Source of the DNA: Polyangiaceae bacterium
GTDB taxonomy: Bacteria; Myxococcota_A; Polyangia; Polyangiales; Polyangiaceae
Length of the DNA: 64,000 nucleotides
Direction: 5' to 3'
Assembly: GCA_019637265.1 (NCBI GenBank)
Contig: JAHBVY010000001.1
Coordinates: 558,001-622,000, forward strand
In this document: piece by piece, positions 1 through 64,000 of the stretch
Position numbering within the stretch: position 1 is the first letter of the stretch
Layout: each line of letters begins with the position of its first letter
Translations under genes and position numbers: made by a program
Notes under the pieces: generated by a model
What the model was told of the DNA's origin: nothing
The model's input: the letters and a program-made list of their open reading frames with translations, nothing else
Databases searched by the model: none

Positions 1-1988
1 GGTGAATCCCCACGGAAGTGGAGCTCGCGGGAGGCCCCGCGGCCGCTCCAGCGCTCCAGCGTCTCGCTGCCGTCCGCCGCGATCAGCGAGATCTCCACCG
101 GGAGCTCGAGCTGCCCGTCGCGGTACACCACCACGCGCGCCGTGCTCCCGTCCGAGCCCGGCTCGATGGCGCGCACCCGGTAGTCGATGCTGCCGCGCTC
201 GAACAGCACGAGCGAGAGGTTGCGGGCCGCGTCGTCCCCCATCGTCTCCCGGATCGCCGCGATCAGCTGGGGCGGCCCAGGGTGACGGTAGCGGTAGTAG
301 CGCGCGTAGCGCGCGAGGGCGGCGTCCATCGCCTCGCGCCCGTACACCGCCGCCAAGGTGTCGAGCGCCGTCGCGGTGCGCGCGTACACCAGCGCGCCGA
401 GGCTCCTGAAGCTGCTGAAGTCGGCGGCTGGCCGCGCGATGGCGCCATCTCGGCCATACTCGGCCGCCACCCGCCGCAAGGCGGCGCGCTGCGACACGGA
501 GAGCCCCGGCAGGCGGAGCAGCGAGGCGTCGCCGTAGCGCTCGCTCATCGCCAAGAGCTCCGCGTAGCTGGTCAGCCCTTCGTCCAAGAACGGCCACTGG
601 GGCTCGTCCGTCGCGACCAGGCCGTAGAACCACTGATGCGCGAGCTCGTGCAGCGTGACGGCGGGTACCTGGCGGCTCACGTAGCCCGCGCTCCAGCGGC
701 CGCCGGTGGTGATGAAGCTCGGGTACTCCATGCCGCCCGAGCGCGCGGCGTGGCGCGGCGGGTGCACCACGGTGAGCGTGGGGTAGGGGTAGGCGCCGTA
801 GCGGCGCCCGAAGTGGGCGAGCCCGAAGCGGACGGCCTCCAAGGTGTCGTCCGCGTTCTTCGTGTGGCCGGGCGGGTAGAGCAGGTGCACCCGAACCCCC
901 GAGATCTGCTCCTCGCGCCTCAGGAAACCTGGCCAGGCGGTCCACGCGAAGTCGATCGCGTGCTCGATTTGGAACCGCAGCCGGCGCCGGTCCCCGTGAA
1001 TTTCCTCGTGGATTTGCTGGCCGCTGGCGCCTACCTGCGCCGCCGCGGGCACGTCCAGGGTCACGTCGTAGTGGCTGAAGTCGGCGTAGAACTCGGCGTG
1101 CGGGTGGAAGGCGAAGTGCCGGAACCGCCCGTCGGGCTCGAGGCGCGCGAGCTTGGGGAACCACTGCGCCACCAGGAAGTAGTCGCCGCTGGTGCCGGTG
1201 CGCTCGACGAGGCGCGGCAGCTTGGCCTCCCAGGCGAGCTCGAGGTGGAGCTCGGCTCCCGGAGGCACCGGCGCGGGCAGCGGCACCTCGATGTCGGTCT
1301 CGTCGTCGGGATCGCCCGGGCTGTGGGGCGCCGCGCCTTGCCACAAGTCGACCCCCGGATGCTCGCGCGCCGTCAGCCGAGTCACCTGGATGTGGCCGTA
1401 GTCCGCGGCGCCGCCCCCGCTGCGCCCGGCGCCGTAAGGCGAGCGCAGGAACAGGGTGCGATCATGCTTGAAGGCGTTGAGGTAGAGGTGAAAGAAGAGC
1501 GCCGTCACCTGCGCCTGGCTCGTGTTCTTCCAACGCAAGCGGGCGGTCGCGGTGACCTTCTGGGTGCCTTCATCCAGGCGCGCGTCGATGGTGTAGTGGC
1601 TCACGGGGGGAGGCGGCGGAGGCATGGCCTCGTCGTGCTCCCAGCGCGCGCCCAGCACCCGCGGCGCGTCTTCCCGCGGCGTGTGCCCGATGACTGGGCT
1701 CGGCACCCCGTCAGCCGCGCTGTCCAAGTTCGTCCCATCAGTGGAGCTGTCCGTACCCTGAGCCGCGCCGTCCAGCACCCCGTCAGCTGAGTTGTCCGTG
1801 CCTCGAGCCGCGCTGTCCAGCGCCCCGTCAGCCACGCTGTCCGCAGCCGCGCTGAGCGCCGCGAGCCCCAACCCGAGCCCGATGAAGCCCACCAGCAGCT
1901 CCCGCGCGAAGCGCAGGCCGCGCCAGCCCGGCGCCTCGCGCTGCCTCACACCGCGCTGCTCGCTGCCGTAGCGGTGGGGTGAGCTCAT
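1..1988 (-). CDS. M1 family aminopeptidase-like metallopeptidase, membrane anchored (3' end cut by window edge)
   Basis: This is a zinc peptidase of the gluzincin M1 family that removes N-terminal residues from peptides. The ATG at 1988 gives 662 visible codons, and the C-terminus lies beyond the left edge. The zinc site is complete: HELAHQW (His447, Glu448, His451) is followed after exactly 18 residues by Glu470 in DEGLTSYAE. Upstream, GGMEYP (about residues 418-423) is the family's GxMEN-type exopeptidase motif. One hydrophobic segment (about residues 27-45) probably anchors the protein. After it comes a low-complexity Asp/Ala/Gly/Ser linker made of imperfect repeats of about 16 residues. 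The gene is last in a minus-strand run behind the dnaK region. The family call is firm; the substrate is unknown. Confidence 0.9.
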   Translation of the reverse strand, partial: MSSPHRYGSEQRGVRQREAPGWRGLRFARELLVGFIGLGLGLAALSAAADSVADGALDSAARGTDNSADGVLDGAAQGTDSSTDGTNLDSAADGVPSPVIGHTPREDAPRVLGARWEHDEAMPPPPPPVSHYTIDARLDEGTQKVTATARLRWKNTSQAQVTALFFHLYLNAFKHDRTLFLRSPYGAGRSGGGAADYGHIQVTRLTAREHPGVDLWQGAAPHSPGDPDDETDIEVPLPAPVPPGAELHLELAWEAKLPRLVERTGTSGDYFLVAQWFPKLARLEPDGRFRHFAFHPHAEFYADFSHYDVTLDVPAAAQVGASGQQIHEEIHGDRRRLRFQIEHAIDFAWTAWPGFLRREEQISGVRVHLLYPPGHTKNADDTLEAVRFGLAHFGRRYGAYPYPTLTVVHPPRHAARSGGMEYPSFITTGGRWSAGYVSRQVPAVTLHELAHQWFYGLVATDEPQWPFLDEGLTSYAELLAMSERYGDASLLRLPGLSVSQRAALRRVAAEYGRDGAIARPAADFSSFRSLGALVYARTATALDTLAAVYGREAMDAALARYARYYRYRHPGPPQLIAAIRETMGDDAARNLSLVLFERGSIDYRVRAIEPGSDGSTARVVVYRDGQLELPVEISLIAADGSETLERWSGRGASRELHFRGDS

Positions 1989-1989
1989 G

Positions 1990-2096
1990 GGAGCCTCGCG
2001 CCTCTCAGGAACTCTGCGCTGCTCAGGGCCCCTGCGCCGCTCAGAGACTCCGCGCTGCTCAGAGACTCCGCGCTGCTCAGACTCTGCGCTCCTCAG
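1990..2096. repeat. 18-bp tandem array between two minus-strand genes
   Basis: Six units begin with CTCAG (plus strand) at 2004, 2022, 2040, 2058, 2076 and 2092, so the period is 18, 18, 18, 18 and 16 bp. Read on the minus strand, each unit starts CTGAG and continues with a GCGC-rich stretch. The unit at 2092-2096 contains the TGA stop of the upstream gene. The array fills nearly the whole spacer before the peptidase start at 1988. Confidence 0.85.
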
Positions 2097-3070
2097 GTGC
2101 CCTCGAGCCCCACCACCCGCTGCTGTACCAGCGTGAAGAGGATCCGCAGCGCGTCGAGGCGCGACATCCCGCTGACGTCGAGGATCTCCTCCACGCTGGT
2201 CACGCCGTCCACCAGCGACAGCAAGAACCCGGCGCGGTGGTCGAGGCTCAGCCAACGGATTTGATCGGGCGGCACTGCCACGCGCAGCACCTGATCGAGC
2301 GAGCCGAGCCGCGCCGCGTACATCTGGGTCAAGATCTCGCGGCAGCTCTCGGCGTGGCGCTTCGCGTCCACGTGGGTCGGGTCCGTCTCGAGCACGCTCT
2401 CGGCGATCACCAGGGCGCCGGTGTAGTCGCCGACGGCGTAGCGATCCTTCATGTCGACGATCGGGGAGCCGGCGCTGGGCGGCGGCGGCGCGGCGGTCGG
2501 CGGGGCCGCCTCGAACGGATCCGCGCGGCCCGCCACCTGTTGCCGTGGGCGGCTCACAAGGTCGAGCGCCGAGCCCGTCTCTTCCTCCAGGGTGAGCACC
2601 TCGAGGCCGGTCGGGGTGCGCCGGCCCTGGGGCACGCTCGGGATCTGCGCGGAGGGTATCCAAGGGGTCGCGCGATCTTCATCGGGCGGTGGCAACGAGT
2701 CGGGGGAGGAGGAGAGGTCCATACGTGGGCGCAGCGGCTCCGGGTTGGTGCGGGCGTTGCGCGCTTCGTAGCTCGGCAGCGGCGTCACGGGGCCGCCTGC
2801 CTGCGTCGTGGGCTCCGGTGGCAGCGGAGGGAAGCTGCCAGGGTCGAAGTCGGGTGCGGGCTCGAGCGGCAGCTCGCAGCCCGTCGCTCGAGACTCCGCG
2901 TCGAGGCGCCGCGCGCGCTCCCCCGGCGGCTCATCAGGCACCACCGTCGCGCGATCGAAGGTGTTCTCCCCAGGTAGAGTGAGCTCGTTCGGCTCGTCGT
3001 CCCAGCTGGCGTCGATCTCGCCCGTCTCAGGCGGGCGCGAGCTCAAGTGAGGGGGATCGGAGGGGGTCAT
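2093..3070 (-). CDS. DnaK-linked protein with disordered N-terminus and C-terminal small helical domain
   Basis: This 325-residue protein has no recognised family name. Residues 1 to about 200 are Pro/Ser/Glu-rich and look disordered. A TPR-like helical stretch follows (about 205-250, around YAVGDYTGALVIAESVLETDP). The last 65 residues form a compact domain with FLLSLVDGVTSVEEIL and DALRILFTLVQQRVV. That domain matches the N-terminal domain of the J-domain protein on the other side of dnaK (FLLSRVDG, then DALLRRLVTLGAV). The gene begins 48 bp after the dnaK stop on the same strand, so it is probably co-transcribed. A client adaptor or dedicated DnaK partner is an inference from position and the shared domain. 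Confidence 0.75.
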   Translation of the reverse strand: MTPSDPPHLSSRPPETGEIDASWDDEPNELTLPGENTFDRATVVPDEPPGERARRLDAESRATGCELPLEPAPDFDPGSFPPLPPEPTTQAGGPVTPLPSYEARNARTNPEPLRPRMDLSSSPDSLPPPDEDRATPWIPSAQIPSVPQGRRTPTGLEVLTLEEETGSALDLVSRPRQQVAGRADPFEAAPPTAAPPPPSAGSPIVDMKDRYAVGDYTGALVIAESVLETDPTHVDAKRHAESCREILTQMYAARLGSLDQVLRVAVPPDQIRWLSLDHRAGFLLSLVDGVTSVEEILDVSGMSRLDALRILFTLVQQRVVGLEGT

Positions 3071-3118
3071 AGCGAAATCGAGCGGGTCGCCAACGAACCA
3101 GGTGATGAGCGCCGCGGC

Positions 3119-4945
3119 TCACTGGGTGCGAGAGACCACTCCCTTGAACATGCGCAAGGTGCGCGACAACACCTCGATCTGAGCCTTCAGCTCGGTGGCG
3201 TTCTTGGCGCGCGAGGCCGCCTCGGTGTCCTTCAAGACGCCCTTGGCCTTGTCGATGGCGTCGCGCCCGAAGTCGCTGGTGGCGACGATTTTCTCCACCT
3301 GGGGGAACAGCCGCTCGATCTCGGCGACCAGCGTCTCCGCCTCCTGCTTGGCCTCCTCGAAGGCCTCGTCGACGCGCCGCTCGACCATGTAGTCCTTGGC
3401 GCTCTCGATCATGTCGCGGAGCTCGTCCTGCGTGAGGCCGCTGGTCGCGGTGACCTGGATCGACTGCTCTTGCAGGGTGTCGAGATCCTTGGCTTGGACG
3501 CTCACGATGCCGTCGGTGTTGATCTCGAAGGTCACCTCGATTTCCACGTGGCCTTTCGGGGCGCGCCGGAGCCCCGTCAGGATGAACTCGCCGAGCAGCT
3601 CGTTCTCGTCAGCCTGCTTGCTCTCCCCCTGCATCACCAGGATCTTCACGGCGGTCTGGTCGTCGCGGCTGGTGGTGAAGATCTTGGTGCGGCTGGTGGG
3701 CACCGTGGTGTTCTGGGGGATCAGCTCCTCGAAGTAGCTGCCGAAGGTCATGATGCCGAGGGCGTGCGGGGTCACGTCGAGCAGGATCATCTCGTGGCGA
3801 TCCTCCACCAGCGCCGCCCCTTGAATCGCCGCGCCCAGCGCCACCACCTCGTCAGGGTGCACGCCCTTGTTCGGCTCGCGCTGGAAGTAGTCCGACACCG
3901 CGCGGTGCACCGCGGGCATGCGCGTCATGCCGCCGACCAGCACCACGTCCTCCACCTCGTCCACGTCGAGCCGCGCGTCGGCCAACGCCTGACGGCAGAT
4001 CTCGATGGTGCGCTCCACCAAGTCCTCCGTGAGCTGCTCGAGCACCTCGCGGGTGAGGGCGCGCTGGAGGTGCAGCGCCTCGTTCCTCCCGGTGGAGATG
4101 ATGAACGGCAGGTTGATCTCGGTGCTCTTCACCTGGGAGAGTTCGCACTTCGCCTTCTCCGCCGCGTCGCGCAGGCGCTGGAGCGCCATGCGATCTTGCC
4201 GCAGGTCGATGTCGTGCTCGTCTTTGAAGCCCTGCACCAACCAGTCGATGACGCGGGCGTCGAAGTCTTCCCCGCCGAGGAAGGTGTCGCCGGTCGTGGC
4301 GATCACCTTGAACACGCCGTGAGCGCCGATCTCGAGCACGCTCACGTCGAAGGTGCCGCCGCCGAGGTCATACACCGCCACCGTCTTGTCGACGCTCTTG
4401 CCGAAGCCGTAGGCGAGGGAGGCGGCGGTCGGCTCGTTGATGATGCGGATCACCTCGAGGCCGGCGATGGCGCCCGCGTCTTTGGTCGCCTGGCGCTGGT
4501 TGTCGTTGAAGTAAGCCGGCACCGTCACCACCGCCTTGCTCACCTCCTCGCCGAGGTAGTCCTCGGCGATCACCTTCATCTCCTGCAGCACCATGGAGCT
4601 GACCTCCGGCACCGAGTAGGTCTTGTCGCGCAGCTGGATGCGGACGTCGCCGTGAGGGCCCTCCACGATGGTGTAGGAGGAGGTCATCACCGAGTTCTTC
4701 ACCTGCGGTGAGCTCCACTTACGACCGATCAGCCGCTTGGCGGCGTACACGGTGTTCTCGGAGTTGGTGATGGCCTGTCGCTTGGCGATGTGGCCGACCA
4801 GGCGCTTACCCGCCTCGGTCACCGCCACCATGCTGGGCGTGGTTTTGTACCCGCCTCGGTTCGAGATCACCACCGGAGCATCGCCTTCCATGATGGCCAC
4901 GCAGGAGTTGGTGGTCCCGAGGTCGATGCCAATGACGCGCTCCAT
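3119..4945 (-). CDS. dnaK: Chaperone protein DnaK (Hsp70)
   Basis: DnaK is an ATP-driven chaperone that binds exposed hydrophobic peptides and works with J proteins and a nucleotide-exchange factor. The protein has 608 residues. The actin-like ATPase domain shows GIDLGTTNSCVA at the N-terminus, NEPTAASLAYG, YDLGGGTFDVS and VLVGGMTRMP. The substrate-binding domain has the expected LLDVTPHALGI start and a helical lid. It is about 30 residues shorter than the E. coli protein and lacks the acidic EEV-type tail, so it may be one of several DnaK paralogs in the genome. A purine-rich ribosome site (GAAGGGAAGT) directly precedes the ATG at 4945. No grpE is present here. The J-domain gene upstream is the likely co-chaperone. 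Confidence 0.96.
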   Translation of the reverse strand: MERVIGIDLGTTNSCVAIMEGDAPVVISNRGGYKTTPSMVAVTEAGKRLVGHIAKRQAITNSENTVYAAKRLIGRKWSSPQVKNSVMTSSYTIVEGPHGDVRIQLRDKTYSVPEVSSMVLQEMKVIAEDYLGEEVSKAVVTVPAYFNDNQRQATKDAGAIAGLEVIRIINEPTAASLAYGFGKSVDKTVAVYDLGGGTFDVSVLEIGAHGVFKVIATTGDTFLGGEDFDARVIDWLVQGFKDEHDIDLRQDRMALQRLRDAAEKAKCELSQVKSTEINLPFIISTGRNEALHLQRALTREVLEQLTEDLVERTIEICRQALADARLDVDEVEDVVLVGGMTRMPAVHRAVSDYFQREPNKGVHPDEVVALGAAIQGAALVEDRHEMILLDVTPHALGIMTFGSYFEELIPQNTTVPTSRTKIFTTSRDDQTAVKILVMQGESKQADENELLGEFILTGLRRAPKGHVEIEVTFEINTDGIVSVQAKDLDTLQEQSIQVTATSGLTQDELRDMIESAKDYMVERRVDEAFEEAKQEAETLVAEIERLFPQVEKIVATSDFGRDAIDKAKGVLKDTEAASRAKNATELKAQIEVLSRTLRMFKGVVSRTQ

Positions 4946-5309
4946 ACTTCCCTTCCTCAGCGGCTGAGGTGACAGCCGGTCACTCGAGCGTCCTAGCGTA
5001 TGTCAACCCAGGTCACTAGGGCGACAAACGGTTGACCGCTATCGCCCGAAAAACAAGCGGGTGGGCGCTCCTGCTCACGGCGGGCTCGAGTCGGCGGCAC
5101 GCGGCAGCGGTGGGCGAGGCGCAGTCGACGGAGCGGGGGGGAGGGCAGGGGGTTCGGGAGCGCTCACAGCCCCCGCCGCTGCCACGACGGCGCCGCGACC
5201 CACCGCGCGGCTGCTTCTGGAGCGGTGCCGTCCAACCCCCGAAACCCTCGGCACGGTGGCCTTTCGGCGCCGCGGCGAGGTGCGTTCAAAGGGCTCGAAA
5301 GCTGCGCCT
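4946..5309. other. 364-bp spacer upstream of dnaK with dispersed repeat
   Basis: I see no gene here. On the minus strand TTGACA (5006-5001) is followed by TACGCTAGGA (5000-4991), a candidate promoter region for dnaK. I found no CIRCE inverted repeat. One copy of the dispersed GCGGTGCCGTCCAACCCCC motif lies at 5222-5240, and a related G-rich block (GGGCAGGGGGTTCGG) lies near 5145-5160. Confidence 0.5.
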
Positions 5310-7037
5310 TCAGGTCTCGCTGCGGATCCGCCGCAGCCACAGCTGGATCGAGTCGTTCGTGGGATCGAGCAGCGCCGCCTGCTGGATCTCCGCCAGGGCC
5401 TCGGCGGGTTGCTGGTTGGCGAGCAGCGCGCGCGCGAAGGTGGTGCGGAAGTCGCTCCGCGTCGGCCCCAGCACCACCGCTCGGCGCGCGAAATCCAGCG
5501 CCTTGGCGGGCTCGGTCCCCGCCTCGATCAGGCACTTGGCGGCGTGGTCGAGCAGCGAGGCGTCTCCCGGGCGGCCGCGCGCCGCCTTCTCGTAGCTCTT
5601 CGCGGCCTCCGCGAAGCGCCCGGCGCGCTCCTCGTACTCCGCTTGACTCTGGTAGCTCGCGGCCAAGGAGGCGCCCGCCTGGGCCTGGACCCGCTCGTAC
5701 TCGAGCCGGAGCTCCGCGTCCTCCGGCACCAGGCTCGCCGCGAGGCGGAGCGAGCTGGCCGCCGCGACCGGATCGCCCGCGGCGAGGGCCTCCTTCGCGG
5801 CCTGGCGGTACTCGGCGATGTGGCTCTCCCGCGCTCGAATGAGGCGATCTTCGTAGCGGCGCCGCACGTTGTCCCCGACGATCTCCTGGACGCCGCCGCG
5901 CCCGGTCGCGGGGGGCTGCGATGGAGCGCCCGGAGCTCGAGCGGGGCCCTGCGCGCCACCGGTCCGCGCGCTTGCGGTGACGGACGGCTCAGAGTCCCGC
6001 ACGCCAGCGAACCCAGGATCCGAAGCGCGGCGCTGCAGCGGCTGTGAGCCAGGTGGCTGCGAGCCCTGAGCCTGCGAGCCAGGCGGCTGTGAGCTGCCGA
6101 TGCGCGGCGGCCGCGCGCTCACCCGATCGAGCACCCGCGCGTGCTCTTCGATCCGCCGCCGCGCGTGGGTCTCCTGTTGGGCGCGGGCTCGCTCGTCGCT
6201 CAGCATGCGATCGAGGGCGCGCGTGCGTCGCTGGCTGTCGAGGTAGGCGTCGTACTCGCCGCGCCGTGATCGGCGCGTGAGGGTGTCGTGGGCCTCCGTC
6301 AGCACCTGGAAGATGCGCTCGAGCTTGGGCTTGAAGTGGTCGAGGCGCTTCCCGAAGTATTTGTCAGGATGAAAGACGGCGACCGTCTCGAAGTAGGCGT
6401 CCTTGATCTGCTTCTTGTCCGCCGTGGGCTCGACGCCGAGCAGCTGATAGTACGTGAGGCTGTCCAGCTGGTAGTAGGTGTCGAGGATCCGGCGCTTGCG
6501 CGGCAGATCGAGCTCCACGTCGACGTCCAGCTCGCTCGGGTCGTACAGCGCGGCGGCGGGGTGCAGGCTCGCGCCCGCGATCTCCACCTGCTCCACCACG
6601 GCGTAGCTCAAGCGCTGCGTGGGCCGGCTCTGCGAGGGCTGACTGCCCTCGGGGCGACTGCCCTCGGGGCGGCTATCCAGCGTTTGGCTGCCTGGCTGAC
6701 CACTGGGTCGTGACTCTCGAGCCCGGCTAGCCTGACTACCGCGCTGAGGTTGGCTGTGCTCGGGCGGTGGCGGCGTCTCGGCACCGTACTGGACGGCGCC
6801 GAGCGTGACCAGGCGCCGGAGCAACGCGTCCACGCGCTCCTGTGCGATCCCGGTGGCGATCGACAGATCGCTCGCGGCGCTGCGCCCATCGACGCGCGAC
6901 AACAAGAACGCCTCCTCTGGCCCGATCGGGAGCTGGCGCAGGTTCACCCCGGGGGTCAGCTGGGGGACCGTGCTGTACTTGTGGACGCCGTCTGCCAAGG
7001 CTGCCTCGCGAAGCTGGGCGCGCCGCCCCCGTCGCAT
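5310..7037 (-). CDS. J-domain protein with N-terminal small domain and C-terminal TPR
   Basis: This 575-residue protein is a likely DnaK co-chaperone. Residues about 25-85 form a small helical domain (FLLSRVDGRSAASDLSIATG, then DALLRRLVTLGAV) also found in the gene beyond dnaK. A Gln/Ser/Pro/Arg-rich linker follows. The J domain (about 195-265, SLTYYQLLGV to RRGEYDAYL) keeps the HPD signature in VFHPDKYF, needed to stimulate Hsp70 ATPase. A second low-complexity linker has repeated GSQPP units. The last 180 residues are TPR-like helices (AAKSYEKAARGRPGDASLL, ALAEIQQAALLDPTNDSI). It has no zinc-finger or G/F region, so it is a specialised J protein, not DnaJ itself. It starts 18 bp after the acyltransferase gene. 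Confidence 0.88.
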   Translation of the reverse strand: MRRGRRAQLREAALADGVHKYSTVPQLTPGVNLRQLPIGPEEAFLLSRVDGRSAASDLSIATGIAQERVDALLRRLVTLGAVQYGAETPPPPEHSQPQRGSQASRARESRPSGQPGSQTLDSRPEGSRPEGSQPSQSRPTQRLSYAVVEQVEIAGASLHPAAALYDPSELDVDVELDLPRKRRILDTYYQLDSLTYYQLLGVEPTADKKQIKDAYFETVAVFHPDKYFGKRLDHFKPKLERIFQVLTEAHDTLTRRSRRGEYDAYLDSQRRTRALDRMLSDERARAQQETHARRRIEEHARVLDRVSARPPRIGSSQPPGSQAQGSQPPGSQPLQRRASDPGFAGVRDSEPSVTASARTGGAQGPARAPGAPSQPPATGRGGVQEIVGDNVRRRYEDRLIRARESHIAEYRQAAKEALAAGDPVAAASSLRLAASLVPEDAELRLEYERVQAQAGASLAASYQSQAEYEERAGRFAEAAKSYEKAARGRPGDASLLDHAAKCLIEAGTEPAKALDFARRAVVLGPTRSDFRTTFARALLANQQPAEALAEIQQAALLDPTNDSIQLWLRRIRSET

Positions 7038-7055
7038 GGATGTTGCCGGCGCAGT

Positions 7056-8165
7056 CTACCCGACTTCCGGTGAAATGCGCGTATCATCCGCGGCTCGTGC
7101 GTTCGATGTCGGCGCGCGTCCGGCCCGGAGATCGGCCGCCATCCACAGCCAATGGGCTGGTGCCTGACGGATGGCGGCCTCCAGCGCCTCCGCGAGGCCT
7201 TGGCTCAGCGCCTCGGCGCGCGCCGCCTGGCTGGCGGCCGACTCAGGTGCCTCGATCCGCCGCATGCAGAGCTGGAACGCCTCGCCGCGCGGCGTCAGGT
7301 GACCCAACACCAAGGGCGCGCCAGCGCGCGCCGCGATCCGCGCCGGGCCCACCGCGATCGCGCCTTCACCGCCGAACCAGCGCACGGCGCCGCGGCGCGC
7401 GCGCCCCGGCAGGTCCGGCAAGAACCCGACGGCGCGGCCCTGCTTCAGCGCCCTTACGATGCGGGTGGTGGCGCCCGGCTTGCCGCGGTGGATCACCCAT
7501 AAGCCGCGCCGCTCGCGGTGGGCGTCCACGTGGCGGTCGAGCGCTGGATCGTAGCTCTCCCGCACCACGATCGCGGGCGCCGGGGCGCCCGCCGCGCGGC
7601 ATAGCTCGGCGACCCGCGCCGCCAGGCACTCGAAGGGCCCCAGGTGCGGGCTCACGAACACCACCCCGCGCCCCTCCGCGAGCGCTTCGAGCAGGCAGCG
7701 CTCGCTCGCCCCGTCCACCACCACCTCGGTGTCTCCGGGCCGCCGCAACAGCAGGCTCCTCGCCAGGCTCTCGCCCGCGTGGCGGAAGCAGGCGCGGGCC
7801 AGCTCGGCGCGCCGCGCTGCGTCGGCCTCGAGCCCAGCCAGCTCGAGCTGGGCCTCGGCCCGGCGGCGCAGCCCGCCGGCGAGCCGATGGGCCAGCGCGC
7901 CCGCGGCGCCGAGCAGCGCGATCAACGCGCGGCGCGGGGCGCGATCCGCCAGCCACAGCAGGCTGACGATCAGCGCTCGCAGCGCCGCGTTCTTCAGCGC
8001 CTGGCGGCGGCCCCAGCGGCCCCCTTCCCGGAGATCACGCGAGCTCGTCTGACTATCAGGATAGCTGTCTGATGCGCTGACTCCGCGCGGCCCGCCTCCG
8101 TCAACCAGCGGAGCGGAGGGGTCAGTCAGGCTGCCTGACGCGCTCGCGCTCACGGCTTGCTGCAC
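7056..8165 (-). CDS. LpxL/LpxM-family lysophospholipid (lipid A) acyltransferase
   Basis: This inner-membrane enzyme of the LpxL/HtrB family transfers a secondary acyl chain to lipid A precursors. The HxxxxD/E catalytic motif is present as HLGPFE, preceded by VVFVSPHLG. Other family blocks are GLWVIHRGKPG, GFLPDLPGRARRG and GAPLVLGHLTP, with a WLWMAADLR C-terminal motif. A membrane segment (ALIVSLLWLADRAPRRALIALLGAAG, split here for reading) follows a 50-residue Ser/Asp-rich N-terminus. That N-terminus contains two diverged palindromic mini-repeats (for example TCAGGC/GCCTGA around 8126-8138) and may not be native to the family. The start overlaps the preceding lipoprotein gene by 16 bp. The acyl donor and position on lipid A cannot be read from sequence. 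Confidence 0.87.
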   Translation of the reverse strand: MQQAVSASASGSLTDPSAPLVDGGGPRGVSASDSYPDSQTSSRDLREGGRWGRRQALKNAALRALIVSLLWLADRAPRRALIALLGAAGALAHRLAGGLRRRAEAQLELAGLEADAARRAELARACFRHAGESLARSLLLRRPGDTEVVVDGASERCLLEALAEGRGVVFVSPHLGPFECLAARVAELCRAAGAPAPAIVVRESYDPALDRHVDAHRERRGLWVIHRGKPGATTRIVRALKQGRAVGFLPDLPGRARRGAVRWFGGEGAIAVGPARIAARAGAPLVLGHLTPRGEAFQLCMRRIEAPESAASQAARAEALSQGLAEALEAAIRQAPAHWLWMAADLRAGRAPTSNARAADDTRISPEVG

Positions 8166-8800
8166 TGGCAGGCGGCGCGGACCCGCTCTTCGGCGCGCTT
8201 CACGCGCAAGGTGGCGCGCGCGCAGCGCCCCTCGAGATCGCGCTCACCCGAGAGCTCGCAGATCCGCTGCTTGGCGCGGGTGAGGCCTTCGAGGGCGCGG
8301 CAGGCGTTGGTGCAATCGAGCGGCCCCTGGCGGCTCTCCGACTCGCTCAGCGCCGTGAGCTCATCGTCGAGCCACTCCTCCCACTCGAGCAGCGTCACCG
8401 GGTCCACCTGCCTCCGGGGCGGGGGGGACGAGTAGCGTGGGCCGTCCAGCGCGTCGTGCGCGCCGCCCTTCTCGGGGTAGCCCGGCGCCGCCTGGCGCCG
8501 ACTCATGTCATCCGGGTAGCCCGCGGCGGCGGGGCTCTCGGCCTCCCCGTCGGCCAGCTCGGCTCGCGGTGCTTGCCTCGCGCTGCTGGGCGGCGGTGCG
8601 CTCGCGCAGCCGACGAGCCAAGCGCCGAGCAGCGCCACACCACCCCAGCCCCTGAGCGCCTTGAAGGCGTGAACGGCGTGGGGGGGGGTTGGACGGTACC
8701 GCAACGGGCGTCGCCTCAGCGCCCCTATGTACGGGCGACCGGCGGATCGCCCCGCCACGATCGCGGCCACGCGGTGTGGCGAGCGAGGGGCTGGCTTCAT
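8150..8800 (-). CDS. Putative lipoprotein, unknown function
   Basis: The protein has 216 residues from ATG 8800, whose ATGA overlaps the stop of the upstream gene. The only recognisable module is a lipoprotein signal, GGVALLGAWLVGC, with Cys at about residue 66. That is unusually deep. An in-frame GTG at 8674 would give a normal 24-residue signal peptide. The extra N-terminal stretch also contains a copy of the dispersed GTACCGTCCAACC repeat (8680-8702), which favours GTG 8674. The mature part is polar with a charged C-terminal helix (CTNACRALEGLTRAKQRIC) and four or more cysteines that could form disulfides. No family is recognised. It lies within the sigma factor to acyltransferase run. Confidence 0.7.
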   Translation of the reverse strand: MKPAPRSPHRVAAIVAGRSAGRPYIGALRRRPLRYRPTPPHAVHAFKALRGWGGVALLGAWLVGCASAPPPSSARQAPRAELADGEAESPAAAGYPDDMSRRQAAPGYPEKGGAHDALDGPRYSSPPPRRQVDPVTLLEWEEWLDDELTALSESESRQGPLDCTNACRALEGLTRAKQRICELSGERDLEGRCARATLRVKRAEERVRAACQCSKP

Positions 8801-9378
8801 GGCGCGCCCCCTTCGGGCAGCGCTCGGTCGATGACCTGCTCCTGGATGTTCATGGAGGCTTCGAACGCCGTCAGGGCCCTTGCCTTGGCTCGCGCGGCGC
8901 CCTCCGCGTCGCCGTCCGCCTCGAGCTTCACCGCGCGGCGCTCCTCCACCAAGCCGCGCACCTCGAACAGGTGCCCCTGGAAGTAGCTCACCTCACGCGC
9001 CTCCGTGAGGCCCGCTTCGACGTCCTTCAGCGCCTCGTCGAAGCGCCCGGCGCGGCTCTTGAGATCCGCCAGGCGCGCGCGGGTGTCCGCCAGCACCTCG
9101 CGCGCCTCCACCAAGTCCCCGCTCGGCTTGGGGCCCTGGATCACCGCTTCGAGCGTCTGGATGGCGCGCTGTGGCTCTGCCTGCTCCAGCTGATCGGCGA
9201 TGTGGTGCGCGCTTCGGGCGCGCGACAGGAAGGCGAGCAGCGCCGGGCTGATCGGCTCACCGCCGTCTTCACTGACGCACGCCGCCGGCGCGTCCGTTTG
9301 GGAGCAGCCACTGACGGTCAGGTTGGCGCCCAACGCGAGCAGGAGCGCGAGGCCGAGGCGGCCGAAGGCGCGAGTCAT
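8797..9378 (-). CDS. Putative lipoprotein with TPR-like helices
   Basis: This 193-residue protein has an N-terminal signal peptide ending in a lipobox (LTVSGC, Cys at about 25), so it should be lipidated and envelope-located. The mature region is almost wholly helical and Ala/Glu-rich, with TPR-like spacing (RAIQTLEAVIQGPKP, RFDEALKDVEAGLTEA, ALTAFEASMNIQEQ). No specific family is recognised. Its start overlaps the stop of the putative anti-sigma gene by 4 bp (ATGA), and its own stop overlaps the next lipoprotein start in the same way. This suggests one translationally coupled operon controlled with the ECF sigma factor. Confidence 0.78.
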   Translation of the reverse strand: MTRAFGRLGLALLLALGANLTVSGCSQTDAPAACVSEDGGEPISPALLAFLSRARSAHHIADQLEQAEPQRAIQTLEAVIQGPKPSGDLVEAREVLADTRARLADLKSRAGRFDEALKDVEAGLTEAREVSYFQGHLFEVRGLVEERRAVKLEADGDAEGAARAKARALTAFEASMNIQEQVIDRALPEGGAP

Positions 9379-10208
9379 CGGGCCCCCCAGCGCGCGTAGC
9401 GGTTGTGGCGTAGGTCGCGGGCGCGCGCCGAGGCGATGCGATCCATGCGCTCGGAGGTGCCCTGGGTGTCGAACTTCTCGGCGAACAGCGGCCCCGTGGA
9501 GCGCGACACCGCGAGCTCGGTGTGCGGCGGGGCGGGGAGCGCCGCGAGGTCACCCGCTGGGCTCTGACCCTTCAGCGCTGGCCCGAGCCACAGCCACATG
9601 GCGGCCGCCGCGGCCAGCACGCTGAGCGAGCCCAGCAGCGCGCGGCGTCGCCGCGCGGCGTCGAGCGACACCACCTGAGCCGCGCCCGGCGCCCGATCTT
9701 CACGCGAGCCAGCGCTCTGGAGCGCTGCCTGAATCAGCGCCTGGTTCCGCGCGGGATCGATGCGCCCAGGGCTGTGCGCGGCCAGCGCCGCGCGACCCAG
9801 ATCGGCCAGGGGGTGCTCGGCGCCGCGCTCCCAAGCCTGGGCGAGCGCCGCCGCGCCCGCCTGCTCTTCGGAGGAGGCGGGAGCGTCCGGATCGTCGAGC
9901 GCCAGCGCCAGCAACGTGGGGTGGGGGCTGGCTGCTGTGTCTGGACGCCAGGCGGCGGACAAGGCGCTCATCAGCTCACGCGCCTCCTCGGGGCTGAGGG
10001 TGTCCTCCTCGTCGTCTCCCAAGGCCAGCCACTCGCGGTCGTTCAGGGTGAGCGCCTCGTCATCCATGCGCTGCGCGCTCTGTGACTCCGAGCTCTGTGG
10101 CTCCGCGCGCTCGCTTGCCCGCGGCTCATCCGCGCGCCGCTCGTCTGCCCGCTCATCGGCGCGCGGCTCATCGGTGGAGCGCGGGGGGCTGCCAGGCTTG
10201 CGGGTCAT
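9375..10208 (-). CDS. Putative anti-sigma factor, single-pass membrane protein
   Basis: The 277-residue protein starts with an ATGA overlap on the stop of the ECF sigma gene, the usual arrangement for a cognate anti-sigma factor. Residues 1-50 are highly charged with repeated RADERADE-like units. An acidic cytoplasmic region follows (LSPEEARELMSALSAAW), and one transmembrane helix (RALLGSLSVLAAAAAMWLWLG, about residues 189-209, split by its flanks) leads to a short external tail. There is no HxxxCxxC zinc motif, so it is not a classical ZAS-type anti-sigma. The assignment rests on gene order and topology, not on sequence similarity. A plain membrane protein of unknown function is the alternative. 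Confidence 0.6.
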   Translation of the reverse strand: MTRKPGSPPRSTDEPRADERADERRADEPRASERAEPQSSESQSAQRMDDEALTLNDREWLALGDDEEDTLSPEEARELMSALSAAWRPDTAASPHPTLLALALDDPDAPASSEEQAGAAALAQAWERGAEHPLADLGRAALAAHSPGRIDPARNQALIQAALQSAGSREDRAPGAAQVVSLDAARRRRALLGSLSVLAAAAAMWLWLGPALKGQSPAGDLAALPAPPHTELAVSRSTGPLFAEKFDTQGTSERMDRIASARARDLRHNRYARWGAR

Positions 10209-10810
10209 GGCGTCTCCATGGAGGCTTGGGTGGCCTTCTTCAAGGCCGCCAGGGCGCGGTGCAGCACCACGTCCAGGGTGCCGACGGTGACGCCCAAGAT
10301 CTCGGCGGCCTCCTCGCGGGAGCGCTCCTCCAAGACGCGCAGCTGGATCACCTGGGCGTAGCGCGGGTTGATGCGACCGAGCGCCTCTTCGACGCGGCGG
10401 TGCGCGGCCTGTAAGTCATACTGCTCGATGACGTCAGGGGTTCGATCTTCACGGCGCTCGCTGCGATCGAGCTCACGCTGGAGATCGTCGGGCTCGAACA
10501 GCCGCTCCCGCTTGCGCTTGCGGAGCTGATCCAGCGCCACCCGGAGCGCCACCACCCGGAGCCAGGGGTACACCCCCACCGCCTGCCAGGTGAAGCGATC
10601 GAAGCGCTCCACCACCTTGATGTAGGTGGTGCTCAGCGCCTCTTCCGCCGCCGCGCGGCTGCCGAGGCGGGGCAGGAGGACGCTGCGGAACAACCTGGGG
10701 CCATACTGGCCCAAGATCTCCCCCAGCGCCTGGCGGTCCCCCGCGTGCGCCCGCTCACACAGGAGCCGCTCGGCCTCCAGTGCGTCCGCGTCCCACTCCA
10801 CGCGGCGCAC
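10205..10810 (-). CDS. ECF (group 4) RNA polymerase sigma factor
   Basis: Sigma-70 region 2 (AHAGDRQALGEILGQYGP, then YIKVVERFDRFTWQ and YPWLRVVALRVALDQLRKRK) and region 4 (INPRYAQVIQLRVLEERSRE, then AAEILGVTVGTLDVVLHRAL) are both present without region 3, as in ECF factors. I place the start at GTG 10810, giving 201 residues (GTG 10801 is an alternative). The frame stays open upstream to 11347, but that extension only translates repeat DNA into peptides such as ALVGAG and GFKPAR. The next three genes overlap by ATGA. The likely role is control of an envelope-linked operon including lipoproteins, a lipid A acyltransferase and chaperones. The signal sensed is unknown. Confidence 0.88.
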   Translation of the reverse strand: MRRVEWDADALEAERLLCERAHAGDRQALGEILGQYGPRLFRSVLLPRLGSRAAAEEALSTTYIKVVERFDRFTWQAVGVYPWLRVVALRVALDQLRKRKRERLFEPDDLQRELDRSERREDRTPDVIEQYDLQAAHRRVEEALGRINPRYAQVIQLRVLEERSREEAAEILGVTVGTLDVVLHRALAALKKATQASMETP

Positions 10811-11425
10811 TCTACACGCCTCGTCGCGGCAAGGTAGGGGAGCTTTGTCCCCGTGGGCGCGCCGCGTACCGGGTGCCGCTCTGCGGTCGAGCCTGGAGTC
10901 CACGAGCGCTGAACGGCGGGCGGGTTTGAAACCCGCCCCTACCGCCCTCGGAGGGACGGCAGCCATCCTCGCGGCAGTCGCTGAATGGCGGGCGGGTTTG
11001 AAACCCGACCCTACCAGCGGCTGCGTGATGGCGTTGCGTACCAGGGCCGTGAGGTGCGGTGCCGTCCAACCCCCAACCCCGCGCGACCCTGCGAGCGCAC
11101 TGCGTGGTCCTGACGGTGCCTTGCGCGCCTCTGCGAGCGCACTGCACGAACCTGACGGTGCCACTGCAAGCGCTGAACGGCGGGCGGGTTTGAAACCCGC
11201 CCCTACGAGTGCTTTGCGTGTACCCGCCCCTACGAGTGCTTTGCGTGTACCCGCCCCTACGAGGGCCTTGTGTGCACGCGCTCCTACGAGCGCCTGGTAT
11301 GCAGCCGGCGCGTCGTGCGGCGGTGAGGGCAGGGCGGCGGCGTGCATGGGGGGCTAACGGCCCCCCGGGGCCGAACCTTACGGCGCTGGCTTGCGCCATC
11401 CCCAAAAAGACTGCACACACGCCCC
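10811..11425. repeat. Repeat-rich 615-bp spacer between divergent genes
   Basis: This spacer holds three palindromic elements with arms GGGCGGGTTT/AAACCCGCCC (10918-10938, 10990-11010 with one mismatch, and 11182-11202), a 27-bp tandem array (11195-11302) and a copy of GCGGTGCCGTCCAACCCCC (11056-11074). I see no credible gene in it. Long open frames on both strands arise because the 27-bp period preserves frame. Confidence 0.85.
11195..11302. repeat. 27-bp tandem repeat, four units
   Basis: Units start at 11195, 11222, 11249 and 11276. The first three are nearly identical (ACCCGCCCCTACGAGTGCTT plus 7 bp); the fourth is diverged. The first unit begins inside the right arm of the palindrome at 11182-11202, so the array looks like an expansion of that element's edge. 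Confidence 0.9.
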
Positions 11426-12298
11426 GTGGCTGCCCCCAAGTGCCCCTACTGCGGCACGCTGAACTCTGTCAGCGAGCCGCGCTGCTTCCAGTGTGGTGAG
11501 CCGCTGCCCGGCCCCGTGGGGCGCGAGGTGCGGCGGCTGCTCACCACCGCCTTGGGGCGGGACCTGTGGGTGACCAAGCTGTTCCTCGGGCTGTGCTGGC
11601 TCGGCTTCGCGCTGATGCTGCTCGACAACGCGCGCTCGAGCTTCGCGGGGCTGCCGCTCGGGATGGGCTCCGGGGGGCGCATCGCCCCCTCGGCGATGCT
11701 GCGCGCCGGGGTGCTGGTGGAGCCGGTGGTGCACGAGTGGTGGCGCTACGTCACCGCGGTGTTCTTCCACTTCAACCTGCTGCACATCGCCTTCAACTCG
11801 GTGTGGCTGTGGTCGCTGGGGCGCACCCTGGAGCCGGAGCTGGGCTCGGGGCGCTTCACGCTGCTCTACCTGGTGACGGGGGTGGCGGGCTTCGGTGCCA
11901 ACGCGTTGCTCGGACCGATGCCGCTCACGGGGGGCGCGAGCGGCGCCGTCTTTGGCCTGTTCGGGGCGCTGGTGGGGTACTCGCTCGGACGCAAGAGCTC
12001 GCTGTGGCGCGAGCACCTGTCGCGCCTGGTGATCTTCGTGGTGCTCTCGGCGCTGCTCGGCGCGGGGATGAGCGGGGGCGGGGTGAACAACGCCGCGCAC
12101 ATCGGGGGGGCCGTGGCCGGGGTGGGGGTCGGGTTCTTGTTCGCGGTGGAGCGCCGACGCCCCGCGGCGCACCGCTGGTTCGGCTATTTCGGCGTGCTGG
12201 GGGTGATCGCCGTGGTGGCGGCGCTGGTGGCGACCCAGCTGTCACCCACTTGGCAGGCCTACCGAGAGCACGTCGAGTCCCCTGAGGGGATTTGGTAG
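11426..12298 (+). CDS. Rhomboid family intramembrane serine protease with N-terminal zinc ribbon
   Basis: Rhomboids cleave transmembrane helices within the bilayer. With GTG 11426 as start the protein has 290 residues. The catalytic serine lies in GGASGAVFG (Ser172) and the histidine in NNAAHIGG (His225), 53 residues apart as in GlpG. The HFNLLHIAFNSVWLWSLG block of TM2 is also conserved. Residues 5-24 (CPYCG, then CFQCG) form a four-cysteine zinc ribbon, probably cytoplasmic. Six or more hydrophobic segments follow. An ATG at 11342 in the same frame would add 28 residues translated from spacer DNA, so I prefer 11426. The gene is divergent from the ECF sigma operon. Substrates are unknown. 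Confidence 0.9.
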   Translation: MAAPKCPYCGTLNSVSEPRCFQCGEPLPGPVGREVRRLLTTALGRDLWVTKLFLGLCWLGFALMLLDNARSSFAGLPLGMGSGGRIAPSAMLRAGVLVEPVVHEWWRYVTAVFFHFNLLHIAFNSVWLWSLGRTLEPELGSGRFTLLYLVTGVAGFGANALLGPMPLTGGASGAVFGLFGALVGYSLGRKSSLWREHLSRLVIFVVLSALLGAGMSGGGVNNAAHIGGAVAGVGVGFLFAVERRRPAAHRWFGYFGVLGVIAVVAALVATQLSPTWQAYREHVESPEGIW

Positions 12299-12320
12299 CG
12301 GCGAATCATCGTTCGCTTCA
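12296..12320. repeat. Palindromic element variant at rhomboid stop codon
   Basis: GCGAAT-CATC-GTTCGC forms a short imperfect hairpin directly on the TAG stop of the rhomboid gene. The same CATC-centred palindrome, in a more perfect form with arms GGGGCGAAT/ATTCGCCCC, occurs at 30644-30665. It could act as a transcription terminator. Confidence 0.5.
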
Positions 12321-12377
12321 CCCCTCACCACCCACAGACACGACATGGGTCCACGGATACGCTAGCCTGCCGCCCCG

Positions 12378-13676
12378 ATGCCCGTCGTGAACCCGCTGGC
12401 GCGGGAGCTGGTGTTCAAGGTCGTCTATTACGGGCCAGGCCTCGGCGGGAAGACCACCAGCCTCCAGCACATCCACGGCGCGACCCGCGCGGAGCATCGC
12501 GGCAAGCTCGTGAGCCTGGCGACGCCGGTCGATCGCACGCTGTACTTCGATTTCCTCCCGGTGCGGGTGCCGTCGGTGCGGGGGATGGGGGTTCGGTTGC
12601 AGCTCTTCACGGTGCCGGGGCAGGTCTATTACAATGCCACGCGGAAATTGGTGCTGACGGGCGCCGACGGAGTGGTGCTGGTGGTGGACTCGCAGGCGGC
12701 GCGCCGCGACGCCAACCTGGAGAGCCTGCTGAACCTGGAGCAGAACCTGCAAGAGCACGGGCGCCTGCTGAGCGAGCTGCCGTTCGTCATCCAGTACAAC
12801 AAGCGCGACTTGCCGGACGTGCTGGGCTTGGATGAGCTGCAGGCGGAGCTGAACCCGCGGGGGGTGCCCAGCTTCCCCACGGTGGCGACGCGGGGCGAGG
12901 GGATCTTCGAGGCGCTGGAGCGGATCGCGGAGCTGGTGCTCCTGGACTTCCAGCGCCGCATGCCGGAGCCGTCAGAGCCGGGCGCCGGGCTGTCTTTACC
13001 GGAAGGTGGGCTGCTCGATGCGCTGCGGCGCGCGGAGCAGCAGCCTCCTTCGGCGCGGGTGCCGGAGCTCCCAGGGTCGCTGGGCGGTGCAGCGGTGAGC
13101 AGCGGAGCGCCCGAGGGCTCGCTCGGGGGACTTGGGGACGTCCTATCAAGGTCGGTGGAAGGCGCAGCGTTGCTGGGCGCTGCGGGGTCGCTGGGAGCCG
13201 CGGGCGGATCGAGCAGGGAGCCTGATGAAGACTTGCTCGAGCTGCCGGCGAGTGAGCCGCCGTCGTCCGCCGCTTGGGGTGAGGCGGCGGCGCGGCAGGT
13301 GATGGAGCCGGGAGCGCCCGCGTCAGGGGCGGGCTTCAGCTTCGCGGCGCTGTTCTCCGGGGCGCAGCGCCAGGTGGCGGAGGAGCTGGAGGCGGCGCTC
13401 GGCGGCGGCGACACCCAGCTGGCGGTGGAGCGCGCCGACCTGCTGGTGACGCGCACCTTCGCGGCGGCCGGGCACCTCTTGAGTCAGCGCGACGCCCCGA
13501 AGGATCCTTCGCTGGTGGCCTTGATGCTGGGGCTGCCGGGCGCGCGTTACCTCGAGTTTCGCGCCATCGCGCGCGCCGCTCGTGGCGGCGCGCCGCCGCT
13601 CCACGAGGACGCGCTGCGCGCCTACGTGTTCGCGCTGGAGGCGCGCCTCGCGTGGCTCCGCGTGGGGCAGGGCTGA
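12378..13676 (+). CDS. MglA-like small GTPase with long C-terminal extension
   Basis: MglA-type Ras-like GTPases set cell polarity and drive gliding and pilus motility in myxobacteria. Residues 1 to about 195 contain the family hallmarks: P-loop GPGLGGKTTS (19-28), the TPVDRTLYFDFLP block, FTVPGQVYYNATRKLVL and NKRD. Unlike MglA (about 195 residues), this 432-residue protein carries another 235 residues. Their first half is a Ser/Gly/Pro/Glu-rich linker, and a helical C-terminal domain follows (about 310-432, FSAALFSGAQRQVAEELEA region). The candidate promoter element TACGCTAGCCTG lies at 12358-12369, just upstream of ATG 12378. No MglB lies beside it. A signalling GTPase is well supported, but the motility role is inference. 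Confidence 0.88.
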   Translation: MPVVNPLARELVFKVVYYGPGLGGKTTSLQHIHGATRAEHRGKLVSLATPVDRTLYFDFLPVRVPSVRGMGVRLQLFTVPGQVYYNATRKLVLTGADGVVLVVDSQAARRDANLESLLNLEQNLQEHGRLLSELPFVIQYNKRDLPDVLGLDELQAELNPRGVPSFPTVATRGEGIFEALERIAELVLLDFQRRMPEPSEPGAGLSLPEGGLLDALRRAEQQPPSARVPELPGSLGGAAVSSGAPEGSLGGLGDVLSRSVEGAALLGAAGSLGAAGGSSREPDEDLLELPASEPPSSAAWGEAAARQVMEPGAPASGAGFSFAALFSGAQRQVAEELEAALGGGDTQLAVERADLLVTRTFAAAGHLLSQRDAPKDPSLVALMLGLPGARYLEFRAIARAARGGAPPLHEDALRAYVFALEARLAWLRVGQG

Positions 13677-13775
13677 GGGCGCTTCCACACCTTCGCCGCG
13701 CCCACCGTTCGCCCACGGCGCCGCGCTCAGGTCAGCTGCGCTGGCTTTCGTTGTGCTGACAGCGCGCGTGTCGTC

Positions 13776-15410
13776 CTAGGGGCCGCCCGGGCGCTGGCCG
13801 CGGGAGGTGCCGCTGAGCCGCAGCGTGCGCTGGGGGAAACCGGTCAGCTCACCTACCCAGGTGCCGGTGAAGCCGCTCGGCCGCGCCTCGGAGTCCACCT
13901 CGGCGAGCGCCGTGGCGGAGAACATCACCTTGACTGGCGCGGCGTCCGACGCGGCGCGGGCGCGCTCCACCAGCTCGCTCACGGCCTCGAGGCAGAGCTG
14001 CTCGGCGCAGTCGAGATCACAGCCGGAGAACACCTCATGGGGCTCATCCGCGCTAGCCAGATCTTGGCTGAGCGCCGCGCAGTCCACCACGGCGCTGAGC
14101 GCCGCGGCGAGATCACCCGGTGTGTCCAGGCCATGCTGTTCGGCGGCCGCCAACGCGAGGCGCGTGGGGAGGTAGCTCAGGGTGCCGCCGAACAGCAAGG
14201 AGTCGTCCGGATCGGCGCTGAAGCCGAAGCCGGTGACCTGCTCCGAGAAGCCAGCGACCGTGGGCGTCAGCCCGGCCACGCGCCGGAGCTGCAACATGGG
14301 GCCCGCAGCGCTCGCGCTGAGGGCAGCCGAGAGCACGTCCGGCCCCACGAGCCTGGCTGTGCCGCGATCGATCCACGCGCCGAGCGCGTCACGCAGCGCG
14401 CGCTCCGCCGGATCGCCGAGCAGCAGGTGCACGCGCGCGTCCCAGTCCCCCACCGCACGCGCCTCGATCAGCAGCTGAGCGTCCGCGCCCGCGCGCTCCG
14501 CCATGGCGTCGAGTAGCGCGTCGACGTCGTGCTCCGAGTCACCGATCAGCGCCGTCAGGGCGGCGTCCTTGGCGGCGCCGTGCGCCACCTCCCAATCGGA
14601 CTCCTCCGGGCTCACCCCGAACATCACCGACAGCTGCACTTGATCGAGCTGGAGCGGCCGATTGAACACCTGCACGCTCACCGCCTTCTCCTCTCCGGCG
14701 ACGATGCTCGGCAGATCGGTGCAGCCACCGGCGAACTGACTCGCGCGCAGCGTGACTGCGTAGAAACTCCCGGCGGGGACCGAGCCGAGGCGCAGCGCCT
14801 CGCCGGGGCTCGCGTGGGCCCACAGCGCGCCGTCGGGAGGCGGGGTGCCGCTCAAGTCGGTGCAGCGCCGCTCGGTGTGGACGCTGGCGGTCCAGGTGCT
14901 CACCTGGCGCTGCCCGCCGTAGCTCGGGGTGATGCGCAGGGTGCCGAAGCCGAGCTCGGATACCGCCACCGCGAGCGCGGCGCTCACCTCGTTGCCGACG
15001 GTGGCTCGCACCGTGAAGCTCGCCACCTGGCTCGGCGCGAACAGCGTCGTGGTGGCGAGGCCTTCCGCGTCGGTGTGGAGCGTGGTCGCGGCGAGCGAGG
15101 CGTCGCGCGAGTTGCCGTTCAGGCTGAAGCGCACGGGGTAGCGCGCTGGAGGCCGCACGCGGATTTGCAAGTCGACCGCCTCGAGCGGAGTCAGCTCCAG
15201 CGTTTGCCCCGGGATGAAGTCGACCGCGGTGGGCCCATCGCCACCCGTGCCGCCGCTGCCGCCCGTGCCACCCACGCCGCCGTCACCTGCGCTGCTGCCA
15301 CAACCCGCCCCGAGCGCGAGGGCGGCGAGCACGGCGCCACCCGCTCGGAGCAGCCGGGAGCTGACGGCGCTCGGATGCGAGCGCGCGTGGCGCGGGGAGG
15401 AGTGAGGCAT
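13776..15410 (-). CDS. Secreted lipoprotein with Ig-like (Big-1-type) domain, unknown function
   Basis: This 544-residue protein has a signal peptide ending ALGAGC (Cys about 37) and a Gly/Thr/Ser-rich linker (GVGGTGGSGGTGG) typical of this window's lipoproteins. A beta-rich N-terminal region (about 60-160) resembles bacterial Ig-like folds (FIPGQTLELTPLEAVDLQIR, TDAEGLATTTLFAPSQVASF). The remaining 380 residues are not recognised and hold several Cys pairs (RRCTDLSG, GGCTDLPS, DLDCAEQLCLEA). The gene is convergent with the MglA-like gene and divergent from the response regulator. On the minus strand a GCGCTAGGCTTTGG motif (around 15477-15490) lies upstream of its ATG, matching a recurring candidate promoter element. 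Confidence 0.75.
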   Translation of the reverse strand: MPHSSPRHARSHPSAVSSRLLRAGGAVLAALALGAGCGSSAGDGGVGGTGGSGGTGGDGPTAVDFIPGQTLELTPLEAVDLQIRVRPPARYPVRFSLNGNSRDASLAATTLHTDAEGLATTTLFAPSQVASFTVRATVGNEVSAALAVAVSELGFGTLRITPSYGGQRQVSTWTASVHTERRCTDLSGTPPPDGALWAHASPGEALRLGSVPAGSFYAVTLRASQFAGGCTDLPSIVAGEEKAVSVQVFNRPLQLDQVQLSVMFGVSPEESDWEVAHGAAKDAALTALIGDSEHDVDALLDAMAERAGADAQLLIEARAVGDWDARVHLLLGDPAERALRDALGAWIDRGTARLVGPDVLSAALSASAAGPMLQLRRVAGLTPTVAGFSEQVTGFGFSADPDDSLLFGGTLSYLPTRLALAAAEQHGLDTPGDLAAALSAVVDCAALSQDLASADEPHEVFSGCDLDCAEQLCLEAVSELVERARAASDAAPVKVMFSATALAEVDSEARPSGFTGTWVGELTGFPQRTLRLSGTSRGQRPGGP

Positions 15411-15665
15411 GGTTCAAGACCGCTTGGCGCGTCCGCCGAAGCGTTGGGGCGGCGGCCCCGAATAGGGAAGAGTACCCAAAGCCTAGCGCGCGCCAGGGGG
15501 CGAGGCGAATCCCTGGAGTGGGTCTGAGGGGTCTCAGTCGAACCCGGGCCAGACCCGCACCGCACCACGCGACCCGAGCGGCCACCGGCGCGCCCGCCGA
15601 AGCTCCAGGTGACGTCGCTCGCCGCGATGCGAGGGTGGGCCCGCGTGCTGTGGTAATGAGCGAGC

Positions 15666-17096
<1,431 letters not shown>

Positions 17097-17286
17097 CGTC
17101 GCCGTCTTGGAGCGGGCCACCCTTCGAACCCCGTCGAGCTCAAACCCTGCCGAGCGGGTGATGTCGCCGACTGGGCTGAGATGCCGCTGACTGACAAACC
17201 CGGTGAGGGGGTCGGTGTCGCTGGCTGAGATGTCGCTGACTGGCTGAGCCTAGGGGAGCTGGGGTACGCTACCGAGATCGGGCGCA

Positions 17287-17303
17287 CTGGAACGCCACGT
17301 GCA
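17287..17303 (+). promoter_or_regulatory. Candidate sigma-54 promoter of first pilin gene
   Basis: CTGGAACGCCACGTGCA matches the -24/-12 consensus (YTGGCACGRNNNTTGCW) with GG (17289-17290) and GC (17301-17302) separated by exactly 10 bp. The expected transcription start near 17313 sits 15 bp before the GTG at 17328. There are three mismatches to the full consensus. Confidence 0.6.
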
Positions 17304-17327
17304 GAGATACCGAGCGCCGATCCGAAC

Positions 17328-17906
17328 GTGCCCAGCGCCACCACCATGCAGAGCCCCCGCCTCACCCTGACTCGCGCCCGCTTCGCGCGCGGCTTCACCC
17401 TGGTGGAGCTGATGGTGGTGATCGCCCTCGTCGGGCTCTTGGCGACGCTGGCCCTGGTGGGGATGAAGCGCTGGCTCACGACCTCCAAGAGCGTGGAGGC
17501 GATGCACGTGATCCAGGCGATCCGCGGGGCGCAGGAGCGTTACCGCGCGGAAAATTTGGTGTACCTGGACGTCTCCACCTCCGGCACTTTGTACCCGATG
17601 AGCACCCCTGGGCTCACCAAGTACAACTGGGTGCAGGATGGTCATGCAGATTACCCACGCTGGGCGCGGCTCAACGTGGGGGTGACCACCTCGGTGCAGC
17701 ACGGCTACAGCGTGCGCGCGGGGCGCCCCAACACGAGCCCGACGCAGCCTCCGGGGATGACGGTGAACTGGCCGCCCGCCTCGGAGATCATGGAGCCCTG
17801 GTACGTCATCTACGCGCAGGGCGACCTGAACGGCGATGGGGTGGTGGCGCGCTACGCCGCCGCCAGCACCAGCGGCGAGATCGTGCGCGAGAACGAGGGC
17901 GAGTAG
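17328..17906 (+). CDS. Type IV pilin-like protein (prepilin), paralog 1
   Basis: The protein has 192 residues from GTG 17328 (ATG 17346 would give a shorter leader). The prepilin motif ARG-FTLVELMVV shows Gly(-1), Phe(+1) and Glu(+5), so the prepilin peptidase PilD should cleave after RG. The hydrophobic helix ends at ALVGMKRWL. The C-terminal domain contains YAQGDLNGDGVVARYAAAS, with a DLNGDG loop that resembles a Ca-binding site. It is the first of four related genes behind the PilR-like regulator. Similar overall length and a shared LYPxxxPGLTKYxW segment with the next gene point to recent duplication. It could be a minor pilin or an alternative major subunit. Confidence 0.88.
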   Translation: MPSATTMQSPRLTLTRARFARGFTLVELMVVIALVGLLATLALVGMKRWLTTSKSVEAMHVIQAIRGAQERYRAENLVYLDVSTSGTLYPMSTPGLTKYNWVQDGHADYPRWARLNVGVTTSVQHGYSVRAGRPNTSPTQPPGMTVNWPPASEIMEPWYVIYAQGDLNGDGVVARYAAASTSGEIVRENEGE

Positions 17907-18021
17907 GCGCGCGAATCGCCCGCTCGGCGTTCGGTTTTTTCGGGGGTTGGAAGGGCTCCTCCGGGCGGCTCCGCGCGGAACCGGACGGGCGCTGGGGGGC
18001 AGTGAGGAGGCTCATCACCGG

Positions 18022-18062
18022 GCGCCGCCCCAGGTGATGAAAATCATCCATGGGGGCGGCGC
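18022..18062. other. Long imperfect hairpin between pilin genes
   Basis: Outer arms GCGCCGCCCC (18022-18031) and GGGGCGGCGC (18053-18062) pair perfectly, and inner arms GATGA/TCATC close around AAA. No U-run follows, so it is not a standard intrinsic terminator. It could be a structured RNA, an RNase-stability hairpin or a protein site. Confidence 0.6.
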
Positions 18063-18195
18063 AGCGCTCGGCTCAGGTGTCGCGAGCCGATACGGTGGCT
18101 TGAGGTGCGCTGCCAAACCCCAAAAAAACCAGGAATAACACGGTGCTATAGCGAAGCGGGGGCTGGGCTGGAGCCACGCTGAACGGGCGCAGGGG

Positions 18196-18213
18196 GTTGG
18201 CACGGCGGCTGCT
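18196..18213 (+). promoter_or_regulatory. Strong sigma-54 promoter of second pilin gene
   Basis: TTGGCACGGCGGCTGCT matches 16 of 17 consensus positions, with GG (18199-18200) and GC (18211-18212) exactly 10 bp apart. The predicted start is near 18224. The match is the best in the window and lies directly downstream of the PilR-like activator gene's cluster. Confidence 0.8.
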
Positions 18214-18226
18214 TAGGCACAGGCTG

Positions 18227-18823
18227 ATGCGGCCTCCCTGCTCCCCCGTGCTCTTGCGCTGGCGCCCAGCCAGCCGGGGCCGCGGCGCGAGCTGGGGGCG
18301 GGCCAGCGCCGCGGGCTTCACCCTGGTCGAGATGATGATCGTGGTGATCATCGTCGGCATCCTGGCCACCCTGGCCACCATCGGGGTGCGGAAGTACCTG
18401 CTCAGCTCGAAGACGAACGAGGCGATCTACATGATCGGCTCCATCAAGGCCGCGCAGGAGGCCTACAAGGACGAGACCTTCCGTTACCTGGATGTGTCAA
18501 GTAGCCTGACGAGCGGCTTTTACCCAGGGGATCCGGGGCTCACCAAGTACGCCTGGAACAACCCTGCCCACTCGGATTACGCGCGCTGGAATGAGCTCGG
18601 CGTAGAGACGTCGAGCCCAGTGCAGTTCGGCTACGCCACCAAGGCAGGCACCGGCGGCACCGTGCCTCAGGTGGGCACCGCGGAGAACCTGCCTTACCCG
18701 ACGACCAGCGGGCCCTGGTACGTGGTGCGCGCCAGCTCGGATTTGAACGGGGACGGCGTGCTCTCCATCTACACCAGCTCGAGCTTCACCTCGGAGATCT
18801 ACTTCGAGGGGGAGGGGGAGTGA
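18227..18823 (+). CDS. Type IV pilin-like protein (prepilin), paralog 2
   Basis: From ATG 18227 the protein has 198 residues. A TTG further upstream (18197) lies inside the sigma-54 promoter and can be excluded. Because transcription should start near 18224, GTG 18248 (24-nt leader) is also a good start candidate. The prepilin site is SAAG-FTLVEMMIVVIIVG with Gly(-1) and Glu(+5). The mature part shares FYPGDPGLTKYAWNN with paralog 1 (LYPMSTPGLTKYNWVQ) and ends in ASSDLNGDGVLSIYTSSS, again with the DLNGDG loop. It lacks Cys pairs. Pilus or pseudopilus subunit function is well supported; major or minor status is not known. Confidence 0.88.
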   Translation: MRPPCSPVLLRWRPASRGRGASWGRASAAGFTLVEMMIVVIIVGILATLATIGVRKYLLSSKTNEAIYMIGSIKAAQEAYKDETFRYLDVSSSLTSGFYPGDPGLTKYAWNNPAHSDYARWNELGVETSSPVQFGYATKAGTGGTVPQVGTAENLPYPTTSGPWYVVRASSDLNGDGVLSIYTSSSFTSEIYFEGEGE

Positions 18824-19038
18824 ACGGCGCCTGGCTCAACTAGGCAGTGTGGCTGACTTCGACATCCCTCGTTCAAACAGACCAGAGTTTCAACGTCACA
18901 ACACATTCGAACACTGCGCGACCGTCGTCGCGCGACATGAACACTGCGCAGCGGATTGCCGCGCGGATGAATCAAAAGCGAGCGGCAGCCGCGCGGGGCT
19001 GGTGCGCGCCAAGTGAGACCCGCGAAGGAGAGACACCC
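18824..19038 (+). promoter_or_regulatory. Leader region of the main pilin gene
   Basis: The 215-bp region carries direct repeats GAACACTGCGC (18909-18919 and 18939-18949) around an inverted repeat GCGCGAC/GTCGCGC (about 18917-18934). It ends in a strong ribosome site (GAAGGAGA) before ATG 19039. I searched for GG-N10-GC and found no sigma-54 promoter here, unlike the other pilins. Confidence 0.5.
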
Positions 19039-19632
19039 ATGAACTTCCGGAATTATAAGCGGCTGGCCCAGCGCGGCTTCACCCTGATCGAGCTGATGAT
19101 CGTGGTCGTGATCATCGGCATCTTGGCGGCGCTCGCCATCTACGGCGTGACCCGCTACATGCGAAACTCCAAGACGGCCGAGGCGCGCAACTCCCTGGGT
19201 CAGCTGGGCAAGGACGCCGCGGCGGCCTACAACCGGGAGGGCATGGCGGCGACGGTGCTCGCGCTGGGTGGTGCCACGGGCGTGGTGAACCGGCTGTGTG
19301 AGACGGCGACGGCAACGGTGCCGGCCAGCGCGGCGGACATCAAGGGTCAGAAGTACCAGTCGAGCCCGGCGGAGTGGACCGCTGGCAGCCGGACCGTGGG
19401 CTGGCAGTGCGTGCGCTTCTCGATGGAGTCCCCGCAGTACTACATGTACGGCTACTCCGCGACGGACGTCGAGAACACCGGCGGCACCTTCACCGGCACG
19501 GCGCAGGGTGACTTGAACGGCGACGACACGCTGTCCACCTTCTCCATCAGTGGGACGATTCAGGAGGGGACCACGGGCGGCAAGATCGTGACCCTCGCCC
19601 CCAACATCGAGGAGGTGAACCCAGAGGAGTGA
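19039..19632 (+). CDS. pilA: Type IV major pilin PilA-like
   Basis: This 197-residue prepilin has a short classical leader, MNFRNYKRLAQRG, then FTLIELMIVVVIIGILAALA with Gly(-1) and Glu(+5). Of the four paralogs it is closest to canonical PilA and has the best ribosome site. Two cysteines (NRLCETA and WQCVRF) could form the C-terminal disulfide typical of pilins. The C-terminal half includes TGTAQGDLNGDDTLSTFSIS with a Ca-loop-like DLNGDD. A GC-rich hairpin with a T-run follows the stop. PilA forms the pilus fibre for twitching (S-) motility. The choice of this copy as the major subunit is inference from its leader, ribosome site and cysteines. Confidence 0.88.
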   Translation: MNFRNYKRLAQRGFTLIELMIVVVIIGILAALAIYGVTRYMRNSKTAEARNSLGQLGKDAAAAYNREGMAATVLALGGATGVVNRLCETATATVPASAADIKGQKYQSSPAEWTAGSRTVGWQCVRFSMESPQYYMYGYSATDVENTGGTFTGTAQGDLNGDDTLSTFSISGTIQEGTTGGKIVTLAPNIEEVNPEE

Positions 19633-19661
19633 GCCATCACTCGCCGGGGTCTCCCCAACTC

Positions 19662-19704
19662 GCCGCCCCCCGGAGCCAAGGCTCCGCGGGGCGGCGACCG
19701 TTTT
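19662..19704 (+). terminator. Candidate intrinsic terminator after pilA
   Basis: CCGCCCCCCGGAGCC pairs with GGCTCCGCGGGGCGG around a 2-nt AA loop, followed after about 6 nt by TTTT (19701-19704). It begins about 30 bp after the pilA stop. The T-run is short and offset, so moderate confidence. Confidence 0.6.
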
Positions 19705-19739
19705 GTGGCGCGTGCACCTGGAGTCGCCGAGCCGCGCGG

Positions 19740-19757
19740 TTTGGCAGCCGCGCGGCG
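19740..19757 (+). promoter_or_regulatory. Weak sigma-54 promoter candidate of pilin-like gene 4
   Basis: TTTGGCAGCCGCGCGGC has TTGGCA at -24 and GC (19755-19756) exactly 10 bp after GG (19743-19744), but the -12 box is otherwise poor. The expected start near 19768 precedes GTG 19775. Confidence 0.35.
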
Positions 19758-19774
19758 CGTGGTAGCTTCCGGCG

Positions 19775-20260
19775 GTGCGCTCGCTCAGCCCAGTGGAGGC
19801 CGCCGCGGGGGTCGCGCTGGTCGGCGCCGTGCTCGCCGCTGCCATCCCCGCCTTCTTCGAGAACCTGCACGCCTCGCGGCTCGCGGAGCCCATCGGGGGG
19901 CTGAACCGCCTGGCCACGCGGGCCACCGCGCTGGCCGCCGGGCGCGCCGCCGAGGTGGCCTACCCGGAGAGCGCGCCGCTCACGCCGGCGGAGGTGCCCG
20001 CGGGTCGTCAGGTGACCGACCCGCCTGGTACCTGGGCGCACCCCACCTGGCGTCAGCTCGGCTTCGAGTGGACGGTGCCCCACGCGTACTCCTTCGCCTT
20101 CGAGAGCCGCAACGCGAAGGGGCACAGCACCTTCAGCGCCCGCGCCGAGGGCGACTTGGATGGCGACGGCCTGCGCAGCCTGTTCGTGATCAGCGGTGAG
20201 ACGCGCGACGGCGCGCACCCGATTATTTTCCCTATGGATATTCACCGCGAGGTGGAGTGA
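19775..20260 (+). CDS. Pilin-like protein with degenerate prepilin signal, paralog 4
   Basis: The 161-residue protein starts at GTG 19775 with almost no leader: RSLSPVEAAAGVALVGAV. Aligned to pilins, Glu is kept at +5, but the Gly(-1) is Ser and the Phe(+1) is Leu, so cleavage and N-methylation are doubtful. The hydrophobic helix continues to AAIPAFFENL. The C-terminal part matches the pilA family (YSFAFESRNAKGHSTFSARA, then EGDLDGDGLRSLFVISGETR), including the DLDGDG loop. It lies 140 bp behind pilA after a terminator, with its own weak sigma-54 site. It may be an uncleaved pilin-like accessory or a decaying paralog. Confidence 0.8.
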   Translation: MRSLSPVEAAAGVALVGAVLAAAIPAFFENLHASRLAEPIGGLNRLATRATALAAGRAAEVAYPESAPLTPAEVPAGRQVTDPPGTWAHPTWRQLGFEWTVPHAYSFAFESRNAKGHSTFSARAEGDLDGDGLRSLFVISGETRDGAHPIIFPMDIHREVE

Positions 20261-20343
20261 GTAGTTCGACTGACTCAGCGCCGCGTGGGACGTGTGATTT
20301 CCCTGTGGATATTTATTGTGAGATGGTGGTGAGGTGGAGTGAG
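20229..20343 (+). repeat. Diverged duplication of the 3' end of pilin-like gene 4
   Basis: TTCCCTATGGATATTCACCG and the following GAGGTGGAGTGAG (20228-20262) recur, diverged, as TTCCCTGTGGATATTTATTG and GAGGTGGAGTGAG (20299-20343). In the first copy TGA is a stop. In the second, the GTG of the same GAGTGAG is the start codon of the next gene and GAGGTGGA is its ribosome site. Confidence 0.75.
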
Positions 20344-21334
20344 CCGAGGCTATGTGAAGTGGCGTGATCGCTCGCCCAGGAGGCGCCGCGAGACCTTCGT
20401 CTTCGTGCTGCTCGCCCTGCTGGGCGCGTTGGGGGTGCTGGGCGCGCGCGCCGAGCTCACGCCGCGCTACGACGCGCTGCGGGTGAAAACAGACGTGTAC
20501 AGCCTCCCGAGCCCGGAGCAGACGGTGGTGCTCAGCCTGGGGTACCGCGCGGCGCTGGCCGACCTGCTCTACGTGGGGGTGCTCGTCTCCTATGGTCAGC
20601 ACATCCAGGAGCGGCGCGCCTTCGAGTTCGTGGGGGAGTACCTCACCACCATCGCGGAGCTGGACCCTAAGTTCGCGGAGCCGTATCGCTTCGCCGACAC
20701 CTTCGTGGTGCTGCAGAGTAAGAAGCCCACGCTCGCGGATTACCAGCTCGCACGGCGGCTGTTCGAGCGCGGCCTGGAAGAGCTGCCGAACGATGGCCAG
20801 CTGTGGCTCACCGCCGGGCAGTACATCGCCTACCTGGCGCCGCCGCACCTCGGGGACCCGGAGTTGTTCAAGGCCTGGCGCCTCGACGGCGCGCGCGTCA
20901 TGGCGCGCGCCTGTGAGCTGGTGGGGAGCCACGAGAACCTGCCGTTTCAGTGCATCACCGCCGCGACGCTGTACTCGCACCACGGGGAGCTCGAGGCGAG
21001 TGAGCGCTTCCTCGAGCGCGTGCTGGCGGTGAACGACGACCCGGAGATCCAGCAGCTCGCGCTCGGCTACCTCTCGAATCGTTTGGCAGAGGGCGCGCGC
21101 GCCCGGGTGGAGGCGCGCTTCTTACGGCTGGACGCCGCGCGCGCCGCCGATTTGCCGTTCGTGAGTAAGGATCGCTGGCTGGTGCTGGGGCCGCCGTTCG
21201 ACGCCGCAGCGTCCGCCGGGCGCTGCGATGGCTCCGAGCGTGGGGTCACGGCGGCACCTGGTGAGAGCGCGCCTCAGGCGGCGTGCGTCACCGACTGGCG
21301 CCGCTTCAGCGAAGCGGCTCCAGTCACGCCTTGA
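20339..21334 (+). CDS. Membrane-anchored TPR-like protein, unknown function
   Basis: The protein has 331 residues from GTG 20339 (GTG 20354 is possible). One N-terminal transmembrane helix (TFVFVLLALLGALGVLGA, about residues 19-36) follows an Arg-rich start. The remainder is helical with TPR-like pairs (EYLTTIAELDPKFAEPYRFA, RLFERGLEELPNDGQLWLTA, ERVLAVNDDPEIQQLALGYL). A conserved-looking segment precedes them (LPSPEQTVVLSLGYRAALAD, LLYVGVLVSYG). No family is recognised. Its position directly after four pilin genes suggests a pilus-associated role, but that is only inference. The 3' end is duplicated downstream. Confidence 0.78.
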   Translation: MSRGYVKWRDRSPRRRRETFVFVLLALLGALGVLGARAELTPRYDALRVKTDVYSLPSPEQTVVLSLGYRAALADLLYVGVLVSYGQHIQERRAFEFVGEYLTTIAELDPKFAEPYRFADTFVVLQSKKPTLADYQLARRLFERGLEELPNDGQLWLTAGQYIAYLAPPHLGDPELFKAWRLDGARVMARACELVGSHENLPFQCITAATLYSHHGELEASERFLERVLAVNDDPEIQQLALGYLSNRLAEGARARVEARFLRLDAARAADLPFVSKDRWLVLGPPFDAAASAGRCDGSERGVTAAPGESAPQAACVTDWRRFSEAAPVTP

Positions 21335-21376
21335 GGCGCCGCTTCAGTGAAGCGGCTCCAGTCACGCCTTGAGGGC
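21299..21376 (+). repeat. 38-bp tandem duplication of gene 3' end
   Basis: The segment holding CTTCAGCGAAGCGGCTCCAG and the stop recurs 38 bp later with one change (CTTCAGTGAAGCGGC), and a third partial copy begins GGCGCCGCTTC at 21374. Each copy has hairpin arms GCCGCTTC/GAAGCGGC, so the pair may act as terminators. Confidence 0.85.
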
Positions 21377-21651
21377 GCCGCTTCGCACAGAATAGGTTGG
21401 GGCAGGTTTCAAACGTTCGCATCGGATTGGTAGGGGCGGGTTTCAAACGTTCGCATTGGATTGGTAGGGGCGGGTTTCAACCCGCCCTCCGACCAGCGCC
21501 TCCTGCGAGCGCCGCGTGGCTCCGCGCACCGGGAGCCAACCCCCCGATCCCCATGCTCTGCGTGGGAATTTTCCTTGCGGAAAATCGCATGACATTCGGC
21601 CGGCTCCTCGGTGCCCGGCCCTGGCGCGAACGTTTGAAGCCTACCGGCGCC
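21335..21651. repeat. 317-bp repeat-rich spacer with 34-bp tandem and inverted end
   Basis: TTTCAAACGTTCGCAT recurs at 21407 and 21441, and the TTTCAA start again at 21475, giving a 34-bp period (to about 21490). Each unit includes TAGGGGCGGG of the palindromic family. Near the right end GCGAACGTTTGAAGCCTACC (21628-21647) is the inverted complement of the left unit. The inverted ends enclose about 240 bp without a gene, like a decayed miniature element. Confidence 0.75.
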
Positions 21652-24423
21652 TCACGGGAAGCGAACCGCCACCGTCACCGACTGGCCGGGCTGCACCGAC
21701 ACGCTGCGCACCTTGCGGCCGTGCTCGGGGTGCACGAACACCACCGTGTGGTTCCCCGCGGGGACGCTGATGCCGGTGCGCGGCGTCTGGCCCAGCGGGC
21801 GGCCGTCGAGGATGACGTTGGACACCGGGATCGAGTTGATGCTGATGGTGCCGTTGCCCGTCGCGGCGGGCGTCTCGCCGCCGGCCTTGGGCGTGGTGCC
21901 GCCGCCCACCGGCGGCGTCGCGGCGGTGCCGCCGCCCACCGGGCGCTCGGGCTGCTTGCCGCGCTCGTACATCACGATCTCGAAGGTCTTCTCCGCCTCA
22001 CCGTCGGGGAAGGTGATTTCCTGGCGGAAATTGTCGAAGCCCTGCTTGGTCGCCTCGATGCGGTAGGGCTTGTCGGTCGCGATGTCGATCTTCAGGCCGC
22101 GAGTGGCGTCCAGCTTGTCCGCCGGGATGGGGCGGCGGTCAGTGCCGCTCACCAGCACCACGCGCGCGCCCTCGGCGCCAGCGCCGAGCTTGATGTGGGC
22201 GAGGCCCTTCTTCACCTTGAGCTTGAGCGGGCCGATCTCCTGGATGCGGTCGGGCGTGACGGTGACCTTCTGCTCGTGGGGCTCGAAGCGATCGCTGCCA
22301 GCGATGCGGATGGTGTGCTCGCCGGGGGTCATGTCCTTGAGCTCTTGCGGCAGCGGGCCGATCTCCCGACCGTCGACGAACAGCTTGAGCCCGGCGCCCT
22401 CCGCCGTGACCTTCACGCCGGTGCCGCCGGTGGCGACCGCGAGCTCCACCTTCAGCACCACCTCGTCACCGCCCGGCACCTTCACCGCTTGATCGGCGGT
22501 GCCCTGGTACCCCGGCGCCGCGACGCGCACCATGTGCGTCCCCGGCTCGACGTCCTTCAGGATACAGGGTGAGGCGTCGCACTGCTTCACGCCGTCGACG
22601 AACACCTGCAGCGAGTCGATCGCGCGGTTGTTCGGGCCCGACACCGTGACCACCAGCTTGCCGGTGCTGGCGGGCCAGAAGACGAGCACCGCCGCGGCCA
22701 CCAAACCCACCACGAGGAGCGCCGCCACCGCCATCAGCGCCGAGCGGCTGCTCGAGGCGGGCGGCGGTTGGACGAGCTGAGCGTACTGCGCTTGCTGCGC
22801 CGCCAGCTGCTGTTGCGCCAGCTGTTGCTGGGCGAGCTGCTGCTGCGCCAGCTGTTGCTGGGCGAGCTGCTGCTGCGCCAGCTGCTGTGAAGCGGGGCCC
22901 GCGCCGGACGCGGGCGGGGCCGCGCTCGACACCAGGCCAGCCACCGAGGCGGGCGCTGGCGTGCCCGCCGCGGGCGGTGGTGCGCTGCGCAGCAGGGCGC
23001 GCGCGGCGTCCTCCGTGCCCCCCTTGTCGTAGATGGACGTCTTCTCGTCCTCATCGTCCCAGTCCATGTCCACCGGCGCAGCCGTGGCGGCCGGGGGCGG
23101 CCGCGGCGGCAGGCTGCCGCGCCCAGCGGGCATCGACGGCGGTGATGGCGCGGCGGGCGGCGGGGCGGCAGCAGGGTGCGGTGCGGCCGGCGGCGCGGGG
23201 CGAGCCGGCGGCGGGGCGGAGACCACGCGCGGCGCGGGGCCGGGCGGCGGGAGGCCGACGAGCGTCTTCTGGCGTGGAGCAGGGGGTGGCCGTGGCGGCG
23301 CGCTGGGCGTGGGTACGCTGGGCGCGGCCGCGCTCGGCATCGACGACGGACCGCCCTGCTTGGTCGCCAGGCTGTCGAACACGTCGAGGTCGCTACCACC
23401 TTTGTCGCTCATGCGATTCTCCTGAGATACTCCGGGACGGGGAAGGCCAGGGGCCGGGCGCTGAACAGCTGGGGCGTCAGGGCCGCGCGCAGGGCCTGAG
23501 CCGCGAGCGATGACGGCCCCTGATGCAGGACCCAGGGCAGCGCCGATCGACGCCGCGAAGGCTCGAAGAGCTGCCTCGAAATCTGCCGCGGTAGCGTACC
23601 GCTCATCGGGCCTTTTTGCGAGCGCCTTCAGCACGATCCGGTCGAGCTCCGGGGGGATCCGATCGCCCACCGGGGGGGCCCGCGTTCCGGGTGGAACAAT
23701 GTCCTGAGAGCGGATCAGGCCGAGCAGCATCAGCTCGTTGGGCGCTTGAAACAGCCGCTCTCCAACCAGCGCTTCCCACAGGCATATCCCCAAGGAGAAG
23801 ACATCGCTCCGCCCGTCCACCGCGGCGCCCATCGCCTGCTCCGGGCTCAGGTAGCCGAGCTTGCCTTTGATGTCGCCCACCGTGGTGCGGGTGATGCGGC
23901 CCTCCGCCTTGGCGATACCAAAGTCGATGAGCTTCACCGCGCCGGGTGAGCCGTCGGGGCCGCGCCCCGACACCAAGATGTTCGATGGGGTGACGTCGCG
24001 GTGCACGAGCCGGAGCGGCTGCCCGTCGTCGCCCGTCGCCTGGTGCGCGTAGCTGAGCGCCGCCGCCACGCAGGTGACGATCCGGATCGACTCCGCCAGG
24101 GGCAACCGCTCGCCGCGCGCAGCGGCCTGCGCCATCAGCGTCTGGAGGCTGGTGCCCTCCACGTACTCGAAGGCGAGGTAAGGCAAGCCAGCGACCTGCC
24201 CCACGTCGAGCAGCCGCGCGATGCCCGGGTGATCGAGCCGCGCGGCGATGCGCGCCTCGTCGATCAGCTCGGTCACCAGATCTTCATCCTCGGCGACGCT
24301 CGGCAGCACGCGCTTCAGCGCCACCTGCTGCCCGCTCACGAGGTGGTGCGCGCGGTAGATCTCCGCCATCCCGCCGACGCCGACGCGCTGGCCCAGCTGG
24401 TAGGCGCCGAACGTCGTCATCAC
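21652..24423 (-). CDS. Ser/Thr protein kinase with transmembrane helix and PEGA-type repeats
   Basis: This 923-residue protein is a Hanks-type kinase. The N-terminal domain (1 to about 285) has GVGGMAE (P-loop), VALKRV lysine, the catalytic loop HRDVTPSN, DFG and the SPEQ activation end. A long Pro/Ala-rich linker follows. It contains five or six QLAQQ repeats (encoded about 22795-22890). A single transmembrane helix (ALMAVAALLVVGLVAAAVLVF, about 655-675) separates it from an external region of three or more PEGA-like beta repeats, such as DSLQVFVDGVKQCDASPCIL, LKLFVDGREIGPLP and SNVILDGRPLGQTPRTG. PEGA repeats usually contact the cell wall or surface ligands. The start overlaps the upstream gene's stop by ATGA, suggesting a coupled two-gene unit. 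Confidence 0.93.
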   Translation of the reverse strand: MMTTFGAYQLGQRVGVGGMAEIYRAHHLVSGQQVALKRVLPSVAEDEDLVTELIDEARIAARLDHPGIARLLDVGQVAGLPYLAFEYVEGTSLQTLMAQAAARGERLPLAESIRIVTCVAAALSYAHQATGDDGQPLRLVHRDVTPSNILVSGRGPDGSPGAVKLIDFGIAKAEGRITRTTVGDIKGKLGYLSPEQAMGAAVDGRSDVFSLGICLWEALVGERLFQAPNELMLLGLIRSQDIVPPGTRAPPVGDRIPPELDRIVLKALAKRPDERYATAADFEAALRAFAASIGAALGPASGAVIARGSGPARGPDAPAVQRPAPGLPRPGVSQENRMSDKGGSDLDVFDSLATKQGGPSSMPSAAAPSVPTPSAPPRPPPAPRQKTLVGLPPPGPAPRVVSAPPPARPAPPAAPHPAAAPPPAAPSPPSMPAGRGSLPPRPPPAATAAPVDMDWDDEDEKTSIYDKGGTEDAARALLRSAPPPAAGTPAPASVAGLVSSAAPPASGAGPASQQLAQQQLAQQQLAQQQLAQQQLAQQQLAAQQAQYAQLVQPPPASSSRSALMAVAALLVVGLVAAAVLVFWPASTGKLVVTVSGPNNRAIDSLQVFVDGVKQCDASPCILKDVEPGTHMVRVAAPGYQGTADQAVKVPGGDEVVLKVELAVATGGTGVKVTAEGAGLKLFVDGREIGPLPQELKDMTPGEHTIRIAGSDRFEPHEQKVTVTPDRIQEIGPLKLKVKKGLAHIKLGAGAEGARVVLVSGTDRRPIPADKLDATRGLKIDIATDKPYRIEATKQGFDNFRQEITFPDGEAEKTFEIVMYERGKQPERPVGGGTAATPPVGGGTTPKAGGETPAATGNGTISINSIPVSNVILDGRPLGQTPRTGISVPAGNHTVVFVHPEHGRKVRSVSVQPGQSVTVAVRFP

Positions 24424-27179
24424 TCGGCCACGGGCGCGGGCGCTGGAGTGGAGCCATCACCGCCCGCCGCGCCTTCGGCGCCGCCCTCCGCGGCGGGCGT
24501 CGGCTTGCGGAAGTAGCGCACGCGCTTGGCTTGCAGCGGGTACCACTCCTTCACCTCCACCACCGGCGTGTCCTCGAAGATGCGCTTGCCCCCGGGCGTG
24601 GGGCGCCGCGTGAGCCGCGCGCCGCCGCGCACCCTCTGCACCGCCTGACCCTTGAGATCGCGATCGCCGCCAATGGCCACGCCGAGCGGCTCCTCGAACA
24701 GCACGGCGCCAGTGCAACCGAGGTCCTCGAACGCTGCCTTCAACACCTCGCCGCTCAGGTCAGCTTCCACCTCACCATAGTAGAGCATGCCGCCCGCGCC
24801 GACACACGCGCCCGCCTTGCTCTTCACCTGCCCCAGCCGATCGAAGCCATGCCCGCGCCCGAGTAGCTCGGCCCCCTCGTGCTCGAGGACGCCGCCTTGC
24901 TCCTGGGTCGGCGCCTCCGCCGACACGATGAACGCACCCCCGCCCGGCGCGCTGCCCACGTGCCACAACCCCAGCGGCGGCTCCTTCGCCGGCTTGCGCC
25001 CGAACACCACCACCAGCGGTGCGTCCTCCTTCGAGGAGGCGCGCACCGCCCGCGGATCGAGCACCATCACGCGCGCGCGCTTGCCCTCCACTTCGACCCC
25101 CGTGGTCGCGATGGCGTAAGGCCAGCCGTGCTGCGGCAGCCCGCTCGTGAGCCACGCGCCGTCCAGGCCCGCCTCCTTCGACTGACTCGCGAGCGGCCGC
25201 CCCGGCACCACGTGGCGCAGCGTGAGGTAGAAGAAATCACGCGACTCCCGGCTGATGTAGCGCGGGAAGTTCATGAGCCCCATGTAGCGCAGCATGCGGC
25301 GCCCGATGAAGCCCCAGCCGGGCATCCCCGTGATCTCGCCGCTGGCCTCCCACTGCTTCTCCAGCGGCCTCCCCAAGTCAGGCAGCTCATCTGACTTTGC
25401 GGCGTGATAGAACTCGAGGCCGGTGTGCCCCGGGTTCATGTCCAGGTGGATGCCGTAGCTGCAGCGCGCCTGCTTCATGGCGAGCGCCAGGTGGTCGGCG
25501 TCGATGCTGTTTCCGTATAGGTACGCGACGAAGTGCTCCTTCGTCAGGCACACTGCCGAGCGCGTGGTGCGGCTCTCGTCCTTCCAGCCGGGCGGCACGC
25601 CGCCCCACCAGGTGCGCTTGTAGGGGTTGATGGTGTCGTCCATGACGAGCGGCGTCATGTTCTGCCGGTAGCCCACGAAGTGCGCTGGCACGGCCTCGTC
25701 ATTGGGCCAGGTGCCGAAGCCGGTGCTGCCGTCTCGGAGCTCGGCCACGGTGGCGGCGTAGGGCTTCGGGGGCAGGTACACCACGTCCTCCGCCATCATC
25801 CCGAACTCACCGTGGCTCGCCTGGAAGCCGCCGTTGAAGCCGGCGAGCAGGCGCCCCATCACCTCCGGCGTGCGCGGCACGAGGCCCGGGCCCGTCTCGC
25901 CGGTGGCGCTCTTCGGCTCCAGGGTGCCGCTCATGGTGTGCAGCGCCACCTGGCGCGGGTCCCACACCGTCACGTAGATCTGGGTGTAGGCGCGCTTCCT
26001 GTCGGTGCGGATGAACGAGGTGACGAACGGCGCCGGCGCCCCCTGGTTGGTCTGAATGAACGGGTCGCTGTCGAGCGCGCGCCACTTGCCTTCGCCCTCG
26101 AGCACGGGGCTCAAGACGGGCTCCATGGGCGGCGGTGGCCAGCCCGTCTCGGGGTCCGTGTGCTCCACCGGCGGCGGCAGGTCCTTGAACTGCTCCTCGA
26201 TGGTCTGGGAGCCGTCGTCCCCGGTGACGCTCCCCACCACCTGCTGCACCCAATCCAGCACGCCGAAGCCCACGGCCTTCACGAACTGCATCTGGTTGTC
26301 GCTGAAGTAGGCGCTCTGGCGCACGCGATCGACAGACCAAGTGACCAAGTTGCCTGGCTGCGCCAGGTGGTGCGGCTGCTCCGTGAGGAAGGGCGTGTCC
26401 TCGCTGGGCGCGCCGTCCACGACGCGGGCGCGCTGCTCGCCCACCTGCACCACCAGCGCACCGGGCCCGCTGTCGTCCGCCGGGGCGTAGGCGACGCGCA
26501 CCGCCTCCCCGGGGGGCTCCAGCTTGAAGCTCCGCTTGCCGATGCCCGTCAGCTGTCCTGTTTTTTGCAGGTTGGTCAGGCGATGTTGGGTGCGCTTCAG
26601 CCAGGGCCACGCCGCGGTCTCTCGCGGATCTTCGCCGGCCAAGTCCGCCGTGTGCACGCTGAAGGTCTTGCCGTCACTCCCGATGCGCCACACCGCCAGG
26701 CTGCCGCTCAGCTGGAGATCGCGCTCATCGACGGCGCTGGTGTCGCTCAGGTTGTAGAGGTCAGCCAACCTGAGTAGGCGCCCCTCGGGTGAGAGCCGCG
26801 TGACCACCAGGTAGATGTCCGCGGGCTCGTCGGCCTGGTGGGCCCGCACCACCGCGCGGACGTCGCGCGTGGCGGCGGTGAGCCCACCGCCCGGCTCATC
26901 CACCCAGTGCACCTCGGCCTCGTTCGCCTCGAAGCCGGCGGCGGCCAGCGCCAGCACCAGGGCGCGACTCCGACTCGCCTCCTGGGTGGCCTCGGCGGGG
27001 ACGCGATCGGCCCAATGCACGAGCGCTGCCAGCGCCAGCACGGGCACCGCGGGCCGCAGCAGCATGCCCACGCGTGGCCCCCAAGAGGTGCCCAGCGCAC
27101 CGAGGCGACACGCGAGCCAGCCGCGAGCGCGCGGGGTGGCGTTCGGCGTGGCGGGCGAGGTGGGGGAGGCGTCAGCCAT
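24420..27179 (-). CDS. Phosphodiester-glycosidase (NAGPA)-like exported protein
   Basis: This 919-residue protein has one N-terminal hydrophobic segment (VPVLALAALVHWADRVP region, about 44-60). Residues about 430-750 resemble the phosphodiester glycosidase (NAGPA) domain: VPRTPEVMGRLLAGFNGGFQ, then TTRSAVCLTKEHFVAYLYGN and YGIHLDMNPGHTGLEFYH, equivalent to the family's NGGFF, RTA-like and LDGGGS motifs. The N-terminal 400 residues are not recognised. The domain family is known for cleaving GlcNAc-1-phosphodiester bonds and for cell-wall polysaccharide roles. The gene lies first in a pair with the PEGA kinase (ATGA overlap), so they may act at the same envelope site. The domain match is by motif only. 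Confidence 0.7.
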   Translation of the reverse strand: MADASPTSPATPNATPRARGWLACRLGALGTSWGPRVGMLLRPAVPVLALAALVHWADRVPAEATQEASRSRALVLALAAAGFEANEAEVHWVDEPGGGLTAATRDVRAVVRAHQADEPADIYLVVTRLSPEGRLLRLADLYNLSDTSAVDERDLQLSGSLAVWRIGSDGKTFSVHTADLAGEDPRETAAWPWLKRTQHRLTNLQKTGQLTGIGKRSFKLEPPGEAVRVAYAPADDSGPGALVVQVGEQRARVVDGAPSEDTPFLTEQPHHLAQPGNLVTWSVDRVRQSAYFSDNQMQFVKAVGFGVLDWVQQVVGSVTGDDGSQTIEEQFKDLPPPVEHTDPETGWPPPPMEPVLSPVLEGEGKWRALDSDPFIQTNQGAPAPFVTSFIRTDRKRAYTQIYVTVWDPRQVALHTMSGTLEPKSATGETGPGLVPRTPEVMGRLLAGFNGGFQASHGEFGMMAEDVVYLPPKPYAATVAELRDGSTGFGTWPNDEAVPAHFVGYRQNMTPLVMDDTINPYKRTWWGGVPPGWKDESRTTRSAVCLTKEHFVAYLYGNSIDADHLALAMKQARCSYGIHLDMNPGHTGLEFYHAAKSDELPDLGRPLEKQWEASGEITGMPGWGFIGRRMLRYMGLMNFPRYISRESRDFFYLTLRHVVPGRPLASQSKEAGLDGAWLTSGLPQHGWPYAIATTGVEVEGKRARVMVLDPRAVRASSKEDAPLVVVFGRKPAKEPPLGLWHVGSAPGGGAFIVSAEAPTQEQGGVLEHEGAELLGRGHGFDRLGQVKSKAGACVGAGGMLYYGEVEADLSGEVLKAAFEDLGCTGAVLFEEPLGVAIGGDRDLKGQAVQRVRGGARLTRRPTPGGKRIFEDTPVVEVKEWYPLQAKRVRYFRKPTPAAEGGAEGAAGGDGSTPAPAPVAE

Positions 27180-28062
27180 GGGTCGGAGCGGCGTGAGGGA
27201 GCAAAACGCCGCCCGGCGGTAGCACCTTCCGCCTGGGGTGCCTAGCGCGAGCGGCCTCCGCGAAGTGCCCAGCCGAGGCGCGCGGTCGCTGGTGCGCCGG
27301 TGCCCTCGTGGCCGCGTCAGGGCGCGCTGGTTCGGGAGCCAGAGGTTGGTTTTTTGGGGGGTTGGACGGGTAGGCGCTGGGTGGACGGGCGGGTTTGAAA
27401 CCCGCCCCTACCGGTCGATGGGCGGTCGTGGGGGAGGCACCGGGCGGGTCGTTGCGTGAATGGGCTCGAACGGTGGAAGCCCACACCACGATGAGGCGTG
27501 AGGCGTTGCGCCCCTACCGGTCGATGGGCGGTCGTGGGGGAGGCACCGGGCGGGTCGTTGCGTGAATGGGCTCGGACGGTGGAAGCCTGCGCCACGATGA
27601 GGCGTGAGGCGCTGGAACGCCGTGGCACCGAGCGCCTTCCAAGTCCGTCGCCCGCGCCCATCTGGAAGGCGGCTGGCACCGAGCTCCCTTCCAAGTCCGT
27701 TGCCCCCGCTACGATGAGGTGTGGGGCTGGAAGGCGCCGCTGGTACCGAGCGCCCCTCCCAGGTCCGTCGTCTACGCCACGCGACGAGGCGTGAGGTGCT
27801 GGAAGGGGAGATTGAGCGGTGCGGCGAACTGCCAACTGTGTTGCGGGCATGACAACTACGTTGCGCCGTGAGGGGTGCTCCGATCGGCATAGCGCCCAAA
27901 TGATCAATGATATCCAGCAGATACAAGTGGCTGGATGGAGGCCTGAGTTGGCGTGGGATGTGCTAGGCTCGGTGGGTGGGCTCGAGCGGTGACGGCAGGG
28001 ATCGGTGCTCTGGGCGCGGCGCGGAGCCCGTGCGTCGTGGGTCGAGCGCCGCGAGTCGCCCC
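27180..28062. repeat. 880-bp repeat-rich non-coding region
   Basis: I see no credible gene. It contains a reverse copy of the dispersed motif (TTTTTTGGGGGGTTGGACGG, 27351-27370 region), a palindromic element (27387-27407), two 106-bp direct repeats (27405-27510 and 27511-27616) and further diverged subrepeats up to about 27800. A TGTGCTAGGCTCGG candidate promoter lies at 27959-27972. Open frames here simply translate repeats. Confidence 0.75.
27405..27616. repeat. Two 106-bp direct tandem repeats
   Basis: Both copies start CCCCTACCGGTCGATGGGCG (27405 and 27511) and end near GATGAGGCGTGAGGCG. They differ at a few positions. The first begins inside the right arm of the palindromic element at 27387-27407. 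Subrepeats of ATGAGGCGTGAGGCGCTGGA recur further downstream, to about 27800. Confidence 0.9.
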
Positions 28063-28449
28063 GTGGGGCAGTCCCATTGCGGTGCCGTCAAACCCCCCAA
28101 ACCCGCTGCGCTGTCGCGGCGTGGGCTCCTCCAGCGCGGGCTGTGGCTGGGCCTGGCGCTCGGCGTCGTCGGTTGCTTGGCGCCCACGCTGCCGCTCCCA
28201 CCGCCAGACAAGCCCGACATCGAGGGTCCTGATCCGCGCGGATACGTCACGCTGAGCGGCTACGTGCCGCGCCGCGCGATGGCGAGCGCGCTCAACACCG
28301 AAACGGGAGAGATCGCAGGGCAGGTGACAGGCGAAGACGGCTACTACCGCTTCCAGCTCCAAGCGCAGATCGGCGATGAGCTTTTGTTCTGGTACGACCG
28401 CGAGACGGAGCGCAGCCCCAGCGTGCGCGTGACCGTCCGCGAGCCCTGA
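28063..28449 (+). CDS. Small lipoprotein with carboxypeptidase-regulatory-like fold
   Basis: From GTG 28063 the protein has 128 residues (GTG 27976 would add 29 residues that mostly translate spacer and repeat DNA). The signal peptide SRRGLLQRGLWLGLALGVVGC ends in a lipobox, and SRRGLLQ resembles a twin-arginine signal, so export as a folded Tat lipoprotein is possible. The mature part (GYVTLSGYVPRRAMASALNT, then GEIAGQVTGEDGYYRFQLQA) looks like a carboxypeptidase-regulatory or Cna-B-like beta sandwich. It ends in VRVTVREP. A dispersed repeat copy (28079-28105) lies inside the first codons. No function is proposed. Confidence 0.65.
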   Translation: MGQSHCGAVKPPKPAALSRRGLLQRGLWLGLALGVVGCLAPTLPLPPPDKPDIEGPDPRGYVTLSGYVPRRAMASALNTETGEIAGQVTGEDGYYRFQLQAQIGDELLFWYDRETERSPSVRVTVREP

Positions 28450-28501
28450 GGTCGCTGGCGCGCGGCGTGGCGGCTGCGCTCACTGCGGCGGGCCGCAGGC
28501 C

Positions 28502-30610
28502 TCAGTAGGGGCGGGTTTCAAACCCGCCCGGGGGCTCAGTCAGGGGTGCTGGTAGTGGCAAGCCGACGGCGGGCCAGGCGGCGAGCAGCTCCTCGGCGGT
28601 GGTGATGCGGAGCGCCGCCGCCGCCTCGAGGTCGGGGGATAGCGGTCCGGTTTGGGCCGCCTCGAGCAGCGCCACCAGTCGATCGGGGGGGCCGAAACGG
28701 ATCAGGTACTCGAGCGCGGCCTCGCGCTCAGCGCTCCCCTGGGTGCGGAGCACCGCCTGGGCGAGGGTGAGCGCCTCCAAGCGGCGCCCGCTGAGCATTG
28801 CCAGGCGGAAATGTATCGCGAGGCGCGCCGGAGGAGCGCCGGTCTTCAGGGTGTCCGAGCCGGCGAGCGTGGCCACCTCGGCCAGGGTGGTCTGGAGCGC
28901 GAGCGCGGGGGCGTAGCCTGGGGCGAGGGCGAGCGCCTGGCTCGCGCGGGCGCGCGCCGCGGGGAGCTGGCCCAGGCGCAGGGCCGCGATGGCGGCGTCG
29001 AGGCAGGTCTTCGGGAGCTGCTCCTTCACGCACAGGGCGTCGAGCCCGGCGCTCGCCTCTTGGTGGCCGCCGCGCTGCCCCAGCGCGTTCAGGGCGTTGT
29101 TGACGGCGATCGGGTGCTGACTGTCCCGGGCGGCGGCGGCGTAGATGGCGTGCGCGTGATCATAGAGCCCGGCGCGGTAGTAGACGTTACCGAGCTCGAT
29201 GCCAGGGACCGGCACGCGCCGGTCCGTCTGGTGGTAAGCGCGAGTCCAGAGCCGGACCTCGCTGGACCAATCCGCCACGCGCTGGGCGCCGGTGACGAGG
29301 AGCGCCGCGAGCATGAGCAGCGCGAAGCCGCGAGCCACGAGCCTCGCGCGCCCTCCGTTCGTGCCCTCGAGCAGGCGCGTGAGGCTGGGCGCGGCGAGCA
29401 GCGTCAGGCCCAGGAGCGGCAAGTAGAGGAAGCGGTCCGCCGCGATCACGCTCACCGAGATCGGGATCAGGTGGAGCACCAGGCCGAGGCCCACCGCGCT
29501 CAGCGCGAGCCCGATCCGGCGGAGCTCGCCCGCCGGGGACGCCTCCCACAGGGCGGCGCGCTGACGGTATCCGAGGAGCACCAGCCCGAGCAGCACGAGG
29601 GCTCCCGCGGCGGCGCGACCTGCTTCGAGGTGCCGGGTGTCGCCGATCTGGAGCGCGGGCGCGAAGGGCCACAGCACCATCTCGGCGTAGTGCCCCAGGG
29701 CGGACAGGCCGAGCAGGAGGCGCCCGGTGGGAGTCGCCTCGGTGACCCCCGCCGAGGCGCCCGAGAGCGCGACGCTGCGCAGCGCCAGGTAGCCCACGAG
29801 GAGCGCAGCGAGCGGCGCCAGGGCGACCAGCGTTTGCTTCACTGACCGCGGTCCGCCGCCCTCCGCCGCCCGCTCGACCGTCTGCTTCACTGACTGTGGC
29901 GGGTCGTCGCCCTCCGGCGCCTGCTCAGGTGCCTTGGCGCGCTTGGTGGCGCGCGGGGGCGCCGCCTGGAGCGCGCGCGGCCTCGACTCCAGGACAGCGA
30001 GCGCCACCACGCCGGCGAGCGCCACCTCCTTCGCGCCGAGGCCGAGCGCGAGGCACGCGAGCGCTGCGGCGCGGCGTAGCCAGCTTATCTGACCAGCGGC
30101 GCGCTCGCCGCCTCGATCCGCTTCGCCGCCCTCAGCGGTGCGCCACAGCACCAAGGCGAGCAAGACGCCCGTCGTCGCGAGCACGTCGGTGCGCCCCGCG
30201 ACCCACGCCGCGGCCTCCGCCAGGCGCGGGCTCACGCCCCAGGCCAGCGCCAACGCGGCGGCGCTGAGCGCGCCCACCTGATAGCGCCGCATCAGCGCGA
30301 ACAGGAGCCCGCCGTTCAGGAGATGCAGGACCAGGTTCGTGAGGTGAAAGCCCGCGGGGTTCGCGCCGTGCAGCGCGCGGTCCAGCGCCAAGCTGAGCAC
30401 GGTGAACGGTCGGTAGTAGGCGCGGGCGTCGCCGAGCTCCGGGTTGCTCCAGAACGGCTGCGAAAAGTAGGTCGCGAGGCCCTTCAGCTCCTGGACCTCG
30501 GGCGTGGCGATCAAGTGGTGATCGTCCCAGACGAACGGCGCCCCCAGCACCTGCACGTACACCGCCAGCACCCCGAGCAGGGCGGCGACCCCAGCGAAGC
30601 GACGCAGCAC
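28502..30610 (-). CDS. Multipass membrane protein with TPR tail (TMTC-like)
   Basis: About 700 residues from GTG 30610 (an open frame extends to ATG 30667, but that part lies over a palindromic repeat). The N-terminal half has about ten transmembrane helices with motifs of polytopic glycosyltransferases of the ArnT/PMT/TMTC type: FVWDDHHLI (first-loop DD pair), YYRPFTVL, FHLTNLVLHLLN and WVAGRTDVLA. The C-terminal 220 residues are TPR-like (GLYDHAHAIYAAAARDSQHP, AARARASQALALAPGYAPAL). Such proteins use polyprenyl-phosphate sugars for protein glycosylation, which is family knowledge. The last residues (GGFETRPY) and stop are encoded by a palindromic element at 28509-28529. Confidence 0.8.
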   Translation of the reverse strand: MLRRFAGVAALLGVLAVYVQVLGAPFVWDDHHLIATPEVQELKGLATYFSQPFWSNPELGDARAYYRPFTVLSLALDRALHGANPAGFHLTNLVLHLLNGGLLFALMRRYQVGALSAAALALAWGVSPRLAEAAAWVAGRTDVLATTGVLLALVLWRTAEGGEADRGGERAAGQISWLRRAAALACLALGLGAKEVALAGVVALAVLESRPRALQAAPPRATKRAKAPEQAPEGDDPPQSVKQTVERAAEGGGPRSVKQTLVALAPLAALLVGYLALRSVALSGASAGVTEATPTGRLLLGLSALGHYAEMVLWPFAPALQIGDTRHLEAGRAAAGALVLLGLVLLGYRQRAALWEASPAGELRRIGLALSAVGLGLVLHLIPISVSVIAADRFLYLPLLGLTLLAAPSLTRLLEGTNGGRARLVARGFALLMLAALLVTGAQRVADWSSEVRLWTRAYHQTDRRVPVPGIELGNVYYRAGLYDHAHAIYAAAARDSQHPIAVNNALNALGQRGGHQEASAGLDALCVKEQLPKTCLDAAIAALRLGQLPAARARASQALALAPGYAPALALQTTLAEVATLAGSDTLKTGAPPARLAIHFRLAMLSGRRLEALTLAQAVLRTQGSAEREAALEYLIRFGPPDRLVALLEAAQTGPLSPDLEAAAALRITTAEELLAAWPAVGLPLPAPLTEPPGGFETRPY
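28509..28529. repeat. Palindromic element at the stop of the TMTC-like gene
   Basis: Perfect arms GGGCGGGTTT and AAACCCGCCC around a single C. It lies between two convergent genes and supplies the last codons of the minus-strand gene. The hairpin could serve as a two-way terminator. Confidence 0.85.
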
Positions 30611-30643
30611 CGCCGCACTCTGACATAGCTCGCGCCCCCCGTA

Positions 30644-30665
30644 GGGGCGAATCATCATTCGCCCC
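30644..30665. repeat. Palindrome GGGGCGAAT/ATTCGCCCC
   Basis: Nine-bp perfect arms enclose CATC. A diverged relative lies at 12296-12320. It overlaps the upstream-most in-frame ATG codons of the TMTC-like gene, which argues that translation starts later, at GTG 30610. Confidence 0.75.
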
Positions 30666-30667
30666 AC

Positions 30668-30887
30668 CTCACGGCTTTCTGCATCAGCTCAGCTGACGGT
30701 TCGCAGCGTGACGCGGCGGCCGTCGCTGGTGCGACGGGCAGCGTCGCGTAGGCCAACGAGGCGATGTCCGCCGCTACCTTGGTAGGGGCGGGTTTCAAAC
30801 CCGCCCGCTCTCAGTCAGCGACGGGTCCGCCGATAGACAGCTCATTGCTGGCGTGGGTGGCCACGGAGCCGCCCTTACAGCATCAGC
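30668..30887. repeat. Spacer with palindrome and duplicated rimO 3' end
   Basis: A segment of about 52 bp starting GCATCAGCTCAGCTGACGGT occurs at 30681-30732 and again at 30880-30931, where it encodes the C-terminus of RimO. A perfect palindromic element (30786-30806) lies between the copies. No gene is seen. Confidence 0.85.
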
Positions 30888-32354
30888 TCAGCTGACGGTT
30901 CGCAGCGTGACGCGGCGGCCGTCGCTGGTGCGGTGCGCGAGATCCACCCGGCGACCCAAGGCGCCACCCTGGCCGAGCGGCTCGCTACCCTCCGCCACCT
31001 CCGCCAAGAGGTCGTAGTCCGTCACCTGGGTGACGCGCGCGCGGTGGATGGTGCCGGGCTCCACCGACTCACCCGAGAGGAACACCGCGCCGTCGATCTC
31101 CGGCGCTTGCCCCGCGTGGCGCCCCACCATCACCCACTCGTGCTCCTCGCTCGGGCCCTCCACCAGCACCTCGAGCTCGCGCCCGATGAGCGCGCGGTTC
31201 TTCTTGCGGCTGATTTTCCGCTGGATCGCCATCAGGCGCCGCGCGCGATCGTACGAGGTGCGCGAGCTCACCTTGTCAGCCAGCTCGAAGCTGTGGCTCG
31301 AGGGCTCGTCGCTGTAGCGGAACACCCCGACGCGATCGAACTCGGCCCAGCGCACGAAATCAGTCAGCTCCTCGAACTCCGCCTCGGTCTCCCCCGGGTG
31401 ACCCACGATGAATGCCGTGCGGAAAACCAGCCCCGGCACCTTGAGGCGCATGCGCTCCACCAGCTCACGGAGCCGCGCGCCGCCGTGGCCGCGCCGCATG
31501 CGCCGGAGCATGCCGGTCGCCGCGTGCTGGAGCGGCATGTCCACGTAGGGCAACACGCGCGGGTGCCCCCCGAGCAGCTCGAGCAGCTCATCGGAGAGGC
31601 GCTCCGGGTAGAGGTAGAAGACGCGCACCCAGCGGATGCCGGGGACGTCCGCGATGCGCTCGATGAGGCGCGTGAGGGCGCCGGAGTCGAAGCGCTTGCC
31701 GGTGACGCCGGTCTCGATGGCGTCGCCGCCCAGGTCACGGCCGTAGCTCACGGTGTCTTGGCTCACCAGGTTCACCTCGAGCACCCCCGCGGCGGCCAGC
31801 TGCTCCACCTCACGCACCACGTCATCCGCGCTGCGTGAGCGCTGGCGACCGCGCAGCTGGGGGATGACGCAGAACGAGCACTTGCGGTTGCAGCCCTCGG
31901 CGAGCTTCACGTAGGCGCTGGCGCCCCGCGTGCTGATGACGCGCGGATCGGCGGCCTTCACCACCCAGTCCGCTGGTTGACCCACCAGCATGCGCTCCGC
32001 GCCGCCGTCCAGCACCCGCCCGAGCTTCAGCATGTCGCTCGAGCCGAGCACGTGGTCCACCTCCGGGAGGCCGTCCGCTATTTCCTCGGGGTGACGCTGG
32101 CTGAGGCAGCCCGCGACCACCAGCCGCTCACAGCTGCCGCTCTGCTTGTGCGCCGCCATCGCCAAGATGGTGTCGATGGACTCCTTCTTCGCGGTGTCGA
32201 TGAAGCCGCAGGTGTTCACCACGATCACGTGGGCTGCGCTCGGGTCGTCCGTGGCGGCGTAGCCCGCGCGCTCGGCGACGCCCAGCATCACCTCGCTGTC
32301 GACGCGGTTCTTGGGGCAGCCGAGGCTGACGAAGTGGATCGCCTTACTACTCAC
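30888..32354 (-). CDS. rimO: Ribosomal protein S12 methylthiotransferase RimO
   Basis: RimO is a radical-SAM enzyme that methylthiolates the conserved aspartate of ribosomal protein S12. The 488-residue protein has the N-terminal MTTase domain with its three cysteines (SLGCPKN, VNTCGFI, AGCLSQ). The radical-SAM domain (about 140-370) carries CNRKCSFC, PQLRGRQRSR and the YPERL motif. The C-terminal TRAM domain (VLVEGPSEEHEWVMVGRHAG, QVTDYDLLAEV) is complete. FIDTAKKESIDTI distinguishes RimO from MiaB. About 40 extra residues follow the TRAM domain (HRTSDGRRVTLRTVS), and their coding DNA is duplicated downstream. It sits behind pyrC-carA on the same strand. Confidence 0.96.
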   Translation of the reverse strand: MSSKAIHFVSLGCPKNRVDSEVMLGVAERAGYAATDDPSAAHVIVVNTCGFIDTAKKESIDTILAMAAHKQSGSCERLVVAGCLSQRHPEEIADGLPEVDHVLGSSDMLKLGRVLDGGAERMLVGQPADWVVKAADPRVISTRGASAYVKLAEGCNRKCSFCVIPQLRGRQRSRSADDVVREVEQLAAAGVLEVNLVSQDTVSYGRDLGGDAIETGVTGKRFDSGALTRLIERIADVPGIRWVRVFYLYPERLSDELLELLGGHPRVLPYVDMPLQHAATGMLRRMRRGHGGARLRELVERMRLKVPGLVFRTAFIVGHPGETEAEFEELTDFVRWAEFDRVGVFRYSDEPSSHSFELADKVSSRTSYDRARRLMAIQRKISRKKNRALIGRELEVLVEGPSEEHEWVMVGRHAGQAPEIDGAVFLSGESVEPGTIHRARVTQVTDYDLLAEVAEGSEPLGQGGALGRRVDLAHRTSDGRRVTLRTVS

Positions 32355-32460
32355 GGGGCACCAGACAGCTCAGCCGACGAATCACGGCAGAGAGGAAGAC
32401 AGCTCAGTAGACGAGTCACGGCGGAGAGGAGGACAGCCCAGCGGACGCATCGAGGCGCCT
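32355..32460. repeat. 34-bp tandem repeat between carA and rimO
   Basis: GACAGCTCAG-like starts lie at 32364, 32398 and 32432 (period 34 bp; third unit diverged as GACAGCCCAG). The units belong to the same mini-repeat family as GACAGC-type sequences in the M1 peptidase linker and at the rimO 3' end. They occupy nearly the whole 106-bp spacer. Confidence 0.85.
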
Positions 32461-33672
32461 TCACCGCGCCGCGCGCATCGCGCTGACGAAGCGATCGAAG
32501 AGGTAGAGGGAGTCGTGGGGGCCCGCGGCGCTCTCCGGGTGGTATTGCACGCTGAAGGCGCTGGCGCCTGGCGCCTCGAGGCCCTCGTTGGTGCCGTCGT
32601 TCAGGTGCACGTGGGTGGCGCGGGCGTCGCCCTTCAGGGTGCTGGTGTCGACGACGAAGCCGTGGTTCTGGCTCGTGATCTCGACGCGCCCCGTCGCGAG
32701 ATCGCGCACCGGGTGGTTGAGGCCACGGTGGCCGAACTTCATCTTGGAGGTGGCTCCTCCGAGCGCGTGCGCGAGCAGCTGGTGCCCCAGGCAGATGCCG
32801 AACAGCGGCTTCTTACCGAGCAGCTCGCGGACGGCGGCGATGGCATGGGGCAGCGCGGCGGGGTCCCCGGGGCCGTTCGAGAGGAAGATGCCGTCGGGGC
32901 TCAGGGCGAGCGCCTCGGCGGCCGTGGTGCCTGCGGGCACCACGGTGAGGCGCATGCCGGCGTCCACCAGGCAGCGGAAGATGTTCTTCTTGGCGCCGTA
33001 GTCGTAGGCCACCACGTGAAACTCGGGAGGCCGCGCCGCGCTGCTCCGGCCGGCCTCCGTGGGCCGATACAGGTCGTCGAACTGAAACGGCACTGGCCAG
33101 CTGCGCCCCTGCTCGAAGCGGTAGCTCGCCTTGGGCGTCACCCGGCTCACCAAGTCGAGGCCCTGCATGCTCGGGGCGGCGCGCGCCTGATCCACCAAAA
33201 CGCTCGGCGCCTCGCTCCCAATGCAGCCGTTCTGGCTGCCGTGGTCCCGCAGGTGCCGCGTGAGGCGCCGGGTGTCGACGCCGCCGATCGCCACCACCCC
33301 GTGTCGCGTCAGGTACTCCGCCAGGCTGTTTTCTGCGCGGTAATTGGAGGCGACCAGGCTCGGGTCCCGCAGGATGAAGCCCGAGACCTGCGGCGCGGCG
33401 TCCGAGCTCTCCGCGTCGTCCAGGTTCACCCCGGTGTTGCCGATTTGCGGGGCGGTCATCGTCACCAGCTGGCCGGTGTACGAAGGATCCGTGAGGATCT
33501 CCTGGTAGCCGGTCATGCCGGTGGTGAACACCACCTCACCTACGGCGGTGCCCTCCGCGCCCCAGGCGAAGCCCTCGAACACGGCGCCATCCGCGAGCGC
33601 CAGGTGCGCGCGGCGGGCGCTCTTGGGGCGCGCGTCAGCGCCGCTGATGCGGCCTGGGGTGTGAGTGGTCAT
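32461..33672 (-). CDS. carA: Carbamoyl-phosphate synthase small chain
   Basis: CarA is the glutaminase subunit that feeds ammonia to CarB for carbamoyl phosphate, used in pyrimidine and arginine synthesis. The 403-residue protein has the N-terminal CPSase-S domain (TGMTGYQEILTDPSYTGQLV) and a class I glutamine amidotransferase domain. The nucleophile Cys is in FGICLGHQLLA, and the His/Glu pair is in YHPESAAGPHDS. It starts with a 4-bp overlap on the pyrC stop, so the two form a pyrimidine operon. carB is not in the window. The N-terminus has about 20 extra polar residues. This is a standard, confident call. Confidence 0.97.
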   Translation of the reverse strand: MTTHTPGRISGADARPKSARRAHLALADGAVFEGFAWGAEGTAVGEVVFTTGMTGYQEILTDPSYTGQLVTMTAPQIGNTGVNLDDAESSDAAPQVSGFILRDPSLVASNYRAENSLAEYLTRHGVVAIGGVDTRRLTRHLRDHGSQNGCIGSEAPSVLVDQARAAPSMQGLDLVSRVTPKASYRFEQGRSWPVPFQFDDLYRPTEAGRSSAARPPEFHVVAYDYGAKKNIFRCLVDAGMRLTVVPAGTTAAEALALSPDGIFLSNGPGDPAALPHAIAAVRELLGKKPLFGICLGHQLLAHALGGATSKMKFGHRGLNHPVRDLATGRVEITSQNHGFVVDTSTLKGDARATHVHLNDGTNEGLEAPGASAFSVQYHPESAAGPHDSLYLFDRFVSAMRAAR

Positions 33673-35003
33673 GACTCCGAACCTCCTCTGGCGACGGCGT
33701 CGAACACCACCTCACCACGCGCCAGCGTGAGCAGCACCTTGCCCCGGATCACGCGATCCATGAACGGCGTGTTCTTGTGCTTGGTGTGTAAGGTGACCTG
33801 ACCAGGGCTCCAGGCGAGCTCCGGATCGACCAAGCAGAGCTCCGCGCGCGCCCCCAGCCGCAGGCTCGGCGGAGCGAGCCCGATGATGCGCGCGGGTCCG
33901 GTGCTCAGCGCGTGGAGCAGCCGGGTGAGCGGCACCCGCCCGGCGTGCACCAGCTCGAGCAGCAGCCCGAAGCACAGCTCGAGGCCCATCAGCCCCGGCG
34001 CCGCCGCGTCGAACTCGCACTCCTTCTCGAGCGGGCTGTGCGGCGCGTGATCGGTGGCGATGGCGTCGAGGGTGCCGTCGGCGAGCGCCGTGACCAGCGC
34101 CTCCACGTCCTGCTCCTCGCGCAGCGGCGGGTTCACCTTGCAGTAGGTGTCGTAGCCGATCACGCTGGCGTCCGTCAGCAAGAGGTGGTGTGGCGTCACC
34201 TCGCACGTCACTTCTAGCCCGCGCGCCTTGGCCTCACGCATCAGTCGCACCGCGCCCAGGGTGGAGATATGGGCCGCGTGGTAGCGGCTCTTCGTGTACT
34301 CCGCGAGCAGGATGTCGCGGGCGATGATGATGTCCTCCGCCACCCGCGGCCAGCCGCGCAGGCCGAGCCGCGCAGAGACGGCGCCCTCGTGCATCACCGC
34401 GCCGCTGGTCAGATCGTGATCTTCGGCGTGCTGGATCACCGGCATCCCGAAGTGGCTCGCGTACTCGAGCGCGCGCCGCATCACCTGGGCGTTCATCACG
34501 CACACCCCGTCGTCGCTCACGGCGACGGCGCCCGCCTCACGCAGATCCCCCATCTCAGTCAGCTGAGCGCCCTTTTGCCCCACCGTGATGGCGCCGATCG
34601 GGTGCAGGGTGGGGCCATGAACCTCGCGCGCGCGCGCGAGCATCAGCTCGGTGACGGCGCGGGTGTCGTTCACGGGGCGCGTGTTGGGCATCACGCACAC
34701 GTGGGCGTAACCGCCAGCGGCGGCCGCCGCGAGGCCGGAGGCGATGTCCTCCTTGTACTCTTGGCCGGGCTCCCGCAGGTGCGCGTGCAGGTCGACGAAG
34801 GCGGGCACCAGCCAGCGCCCCGTGCCGTCGATGACGCGGGCGCGCTCGGAGCCCACCAGGGCGTCCCCCGCGCCGGCGCCCACGGCCTGAACCACGCCGT
34901 CCTCCACCACGACGTCGCAGGTGGCGTCGAGCCCGAGCGCCGGGTCGATGGCGCGCACGCCTCGGAACACCAAGGTCACTCTGTCAGACACGGCGGCGCT
35001 CAT
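33669..35003 (-). CDS. pyrC: Dihydroorotase (class I)
   Basis: Dihydroorotase closes carbamoyl aspartate to dihydroorotate in de novo pyrimidine synthesis. The 444-residue protein belongs to the amidohydrolase superfamily. Metal ligands are visible in VDLHAHLREPG (HxH), IQHAEDHDL and RYHAAHISTLGAV, with the catalytic Asp in IATDHAPHS. CKVNPPLREEQD is also typical of class I enzymes, as is the length. It is translationally coupled to carA (ATGA overlap). pyrB, its usual partner, is not adjacent. Confidence 0.96.
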   Translation of the reverse strand: MSAAVSDRVTLVFRGVRAIDPALGLDATCDVVVEDGVVQAVGAGAGDALVGSERARVIDGTGRWLVPAFVDLHAHLREPGQEYKEDIASGLAAAAAGGYAHVCVMPNTRPVNDTRAVTELMLARAREVHGPTLHPIGAITVGQKGAQLTEMGDLREAGAVAVSDDGVCVMNAQVMRRALEYASHFGMPVIQHAEDHDLTSGAVMHEGAVSARLGLRGWPRVAEDIIIARDILLAEYTKSRYHAAHISTLGAVRLMREAKARGLEVTCEVTPHHLLLTDASVIGYDTYCKVNPPLREEQDVEALVTALADGTLDAIATDHAPHSPLEKECEFDAAAPGLMGLELCFGLLLELVHAGRVPLTRLLHALSTGPARIIGLAPPSLRLGARAELCLVDPELAWSPGQVTLHTKHKNTPFMDRVIRGKVLLTLARGEVVFDAVARGGSES

Positions 35004-35080
35004 AGCACCTCAGGGGGTGCGTGGGCAGCGGCTATCGCGCCGAGGTCGAGCGGGCGGCCTCGAGCAGATTTCGAGGCGAA

Positions 35081-36436
35081 CTAGCGGCGTCGGCGCCGGG
35101 CGAACAGCAGCCCAAGTGACAGCAAGAGCCAGCTCGCCCCGGCGTTGCCGCCCTGCGTCAGCTGACAGCCCGAGCGACGGGCGGGCGGGGCGTTCGGCAT
35201 TGGCCCCGCATCGGGTCCCGCGTCGGGCGGCTCCACCTGGCCGCAGCGCCCGATCAGGTTGCAGTTCTCCGGCCACTTCGCGGGGCACACCTGGGCGGCC
35301 CGCGTGCCCTCACCACAGCTGGCCACGCCCTCCACCCCCGCCAGCGTCATCACCCCCTCGAACTGACGCCCGTCGCTCGAGCGCCCCAGCTCATAGCCAT
35401 GGAAGAACTGGCTGGTGCACGCATAGAGCTGACCATTCAGCCACGTGAGGCAGCCGATGGGGCCCTCCAAGTCCTGCGCGAAGCTCGCGGTGCCCAGCTC
35501 CTTCAGCGCCGCCGAGTAGATGCCGACCTCGACGTTGCGGCGCCGATCCGCCGCGTTACCGAACCCCACCCTCACTCGATTGAGGTCAGGATCGATGACG
35601 AACCCAAATAGCTCGCTCGGCTTACGAAGCAGCTCCGTGAACGTCAGCCCAGCGTCCTGAGACCACAGGAGCACGTCCTCCTCGGGGCCGTCGACGCGCA
35701 CGAAGAGCTGCTCCGCGTCGCCCGGGTGGATCGCGAGCAGGTGAGGGGGGTGAGTGGAGTCGGCGCCCGGGATGGGGAGGTAGTCCCAGCTGAGCCCGCC
35801 GTCCCGTGAGACGCCCAGCTGACCGGTCGCGACGCCCGCCTCACCGCGCACGTTGCCCGTGAGGTACAGGCGCGAAGGATCGCTCGTCGCGCTCATCAGG
35901 CTGAACGCGAGCATCCCCGGCTCGAGATCCGCGCCGCGCTGAGTGAAGCTCTGGCCGTTGTCGCCCGTCACCCACACTTGGTTCAGGAACACCCCGCCGG
36001 GCATCCCGGTGGAGACCATGGCGAGCGCGCCGTTCGGATCGTGCGGCGTGGTGAACAGCGAGGAGACGAAGCGATCCTTCGGGCCCTCGGGCGCGGCCCA
36101 GTCGCAGCCCGCGTCGCGGCTGACGCTCACGCCATCGAAGCTGCCGATCAAGAGCGAGCCGTCCGCCGTCACCGCCATGCGCGGCTTCACGCCCTCATAG
36201 TCGGGCGCCTCTTCACACAGCCACCGGAAGCTCTCGCCACCGTCGTCCGAGCGAAGCAGCCCGAAGCTGGTGCCGATCCACAGCCGCTCGGCGTCGCTCG
36301 GGTCGCCGTACACGTAGGCGCTCTGGGGGAAGGCGCCGTGCGCGTTCGCCAGGCCGCTCGCGCCGAGCACCGCGCACCAGCTCAGGGCACCGAACAGGGC
36401 GCGCCGAGCCGAGCCGGCTGAAGCTGCTTGAGTCAT
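35081..36436 (-). CDS. Exported BNR/sialidase-like repeat protein with MYXO-CTERM-like tail
   Basis: The 451-residue protein has an N-terminal signal peptide (ALFGALSWCAVLGASGLANA, cleaved about 32). The body has WD/BNR-type beta-propeller repeats (LWIGTSFGLLRSDDGGESF, GQLGVSRDGGLSWDYLP, LLWSQDAGLTFTEL), each with the S/R-x-D-x-G-x-S/T-W/F Asp-box. The C-terminus (ARRSGCQLTQGGN, then ASWLLLSLGLLFARRRRR) has Cys, a hydrophobic helix and an Arg cluster, resembling the MYXO-CTERM sorting signal that anchors proteins at the myxobacterial surface. A PDAGPDAGP linker precedes it. It is downstream of the GMC oxidoreductase pair. Ligand unknown. Confidence 0.8.
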   Translation of the reverse strand: MTQAASAGSARRALFGALSWCAVLGASGLANAHGAFPQSAYVYGDPSDAERLWIGTSFGLLRSDDGGESFRWLCEEAPDYEGVKPRMAVTADGSLLIGSFDGVSVSRDAGCDWAAPEGPKDRFVSSLFTTPHDPNGALAMVSTGMPGGVFLNQVWVTGDNGQSFTQRGADLEPGMLAFSLMSATSDPSRLYLTGNVRGEAGVATGQLGVSRDGGLSWDYLPIPGADSTHPPHLLAIHPGDAEQLFVRVDGPEEDVLLWSQDAGLTFTELLRKPSELFGFVIDPDLNRVRVGFGNAADRRRNVEVGIYSAALKELGTASFAQDLEGPIGCLTWLNGQLYACTSQFFHGYELGRSSDGRQFEGVMTLAGVEGVASCGEGTRAAQVCPAKWPENCNLIGRCGQVEPPDAGPDAGPMPNAPPARRSGCQLTQGGNAGASWLLLSLGLLFARRRRR

Positions 36437-36586
36437 GGGAACTGACTGAAGGGTTTTCGGGGGGAGGGCAGGGGGTTTGGCAACGCGCTGCGTGGGACGT
36501 AGCGGTCGCTTGGCGGGCGCCCCGCGGCGCGCTTCAAGCTGCCAGCTCGAGCCACCCCGAGCAAGCCGTCACGCGCTTCGCGCCGT

Positions 36587-38146
36587 TCACGGCGCCTTGC
36601 GCTCGGCCAGCCGCTCCGAGAGGAGCCAGGCCAGCGCGCTGATGCTGTGCTGCGGGTTCACCCCGAGGTTGGTCGGGAAAATGGACGAGTCCATCACGTA
36701 CAGCCCGGGCGAGTCGTGCACCTGACCCTGGAGGTCCACCACGCTGCTGTGGGGCGAGAGCCCCAGCTTGGCGGTGCCGAACAGGTGGGCGGCGATGCAG
36801 TGGAAGCGGCGTGGGTCGCTCGGCAAGGCGGCGAGCGGCGCGGCTTGGTCAGGCGAGCTGATGCGCTCCGGCAGTCCATGCACGCCGGGCAGCACCTCGC
36901 GCGCGCCCGCGGCGAACATCATCTGGATCAGGCGGCTGACCCCGAGCTTCAGGCGCTCCACGTCGGCGTCCGTCAGGTCGTAGTGGACGCTCGTGCCGCC
37001 GAACAGCCCGCGCCGCACCTGGCCCTGCGCTTCCGCGCGGATCTGGACGCCCCAGATGGCCAGGTGGTCGAAGCTCGCCAGCTCCTGCATCAAGGCGGGG
37101 CCGATCCCGGGCAGCCTGGCCGCGGCGAACTCGAGCGGCATCCCCACCGCCTCGAACTTCATCCGCTCGTGCCAGAAGTGCTTGCTCTCGTAGCCCTGGG
37201 TGGCGCCGAAGCTCATCTTCACCGGCGCGTCGAACACCCCCACCACGCCGGTCCCTGGGTGCGCCTGGAGCCGCTCGCCCAGCAGGCGGCTACGCCGCCC
37301 CACGCCGCTCGCCGCGAGCAAGCCAGGCGTCTGAATCGCGCTGGCGCACACCACGATCGCGCGCCGCGCGTGGAAGCGGAAGCGTGGTCCGCGCGCGCGC
37401 GTGACCGGATCCACGAAGCGTCCCTCCACCGCCTCGGCGCGGGAGCGCTTCGCGCGCACGCGCTCGGCGCGACATTGATAGTAGAGCCGCGCCCCCGCCT
37501 CCAAGGCGCGCGGGATGAAGCTCACGTCCATGCTCTGCTTGCGCCGTGTGGGGCAGCCTTGGTTGCAGTGGGCGGAGCCGCGACAGCCGCTCACGCTACG
37601 CTGGATGCGGTTACCGGTGGCGCCGATCCTCTCCACGCCGAGCTGCATCAGGCGATTGTTCTCCCCAAACACCGCGTCCGGCGCGGGGCCCACCATCAGC
37701 TCGCGATCCAGCGCGTCGAACACCCGCTCGAGCTCGGCGTAGCTGAAGCTCCTGTTCACCGCGTGCTCGGCGGCCCACCCGTCGTAGATGGGCTCTGGCA
37801 GGCGGTGGATGATGGCGCCGTTCATCACCGTGGTGCCGCCCACCACGCGGCCTTGGAGCAGCGGCGTGAAGGCGCGCCCCTCCGCCGCCTGGAGCCCCAT
37901 GTCGCGCCAGTGGTGCTTGAAGCTCGTGTACATGTCCGAGCGCGGCGCCGAGAGCACCGAGCCTTCCTCCAAGACGATCACCTCGAGCCCGGCGGCGCTG
38001 AGGACGCGCGCGGAGGTCGCCCCCGCGGCGCCGCTGCCGATCACGATCACGTCCGCGCTGTCCTCCACGAGGGCGCGCTCAGCGACGTCGCGCAGCCCGA
38101 ACATGCCCGCGGGGCTCGCCGGCGCGTCCAAGTCAGCTACGCTCAC
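36587..38146 (-). CDS. GMC-family FAD-dependent oxidoreductase
   Basis: The 519-residue flavoprotein has the Rossmann motif DVIVIGSGAAGATSARVLSA (about 33-52), the second FAD motif GGTTVMNGAIIHRLPE and the C-terminal NPQHSISALAWLLSERLA, all typical of GMC oxidoreductases. Four cysteines in SGCRGSAHCNQGC (about 194-206) resemble a metal or disulfide cluster seen in the subfamily that includes cholesterol-oxidase-like and gluconate-dehydrogenase-like enzymes. It overlaps by ATGA the start region of its small partner gene upstream. It probably oxidises an alcohol, sugar or sterol, but the substrate cannot be told from sequence. No export signal is evident. Confidence 0.9.
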   Translation of the reverse strand: MSVADLDAPASPAGMFGLRDVAERALVEDSADVIVIGSGAAGATSARVLSAAGLEVIVLEEGSVLSAPRSDMYTSFKHHWRDMGLQAAEGRAFTPLLQGRVVGGTTVMNGAIIHRLPEPIYDGWAAEHAVNRSFSYAELERVFDALDRELMVGPAPDAVFGENNRLMQLGVERIGATGNRIQRSVSGCRGSAHCNQGCPTRRKQSMDVSFIPRALEAGARLYYQCRAERVRAKRSRAEAVEGRFVDPVTRARGPRFRFHARRAIVVCASAIQTPGLLAASGVGRRSRLLGERLQAHPGTGVVGVFDAPVKMSFGATQGYESKHFWHERMKFEAVGMPLEFAAARLPGIGPALMQELASFDHLAIWGVQIRAEAQGQVRRGLFGGTSVHYDLTDADVERLKLGVSRLIQMMFAAGAREVLPGVHGLPERISSPDQAAPLAALPSDPRRFHCIAAHLFGTAKLGLSPHSSVVDLQGQVHDSPGLYVMDSSIFPTNLGVNPQHSISALAWLLSERLAERKAP

Positions 38147-38601
38147 GAGTCACCTCCCGGGGTCTCGGGCGCGCGCTGCGAGGCCGTGCGCGCCCAGTCC
38201 GGCGGCGTCTCGTCGCGGGGCTCGAGCGCGAGCCGCGCCTGGATCCGCGGGTGCCCACCGTAGGCGAGGCAGCCGACCATCTTGAACAGGAGCGGCATCT
38301 CCCGCACCAAGTAAGCGTCACTGTCTTTGAAGCGGGTGAGCAGCTGGAGCTGCTCCTCGTCGCCCAGCTGATGAAACAGCCGGAGCCGCCCCAGCACCAC
38401 GCAGGGCGCCAAGCTGACCACCCACAGGCAAGCGCGGAGCCCGAGCAAAAACTTGAGCGGCGCGTGGGCGAGCAGGTCGTCGATGAAGCGCTCGAGCGGC
38501 AAATCCGCCGCGCCCTCGGGCAGCCGCTCGCTGGCCCCGGAGGGGATCAAACACGTGATCACCGACACGAGCCAACGCTTCTCGAACGGCAACAGGCCCA
38601 C
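38143..38601 (-). CDS. Small partner of GMC oxidoreductase, unknown function
   Basis: This 152-residue protein is translated just ahead of, and coupled to (ATGA), the GMC oxidoreductase. It has MGLLPFEKRWLVSVITCLIP at the start, one probable membrane helix (FLLGLRACLWVVSLAPCVVL, about 52-71) and a C-terminal MVGCLAYGGHPRIQARLAL. The position matches the small, gluconate-2-dehydrogenase gamma-like subunits that often accompany GMC enzymes, but I see no clear Tat signal. It may anchor or assemble the flavoprotein at the membrane. Assignment is by context. Confidence 0.7.
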   Translation of the reverse strand: MGLLPFEKRWLVSVITCLIPSGASERLPEGAADLPLERFIDDLLAHAPLKFLLGLRACLWVVSLAPCVVLGRLRLFHQLGDEEQLQLLTRFKDSDAYLVREMPLLFKMVGCLAYGGHPRIQARLALEPRDETPPDWARTASQRAPETPGGDS

Positions 38602-38798
38602 GCTCAGGCGTGTACTTCAGCCCGAAGGCCGAGAGCAAGCGCGCTGCCCGTGAGCGTCACCGTGCCGCGGGATCGGCGCCGTGGCGCTCGCGCGTCGGCG
38701 GCGCAGGCTGGACCCGGATGGCCGCCCTTTCGCGCGCGCCTCGGCGCGAGTGAGCCCCTCTCGGAAACCGAGGTTCGGATCGGCAGCGCGGTGCGGCG

Positions 38799-39698
38799 CT
38801 ACTCCCCGGGGCCGAGCACGGTGATCAGGTGCTCCGCCATCGCGGCGGTGTGCTCGGCGAGTGCCGCGTCGGTGGGGGAGCACACGCTGGGGCCGGGGAC
38901 CAGCTCGCCGCTCTTCATGACCTCAGAAGCTGCGCAGCTGAATCCGCGCGGACACGGCTCCTCCGCCGAGCAAGCGCGGAGGCAGCTCGTGATCGGGTGC
39001 CCGCCGGTCTTCACCTCCCCCGGGCCGCACAGCTTGATGTGCGAGGGCTCCAGGGTGAGGCACTCGTTGGTGCGTTGACACGCGTCCTCCCCCTGGAGTA
39101 GCCGAATGCACGCGGGGTTCCACGGCACGGTCTCGTCGACGTCGAGCGTCGGTGACTCACAGGCGAAGCCGCGCAGCAGCGCGCCCGGCCCATTTCGCGG
39201 CGTGCAGGCGCACATCGCCTGAATCCAGGTGTCGCGATCGTTCTCGGGCGCGCCGACCAGCTCACCCACTCGAGCGGGTCGCGGCTGCCCCTCCGGCCAG
39301 CCGGCGCGCAGCGCCACCAGGTGCGGGAACCAGCTGATCAGCGCGTTCACCTGCGCTCCTGGCTGCTCGCGGTAGCGCAGCGCCACGCGCCCCAGGCGCT
39401 CCTCCACCACCCGGCCCGCGCTGCCCGGCCTCAAATCCACGCGGAAAGGCAGCGCCGCGAAGTAGCTCAGCCCCTCACAGCTCACCTGCACCCAGCCATC
39501 GAGCCGCCGCGCCTCACAGCCGAGCGCGTCACCTCCGGGCAGCAGCGCCCGGGGAGCCGCGGCGAAGGCCTCACCGCTCGGCTCCGGCTTCTCCACCGGG
39601 GCGGGCGCCGGGGCGGGCGGCTCGGGAGCCGCCGGCGGCGGCGTATCGGGCGTGCAAGCGGCCACGAGGCCTGCGAGCAGGATGAAGGCTTCGCGCAT
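38799..39698 (-). CDS. Cys-rich lipoprotein, unknown function
   Basis: I place the start at ATG 39698 (299 residues), giving a compact signal MREAFILLAGLVAAC with lipobox Cys at 15. The longer in-frame ATG at 39827 would translate spacer DNA. After a Pro-rich linker (PPPAAPEPPAPAPAP), the domain contains at least eight cysteines after residue 180 (MCACTPRNG, FACESP, ACIRLLQGEDAC, NECLTLE, LCGPGE, SCLRACSAEEPC). The last part resembles small Cys-rich modules (RGFSCAASE). No family is recognised. It ends 197 bp from the next gene upstream of it, which may be its own transcription unit. Confidence 0.75.
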   Translation of the reverse strand: MREAFILLAGLVAACTPDTPPPAAPEPPAPAPAPVEKPEPSGEAFAAAPRALLPGGDALGCEARRLDGWVQVSCEGLSYFAALPFRVDLRPGSAGRVVEERLGRVALRYREQPGAQVNALISWFPHLVALRAGWPEGQPRPARVGELVGAPENDRDTWIQAMCACTPRNGPGALLRGFACESPTLDVDETVPWNPACIRLLQGEDACQRTNECLTLEPSHIKLCGPGEVKTGGHPITSCLRACSAEEPCPRGFSCAASEVMKSGELVPGPSVCSPTDAALAEHTAAMAEHLITVLGPGE

Positions 39699-40009
39699 GC
39701 CGAGAGGGTAGAGGATCCGTAGCGAGGCGCTCAAGGGTGTGCGCTCGAGGTGACGCGCGCTGCTAGGGAACGGGCTCTGCGCCGCCTGGAGCAGGCCAAC
39801 CCCCAAAAAAAGAAGCCACGACATCAACTGCTACGGAGGGACGGAGGGAGGTGGGTTGGGCGCTGGTGCCATTAAGTGCAGGTGGGCTCTGCCATTAAGT
39901 GCAGGTGGGCTCTGCCATTAAGTGCAGGTGGGCTCTGCCGTTAAGTGCAGGTCAGTTCACTGTATTGACCGGCTCGATCCCAAGGACTAGGAGCCCAGCC
40001 AAGGTACCC
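39699..40009. promoter_or_regulatory. 311-bp divergent control region with 23-bp tandem array
   Basis: Between divergent genes lies a copy of the dispersed motif (GCAGGCCAACCCCCAAAAAA, 39791-39810) and, at 39869-39955, a 23-bp tandem array. The 54 bp after the array contain TTCACTGTATTGACC before ATG 40010. No gene is credible here. Confidence 0.7.
39869..39955 (+). repeat. Four 23-bp direct repeats upstream of glutamate-synthase-like gene
   Basis: CCATTAAGTGCAGGTGGGCT units start at 39869, 39892, 39915 and 39938 (the last has CCGTTAAG). The spacing of about two helical turns is what an oligomeric DNA-binding protein would need. No other gene in the window has this array, so it could be a dedicated operator. 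Confidence 0.9.
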
Positions 40010-41593
40010 ATGGCTCGCCGAGTGTTTTGGGGTTTGTCGATCGCGACGGTGTCGCTCCTGAGTGGGCTCACGCTGGGAGGTGAGCCGCCGCTCTGGATCT
40101 GGTTGCTCACACTGCCGCTGTTGACGTTGGGGCTCGCCGACGCGCTCCAGCGCAAGCACTCGCTGCTCCGAAACTACCCAGTGCTTGGCCACGCGCGCTA
40201 CGCGCTCGAGAAGATTCGCCCCGAGATCCGCCAGTATTTCGGGGAGAGTGACCTGGATGGCCGCCCCTTCGATCGTGAGACGCGCTCCGTCGTCTATCAG
40301 CGCGCCAAGGGTGAGATAGACAGTGTTCCCTTCGGGTCCAAGCGCAACCTGATGGTCGTGGGCGCCGAGTGGATCCCGCACTCGATGGCACCTGAGGAAC
40401 CACTCCAGGAAGCGCCTCGGGTATTGGTGGGCGAGGGGCAGTGCAAGCAGCCTTATTCCATCTCGCGCTTCAACATCGCGGCTATGAGTTATGGGGCGCT
40501 GAGCCACACCGCCATCACGGCTCTGAACCGCGGTGCGGCGCGCGGAGGCTTCGCTCACAATACAGGCGAAGGCGGCGTGAGCAGCTACCACCTGGAGGCG
40601 GGGGGCGATCTGATCTGGCAGATCGGCACGGCGTACTTTGGTTGCCGCACGCTGGAGGGTGAGTTCCACCCGGGGCGCTTCGTGGAGATGGCGACGCACC
40701 CATCGATCAAGATGGTCGAGATCAAGCTCTCGCAGGGGGCCAAGCCGGGCTACGGGGGGATCTTACCGGCGAAGAAGGTGACGCCAGAGATCGCCAAGCT
40801 GCGGCAAGTTCCCGTGGGGAAGGCCGTGAACTCGCCGCCAGGACACTCCGCCTTCCACACGCCGATCGAGCTGCTCGAGTTCGTGGATCGGCTGCGGGAG
40901 CTCTCGGGCGGCAAGCCCGTGGGTCTCAAGATGTGCGTCGGGAAGGTGAGCGACCTGTTCTGCCTGTTCAAGGCGATGTTGGAGACAGGCAGAAGACCAG
41001 ACTACATCAGCATCGACGGTGCGGAGGCGGGCACCGGCGCGGCGCCGCTCGAGTTCACTAACTACGTGGGCATGCCCTTGGACGACGGGCTATTCGCGGT
41101 CCACGCAGGGCTCACCGGCGTGGGGCTGCGCGACCAGATCAAGGTGTTCGTCGCTGGGCGCATCGTCACAGGCTACGACATGTTCCGCATGACCGCCCTG
41201 GGCGCCGACGGCTGCTTCTCGGGGCGCGGGATGATGTTGGCGCTCGGCTGCATTCAGGCGCTGCGCTGCCACATGAACGACTGCCCGGTAGGCGTAGCCA
41301 CCCAAGATCCTGCCTTGGCGAGCGCGCTCGATCCTGCGGACAAGGCGGTTCGTGTGCAGCGCTACCACCAGAAGACGGTTCAGAGCTTCCTGGCGCTGAT
41401 GAACGCTGCTGGCGTCAAGCACCCTGACGATATCGCGGCTCGCCACATGCGTCGCCGCACCGCCGAAGGCTTGGTGGTGCCGCTCGCCGCGGTCTACCCG
41501 GAGGTCGCGGCTGGCAGCTTCCTTCGCGGTGAGGTCCCCGCGGCGTTCGCGGCGGACTGGGAGACGGCGCGCGCGGAGGCCTTCGTGGGCTGA
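40010..41593 (+). CDS. FMN-binding glutamate synthase family protein
   Basis: The 527-residue protein from ATG 40010 has two N-terminal transmembrane helices (FWGLSIATVSLLSGLTLGG, LWIWLLTLPLLTLGLAD). They precede the TIM-barrel central domain of glutamate synthase-like proteins (ISRFNIAAMSYGALSHTAIT, GAARGGFAHNTGEGG, GAKPGYGGILPAKKV). FMN-site motifs follow (SIDGAEAGTGAAPLEF, FVAGRIVTGYDMFRM). A Cys-rich loop (GCIQALRCHMNDCPVGVATQ) matches the 3Fe-4S region of the family. It lacks the glutaminase and FAD domains of true GltB/GltD, so the reaction is uncertain. An open frame upstream to 39899 only translates the 23-bp repeats. Codon use seems slightly less GC-rich than its neighbours. Confidence 0.9.
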   Translation: MARRVFWGLSIATVSLLSGLTLGGEPPLWIWLLTLPLLTLGLADALQRKHSLLRNYPVLGHARYALEKIRPEIRQYFGESDLDGRPFDRETRSVVYQRAKGEIDSVPFGSKRNLMVVGAEWIPHSMAPEEPLQEAPRVLVGEGQCKQPYSISRFNIAAMSYGALSHTAITALNRGAARGGFAHNTGEGGVSSYHLEAGGDLIWQIGTAYFGCRTLEGEFHPGRFVEMATHPSIKMVEIKLSQGAKPGYGGILPAKKVTPEIAKLRQVPVGKAVNSPPGHSAFHTPIELLEFVDRLRELSGGKPVGLKMCVGKVSDLFCLFKAMLETGRRPDYISIDGAEAGTGAAPLEFTNYVGMPLDDGLFAVHAGLTGVGLRDQIKVFVAGRIVTGYDMFRMTALGADGCFSGRGMMLALGCIQALRCHMNDCPVGVATQDPALASALDPADKAVRVQRYHQKTVQSFLALMNAAGVKHPDDIAARHMRRRTAEGLVVPLAAVYPEVAAGSFLRGEVPAAFAADWETARAEAFVG

Positions 41594-41682
41594 CCCTTCA
41601 GACGCCGGGCTGGTCGGCACGGCGCCTTGCCAAGCCTACTGCTCGCCGCTCGCGCGGCGCCCCGCTCCGCGCTGGAGGGACC

Positions 41683-43734
41683 TCAGCGTGAGAAGCGATC
41701 GAGCTGGCTGGCGAAGGCGGTCACCAGTAGATCGAGGTCAGCGGGGGTGAGCGGCGGTGAGAGCTCCAGGCGGCCCAAGCTGTCCTCGAAGCCGATGAGG
41801 CGGAGGGTGGGGCGCGCTAGGTCGAGCTCGAGGCGCAGCCGGTGGCGCCCGGTGCGCAGCTGGACGTTCGCCACGTCGCGATTCACGGCGCAATGGGCTG
41901 GCAGTGAGTGAGACTGACGGTTAGTGTTTCTGATGTCTTGCCCATGGCTGCCGCGCACCGGCTGGCCACCGAGCAGCGCCGCGATGGTGGGCACCAGGTC
42001 GAGGTGGCTGGTGGGGTGGGTGAGCCGCGCGGGGGACACGCCGGGGCCCACCAGGATGAGCGCCGTCTGGGTGATGATCTCGGCGAAGGAGTAGCCGTGG
42101 GTGTAGCGCCCGTCGTCGAAGATGGACTCGCCGTGGTCGCCCGTGAGCACCACCAGGTGGCGCGCGGGGTCGAGCTCGTCTACGGCGTCCATGATCGCGT
42201 CGTCCAGGAAGCGCAGCGTGTTGCGGTAGCGGTTTTGGAGCGGCGCTCGGTCGCTCGCTCCAAGCGCGCGCGGCTCCACCCCGAACACGTGGCGCGAGAC
42301 GGGGCGATCCACCTCGTAGCGCGCGGGGTACTGGTAGTGGAAGTGAGAGGACATCAGGAGCACCAAGGAGAAGCTCGGTCGCGCCTCCGCGCTGCTCCAG
42401 CGCACCATGTTCTCGAGCGCCGTGAGGTCCCAGTCGGGCCAGTCGCCGCGCTCGTCGTGGGCGTAGTGATCCAGCGTGTTTCTATTCAGGAACTCCTCAC
42501 GCCGCATCCACACCTGGGGGTGCCCCGTGAAGAAGCCGCAGCGGTAGCCCGCCGGGCGCAAGAGCGCGCACAGCTGCGGCGGCGTCCTGGCGTCGAGCGT
42601 GGCGTGGTAAACGAGCGGGCTCCGGCCGTACAAGAGCGCGAACATCCCGGCCTCGGAGTAGGAGCTCTCGGCTTGGTGCTGGGTCGCGGTGACGCCGCGC
42701 GCGGCCCAGCGCGTGGTGCGCGGCATCAGCGCCGGATCCAGCGCGTCCTGGCGCAGGCTCTCGACCACGATCAGCACCAGGTTCGGGCGCGGGGCGCTCG
42801 GACTGAGGCTCGAGAGCGCGGCTTCGTCCAGCGGCTTCGGGTTGTAGAGGCGCGGGAACGCCTCCTTGTACACCGCGGTCAAGCGCTGGTGCAGGGCGTT
42901 CAAGGTGGGGTCGTGGGTGGTGCGCTGCTCGGCGCGGGCCTGCCAGCGCAGGTCGACCGGGAGCGCGCCGCTCAGGCGCTCCGCGAGCAGCGGCCTACGC
43001 CAGCTCGTGACGCTGAGGCTCGGGAGCAGCGGGAGGCCCAGCGCGATCAGCGCTCCGCACGCGCTCAGGGTGCGCACGAAGGCGGCGGAGGAGCGCCCGG
43101 TGAGGCGCGCGCCGAGCAGCCAAGCGCCGCGCGCGGCGGCGAAGCAGAGGAGGCCGCCGAACAGCGACCATTTCCCCACGGAGACGAGCATGGGCGTGAG
43201 CTGCCCCGCGGCGAGGTGCCCCTCGGGGAGCCGCGCGAAGGAGATGAAGGTGACGAGGTGGCGCCCCACCGAGCGGAACGCGTCGAGATCCACCCCCAGG
43301 TAGGCGACGGCGAGCGTCGCCGAGAGCACGAAGGTAGGCCGCGCGGCGCGGCTCACGCGGCTCACGGAGAGCGCGCTCGCGAGCAACACCGCGGGGACGA
43401 GGAAGGCGGCGTTCGTCGCCAACAAGCTGAGGGCGATGAGCCGCGCCTCGCTCGCTTCGAGCTGGGCTGCGGGCACGCTCACCAGCTCCGCGTACGCCGC
43501 GCGCCCCACCAGCCAATAGACAGTCAAATTGATGAGGAGGCTCGCGAATGAAGCCGCGAAGACGATCGCCGCCGGGCTCGCCCGTACGCTACGTCCCGGC
43601 GCTGAAGTATTCGGTAAATCACCTGACGATCGCGTCTCGGCGCCGCCTGGTGCCTCGCCGGGCTCGGCGCCCTCGGGCGCGCTGGGCGATCGCTGTTCGG
43701 CGCTCGCCGGCGCTTCATCAGGCGGCGAGGCCAC
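41683..43734 (-). CDS. Membrane sulfatase-like (alkaline-phosphatase superfamily) hydrolase/transferase
   Basis: The 683-residue protein has a Pro/Ala/Gly-rich N-terminus, five transmembrane helices (about 55-250) and a large periplasmic domain of the sulfatase type. Metal and catalytic motifs are VLIVVESLRQDALD, the SSYSEAGMFALLYG region with the candidate Ser/Thr nucleophile, LMSSHFHYQYPA and VVLTGDHGESIFDDG. Domain order resembles YejM/PbgA and lipoteichoic-acid-synthase-like proteins, which move phosphoglycerol or phosphoethanolamine groups or regulate LPS. The start overlaps hutI by 17 bp, so it may be co-transcribed with the hut genes. No biochemical link to histidine breakdown is evident. 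Confidence 0.85.
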   Translation of the reverse strand: MASPPDEAPASAEQRSPSAPEGAEPGEAPGGAETRSSGDLPNTSAPGRSVRASPAAIVFAASFASLLINLTVYWLVGRAAYAELVSVPAAQLEASEARLIALSLLATNAAFLVPAVLLASALSVSRVSRAARPTFVLSATLAVAYLGVDLDAFRSVGRHLVTFISFARLPEGHLAAGQLTPMLVSVGKWSLFGGLLCFAAARGAWLLGARLTGRSSAAFVRTLSACGALIALGLPLLPSLSVTSWRRPLLAERLSGALPVDLRWQARAEQRTTHDPTLNALHQRLTAVYKEAFPRLYNPKPLDEAALSSLSPSAPRPNLVLIVVESLRQDALDPALMPRTTRWAARGVTATQHQAESSYSEAGMFALLYGRSPLVYHATLDARTPPQLCALLRPAGYRCGFFTGHPQVWMRREEFLNRNTLDHYAHDERGDWPDWDLTALENMVRWSSAEARPSFSLVLLMSSHFHYQYPARYEVDRPVSRHVFGVEPRALGASDRAPLQNRYRNTLRFLDDAIMDAVDELDPARHLVVLTGDHGESIFDDGRYTHGYSFAEIITQTALILVGPGVSPARLTHPTSHLDLVPTIAALLGGQPVRGSHGQDIRNTNRQSHSLPAHCAVNRDVANVQLRTGRHRLRLELDLARPTLRLIGFEDSLGRLELSPPLTPADLDLLVTAFASQLDRFSR

Positions 43735-45142
43735 CTATCACTCGGGTCACCAGGTTGCCGCCGAAGCTGTAGCCGAGGGCGCGGTGATCGGGCGCGTCCA
43801 CCAGCAGCAGGTCCGCGCGGTACCCAGGGGCGATGCGGCCGAGATCGGCCCCGCGTGAGATGGCGCAGGCCGCGTTACGGGTGGCCGCGACGATCGCCTC
43901 GGCGACGCTCAGGCCCTGGGTGCGGACGGCCAGCGCGATCATCAGCTGCATCGAGGGCGTGGGGCTGGTGCCCGGGTTGAAGTCGGTGGCGAGCGCCACG
44001 GGGACGCCGTGATCGATCAGCGCGCGGCCCGGCGCGTGGGTGCTGAGCCCCAGGTGGAAGACGCAGCCGGGCAAGAGCACGCACACGGGCGGCTCCTTCG
44101 CCTCCGCGAGGCGCTGGATGTCCTCCGGCTCGAGCACCTCCAGGTGGTCGATGCTGGTCGCGCCGAGCTCCAGCGCGAGCGGTACACCTCCCTGACGAGT
44201 GAATTGATCGGTGTGGAGCTTGAGCCCCACGCCGAGGCCCCGAGCGTGCTCACCCAGCGCGCGGGCCTCGCTCAGGCTGAAGGCTTCGCGCTCCAGGAAC
44301 ACATCGAAGAAGTCGACCACGCCTCGCGATACGGCGAGCGTGAGGGTGCGCTGCACTTCGGTGAGGTACCCCTCACGCGCGCCGCGGTGCTCGGGCGCCA
44401 CCACGTGCGCCCCCAGGTAGGTGCTGGTGAGCCCCAGCTCGCGCTGCAGCTCGAGCAGCTCGAGCTCACCTTCGAGGGTGAGCCGGTAGCCCGTCTTGGC
44501 CTCCACGTGCGTGGTGCCGAGGGCGCGCATGCGCAGGAGCCAGCGCCGCGCGTGGGCCAGCAGCTCCGCCCGCGTGGCGGCGCGCGTCGCCGCCACCGTC
44601 CGCAAGATCCCGCCGCCCGCCTTCAAAATCTCGAGGTAGCTCTCGCCGGCCATGCGCCGCTCCCACTCGTCGGCGCGGTCACCGCCGAACAAGAGGTGGG
44701 TGTGCGGATCCACGAACCCCGGCATCACCAGCTGCCCCTCGGCGTCCAGCCGCGGCACCGTGGGGAAGCGCTCGAATAGCTCCGCCTCCGGCAGCACCGC
44801 GATCACGCGCCCCCCGCCGATCGCCACGCCGTGCCCCCGGAGGCTCCCCAGCGCCCCCTGCAGCGCGCCGCGCGCGGGGCCTGAGTAGTTCGTCAATGAA
44901 GCTGACGAATGGCCTCGAGGCGCGACCGTGATGCTTGGATTCGTCAGTGACTCTGATGAATGGCCGCTCGCGTCGCCGCCTCGCGTCGCTACAGCGTACG
45001 CACCCTCCGGATCACAGGTGATGACCTCACGGGCACCATGGATCACCAGCTCCGGCGCTGGCAGCGACCCGAGGGCCTGTCGCCGCGCAGCCTCGCCAAA
45101 CCCCCCGAGCCCAATCTCGCTGGGTGCGGAGGGCGCGCTCAC
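43718..45142 (-). CDS. hutI: Imidazolonepropionase with internal insertion
   Basis: HutI hydrolyses imidazolone-5-propionate to formiminoglutamate in histidine degradation. The amidohydrolase metal motif is [17 protein letters not shown], with AKTGYRL and the HLEVLEPED and [13 protein letters not shown] motifs also present. The protein has 474 residues, about 60 longer than usual. The extra length is an N-terminal insertion (about residues 48-90) encoded by two 26-bp imperfect palindromes (44889-44914 and 44940-44965) that repeat GHSSxSLTN. The insertion is in frame and falls between the first beta strand (VITCDPEGA) and GGGRVIAV. The gene starts on an ATGA overlap with hutU. Confidence 0.93.
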
Positions 45143-46899
45143 GGCAGCTTCACCCCGCGCTCCTCCGCGGTGCGCTGGGCCGTCTCGTAGCCCGCGATCG
45201 CGTGGCGCGCGACGCCGATCCCAGGGTCCACCGTGAGCACTCGGTTCAGGCGCTCGGCGCGCTCCGGGGTACCGTCAGCTACAATGACCATGCCCGCGTG
45301 CAGCGAGTTGCCGATGCCGACCCCGCCGCCATGGTGAAAGCTCACCCAGGAGGCGCCGGCCGCGGTGTTGAGCGCGAAGTTCAGGAGCGGCCAGTCGGCG
45401 ATGGCGTCGGAGCCGTCCCGCATGCCCTCCGTCTCGCGGTCGGGCGAGGCGACCGAGCCGCAGTCGAGGTGATCGCGGCCGATCACGATGGGGGCCTTCA
45501 GCGCGCCGCTCGCGACGAGCCGATTCATCGCCTCGCCGAAGCGCGCGCGCTCCCCGTAGCCGAGCCAGCAGATGCGGGTGGGCAAGCCCAAGAACGGGAT
45601 CCGCGCGGAGGCGAGCTCCACCCAGCGCCGGAGCCCGACGTTGTCCGGGAACAGCTCGACGAGCTCCTGATCGAGGCGGTGGATGTCCGCCGGGTCGCCG
45701 CTCAGCGCGGCCCAGCGGAAGGGGCCCATGCCTTGGCAGAACAACTCACGGATGTAAGCCGGCACGAAGCCCGGGTACAGGTACTCGCCGTCTTCGCCGC
45801 GCACCGTGACGCCGGCTAGCTCCGCCTGGGCGCGCAGGTTGTTTCCATAATCAAACGCGATGGCGCCAGCCCGCTGCATCGCCAAGATGGCCTCCACGTG
45901 GCGCGCGATGCTGGCGAGCGAACGCCTATGGTACTCCGCGAGGTTGCGGCCGCGCAGCTCATCCAGCTCCGTGAGATCGCCCTCCGGCACGTAGGCGCCG
46001 AGATCGTGCGCCGAGGTTTGGTCCGTGACAATGTCCGGGATCGCCCCGCGCCGCACCATCTCCGGTAGCACGCTGGCGGCGTTGCCCACCAAGCCGATGC
46101 TGAGCGGCTGCTTCGCCGCGCGCGCCGCCTCCGCCCAGGTGAGCGCCTCCGTCAGGCTCTCTGTCATTTTATCGCAGTAGCCCTCGTCCACCTTGCGCTT
46201 CACCCGGTCGGCGCGCACCTCCACGTTGATCACCACGCCCTCGTTCATGGTCACCGCCAGCGGTTGAGCGCCGCTCATGCCGCCGAGGCCCGCCGTCACC
46301 ACCAGCCGCCCCGCGAGGCTCGGCACGCCGTAGTGCTTCTCCGCCAGCGCCAGGAGCGACTGGTAAGTGCCCTGTAAAATCCCCTGAGTGCCGATGTAGA
46401 TCCAGGAGCCGGCCGTCATTTGACCGAACATGGTGAGCCCCTGACGATCGAGCCGGTCGAACTCGCGCTGCGTGGCCCAGCGCGGCACGAGGTTGCTGTT
46501 GGCGATCAGCACCCGCGGCGCGCCGGGGTGCGTCCTGGCGACGTACACCGCGGCGCCCGACTGAATGCACAGCGTCTCGTCGGGCGCGAGTGAGTCGAGC
46601 GCGCTGACTATCTTGTGGTACTCGCGCCAGTTGCGCGCGGCGCGCCCGCTGCCGCCGTAGACGACCAGCGTCTCCCAATCGATGGCGTTCGCTGGGTCGA
46701 GGTTGTTCATCAGCATCCGCTTGGCGGCCTCGGTGTCCCAGGTGCGCGCCGTCTTGGTGCCGCCGCGCGGCGCGTGGATCGGCTCCGTGGGGCGCTCCGC
46801 GAGGTGCAGCGGGCGCCCGTAGCGCTGAAGCTCGGGGCGGAGGTCGTCCGTCGCTCCGTAGCGGGCCTGCTGGCGGGCGTTGATCTCGTCGTCGGTCAT
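45139..46899 (-). CDS. hutU: Urocanate hydratase
   Basis: HutU converts urocanate to imidazolone-propionate using tightly bound NAD+. With ATG 46899 the protein has 586 residues; a longer frame upstream translates the spacer. Family blocks are [77 protein letters not shown] and [36 protein letters not shown] near the C-terminus is also conserved. The order hutU-hutI-sulfatase with overlaps implies one transcript. hutH and hutG are not in this window. Confidence 0.96.
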
Positions 46900-47137
46900 G
46901 AGGGCTCGGGGGTTCGTGGGGCGACGCGGGCGGCTCGGGGGCCGGACCACCAGACTGAAACGGGCGAGGGGCGAACCACCGCACGCGGGCTGGCCGGGTC
47001 GCGGGGGCAGCGAGCCTACCGCACGCCGCGGGGGCTTGATAGTTCGGGGGTTTGCCAGGACCGCGCTGCGCTCGTCGAAAGGGCTTCGGCCATGGAGCGC
47101 TGGAACATCGAGCCCCGGGTACCCTAGGATCCCGCGC
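46900..47137. other. 238-bp divergent promoter region of hutU and TPR gene
   Basis: No gene is credible. It must hold the promoters of hutU (minus) and of the giant TPR gene (plus). CCCTAGGATCCCGCGC lies just ahead of ATG 47138 and resembles the recurring CTAGG element. I see no inverted operator. Confidence 0.4.
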
Positions 47138-50100
47138 ATGGCGGATCCGACGAAGCCGAACGACCCCCCGAGCCCTCCGGAGGAGGAGGCTGACGACATC
47201 ACCAGCTTGCTCGAGCCGGTCTCGTCAGTCGGGCGTCCGCCGCCGCCCCCGCGTCACCCAGGCAAGGCGCCGCCACCCCCCGCGGCGCGCCCGCCGTCGC
47301 CGCCGCGTCGCAACACCCCGGCGAAGGCGCCGGCCGCCGTGACGGCGCCGCGCGGCGCGTCCCCCGCGACGCCGCCGGTCGCGCCGCGTGCCGCTGCGCC
47401 GCTGCGCGGCGCCGCTTCGGGCACCTTGATCGGCACCCCCGCGCCCGGCGGCGCGGCGCCCGCTCAGTCCCCCGCCGCGCCCGTCGCCGCTCCGGTCGTC
47501 GCGGTAGCTCCTGTCGCGACGCCTGCGGCCCCGGGCGCCGCTCCGTCAGCACCCCTGACGCCTGCGCACTCACCCGCCGCGCCTGCCGTGGCGCCTTCGC
47601 CCGCTCCGGCCGCGCCGCCTGTGGCTCCGTCAGCGCCCCTGACGCCCGCGCGCTCGCCGGCGCCCCCCGCTGCGGCGCACTCCCCAGCGCCGCCCGCTGC
47701 CGTCGAGGCAGCACCACAGGCCGCTTGGTCTCGCGAGTTCCACCTGGAGGCGGAGCGCCTCACGCGGCACATCGAGCAAGAGACCGACGCGCGGCGTCAG
47801 GGTCGCCTCCACTACGAGCTCGCGCGCCTGTACGAGCTGCCGCTCGCCGATCTCGACGCGGCGGCCAAACATTTCCGCCTGGCAATCGAGCTCGCGCCCG
47901 AGCTCACCCCGGCGCTCGCCGGGGCGCGGCGGCTGTTCATCGCGCGCGGTGAGGTGAAGGACGCGCTGCCGCTATTCGACGCCGAGGTGCGGATCACCGC
48001 GAGCACGGCGCGCAAGGCGCAGCTCTGGTTCGAGAAGGGCCAGCTCTACGAGGACGTGCTGCAGCAGCGAAAGGAGGCGCGCGAGGCTTATGGGCGCGCC
48101 CTCGAGCTGATGCCGGATGACGTGGGCCTCTTGTCCGCCCTGGTGCGGATCGCCGAGATCGAGGCAGACGCGCCGCGGCTCGCGGCGCTCCAGGAGCAGC
48201 TGGCGGCGACGGTCCAGGAAGATCCGGCGCTGCGCGCCGCGGTGCTCACGGCGCGCGCGCGGCTCACGGACGTGCGGCTCGGGGATCGCGGCGCGAGCAT
48301 CGAGCTCTACAGCGGCGCCTTGGAGGCGGCGCCGCGCTCGGCCGCGGCGCTCGTCGCCTTGAAGCGCCTGCTCCACCGTGAGGGGCGCTGGCGTGAGCTG
48401 GCGCAGACGCTGGCGCGCGAGGCAGAGGGCTCCACGGATCCTCACGTGCGGTCGATGGCGTGGTACCGCGCGGCCGTCATCGAGCGGGACCGCCTGAACG
48501 ACCCGGCGCGTGCCATCTCGGCGCTCGAGCGCGCGAGCGCCGAGGCGCCGGACGACGTGCTGATCTTGGAGCAGCTCGCGCGCGCCTACGCGGAGGCGGG
48601 CAGGCACACGGACCACATCGCGGTGCTCGAGCGGCTGGTGCAGCACACGCCGCGGCCGAGCGCGCGGCTCGCGCTGCTGCACCGCATCGGGCAAATCGCC
48701 GAGGAGCGCGCGGGCGACGTGGAGCAGGCGCAGCGCTGGTACCTGCGCGCGCTCGAGCAGGACCCCACCTACGCCCCGAGCCTCGCGGCGCTGGGCGCCT
48801 CGTACACCCGCCGTAAGGAGTGGGAGCCGCTGATCGCCATGCACCTCTTGGAGGCGGAGCACGCGCGCGAGTCCACGCGGCGCGCTTCGGCGCACGCCCG
48901 GGTGGCGGAGGTGTATGAGCTCTACCGCGCGAGCGACGAGCTGGCGGAGCAGCACTACGGGCGCGCGCTGGCGCTCGATCCGCACCACGCGGGCGCCTTC
49001 AAGGCGCTCTCGCGGCTCCTGCTCGCGCGCGGCAAGCACCAAGCCTTGGTGGAGCTGTACGAGCGCGGCCTCGATCACACGAGCGACGTCGAGACCCGCA
49101 TCGAGTACCTGTTTCGCATCGGGCGGCTCCATGAAGACGAGCTCCACGCGCCGGGGCACGCCGTCGCGACGTATCGACGGATCCTCGAGATTGACGGGCG
49201 GCACCTGGGGGCCATCCACGCCTGGCAGCGGGCCGCGGAGCGCGCGCATCGCCCTCGGGATCTGGCCGAGGCGCTCGAGCTGGAGGCGGAGCGCACGACC
49301 GACGCCGCGCGCGTGGTGCCGCTCTTGCACCGCGCGGGTGAGGTGTACGAGCGGCAGCTGGGCGACGACGACGCGGCGCTCGAGCGTTTCCGCGCGGTGT
49401 TGGTGAAGGACCCGAGCTACGCACCCAACCTGACCAGCCTGGGGCAGCTGTACAGCCGCCTCGGCCGCTGGGAAGATCTGATCCAGATTTACGAGCGCGA
49501 GCTCGCGATCACGCCCAAGGGCCCGCCGCAGGCGCTCATCTTCCACAAGCTCGGCGAGATCGCCGAGGAGCGGGTGGGGGACGAGGCGCGGGCGATGCGC
49601 TTCTATCGTCAGGCTATCGAACAAGATGCCTTCCACAAGCCCGCGCTGCACGCGCTCCAGCGGCGGCTGGCGGCGCGGGGCGACTTCGCGGAGCTCGCCA
49701 AGCTGCTCGAGCTGGAGCTCACCGCGACCACGGAGCCCGCCGAGCGCGCGCGCACCGCGCAGGCCATCGCCGAGGTGTACGAGGACCGCCTGGGGCAGAC
49801 GGAGCGCGCGCTGGCTGCCTATGAGCAGGCCACCCTGGCAGACCCTGGCTTCCGCCCGGCGCTCGACGGCCGGGTGCGCTTGCTCGCGGTGGACGGGCAC
49901 CACAAGCGGCTGGTGGAGGAGCTCGAGCGCCAGGCCAAGGAGACGCCGGATCCGCTGCTCGCCGTGGGGGCGCTGGCCGCTGCGGGCGAGATAGCGCGCG
50001 ACGATCTCCACGACGAGGGCGCGGCGATCGCGCTGTTCGAGCAGGCGCTCGAGCGCGACCCGGCGCACCTGCCTTCGCTGCTCGCGTTGACCTCCCTTTA

Positions 50101-52642
50101 TGAACGCGGTGCGCGCGCCGGCCAATGGGCGCGGCTCGCGGAGCTGTTCGCGATGATGAGCCGCGTGGTGACGCACCCCGGCGCTCGCGTCGCGGCGCTG
50201 CGCGAGCTCGCGCGCCTGCAAGCCGTGAAGCAGAGCGGCGGCGATCCGAAGCACACCCAGGTGTCGATCCTGCACATCGACCCGAAGGACGCCCTGGCCC
50301 TCACGGCGCTGGAGCGGGCGGCGCTGGAGGTGGTGGACGAGGCGCTGCTCACCCAGGTGGACGCGCGCCTGGCGGCGGCGACCAGCGACCCCAAGCTCGC
50401 CGCCGCGCACCGCACGCGCCTCGGTGAGTATCAAGAGCGCGCCGGCGACCCCGCGGCGCTCACGAGCTACCGCGCCGCCCTGGATCGAGATCCGGACAAC
50501 TATCGCGCTGCGCGCGGCTTCGCGCGGCTCGCCGCCGGCTCCGGTGATCATGCGCTCCTACGTGAGGCGGCGCGCTTCCAGCAAGTGGCGGTGCACGACG
50601 CGGAGGCGGCGGCCACGCTGCTCGTCGCTGCCGCCCGAGTGAGCGACGCGGCGGGGGACGCCGCGCGCGCCAGCGAGGATTTGGTGGAGGCGCTGGAGGT
50701 GTACCCCGATCACGCGGGCGCCGCCGAGCTGCTGCGCGAGGTGCGGCTCCGCCAAGGTCAGGTGGACGAGCTTTATAGCGAGCTGGTGCACGCGGCGGGG
50801 CGCTCGCGCTTGGTCGCGAGGCACGCCGCGCTGTGGAGCATGGTGGCTGACTTGTTGGCGGTGCAGAAGCAAGACCTCCCGGCGGCGCTCGCCGCGCTCA
50901 ACCGCGTGATCGGCGATGAGCCGGACAGCGCCGAGACGCTCATCAAGCTGGGCGAGCTGTACGCGCAGGATGGTCAGTGGGCCGAGACGGTGGACCGCCT
51001 GAGCCGCGCGATCGCGCTGTCGCCTGACGATCCGCTGCTCAGCCGCGCGGAGCTGCTGAGCGCGGAGGTGCTGTCGCGGCGCCTGGGCGATGACGACCGC
51101 GCGCTGATCAGCGTGCGCTCGGTCTTGAGCCGGCAGCCCGAGAGCCGCGCGGCGCTCCGCTGCTTGATCGAAATAGAGCAGCGCCGCCGCGACATCGAGG
51201 CGGCTTACGCCAGCGCGCAGCAGCTCGTCGCCGTGTCTGGCACCAAGGAGGAGCAGGCCGAGGCCTATGAGCTGATCGCGGGCCTCGAGCTGTCCCGCGA
51301 GCGGCCGGAGGCCGCGGCCAAGGCGCTCACCGAGGCGGCGAGCATCGTGGGGCTGCGGGTGGCGCCCGAGCTCACGCGGGTGGCCGGCCTGCTCCAAGGC
51401 CCTGCGCGCGAGCAGGCGCTCACCCAGCTGGTGGAGTCCCTGACGCACTACAGCGCGCACGCGCCGCCCGCCGAGCAGCCCGACGTGGCGCTCTACTTGG
51501 CCGCGCTGCTGTCGGATTCGCTGCACCAGGTGGAGCGCGCCTTGGCGGTCTTGAAGCAGGCGGTCAGTCGGGCGCCCGATGACGCTCGCCTCCGCCACGC
51601 GCTGGCGCAGCGGCTCGCCGCGAGCGGTCACTACCCCGACGCGATCGACGAGCTGCGGCGTCTGCTCACGGTGGACGTCGAGGGCGCGGGGATCTGGCGT
51701 GAGCTGTCCGAGGTGCTGGGGCAGGCGGGGCGCGCCCGCGAGCAGCGCCTCGCGCTGGCGCCGCTCGTGGTGCTGGGCGCCGCGACCGATCTCGAGCGCG
51801 CCACCCTCGACGCGAGCCCTCCGCGTCCTGGCAGCGCGACGCCCGGCAGCTTCGACGTGGCGGCTTACCGTGGGGTGGACGCGGCGGCGGGTAACCCGCG
51901 CGCGGTGGAGCTGCTCTGGCTGGTGAGCGAGTCGCTCCCGAAGATCTACCCGCCGGAGCTCGAGCGCTACGGCCTCTCCACGCGGGATCGTCTCAGCCCG
52001 CGCTCGGGGGATCCGCTGCGCCTGCTCGCCGATCGCGTCGCCCGCGTGTTCGGGGTGGAGCAGTTCGATCTCTACGTGCACCGCGCCCACGCCGGCGGCG
52101 TGGAGATCGAGCTCGGCGACCCACCGGCGCTCTTGGTGCCGGCTCACGTGGCCACCCTCGCGGAGAGCCAGCAGGTGTTCATGCTGGCGCGGGTGTTCGC
52201 CAGCATCCGCCGCGGGCTGCACGTGGTGGACAAGCTCGCGCCGCCGCAGCTGGATGAGCTGCTCAAGGCCACCACCCGCGTGGTGATGCCCGGCTACGGC
52301 GGCGCCGATCCCGAGCTGGAGCAGCTCTCGAAGCGCGTGGCGAAGGCGCTCACGCGGCGCGGGCGCAAGGGCCTGGAGGATCTCGGCCCGCTCTACTCTG
52401 GGGAGCCCGTAGCCTCGGTGGAGGAGTGGGTGCGCCGGCTGCGCCTCAGCTCGGCCCGCGCGGCCTTGGTGGTGGCGGACGATTTACCCGGCGTCGTCAC
52501 CTTGCTGCGCCGCACGGAGGGCGACCTAGCGGGCCTCCGTGGCCCCGCGTTGACCCAAGGCATGGCGCTGATCGACGACCTGATGCGCTTCTGGGTCAGT
52601 GAAGCTGCCTTCACCCTGCGCCGTCACCTCGGGATGCCGTAG
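47138..52642 (+). CDS. Giant tetratricopeptide repeat protein
   Basis: The 1834-residue protein from ATG 47138 has a disordered N-terminus (about 1-190) that is Pro/Ala-rich with repeats such as [12 protein letters not shown] and [12 protein letters not shown]. It then has about 1400 residues of TPR-like helix pairs, many with the 34-residue pattern ([80 protein letters not shown]). The last 250 residues are not TPR-like ([35 protein letters not shown]). There is no signal peptide, so it is probably cytoplasmic. Such proteins act as scaffolds. No partner can be named. Confidence 0.85.
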
Positions 52643-52856
52643 CTCCCCCGCGAGCGATCGGCGCGCTGACAGGCAGCGCGCCGCCCCGTCTCGTCGCCGT
52701 GTGGGCTGTGTCTCGTCGCCCACGGATCCGCGCGCGCCAGCCCACGGCTCGGCCCGGGTGGCAGCTCCAAGATCGCAAAAACAGCGACAAACTTGGGTGG
52801 CTCAGCGCTTGCTAGGTACACCGGGAGCGGCCCTGCCGCAGTTGGGAGATGAATCC
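52643..52856 (+). promoter_or_regulatory. Spacer with candidate promoter of DUF2914 lipoprotein gene
   Basis: No gene lies here. TTGCTAGGTAC (52809-52819) precedes ATG 52857 by 38 bp and matches the TTGCTAGGCTAC found before the gene at 58107. GTTGGGAGATGAATCC provides a weak ribosome site. Confidence 0.4.
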
Positions 52857-53525
52857 ATGTCGAAATCCGTGAAGAACCTGGTGGTGCTGGCAGCTGTGGG
52901 CGTCTTCTTCGTGGGCTGCGATCGCGGCACCCGCGCCGAGGCGGAGCCGGCGAGCACCTCGGAGCGAGCCGAGGCGTCCGGTGGCGAGGCCCAGTCGGCG
53001 GACCGAGCCGAGCCCGAGAAGTCAGGCCTACTGAAGCCCCTGGCGGTGCCGAACGCGCCCGGCAAGTCGGCGGGTGAGCAGGCGACGGCGAACGCTGCTG
53101 CACCGAACGCGGCCGCGCCGAAGGACCCCGCGTCCAAGGACCTAGCGCCGAAGGGTGCAGCCGCTGACGACGCGCTCCAAGGCGCGCCCGCCGGCGAGGC
53201 GGGGGCGCTCAAGGTGAAGCGGCTGGTGGTGACCACGGCGATCGAGGAGCGCGAGCCGCGGCCCGTCACCGAGTTCAAGGCGGGCACGGACCTGGTCTAC
53301 GCCTTCGTGGAGCTCGCCAACGAGGGTGACGAGCAGGGCATCGTTATCACCTTCGAGCGCGTGGGGAAGCAGGTGGGCTACGTGGAGCTGGGAGTGCCGG
53401 CCAAGCAGACGCGCTGGCGCACCTGGGGCCGCACCCGCAACATCAAGCAGGCCGGCGACTGGGAGGCGGTGGTGCGCACCAAGGGCGGCGACGAGCTGGC
53501 GCGCACCCGGTTCCAGGTGTCTTGA
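52857..53525 (+). CDS. DUF2914-type lipoprotein
   Basis: From ATG 52857 the protein has 222 residues with signal peptide LVVLAAVGVFFVGC and lipobox Cys at 21. An Ala/Glu/Pro-rich linker contains short repeats (NAAAPNAAAPKDPASKDLAP). The C-terminal 100 residues (LKVKRLVVTTAIEEREPRPV, then AGTDLVYAFVELANEGDEQG and GDWEAVVRTKGGDELARTRF) match the DUF2914 pattern of a beta-sandwich domain whose function is unknown. A longer open frame starting at 52599 lacks the signal peptide and is rejected. Confidence 0.82.
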   Translation: MSKSVKNLVVLAAVGVFFVGCDRGTRAEAEPASTSERAEASGGEAQSADRAEPEKSGLLKPLAVPNAPGKSAGEQATANAAAPNAAAPKDPASKDLAPKGAAADDALQGAPAGEAGALKVKRLVVTTAIEEREPRPVTEFKAGTDLVYAFVELANEGDEQGIVITFERVGKQVGYVELGVPAKQTRWRTWGRTRNIKQAGDWEAVVRTKGGDELARTRFQVS

Positions 53526-53761
53526 GCCCAGGTCTCGAGTGGGTATCCAGGTAGTCAGGGATGTGAGCTAGGTAGCGCGAGGCGCCGCCCGGGTGCGGTG
53601 CCGTCCAACCCCCAAACCGAACCAACCTCGATGCTGCCCCATCGGCGCCTGAGCTCGAGTCAGGGTGGCGGACTAGCCGTGTATTCTGTCAGCCACGCTG
53701 ACCTCTTGGTACGCGGTGACGCTGCTCGAGACGAGCGGCGCGCGATGGGCAGGGAGACTGC
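53526..53761. other. 236-bp convergent spacer with dispersed repeat
   Basis: This spacer lies between two convergent genes. It holds one intact copy of the GCGGTGCCGTCCAACCCCC motif followed by AAACC (53595-53618) and no credible gene. Confidence 0.6.
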
Positions 53762-54397
53762 TCAGGTGGCGATGATCAGCGCCGCCAGCAGCACCAGCCA
53801 CACCACGCCGAGGAAATGCCAGTATTGCACGCAGAAGCGCACGCCCTCATGGCGTGAGCTCGAGTAATCCCGGCGCCGCGCCTTGGCGATCACGATGCCG
53901 AGCGGCACCAGGCCCCCCACGATGTGCAGCGCGTGCACCCCGGTGAGCATGTAGAAGGTGAACAGGTAGAGCGTCTTCACCTCCACGCTCAGCGCGCGCT
54001 GCTGCATCTCGTACCAGTTCATGGCCTGACCCAAGACGAACACCACGCCGAGGCCGAGCGCGATCCACAGCGCGCGCGTGAACTGGCGCTGCTGGTTCTT
54101 GCGGATGGCGCGCAGCGCGCGATCCATCGCCCAGGCTTGAGCCACCATCACCACCGTGGTGGCGATGAGGCCGAGGGGCAGCCCCGGCATGTCCGTATCG
54201 CGCCAGAGCGGGGAGTTGGCGCGGGTGATGGCGTAGGCGATCAGCGTGGCGCCGAACACCATGGTGAGGGAGGCAAGGAACAGCAGCATCCCGAGCTGCC
54301 CCATGGACATCCGAAACGAGGGCTGCCGCGGCGCGACCGTCTCTCGCTCACTGCCGACGAACGGGTCATGCATGGCGATGGGCGCTTCTACCCCCAC
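53762..54397 (-). CDS. Haem-copper oxidase (cytochrome c oxidase) subunit III
   Basis: This 211-residue integral membrane protein has about five transmembrane helices. Family signatures are FYMLTGVHALHIVGGLVPLG (the G-x-H-x-x-H-x-x-G helix) and VQYWHFLGVVWLVLLAAL (WHFxxxVW) at the C-terminus. Subunit III does not bind redox metals but stabilises the oxidase. The gene is alone: no coxA, coxB or ctaD neighbours are in the window, and it is flanked by an alpha/beta hydrolase and a DUF2914 lipoprotein. It could assemble with an oxidase encoded elsewhere. The true start could also be at MHDPF (ATG 54373). Confidence 0.88.
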   Translation of the reverse strand: MGVEAPIAMHDPFVGSERETVAPRQPSFRMSMGQLGMLLFLASLTMVFGATLIAYAITRANSPLWRDTDMPGLPLGLIATTVVMVAQAWAMDRALRAIRKNQQRQFTRALWIALGLGVVFVLGQAMNWYEMQQRALSVEVKTLYLFTFYMLTGVHALHIVGGLVPLGIVIAKARRRDYSSSRHEGVRFCVQYWHFLGVVWLVLLAALIIAT

Positions 54398-54455
54398 CGT
54401 CCGCGCGGCGCCACCAAGCCTACCACAGGTGCTCGAGGCTCGTTGGGGGCTGGCA

Positions 54456-55376
54456 TCACGGATCGTGGCGGCCGAGGAAATCCTGCAGCAGCCTCCCCAG
54501 CGCCTCCGGTTGGTGCCTGAGCATCAGGTGACCCGCGTCGGGGATGAGCTCCAGGCGGTGCGGCGGCAGGTAGGCGCGGCGGCGCGCCGCCTCCTCCGGG
54601 GCGTGACGGAACACGGACTCCGTGGCCTCCACCAGCAGCACCTCGGCCTGGATCCGACGCCAGAAGCTCGCGGCGCTTTCCACGCGGAATGGAGCTGGCC
54701 CCGTGGTGAGGTGCAGCGGATCGTGGAGGAACTGCACGCCGTCTCCCTCCGGAGCGGGCTCGGTGCCGTGGCTCGCGAGCCAGTGAGCCAGCTCCGGATC
54801 GAGCCGTTCGTCCTGCGCGATGAGCCGCGCCGCCGCCGCGGCGATGTCCGCGTAGCGCTTGGGCCGCGCCTTCGCCTGCCTGTGCCAGGCGCCTACCCAG
54901 GCAGCGATGCGGCTCGGGAGCTCGCTGTCGTCCTCCGGGGGGCCGAGCCCCTCGAGCAACGCCATGCGGAAAATGGTGCTGGGGAAGCTGCCGGCGTAGT
55001 AGCTCGCGATGCTGCCGCCCATCGAGTGCCCCACCAGGCTCACGCGGGCGCGCCCCAGCTCTTGGATCAGCGAGCGCAGGTCCGCGAGGTAGTCAGGGAA
55101 ATGGTAGTACCCGCCGGGGCCGACGCGATCCGAGCGCCCGTGGCCGCGCAGGTCCGGCGCGATCAGGTGCATCCCGGTGAGCGGCCCCGCCTCCACCACC
55201 GGCTGCCAGCTGCGCGCGAAATCGAGGAAGCCGTGCAGCAGCACCACGGTGTGGTCGCTCTCGGCGTCCCACTCGAGCACCTCGTAGGCGAGGCCAGTGC
55301 TCAAGGGCACGCGACGCACCGAAGGCTCCCGGGGGGCGTACTTGTCAGCGTCTCGCTGGCTCCAGCGTGGGCTCAT
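54456..55376 (-). CDS. Alpha/beta hydrolase
   Basis: The 306-residue protein has the alpha/beta-hydrolase fold: oxyanion region VVLLHGFLDFARSW, LIAPDLRGHGRSDR, the nucleophile elbow VSLVGHSMGGSIASYYAG (Ser in GHSMGG) and the C-terminal His in PDAGHLMLRHQP. There is no signal peptide. Nearest families are epoxide-hydrolase, haloperoxidase-like and lipase-like esterases. The substrate cannot be read from the motifs. It is upstream of the oxidase subunit III gene on the same strand, but the 58-bp gap does not prove co-transcription. Confidence 0.85.
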   Translation of the reverse strand: MSPRWSQRDADKYAPREPSVRRVPLSTGLAYEVLEWDAESDHTVVLLHGFLDFARSWQPVVEAGPLTGMHLIAPDLRGHGRSDRVGPGGYYHFPDYLADLRSLIQELGRARVSLVGHSMGGSIASYYAGSFPSTIFRMALLEGLGPPEDDSELPSRIAAWVGAWHRQAKARPKRYADIAAAAARLIAQDERLDPELAHWLASHGTEPAPEGDGVQFLHDPLHLTTGPAPFRVESAASFWRRIQAEVLLVEATESVFRHAPEEAARRRAYLPPHRLELIPDAGHLMLRHQPEALGRLLQDFLGRHDP

Positions 55377-55474
55377 CGTCGGGGCTCATAGCCCAGTTCG
55401 TGCTTCGGCGGTGGAGCGTGAAGCGGCGGAGGGGGGTTGCCAGGGAGCACCCACCTCTGAAAGCATCCGGGTCC

Positions 55475-56503
55475 ATGTCTCGGTCTCGCTCCTTCGCGGC
55501 GCTCGGCGTCTTGGCTTTGGGCGTCAGCCTGGCTCACCCGAGCAGCGCCCAAGAGGTCACCATCACCGACTCGTGCCGGCGGCACTTCAGCGCCGGCGTC
55601 GCCTTCATGCGCGAGCCCGACGGAGCGCGTGACGAGGACGCCTACCGCGAGTTCAAGGCGGCCTACAACGAGTGCCCCTCCTGGAAGATCTTGGGGAACC
55701 TGGGTGAGGCCGCGCGGCGGCTCGAGCGCGACGGGGAGGCGCTGGAGGCGCTCGTGCGCTACCTGGATGAAGGCAAAGACAACGTCGATATCGCCGAGCG
55801 CGAGCAGTACCAGCGCGACATCCCGGTCCTCAAGGCCTCGGTCGCCTGGGTCACCTTGAAGATTGGTCAGCCGGGCGCCATGGTGACAGATATCCGCACG
55901 GATTCTCGTGGCAAGCAGATCCACAACCGGTACCGCGCGCTGGATCCGGAGCTGAAGATCGGCGTTCGCCCCGGCGTCCATCAAATCACCGTCAGCGTGC
56001 AAGGCTATGAGCCCGCGGTGTGGGAGTTCGAGGCCGCGAGCGGCGCCACCCTGGAGCACCGCTTCGAGCTGGTGAAGCCCAAAGGGGGGGGGAGCCCGGA
56101 TGGGCCCTCGGTACCTGGCGTGGATCCAGGCACCGGGGATGCCTCGCCGGGGGGCGAGGGGGAGCGGCCGATCCCAGCGACCGTGTTCATCAGCGGTGGG
56201 GTCGCGGCGCTGGGGTTCATCGGCTTCGCGGTGCTGGGGTCGATGGCGAGCGGCAAGCGCTCGGATTTCGACGCCAAGAACGACGGCTCGGACCCGGCGG
56301 GCGCCAAGTCGCTCAAGGACTCGGGTGAGTCACTCAACCTGTTCGCGGACGTGTCGCTCGGGGTCGGGGTGATCGCCGGCGCGCTCACGGCGGTGTTCTA
56401 CCTGACCCGCCCCGAGGTCTCGCCAGCGCAAGATCGGGGCCTCAAGCTGACGCCGCAGGTGGGCCCGGACGTCGCGGGTTTGTCGCTCTTCAAGCGCTTT
56501 TAG
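55475..56503 (+). CDS. Exported PEGA-like protein with C-terminal membrane helices
   Basis: From ATG 55475 the 342-residue protein has a cleavable signal peptide (AALGVLALGVSLAHPSSA). Residues about 30-130 are TPR-like helices (DAYREFKAAYNECPSWKILG, EALEALVRYLDEG). Residues 130-215 resemble a PEGA or carboxypeptidase-regulatory fold (IRTDSRGKQIHNRYRALDPE, GVHQITVSVQGYEPAVWEFE). Two hydrophobic helices follow near 235 and 300 (FISGGVAALGFIGFAVLGSM, LFADVSLGVGVIAGALTAVF). This layout is common in myxobacterial proteins of unknown role. A longer frame starting at 55367 would hide the signal peptide and is rejected. Confidence 0.82.
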   Translation: MSRSRSFAALGVLALGVSLAHPSSAQEVTITDSCRRHFSAGVAFMREPDGARDEDAYREFKAAYNECPSWKILGNLGEAARRLERDGEALEALVRYLDEGKDNVDIAEREQYQRDIPVLKASVAWVTLKIGQPGAMVTDIRTDSRGKQIHNRYRALDPELKIGVRPGVHQITVSVQGYEPAVWEFEAASGATLEHRFELVKPKGGGSPDGPSVPGVDPGTGDASPGGEGERPIPATVFISGGVAALGFIGFAVLGSMASGKRSDFDAKNDGSDPAGAKSLKDSGESLNLFADVSLGVGVIAGALTAVFYLTRPEVSPAQDRGLKLTPQVGPDVAGLSLFKRF

Positions 56504-56556
56504 GCTAGGTGCGCTAGCATGTGCCCGATCGGCGCGGCGCCGCGCGAGGAAGCTCG

Positions 56557-58035
56557 ATGAAGCCTGTCACCCTGCACGTGCTCTCACTGACCGCCGCGTT
56601 CGCGGCGCTGGCTTGCGGCGAGAGCCCTGACCCCACCTTGAGGCCGACCACGGGCGGGACGGGCGGCGGCGGAGCTGCTGGTGTGGCGGGCGTGGGCGCG
56701 AGCGGTGGGACGGGGGGTGGCGGCACCGGCGGGGGCGTGGGCGCGACGGGTGGGGTGGCGGGCGCCGCGGGCAGCGGCGGGTCGGGCGGCAGCGGCGCGG
56801 CGCCTGGCTTCCCTACCTACCCGGCGGTGCAGTACCCCACGGAGAACCCGCGCACGCTCGAGAAGGAGCTGCTCGGCAAGGTGCTGTTCTGGGAGGAGCA
56901 GCTGAGCAGCGACGACACGGTCGCCTGCGGTACCTGTCACCAGGGTCGGGCGGGTGGCGCCGATCCACGCAGCTTCCAAGACGGCGCGATTCACCCAGGG
57001 CCTGACGGGGTGCTGCACACGGCTGACGATCGCCGCGGGGGGCAGGGGATCCGGCGCTGCGTCCAGGCGGGGCCCGTCATCACCTACCAGAACGACCCAG
57101 TGTTTGGCAGCGCGCCGCAGGTCACGCGGCGTAAGCCCGCGAGCTACCTCGACGCGATGTTCTCCCGCGACCTGTTCTGGGATGGGCGCGCGCGGGGTCA
57201 GTTCGTCGACCCGGACAATGGTCAGGTGGCCATCGCATCGGGCGGCGCGCTCGAGAGCCAGGTGCTGGGCCCGCTGCTCGCGCGCGAGGAAATGGCCTGC
57301 GATAACCGCACCCTGAGCGCCGTGCACACGAAGCTCGCGGCCTCGCAGCCGCTCGCGCTGGCGCGCGACATCCCCGCGTCGATGAAGGCGTTCATCGCCA
57401 GCTACCCGACCTACCCGGAGATGTTCCAGGCGGCGTTCGGCACCCCGGAGATCAACACGCGGCGCATCGCCTTCGCCATCGCCAGCCACGAGCGGACGCT
57501 CACCTCGAACCGCACCCCTTGGGATCGTTGGAACGCGGGCGAGGCGAACGCGCTCACCCCGCGCCAGGTGCGCGGCTTCCAGCTGTTCATGGTGGAGGGG
57601 CGCTGCGCCCTGTGTCACCAGCCGCCGCTGTTCACGGACTCTGGCTTCCCTGGGATCGCGCTGGAGGGCGACTTCCACCAGCTCGGCTTCGTCGCGGTGG
57701 ACCCCGCCTTCGACCGCGGGCGTGAGGAGGTGACGGGTGAGGCGCACCAGCGCGGCGCGGTGAAGACGCCGAGCCTGCGCAACGTGGGGCTGCGGGAGGC
57801 CGGCGGGCTACTCCACACCGGCGCTGGGCATGGCGCCGACTTGATGGCGGTGATGCTCGCCTACCAAGCGCCGCCGAACCTGACCGACAACGTCGATCCG
57901 CTGGTCACGCCGCTCGCCCTCACCACCGAGGAGATCGAGGCGATCATCGACTTCATGCGGGCCGGGCTGACCGATCCGCGGGCCCAGGCGGAGTTGCCCC
58001 CCTTCGATCGCCCGAAGCTCGGCAGCGAGCCCTGA
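56557..58035 (+). CDS. Di-haem cytochrome c peroxidase (MauG/CCP family) lipoprotein
   Basis: The 492-residue protein from ATG 56557 has a lipobox (AFAALAC, Cys 21) and a long Gly/Thr/Ala linker (about 30-85). The peroxidase domain has two CxxCH haem sites: VACGTCHQGRAGGADPRSFQ near 126-145 and GRCALCHQPPLFTDSGF near 348-364. It follows the usual LGKVLFWEEQLSSDD entry and carries PSLRNVGLREAGGLLHTGAG near the C-terminus. Such enzymes reduce H2O2 with electrons from cytochromes, or oxidise protein targets. As a lipoprotein it would face the periplasm or the surface. The two haem-bearing lipoproteins downstream are possible partners. Confidence 0.93.
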   Translation: MKPVTLHVLSLTAAFAALACGESPDPTLRPTTGGTGGGGAAGVAGVGASGGTGGGGTGGGVGATGGVAGAAGSGGSGGSGAAPGFPTYPAVQYPTENPRTLEKELLGKVLFWEEQLSSDDTVACGTCHQGRAGGADPRSFQDGAIHPGPDGVLHTADDRRGGQGIRRCVQAGPVITYQNDPVFGSAPQVTRRKPASYLDAMFSRDLFWDGRARGQFVDPDNGQVAIASGGALESQVLGPLLAREEMACDNRTLSAVHTKLAASQPLALARDIPASMKAFIASYPTYPEMFQAAFGTPEINTRRIAFAIASHERTLTSNRTPWDRWNAGEANALTPRQVRGFQLFMVEGRCALCHQPPLFTDSGFPGIALEGDFHQLGFVAVDPAFDRGREEVTGEAHQRGAVKTPSLRNVGLREAGGLLHTGAGHGADLMAVMLAYQAPPNLTDNVDPLVTPLALTTEEIEAIIDFMRAGLTDPRAQAELPPFDRPKLGSEP

Positions 58036-58106
58036 TGGAAAAGAGTTCCCGCGGAGCTCTTGGGCCTTGCTAGGCTACCGGCTGATTTGCTGGGCGCGGA
58101 GGACGG

Positions 58107-60155
58107 ATGAGGCGACGGATTGGGCTCGCAGGGTGCCTGGCCATGGCGCTGATGGGCTGTGGTGGTGGGGACGATTTGCCCGCGTCGGACGATGGCGGCG
58201 CCGAGGTCGATCGGGAGCCGCCGGTGTTCGCCGGGGTGCGCGCCGCGACCACCCTCTCGGAGGAGCAGGTGGACTTGAGCTGGGACGCCGCGGAGGACGA
58301 CGTCTCGGACGCCGCGCGGCTCGTGTACCGCGTCTACGTCGCCGCGGCGGGGGAGGCGTTCAGCTTCGATGCGCCCTTCATCAGCACCGCCTCGGGCGCC
58401 ACTCAGGTGCGCGTGGGCGGCCTCCAGCCCGGGCAGGATCATCGGTTCATCGTCAGGGCAGTCGACGAAGCTGGCAATGAGGACGCGAACCGGGTCGAGG
58501 CGTCGAGCGCCACGCCCGACGACACGCCGCCGCGCTTCGCGGGCGTCACCCGCGTCACGGCGGCGTCATCGACCTCGATCGGCGTGGAGTGGAACGCGGC
58601 GGTCGACGCCGGCACCCCTCAGGGCCAGCTCGTCTACCACGCGTTCCTCTCGGTGGCCGGGGCGCCCTTCGACTTCGGCTCGCCCAGCGCGGTGTCCTCA
58701 CCCGGGCAGTCCTCGCTGGTGATGAACGACCTCTTGCCGCTCACGGATTACTCGGTGGTGGTGCGCGCGGTCGATCGTCACGGCAACAGCGACACGAACG
58801 TGCTCTCGCGCGGCGCGCGCACGCCGGAGGGCGTGCCGCCCCTCTTCGGTGGCGCCACCCAGGCCATCGCCGATGGTCAGAGCATCACCCTTTATTGGGC
58901 TCCGGCGAGTGACAACGTCACTGGCAGCGGCAGCCTGCTCTACGACATCTTCGAGGCCACCCAAGACCGCGGTCAGGATTTCTCGCGCCCGAGCTACACC
59001 AGCCAACCAGGCCAAATCAGCTTCGTGGTGAGCGGGCTCGCGCCGCACACCAAGTTCTATTACGTGGTGCGGGCGCGCGACGCGGCGGGCAACCGCGACA
59101 GCAACACCGCTCAGGTGAACGCGACCACCACGGGGGACGAGGACACCACCGCTCCCACCTTCGCCGGCGTGGAGGCGGTGGAGGGCACCAGCCCGAGCAC
59201 CCTCACGGTGCGCTTCAGCGCGGGGAGTGACGACACCACGCCCGTCCACCAGCTCCGCTACGACGTCTACGTCGCGGAGACGTCGGGCGCGCAAGACTTC
59301 GGCGCGCCCACCCTCATCACGCCGCCGGGCGTCACCCACGCGGTGATCACCGGCCTGCCCCCGAGCGCCACGCGGCACGTCGTGGTGCGCGCGCGTGACC
59401 TCGCCGATCAGGTGAGCAGCAACGCGCAAGAGCGGAGCGGCACCACGCTGCCCAACACGACAGGCAATCTGACGGCCCCCACCTGGGCAGCGGGCCCCTC
59501 CATCAGCGTGAACGTGAGCCTGGGCGCGCTCGACGTGAGCTGGACGGCGGCGAACGACGACAACCACGCGGCGAGCGACATCCGCTACCACCTGTGCGCC
59601 GAGCAAGACGCCAGCCGCTGCCTCGGGGCGAGCTTCAACCGGCACATCCGCGCCACCACCGAGTTCGGCATGACGAACGCGCGGCTCACGAACCTGCTCT
59701 CGCGCGCCGTGTATCACGTGTTCGTCCGCGCGGAAGATCGCTCCGGTAACCTGGAGACGGGCAACCACTCGGCGAGCGCCGCCACCCCCGTCTCCTACCG
59801 CTACGACATCCTGCCGCTGTGGCGCCACGCTTGCGGCGGGTGCCACAGCTTCTCGCACGCCACCACGGTGCTGGTGCCGGGCGGCTTCGTCGACCCCAAC
59901 GTGACGCCGCCGTTCTGCGGCGCGGAGGGTTGCGGGCTGCCGCTGGTGTGGCCGGGGCAGCCGGAGAACAGCATGATCTACCGGCGTATCAACCCGCGCG
60001 GGCTGACCACCGCGCCGTTCTCCCCCGCCGCTCCGAATGACTACGTCGGCGTTCAAGAGCCGCGGGATGGCGCAGGCACGCTGAGTAACCCGCTCACGGG
60101 CGCTCAAGATGGCCTGATTCGTGACTGGATTGAACAGGGGGCGTTCGCGAACTGA
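58107..60155 (+). CDS. Lipoprotein with five fibronectin type III domains and terminal cytochrome c motif
   Basis: The 682-residue protein begins MRRRIGLAGCLAMALMGC with a lipobox Cys at 18. Five FN3-like domains of about 105 residues follow, each starting PPxFAGV-like and ending near VVRAxDxAGN (about 38-130, 130-235, 235-340, 340-450, 450-560). The last 110 residues contain a single CxxCH (WRHACGGCHSFSHAT) in a YDILPLWRHACGGCH cytochrome-like module, ending IRDWIEQGAFAN. This is the planctomycete-type c-haem fold by pattern. The haem would sit at the end of a rigid arm on the cell surface. The candidate promoter TTGCTAGGCTACC (58067-58079) lies upstream. Confidence 0.88.
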   Translation: MRRRIGLAGCLAMALMGCGGGDDLPASDDGGAEVDREPPVFAGVRAATTLSEEQVDLSWDAAEDDVSDAARLVYRVYVAAAGEAFSFDAPFISTASGATQVRVGGLQPGQDHRFIVRAVDEAGNEDANRVEASSATPDDTPPRFAGVTRVTAASSTSIGVEWNAAVDAGTPQGQLVYHAFLSVAGAPFDFGSPSAVSSPGQSSLVMNDLLPLTDYSVVVRAVDRHGNSDTNVLSRGARTPEGVPPLFGGATQAIADGQSITLYWAPASDNVTGSGSLLYDIFEATQDRGQDFSRPSYTSQPGQISFVVSGLAPHTKFYYVVRARDAAGNRDSNTAQVNATTTGDEDTTAPTFAGVEAVEGTSPSTLTVRFSAGSDDTTPVHQLRYDVYVAETSGAQDFGAPTLITPPGVTHAVITGLPPSATRHVVVRARDLADQVSSNAQERSGTTLPNTTGNLTAPTWAAGPSISVNVSLGALDVSWTAANDDNHAASDIRYHLCAEQDASRCLGASFNRHIRATTEFGMTNARLTNLLSRAVYHVFVRAEDRSGNLETGNHSASAATPVSYRYDILPLWRHACGGCHSFSHATTVLVPGGFVDPNVTPPFCGAEGCGLPLVWPGQPENSMIYRRINPRGLTTAPFSPAAPNDYVGVQEPRDGAGTLSNPLTGAQDGLIRDWIEQGAFAN

Positions 60156-60156
60156 G

Positions 60157-60195
60157 CAGGGCAGCTGACGGAGCCAAGGACGACGGCTCCGCGCG
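60157..60195 (+). terminator. Hairpin in spacer between the two FN3 genes
   Basis: CGGAGCC (60171-60177) pairs with GGCTCCG (60185-60191) around an 8-nt loop. No T-run follows, so termination is uncertain. GGCAGCTGACGGAG nearby belongs to the GACAGC mini-repeat family. Confidence 0.4.
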
Positions 60196-60220
60196 GGGCG
60201 TGTGGGCGACGGATGAGCTT

Positions 60221-62014
60221 ATGTTGACACCGAAGACGAGATCGCGAGTTTCCACGTGGGTTTGGGGGTTGGGCACGCTGGCCTGCGCCTTAGTCCTCCC
60301 GGGCTGCGGCGACGGCGACGAGATGACGTGTGGGCCGGGCACGCGCAAGAACGGCTCGCAGTGCGTGCCGCACGGAGACGTGCCCATCCCCGACGCGGGC
60401 GCGGAGGGCAACCAGCCGCCCACCTTCGCGGGCATCACCAGCGTGGCGCCAGCTAGTGAGTCCGCCTTACAAGTCACCTGGAGCCCCGCCACCGACGATC
60501 GGACCGCGGAGAGCGCGCTCCGCTACCACGTGTACGTCGCCACCACGAGCGGTGGCCAGAACTACGGGGCGGCGACGGTGACCACGCCGCCTGGCGCGCA
60601 GAGCGCCTTGATAGGTGGCCTGACGAATGGCCAGACGTACTTCATCGTGGTGCGCGCGGAGGACGCCGATGGCGCCGTCGACGACAACGAGGCGGAGCAG
60701 AGCGGCGCGCCCGCTCGCGACACCACGCCGCCGAGCTTCGCGGGGGCTACCAGCGCGGAGCCGGTGGGAGCGACCGAGGTGCGCGTGCGCTGGTCCCCCG
60801 GCACCGACGATCAGACCCCGGCGCCCGGGCTCAGCTACACGGTGCGCTGGTCGACGGAGGCGGGCGGCGCGCCCACCGGCGCGGTCGGCGCGGTGAGCGT
60901 GCCCGGCGCGACCAGCGTGGTGGTGCGGGGCCTGCCGCGCGCCCAGAGCAGCTACTACTTCAACGTGCGCGCGAGCGACGCGGCAGGGAACTCGGAGAGC
61001 AACGTGGTGGAGGTGAGTGGCGCCACGGGCAACGACACCACCGCGCCGGTGTTCGGCGGCTGCACCGGCGTCGGCGCGCCGGGCGCCACCAAGGCGGTCG
61101 TCAGCTGGGACCCAGCGCTCGACGACGTGGACGGCCCGGACGTCATCACCTACCACGTGTACGCCTTCACCGAGGCGCCCGGGCCGGAGACGCCGTTCGG
61201 CAGCCCCGTGAGCAGCTTCGTGGGCGGCACTCAGGGTGAGGTGAGCGGCCTCGCCAACGACACCACTTACTACCTGGTGTGCCGCGCCGCGGACACCGCG
61301 GGCAACGAGGATGGCAACATGGCCTTCCGGGTCACCCGCACCTTGGTCGATGGTGAGCCGCCGACCTTCGGCGGCATCACGGCGATGACGCTGGGGGCGA
61401 CCACGGTGGAGCTCAGCTGGGACGCCGGCTCCGACGATCAAACACCGGTGAGCGCCCTGGTGTACCGCGTCTATCAGGCCAGCAGCGGTAACCCGCTCGA
61501 TAGCCCGGCGGTGGCGCAGTCACCGCCCGGCGCCACCGTGATCTCGCTGAGCGGGCTCAGCTCGTCCACGCCTTACCGCTGGGTGGTGAGGGCAGTTGAC
61601 GAAGCGGGCAACGAGAGCATCAACACCGACGAGCACTCGGGCACCACGAAGGTGAGCTTCCGCAGCGACATCGAGGCGGGGATCTTCGACGTCGCCTGCG
61701 CGAGCAGCGGCTGCCACGGGACGGACAACCCGCAGCAGGGCCTCACCTTGGCGTCCGGCTTCGCCTACTTCTCGCTCGTGGGGGTCAACGCGATCCAGAC
61801 GCCCGGCGGCAGCACGCTGAAGCGCGTGGACAACGCGTCCAGCGACCCGCGGGACAGCTACCTCTACCGGAAGATCGACCCCATCTTGGTGGGGGGGACG
61901 CCGGATCCGAACGACATCGTCGGAGCGCGCATGCCGTTCGGTGGTGCGCCGCTCACCAGTGAGCAGCTGGCGAAGGTGGCGCTATGGATCCAACAAGGCG
62001 CGGAGAACAACTAG
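60221..62014 (+). CDS. Lipoprotein with four fibronectin type III domains and CX4CH cytochrome motif
   Basis: From ATG 60221 the 597-residue protein has a signal (TWVWGLGTLACALVLPGC) with lipobox Cys. A GTG at 60200 would add seven residues. Four FN3-like domains follow, sharing the PPTFAGI start and VVRAxDxxGN end seen in the previous gene. The C-terminal module has FDVACASSGCHGTDNPQQG, where the haem motif is CX4CH in place of CXXCH, followed by MPFGGAPLTSEQLAKVALWI. CX4CH attachment is known in some cytochromes, but might also mean no haem here. The gene is 65 bp after its paralog, so tandem duplication is likely. Confidence 0.85.
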   Translation: MLTPKTRSRVSTWVWGLGTLACALVLPGCGDGDEMTCGPGTRKNGSQCVPHGDVPIPDAGAEGNQPPTFAGITSVAPASESALQVTWSPATDDRTAESALRYHVYVATTSGGQNYGAATVTTPPGAQSALIGGLTNGQTYFIVVRAEDADGAVDDNEAEQSGAPARDTTPPSFAGATSAEPVGATEVRVRWSPGTDDQTPAPGLSYTVRWSTEAGGAPTGAVGAVSVPGATSVVVRGLPRAQSSYYFNVRASDAAGNSESNVVEVSGATGNDTTAPVFGGCTGVGAPGATKAVVSWDPALDDVDGPDVITYHVYAFTEAPGPETPFGSPVSSFVGGTQGEVSGLANDTTYYLVCRAADTAGNEDGNMAFRVTRTLVDGEPPTFGGITAMTLGATTVELSWDAGSDDQTPVSALVYRVYQASSGNPLDSPAVAQSPPGATVISLSGLSSSTPYRWVVRAVDEAGNESINTDEHSGTTKVSFRSDIEAGIFDVACASSGCHGTDNPQQGLTLASGFAYFSLVGVNAIQTPGGSTLKRVDNASSDPRDSYLYRKIDPILVGGTPDPNDIVGARMPFGGAPLTSEQLAKVALWIQQGAENN

Positions 62015-62029
62015 TCAGGGGCGAGCGCG

Positions 62030-63496
62030 ATGACGGAGCCCACGCACCCTACCTGTGAGCCGTCGCCTGGAGCCGCGGCCAAGGCCCCTGATCGCTGGGC
62101 GGGTTTGAAACCCGCCCCTACGTCGGCGAAGCGCGGCGGGTCGCTCGCGGCGCTCTTCGGCGTGGCGGCGCTCGCGGTGGCTTGCAGCGTGACCAACACC
62201 TTCGATGAGGTCCGCCAATCGAGCGCGGGCGGTTCGGGTGCCAGCGGGGGGGCGGGCGCCGCGGGTGGCGTAGCGGGCAGCGGCGGGACCCTCGGCGGCA
62301 CCACGGCGGCGGGCACGGGGGGGACGGCTGGCGTGGATCCAGCTCCAGCTGGTCTCATCATGGTCGCTGGAGTGGGGGACGGCGAAGCGGGGCGGGAGTC
62401 GGTCATCGCCGCGCTCAGCCCGCACTCTGGGCGTGAGTACGCGCGGCGCTCGTTCGGAGCGGGTCGGTCCGTCAGGGTGGCTTACGACGCGGCGACCGAC
62501 GTGTGGTACGTGTTCGCGCAGGTGGGGACCGTGACGGAGCCGTTCGAGCTCCACACGCTGCGCTTCGATCGCGTAGCGCGTCGCTTCACGGAGCTAGCCA
62601 CCCTCACGGTGCCGGCGCCCAAGGGCGTCATCGCGGTCCTCAACCAACGACTCTACTACCAGTCAGTCGTTCAAGAGGTGAGCGCGCCGCCCACGGAGGG
62701 CTTCACCCTGGTGAGGGTGGTCACGCCCGAAGCGCCCGAGCTGGTGCAGCCGCCGCAGGACACGCCGCTGCTCAGCGGCACCGTGTTCGCCATGGTGAGC
62801 CGCCCCTCGGCGGCTCCTGGTGGCGTCGTCAACGTGTTCATCAAGGACGCGAGCTGCCCGGCCGGAGTGGGGGGCCCTGCCTGTGACGTACGCGTTCGGC
62901 GTGCGTCCATCAGGGAAGCTGCGACCACCGCGCAGTTCGCGGTGGAGTCTCAGGTGCTCGGGCGTGTGTTGCAGTCCGGCGGGAGCGCAGCGGCGACGCG
63001 GGCAGGGGATGATGACGTCATCGTCTTGCCCGATCCGAGCTGGGTCGATGGCCTGCCCGACGTCTGGGCTGGTCAGGCGCAGCGCTTCCATTCTACCACC
63101 TTCGCGACCCTCGCCACGTATCCGTTCGAGGTGAACGGTCCGGCGATCCGCGACGCTGCTTGGGATGCTTGCTCGGGGGTGGTGTTCGCAACGGAGCTCG
63201 CGAAAGACGCCGCCATCTTCGCGATCCCGACGGCGAGCGGTGGCACCACCTTCCGTCTGGGCGTTTCGACGCCGCCCGTCGCCGCGGTGCACTTCGAGCC
63301 CATCACGCGCAGCGTGCTCCAACCCAAAGACGACCCAACGAACTACAGCATCCGAGCCTTCGCGCTGGGCGGCACCTCGCTCGAGCCCGTCCTCACGGAG
63401 CGGCTCCCGGGCTCGGCGCTCCCGTGGGAGCCTCCGCCCGATCTGAGGCCCATCCAGGTGGCGATCGAGGAGCCCCGGAGCCCCGCGTGTCCGTAA
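62030..63496 (+). CDS. Gly-linker lipoprotein, paralog 1, unknown function
   Basis: The frame opens with ATG 62030 (488 residues), but the lipobox (GVAALAVACSVTNTFDEV, Cys about 52) is too deep for this start. A palindromic element (62097-62117) is translated between them as GLKPAP. TTG 62104, inside that element, would give a 27-residue signal peptide. I cannot decide between them. After the Cys come NTFDEV, a Gly/Ala/Ser linker (GGSGASGGAGAAGGVAG) and about 370 residues of beta-rich sequence with WD/propeller-like spacing (DAATDVWYVFAQVGT, LAKDAAIFAIPTASGG). No family is recognised. It is followed by a related lipoprotein. Confidence 0.72.
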   Translation: MTEPTHPTCEPSPGAAAKAPDRWAGLKPAPTSAKRGGSLAALFGVAALAVACSVTNTFDEVRQSSAGGSGASGGAGAAGGVAGSGGTLGGTTAAGTGGTAGVDPAPAGLIMVAGVGDGEAGRESVIAALSPHSGREYARRSFGAGRSVRVAYDAATDVWYVFAQVGTVTEPFELHTLRFDRVARRFTELATLTVPAPKGVIAVLNQRLYYQSVVQEVSAPPTEGFTLVRVVTPEAPELVQPPQDTPLLSGTVFAMVSRPSAAPGGVVNVFIKDASCPAGVGGPACDVRVRRASIREAATTAQFAVESQVLGRVLQSGGSAAATRAGDDDVIVLPDPSWVDGLPDVWAGQAQRFHSTTFATLATYPFEVNGPAIRDAAWDACSGVVFATELAKDAAIFAIPTASGGTTFRLGVSTPPVAAVHFEPITRSVLQPKDDPTNYSIRAFALGGTSLEPVLTERLPGSALPWEPPPDLRPIQVAIEEPRSPACP

Positions 63497-63612
63497 GCTA
63501 GACTACCTTCAGAGCCACTCACCACTCGAACACAGAGCTACTCGAACCCAGCGCCACCGAGCTGCGAAGGCGGTGGCATTCCGTAAGCCAGGCTGTCCTC
63601 GAGAGACCCAAG
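63490..63612 (+). repeat. Diverged duplication flanking gene 3' end
   Basis: TCCGTAAGCTAGACTACCTT (63489-63508, containing the TAA stop) recurs as TCCGTAAGCCAGGCTGTCCT (63580-63599). The second copy precedes the next gene start by about 30 bp and may double as its promoter. Confidence 0.65.
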
Positions 63613-63616
63613 TATC

Positions 63617-64000
63617 ATGAAGTACGCTTCCCTGTTCATCTCAGCCGGCCTGCTCGTGGGTTGCTCGTTCGTCAACGCCTTCGACGACGTGACGGAGGAG
63701 CAGGGCCAGGGGGGCGCGGCGGCCTCCGGGGGGACGAGCGCCGGCGTGGGTGGGGTGGCTGGCTCGGGTGGGGTGGGCGCGGGCGGCAGCGGCGCGGGTG
63801 GCTCGGGAGCCGGCGGCTCAGGGGCTGGTGGTAGCGGCGCGGGTGGCTCGGGAGCCGGCGGCAGCGGCGCGGGCGGCAGTGGTGCTGGCGGCTCGGGAGC
63901 GGGCGGCAGCGGCGCGGGCGGTTCGGGGGCCTCCGGCGGCACGGCGGGGACCGGCGGTGGATCCGCGCTGGGGCAGGCGTGCCAAGAGAACGAAGACTGC
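63617..64000 (+). CDS. Gly-linker lipoprotein, paralog 2 (3' end cut by window edge)
   Basis: ATG 63617 gives a clean signal peptide MKYASLFISAGLLVGC with lipobox Cys at 16, then SFVNAFDDV, matching CSVTNTFDEV of the previous gene. A strongly repetitive linker of about ten GAGGS units follows, then SALGQACQENEDC at the edge, which looks like the start of a small Cys-rich domain. The rest is outside the window. The shared C-S-x-x-N-x-F-D-x-V motif shows that the two genes are paralogs arranged in tandem. Confidence 0.82.
   Translation, partial: MKYASLFISAGLLVGCSFVNAFDDVTEEQGQGGAAASGGTSAGVGGVAGSGGVGAGGSGAGGSGAGGSGAGGSGAGGSGAGGSGAGGSGAGGSGAGGSGAGGSGASGGTAGTGGGSALGQACQENEDC

Follow-up and report, generated by a model that had tools for sequence, protein, structure and literature searches.

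The window, a 64,000-nt stretch from a Polyangiaceae bacterium (positions 558001–622000 of contig C1 of the 5.7 Mb genome G000), encodes near its end, on the + strand and in this order, a TPR-type protein, a di-haem enzyme, two FN3-cytochrome lipoproteins that we call fnA and fnB, a conserved lipoprotein (P4) and another lipoprotein, followed past the window by a kinase. The genes and the residues used in the argument below are:

55367–56503, + strand: P5, a TPR-type protein with a predicted C-terminal membrane segment (from the translation, tblastn of neighbourhoods and a weak TPR match in an orthologue)
56557–58035, + strand: di-haem lipoprotein of the CCP_MauG superfamily, with a Gly-rich linker after the lipid Cys
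56926–56940, + strand: haem motif 1 of the enzyme, CGTCH, residues 124–128, predicted peroxidatic haem
57178–57291, + strand: stretch of the enzyme with Trp208, Gln235 and Glu245, and an insertion between the Trp and the Gln (from alignment)
57604–57618, + strand: haem motif 2 of the enzyme, CALCH, residues 350–354, predicted electron-transfer haem
57862–57864, + strand: Tyr436 of the enzyme, aligned with the axial Tyr of BthA and MauG
58107–60155, + strand: fnA, a lipoprotein in which five FN3 domains precede a C-terminal cytochrome c domain
59832–59846, + strand: haem motif of fnA, CGGCH
60057–60059, + strand: Glu651 of fnA (in EPRDG), at the distal Met position
60221–62014, + strand: fnB, a lipoprotein in which four FN3 domains precede a C-terminal cytochrome c domain; conserved core gene
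61697–61717, + strand: haem motif of fnB, CASSGCH (CX4CH)
61931–61933, + strand: Met571 of fnB (in MPFGG), candidate distal ligand
62030–63496, + strand: P4, a conserved lipoprotein directly 3′ of fnB, outside known families
63617–64000, + strand: start of a further lipoprotein of 361 aa, which extends beyond the window

The initial annotation had described positions 56557–62014 as three consecutive genes for a di-haem enzyme and two FN3 lipoproteins, and this is the layout we find, with lipoboxes AALAC (enzyme), LMGC (fnA) and LPGC (fnB) and intergenic gaps of 71 bases between enzyme and fnA and 65 bases between fnA and fnB. The kinase, of the Hanks Ser/Thr type, lies ~1.1 kb past the window end, after the 361-aa lipoprotein. 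A scan for promoters and terminators gave a result no better than shuffles, and a search for a plasmid match found none. Upstream of the cluster, at 46880–52642, the window also encodes a very long TPR-like protein (an open reading frame of 1920 aa).

fnA (682 aa) and fnB (597 aa, ATG start at 60221) are paralogues. The Pfam fn3 family (PF00041) matches them at 2e-25 and 2e-23 and passes on four stretches of fnA and three of fnB; a local FN3 profile finds five and four domains in their orthologues, the numbers first proposed, and the last FN3 domain of each is confirmed by AlphaFold2 and Foldseek. Lipoprotein signals are present in the window proteins and in the orthologues inspected, and because Asp is absent at +2 in these, we infer lipid anchoring in the outer membrane. 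As one FN3 domain measures ~3.5 nm, the arms would reach about 14–18 nm. An 1841-residue FN3-cytochrome of genome G121 (L041:6621–12146) strings together about 16 FN3 domains and bears a single terminal CGACH. In three Kofleriaceae/Myxococcota loci (L113:9668–13186, L116:9533–13171 and L120:9215–13330), FN3 alternates with cytochrome domains in one chain, with five CXXCH per protein about 213 residues apart and two further cytochrome genes adjoining.

The terminal c-haem motifs first noted in fnA and fnB stand up to profile comparison. A profile of the tails matches the solved cytochromes FoxE (1.4e-11), hydrazine synthase alpha (1.2e-10, spanning residues 641–766) and PccH (4e-4); in the alpha subunit of hydrazine synthase, haem alphaII sits in a type I cytochrome c fold (PMC12607021). 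By profile, the fnA and fnB tails share this fold with PSCyt1-type domains and with all three solved proteins, which differ in bearing the domain without FN3 arms; FoxE is moreover di-haem and hydrazine synthase a multisubunit enzyme. In Pfam, PSCyt1 is matched by 4 of 19 related tails (best 5e-7), and the fnB tail alone has no significant match, cytochrome c appearing only sub-threshold. In AlphaFold2 models of the last FN3 domain plus tail (mean pLDDT 83 and 86), an N-terminal helix precedes the haem motif, the MP loop is followed by a C-terminal helix, and the haem loops are modelled with low confidence; Foldseek, run on the FN3-cytochrome models, returned only FN3-type structures among the matches listed and so lent no independent support to the cytochrome fold. 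Of the features of a class I-type (PSCyt1-like) cytochrome c domain, namely CXnCH preceded by an N-terminal helix, an MP loop, a C-terminal helix and likeness to solved cytochromes, fnB shows every one and fnA all but the Met. On this profile evidence both tails are genuine cytochrome c domains; since they match solved cytochromes and the gene order recurs elsewhere, the layout is more than chance. Genes for cytochrome c assembly are present in the genome.

The collected loci contain 72 distinct tail domains, one of which duplicates the window's fnA in truncated form; 31 carry CX2CH, 30 CX4CH, 4 CX3CH, 2 CX5CH and 5 no motif. The view that CX4CH is rare is thereby overturned for this domain family, with 30 of about 72 related domains carrying it. 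CX4CH carries haem in MmcA, by mass shifts (PMC11024163), and in c3 (PMC10454114). The motif in common use, CXXCH, overlooks roughly every second haem motif of this tail-domain family.

The enzyme (ATG at 56557, stop at 58035, 492 aa) has two CXXCH motifs and belongs to the CCP_MauG superfamily (PF03150; E=1e-30, 107.7 bits versus a gathering cut-off of 25.6). Its lipid Cys is separated from the catalytic domain by about 60 residues of low-complexity, mostly Gly-rich sequence, and a similar linker is found in all three orthologues. In alignment the enzyme retains the peroxide-site residues Trp208, Gln235 and Glu245, which we take to be equivalents of the conserved Trp, Gln and Glu of bacterial cytochrome c peroxidases (bCCPs) and MauG. 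The original label of di-haem peroxidase therefore holds at the level of the superfamily but not in the sense of an ordinary cytochrome c peroxidase: where the canonical enzymes have an axial Met at the second (high-potential) haem, this one has Tyr436. That residue is the Tyr of a pattern, L-x-x-V-M/V-x-x-Y, shown by the enzyme's relatives, and it aligns with the axial Tyr of MbnH (6e1c), BthA (6nx0) and MauG; the column holds Met in a separate CCP of the same genome (contig C12) and in BthA entry 6v59, and Tyr in 6nx0, which is the same protein as 6v59. Met433, three residues before Tyr436, was at first favoured as the ligand from a phmmer alignment with the Met of 9qdt, and was dropped because relatives have Val, Ile or Leu there and Tyr or Met at position 436. 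Axial Tyr ligands are known in MauG (Tyr294) and BthA (Tyr463) (PMC6405878), and the second haem of the enzyme should likewise be ligated by Tyr436, as in MauG, BthA and MbnH.

Named families do not claim the enzyme. Its best NCBIfam matches are MbnH (TIGR04039, 115.1 bits versus a cut-off of 362.85) and then MauG (TIGR03791, 106.3 bits versus 443.85), both far under the cut-off, and its whole-protein profile is closest to a bCCP (1iqc, 8e-37), ahead of MbnH (6e1c, 6e-32) and MauG (about 1e-13). Given the Tyr column, the bCCP-like profile and the scores below the MauG and MbnH cut-offs, the enzyme is by sequence a superfamily member of the Tyr type, outside every named subgroup tested. It resembles BthA, MauG and MbnH in its two CXXCH haems, its conserved Trp, Gln and Glu and the Tyr at the second-haem axial column, but differs from all three in being lipid-anchored on a Gly-rich tether; unlike MauG and MbnH, it has FN3-cytochromes as partner genes rather than methylamine dehydrogenase or MbnP, neither of which was matched among the five proteins scanned. 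Canonical bCCPs (1iqc of Nitrosomonas, 2c1u of Paracoccus) are its best overall profile match, and fnB, a monohaem cytochrome of the His/Met type encoded close by, is a possible donor, but the enzyme is without their axial Met. A second di-haem peroxidase-superfamily gene of the same genome (L187:4504–6911, contig C17) adjoins a two-motif protein with the same cytochrome domain.

The tail-domain loop that leads into the last helix has MP in 64 of the 72 domains, EP in four and HP in two, with two not covered. The four EP domains are exactly those of the four enzyme-linked fnA proteins (4/4), and the distal Met is present in 64 of the 68 remaining domains collected. fnA is thus not of the His/Met subtype, Glu651 replacing the Met, and as the alignment of the four enzyme-linked fnA contains no conserved Met or His as a substitute, the sixth ligand of its haem may be the Glu, another group, water or nothing. 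In a tree of tail domains the four Glu-bearing fnA form one clade (support 98/95), whose nearest neighbour, with weak support (93/53), is the giant fnA of G121, in which the Met is kept. The Met-to-Glu change is therefore a single evolutionary event, so its association with the enzyme is suggestive and not statistical proof. Among the loci sampled there is no Glu-bearing fnA without the enzyme; the enzyme without fnA does occur elsewhere. This pairing of Met loss with the enzyme seems to point to a dedicated redox partnership, apparently an undescribed one. Another possible ligand change, Met to His, is seen in genome G095, where a lipoprotein with two related cytochrome domains (L045:4445–6490) has HP for MP at the distal position and adjoins a giant FN3-cytochrome.

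A search for the same trio elsewhere, suggested by the initial annotation, found it in the same order in three other genomes, G164 (same genus), G172 and G118, which rules out a single-genome oddity; the named loci related to the window are all from Polyangiaceae. The four trio genomes span three genera at about 40–66% identity, and in G164 the contig end falls inside fnB. fnB itself was found in 13 of 108 Polyangiaceae genomes. P4 directly follows it in 11 of 12 assessable loci (it was not seen after fnB in G146), called by sequence similarity in most and by position plus a shared lipoprotein N terminus in G118, G161 and G184. Ser/Thr kinase genes lie near fnB in 9 of 13 loci, some of them only 38–40% identical and possibly not orthologous, and P5 accompanies the fnB core in 7 of 13, the window included. 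These neighbour counts are lower bounds. Most relatives are fragmented metagenome assemblies, and genes in the relatives were called by a simple GC-bias script. By gene content, fnB and P4 form a core that usually has a Ser/Thr kinase and a TPR protein encoded nearby, and four genomes add the enzyme and fnA to it. P4 as a conserved fourth gene, the kinase and TPR neighbours and the replacement of Met by Glu in fnA all go beyond the initial annotation. A proven beta-propeller fold for P4 is unsupported, the only matches being Kelch at E about 0.7 and PD40 at E 0.13.

What lies beside the core varies. The five-FN3 fnA and the enzyme are upstream of fnB in the four trio genomes; in G121 the 1841-residue FN3-cytochrome replaces fnA, and the enzyme gives way to a pentahaem protein that G184 also encodes (51% identical); G192 has the core beside a two-motif cytochrome, and some fnB loci have no other haem gene nearby. 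The pentahaem proteins (L041:15345–17240 and L077:2727–4568) sit in an fnB–P4–kinase block from which the peroxidase is absent, and have a sub-threshold MtrC/MtrF-like match. The enzyme subfamily occurs in 15 of the 317 genomes of the class searched, eleven of them without the trio; in the nine of these eleven that were inspected, on contigs that are in some cases short, no FN3-cytochrome lies beside the enzyme. A molybdate-type ABC transporter (SBP_bac_11, a permease and, in G164, a TOBE-containing ATPase) is directly upstream of the enzyme in G164 (L081:2519–5209) and G172 (L075:2657–4157), and not in the window genome or G118.

We put at roughly 40% the probability that the locus specifies a lipid-anchored redox partnership in the cell envelope that uses peroxide. 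The sequence shows a di-haem enzyme on a flexible Gly-rich tether encoded together with two cytochromes c on FN3 arms, all with lipoprotein signals. H2O2 would react at haem 1 of the enzyme, which would be five-coordinate, and the oxidising equivalents would pass to its Tyr/His second haem and on to the cytochrome tips. fnB, with His/Met ligation, would be an ordinary one-electron partner drawn from the older fnB–P4–kinase module, and fnA a dedicated low-potential or open-coordination partner, its Met having given way to Glu on the enzyme-linked branch. The FN3 arms would set the reach, letting the anchored proteins meet, and the net outcome would be reduction of peroxide or the peroxide-driven oxidation of an envelope target. 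This reading draws on the conserved order of the trio, the real cytochrome tails, the assembly genes, the retained Trp, Gln and Glu and the 4/4 Met-to-Glu change; if the fnB core exchanges electrons, it would be expected beside other haem proteins elsewhere, as in G121, G184 and G192. Counting against it are the origin of the Met-to-Glu change in one event, the enzymes without FN3-cytochromes and the fnB loci without another haem gene, as well as the fit of Tyr ligation to protein-modifying enzymes and the example of TfcP, in which a ligand swap accompanies a structural, non-respiratory role.

The two main rivals are modification of a partner and a structural haem. Possibly, though we doubt it, the enzyme is a MauG/MbnH-like modifier that would use H2O2 to oxidise residues of fnA, fnB or P4, maturing a partner rather than detoxifying. 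MauG and MbnH are encoded beside their substrates, their families are the top NCBIfam matches (115 bits for MbnH, 106 bits for MauG) and Tyr436 occupies the axial column of MbnH, BthA and MauG; but the scores lie far under the cut-offs (363 and 444 bits), the whole-protein profile places bCCPs ahead of both, and fnA has no obvious specific invariant Trp outside the FN3 cores. BthA, furthermore, is Tyr-ligated and still a peroxidase (PMC6405878). Tyr ligation is thus compatible with peroxidase activity, as in BthA, and with protein modification, as in MauG and MbnH. It seems unlikely that the tips are redox-inert, with haem stabilising a surface adhesin or scaffold and the enzyme linkage reflecting haem or ligand handling, or being incidental. 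Adhesins typically carry FN3 tandems, and the kinase and TPR neighbours are not respiratory. TfcP of Myxococcus xanthus is by description a comparable case, a myxobacterial monohaem cytochrome c with its distal Met replaced by Cys and a structural, non-respiratory haem (PMC8833165), but it is soluble and periplasmic, works with PilY1 and has neither FN3 arms nor an enzyme partner. Against inert tips, the Met is kept in fnB and most relatives (64 domains), as expected of a redox-active haem, and the tips co-occur with other haem proteins.

We consider it improbable that the locus is a piece of a chain for extracellular electron transfer, whether the electrons go to minerals, to soluble acceptors or to neighbouring cells. 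The best solved match of the tails is indeed the iron oxidoreductase FoxE, but that likeness is one of domain fold, common to hydrazine synthase and PccH; and the pentahaem protein of G121 and G184, with its sub-threshold MtrC/MtrF-like match, lies in the same block, but a single haem on each arm of several FN3 domains cannot make a haem-to-haem wire, and no porin–cytochrome conduit gene was recognised among the neighbours scanned. Chance adjacency of unrelated lipoprotein genes, which the solitary enzyme relatives in nine of the eleven genomes might suggest, is very improbable, given that four genomes from three genera keep the order and that a change in fnA sequence tracks it. A parts parallel with hydrazine synthase, which has cytochrome, CCP/MauG-like and propeller subunits (PMC12607021), we leave as a resemblance, because the fold of P4 is unproven and the domains are widespread.

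Beyond the general redox partnership, we advance tentatively a more specific form of it: a new two-part redox system of a tethered, Tyr-ligated di-haem enzyme and an FN3-borne Glu cytochrome, added onto a kinase-linked lipoprotein module in the envelope of Polyangiaceae. If so, the fnA tip would be either a catalytic haem or a substrate matured by the enzyme. Each part has a known fold; their combination is absent from the literature searched, in which queries on FN3-cytochromes in myxobacteria returned nothing relevant, and the initial statement that no system of this layout has been described agrees with the searches made. Single-haem tips borne on FN3 arms recur across Polyangia, and here an axial-ligand residue has changed on the branch that is genetically linked to a di-haem enzyme, a natural case that allows a joint test of ligand, potential and partnership.
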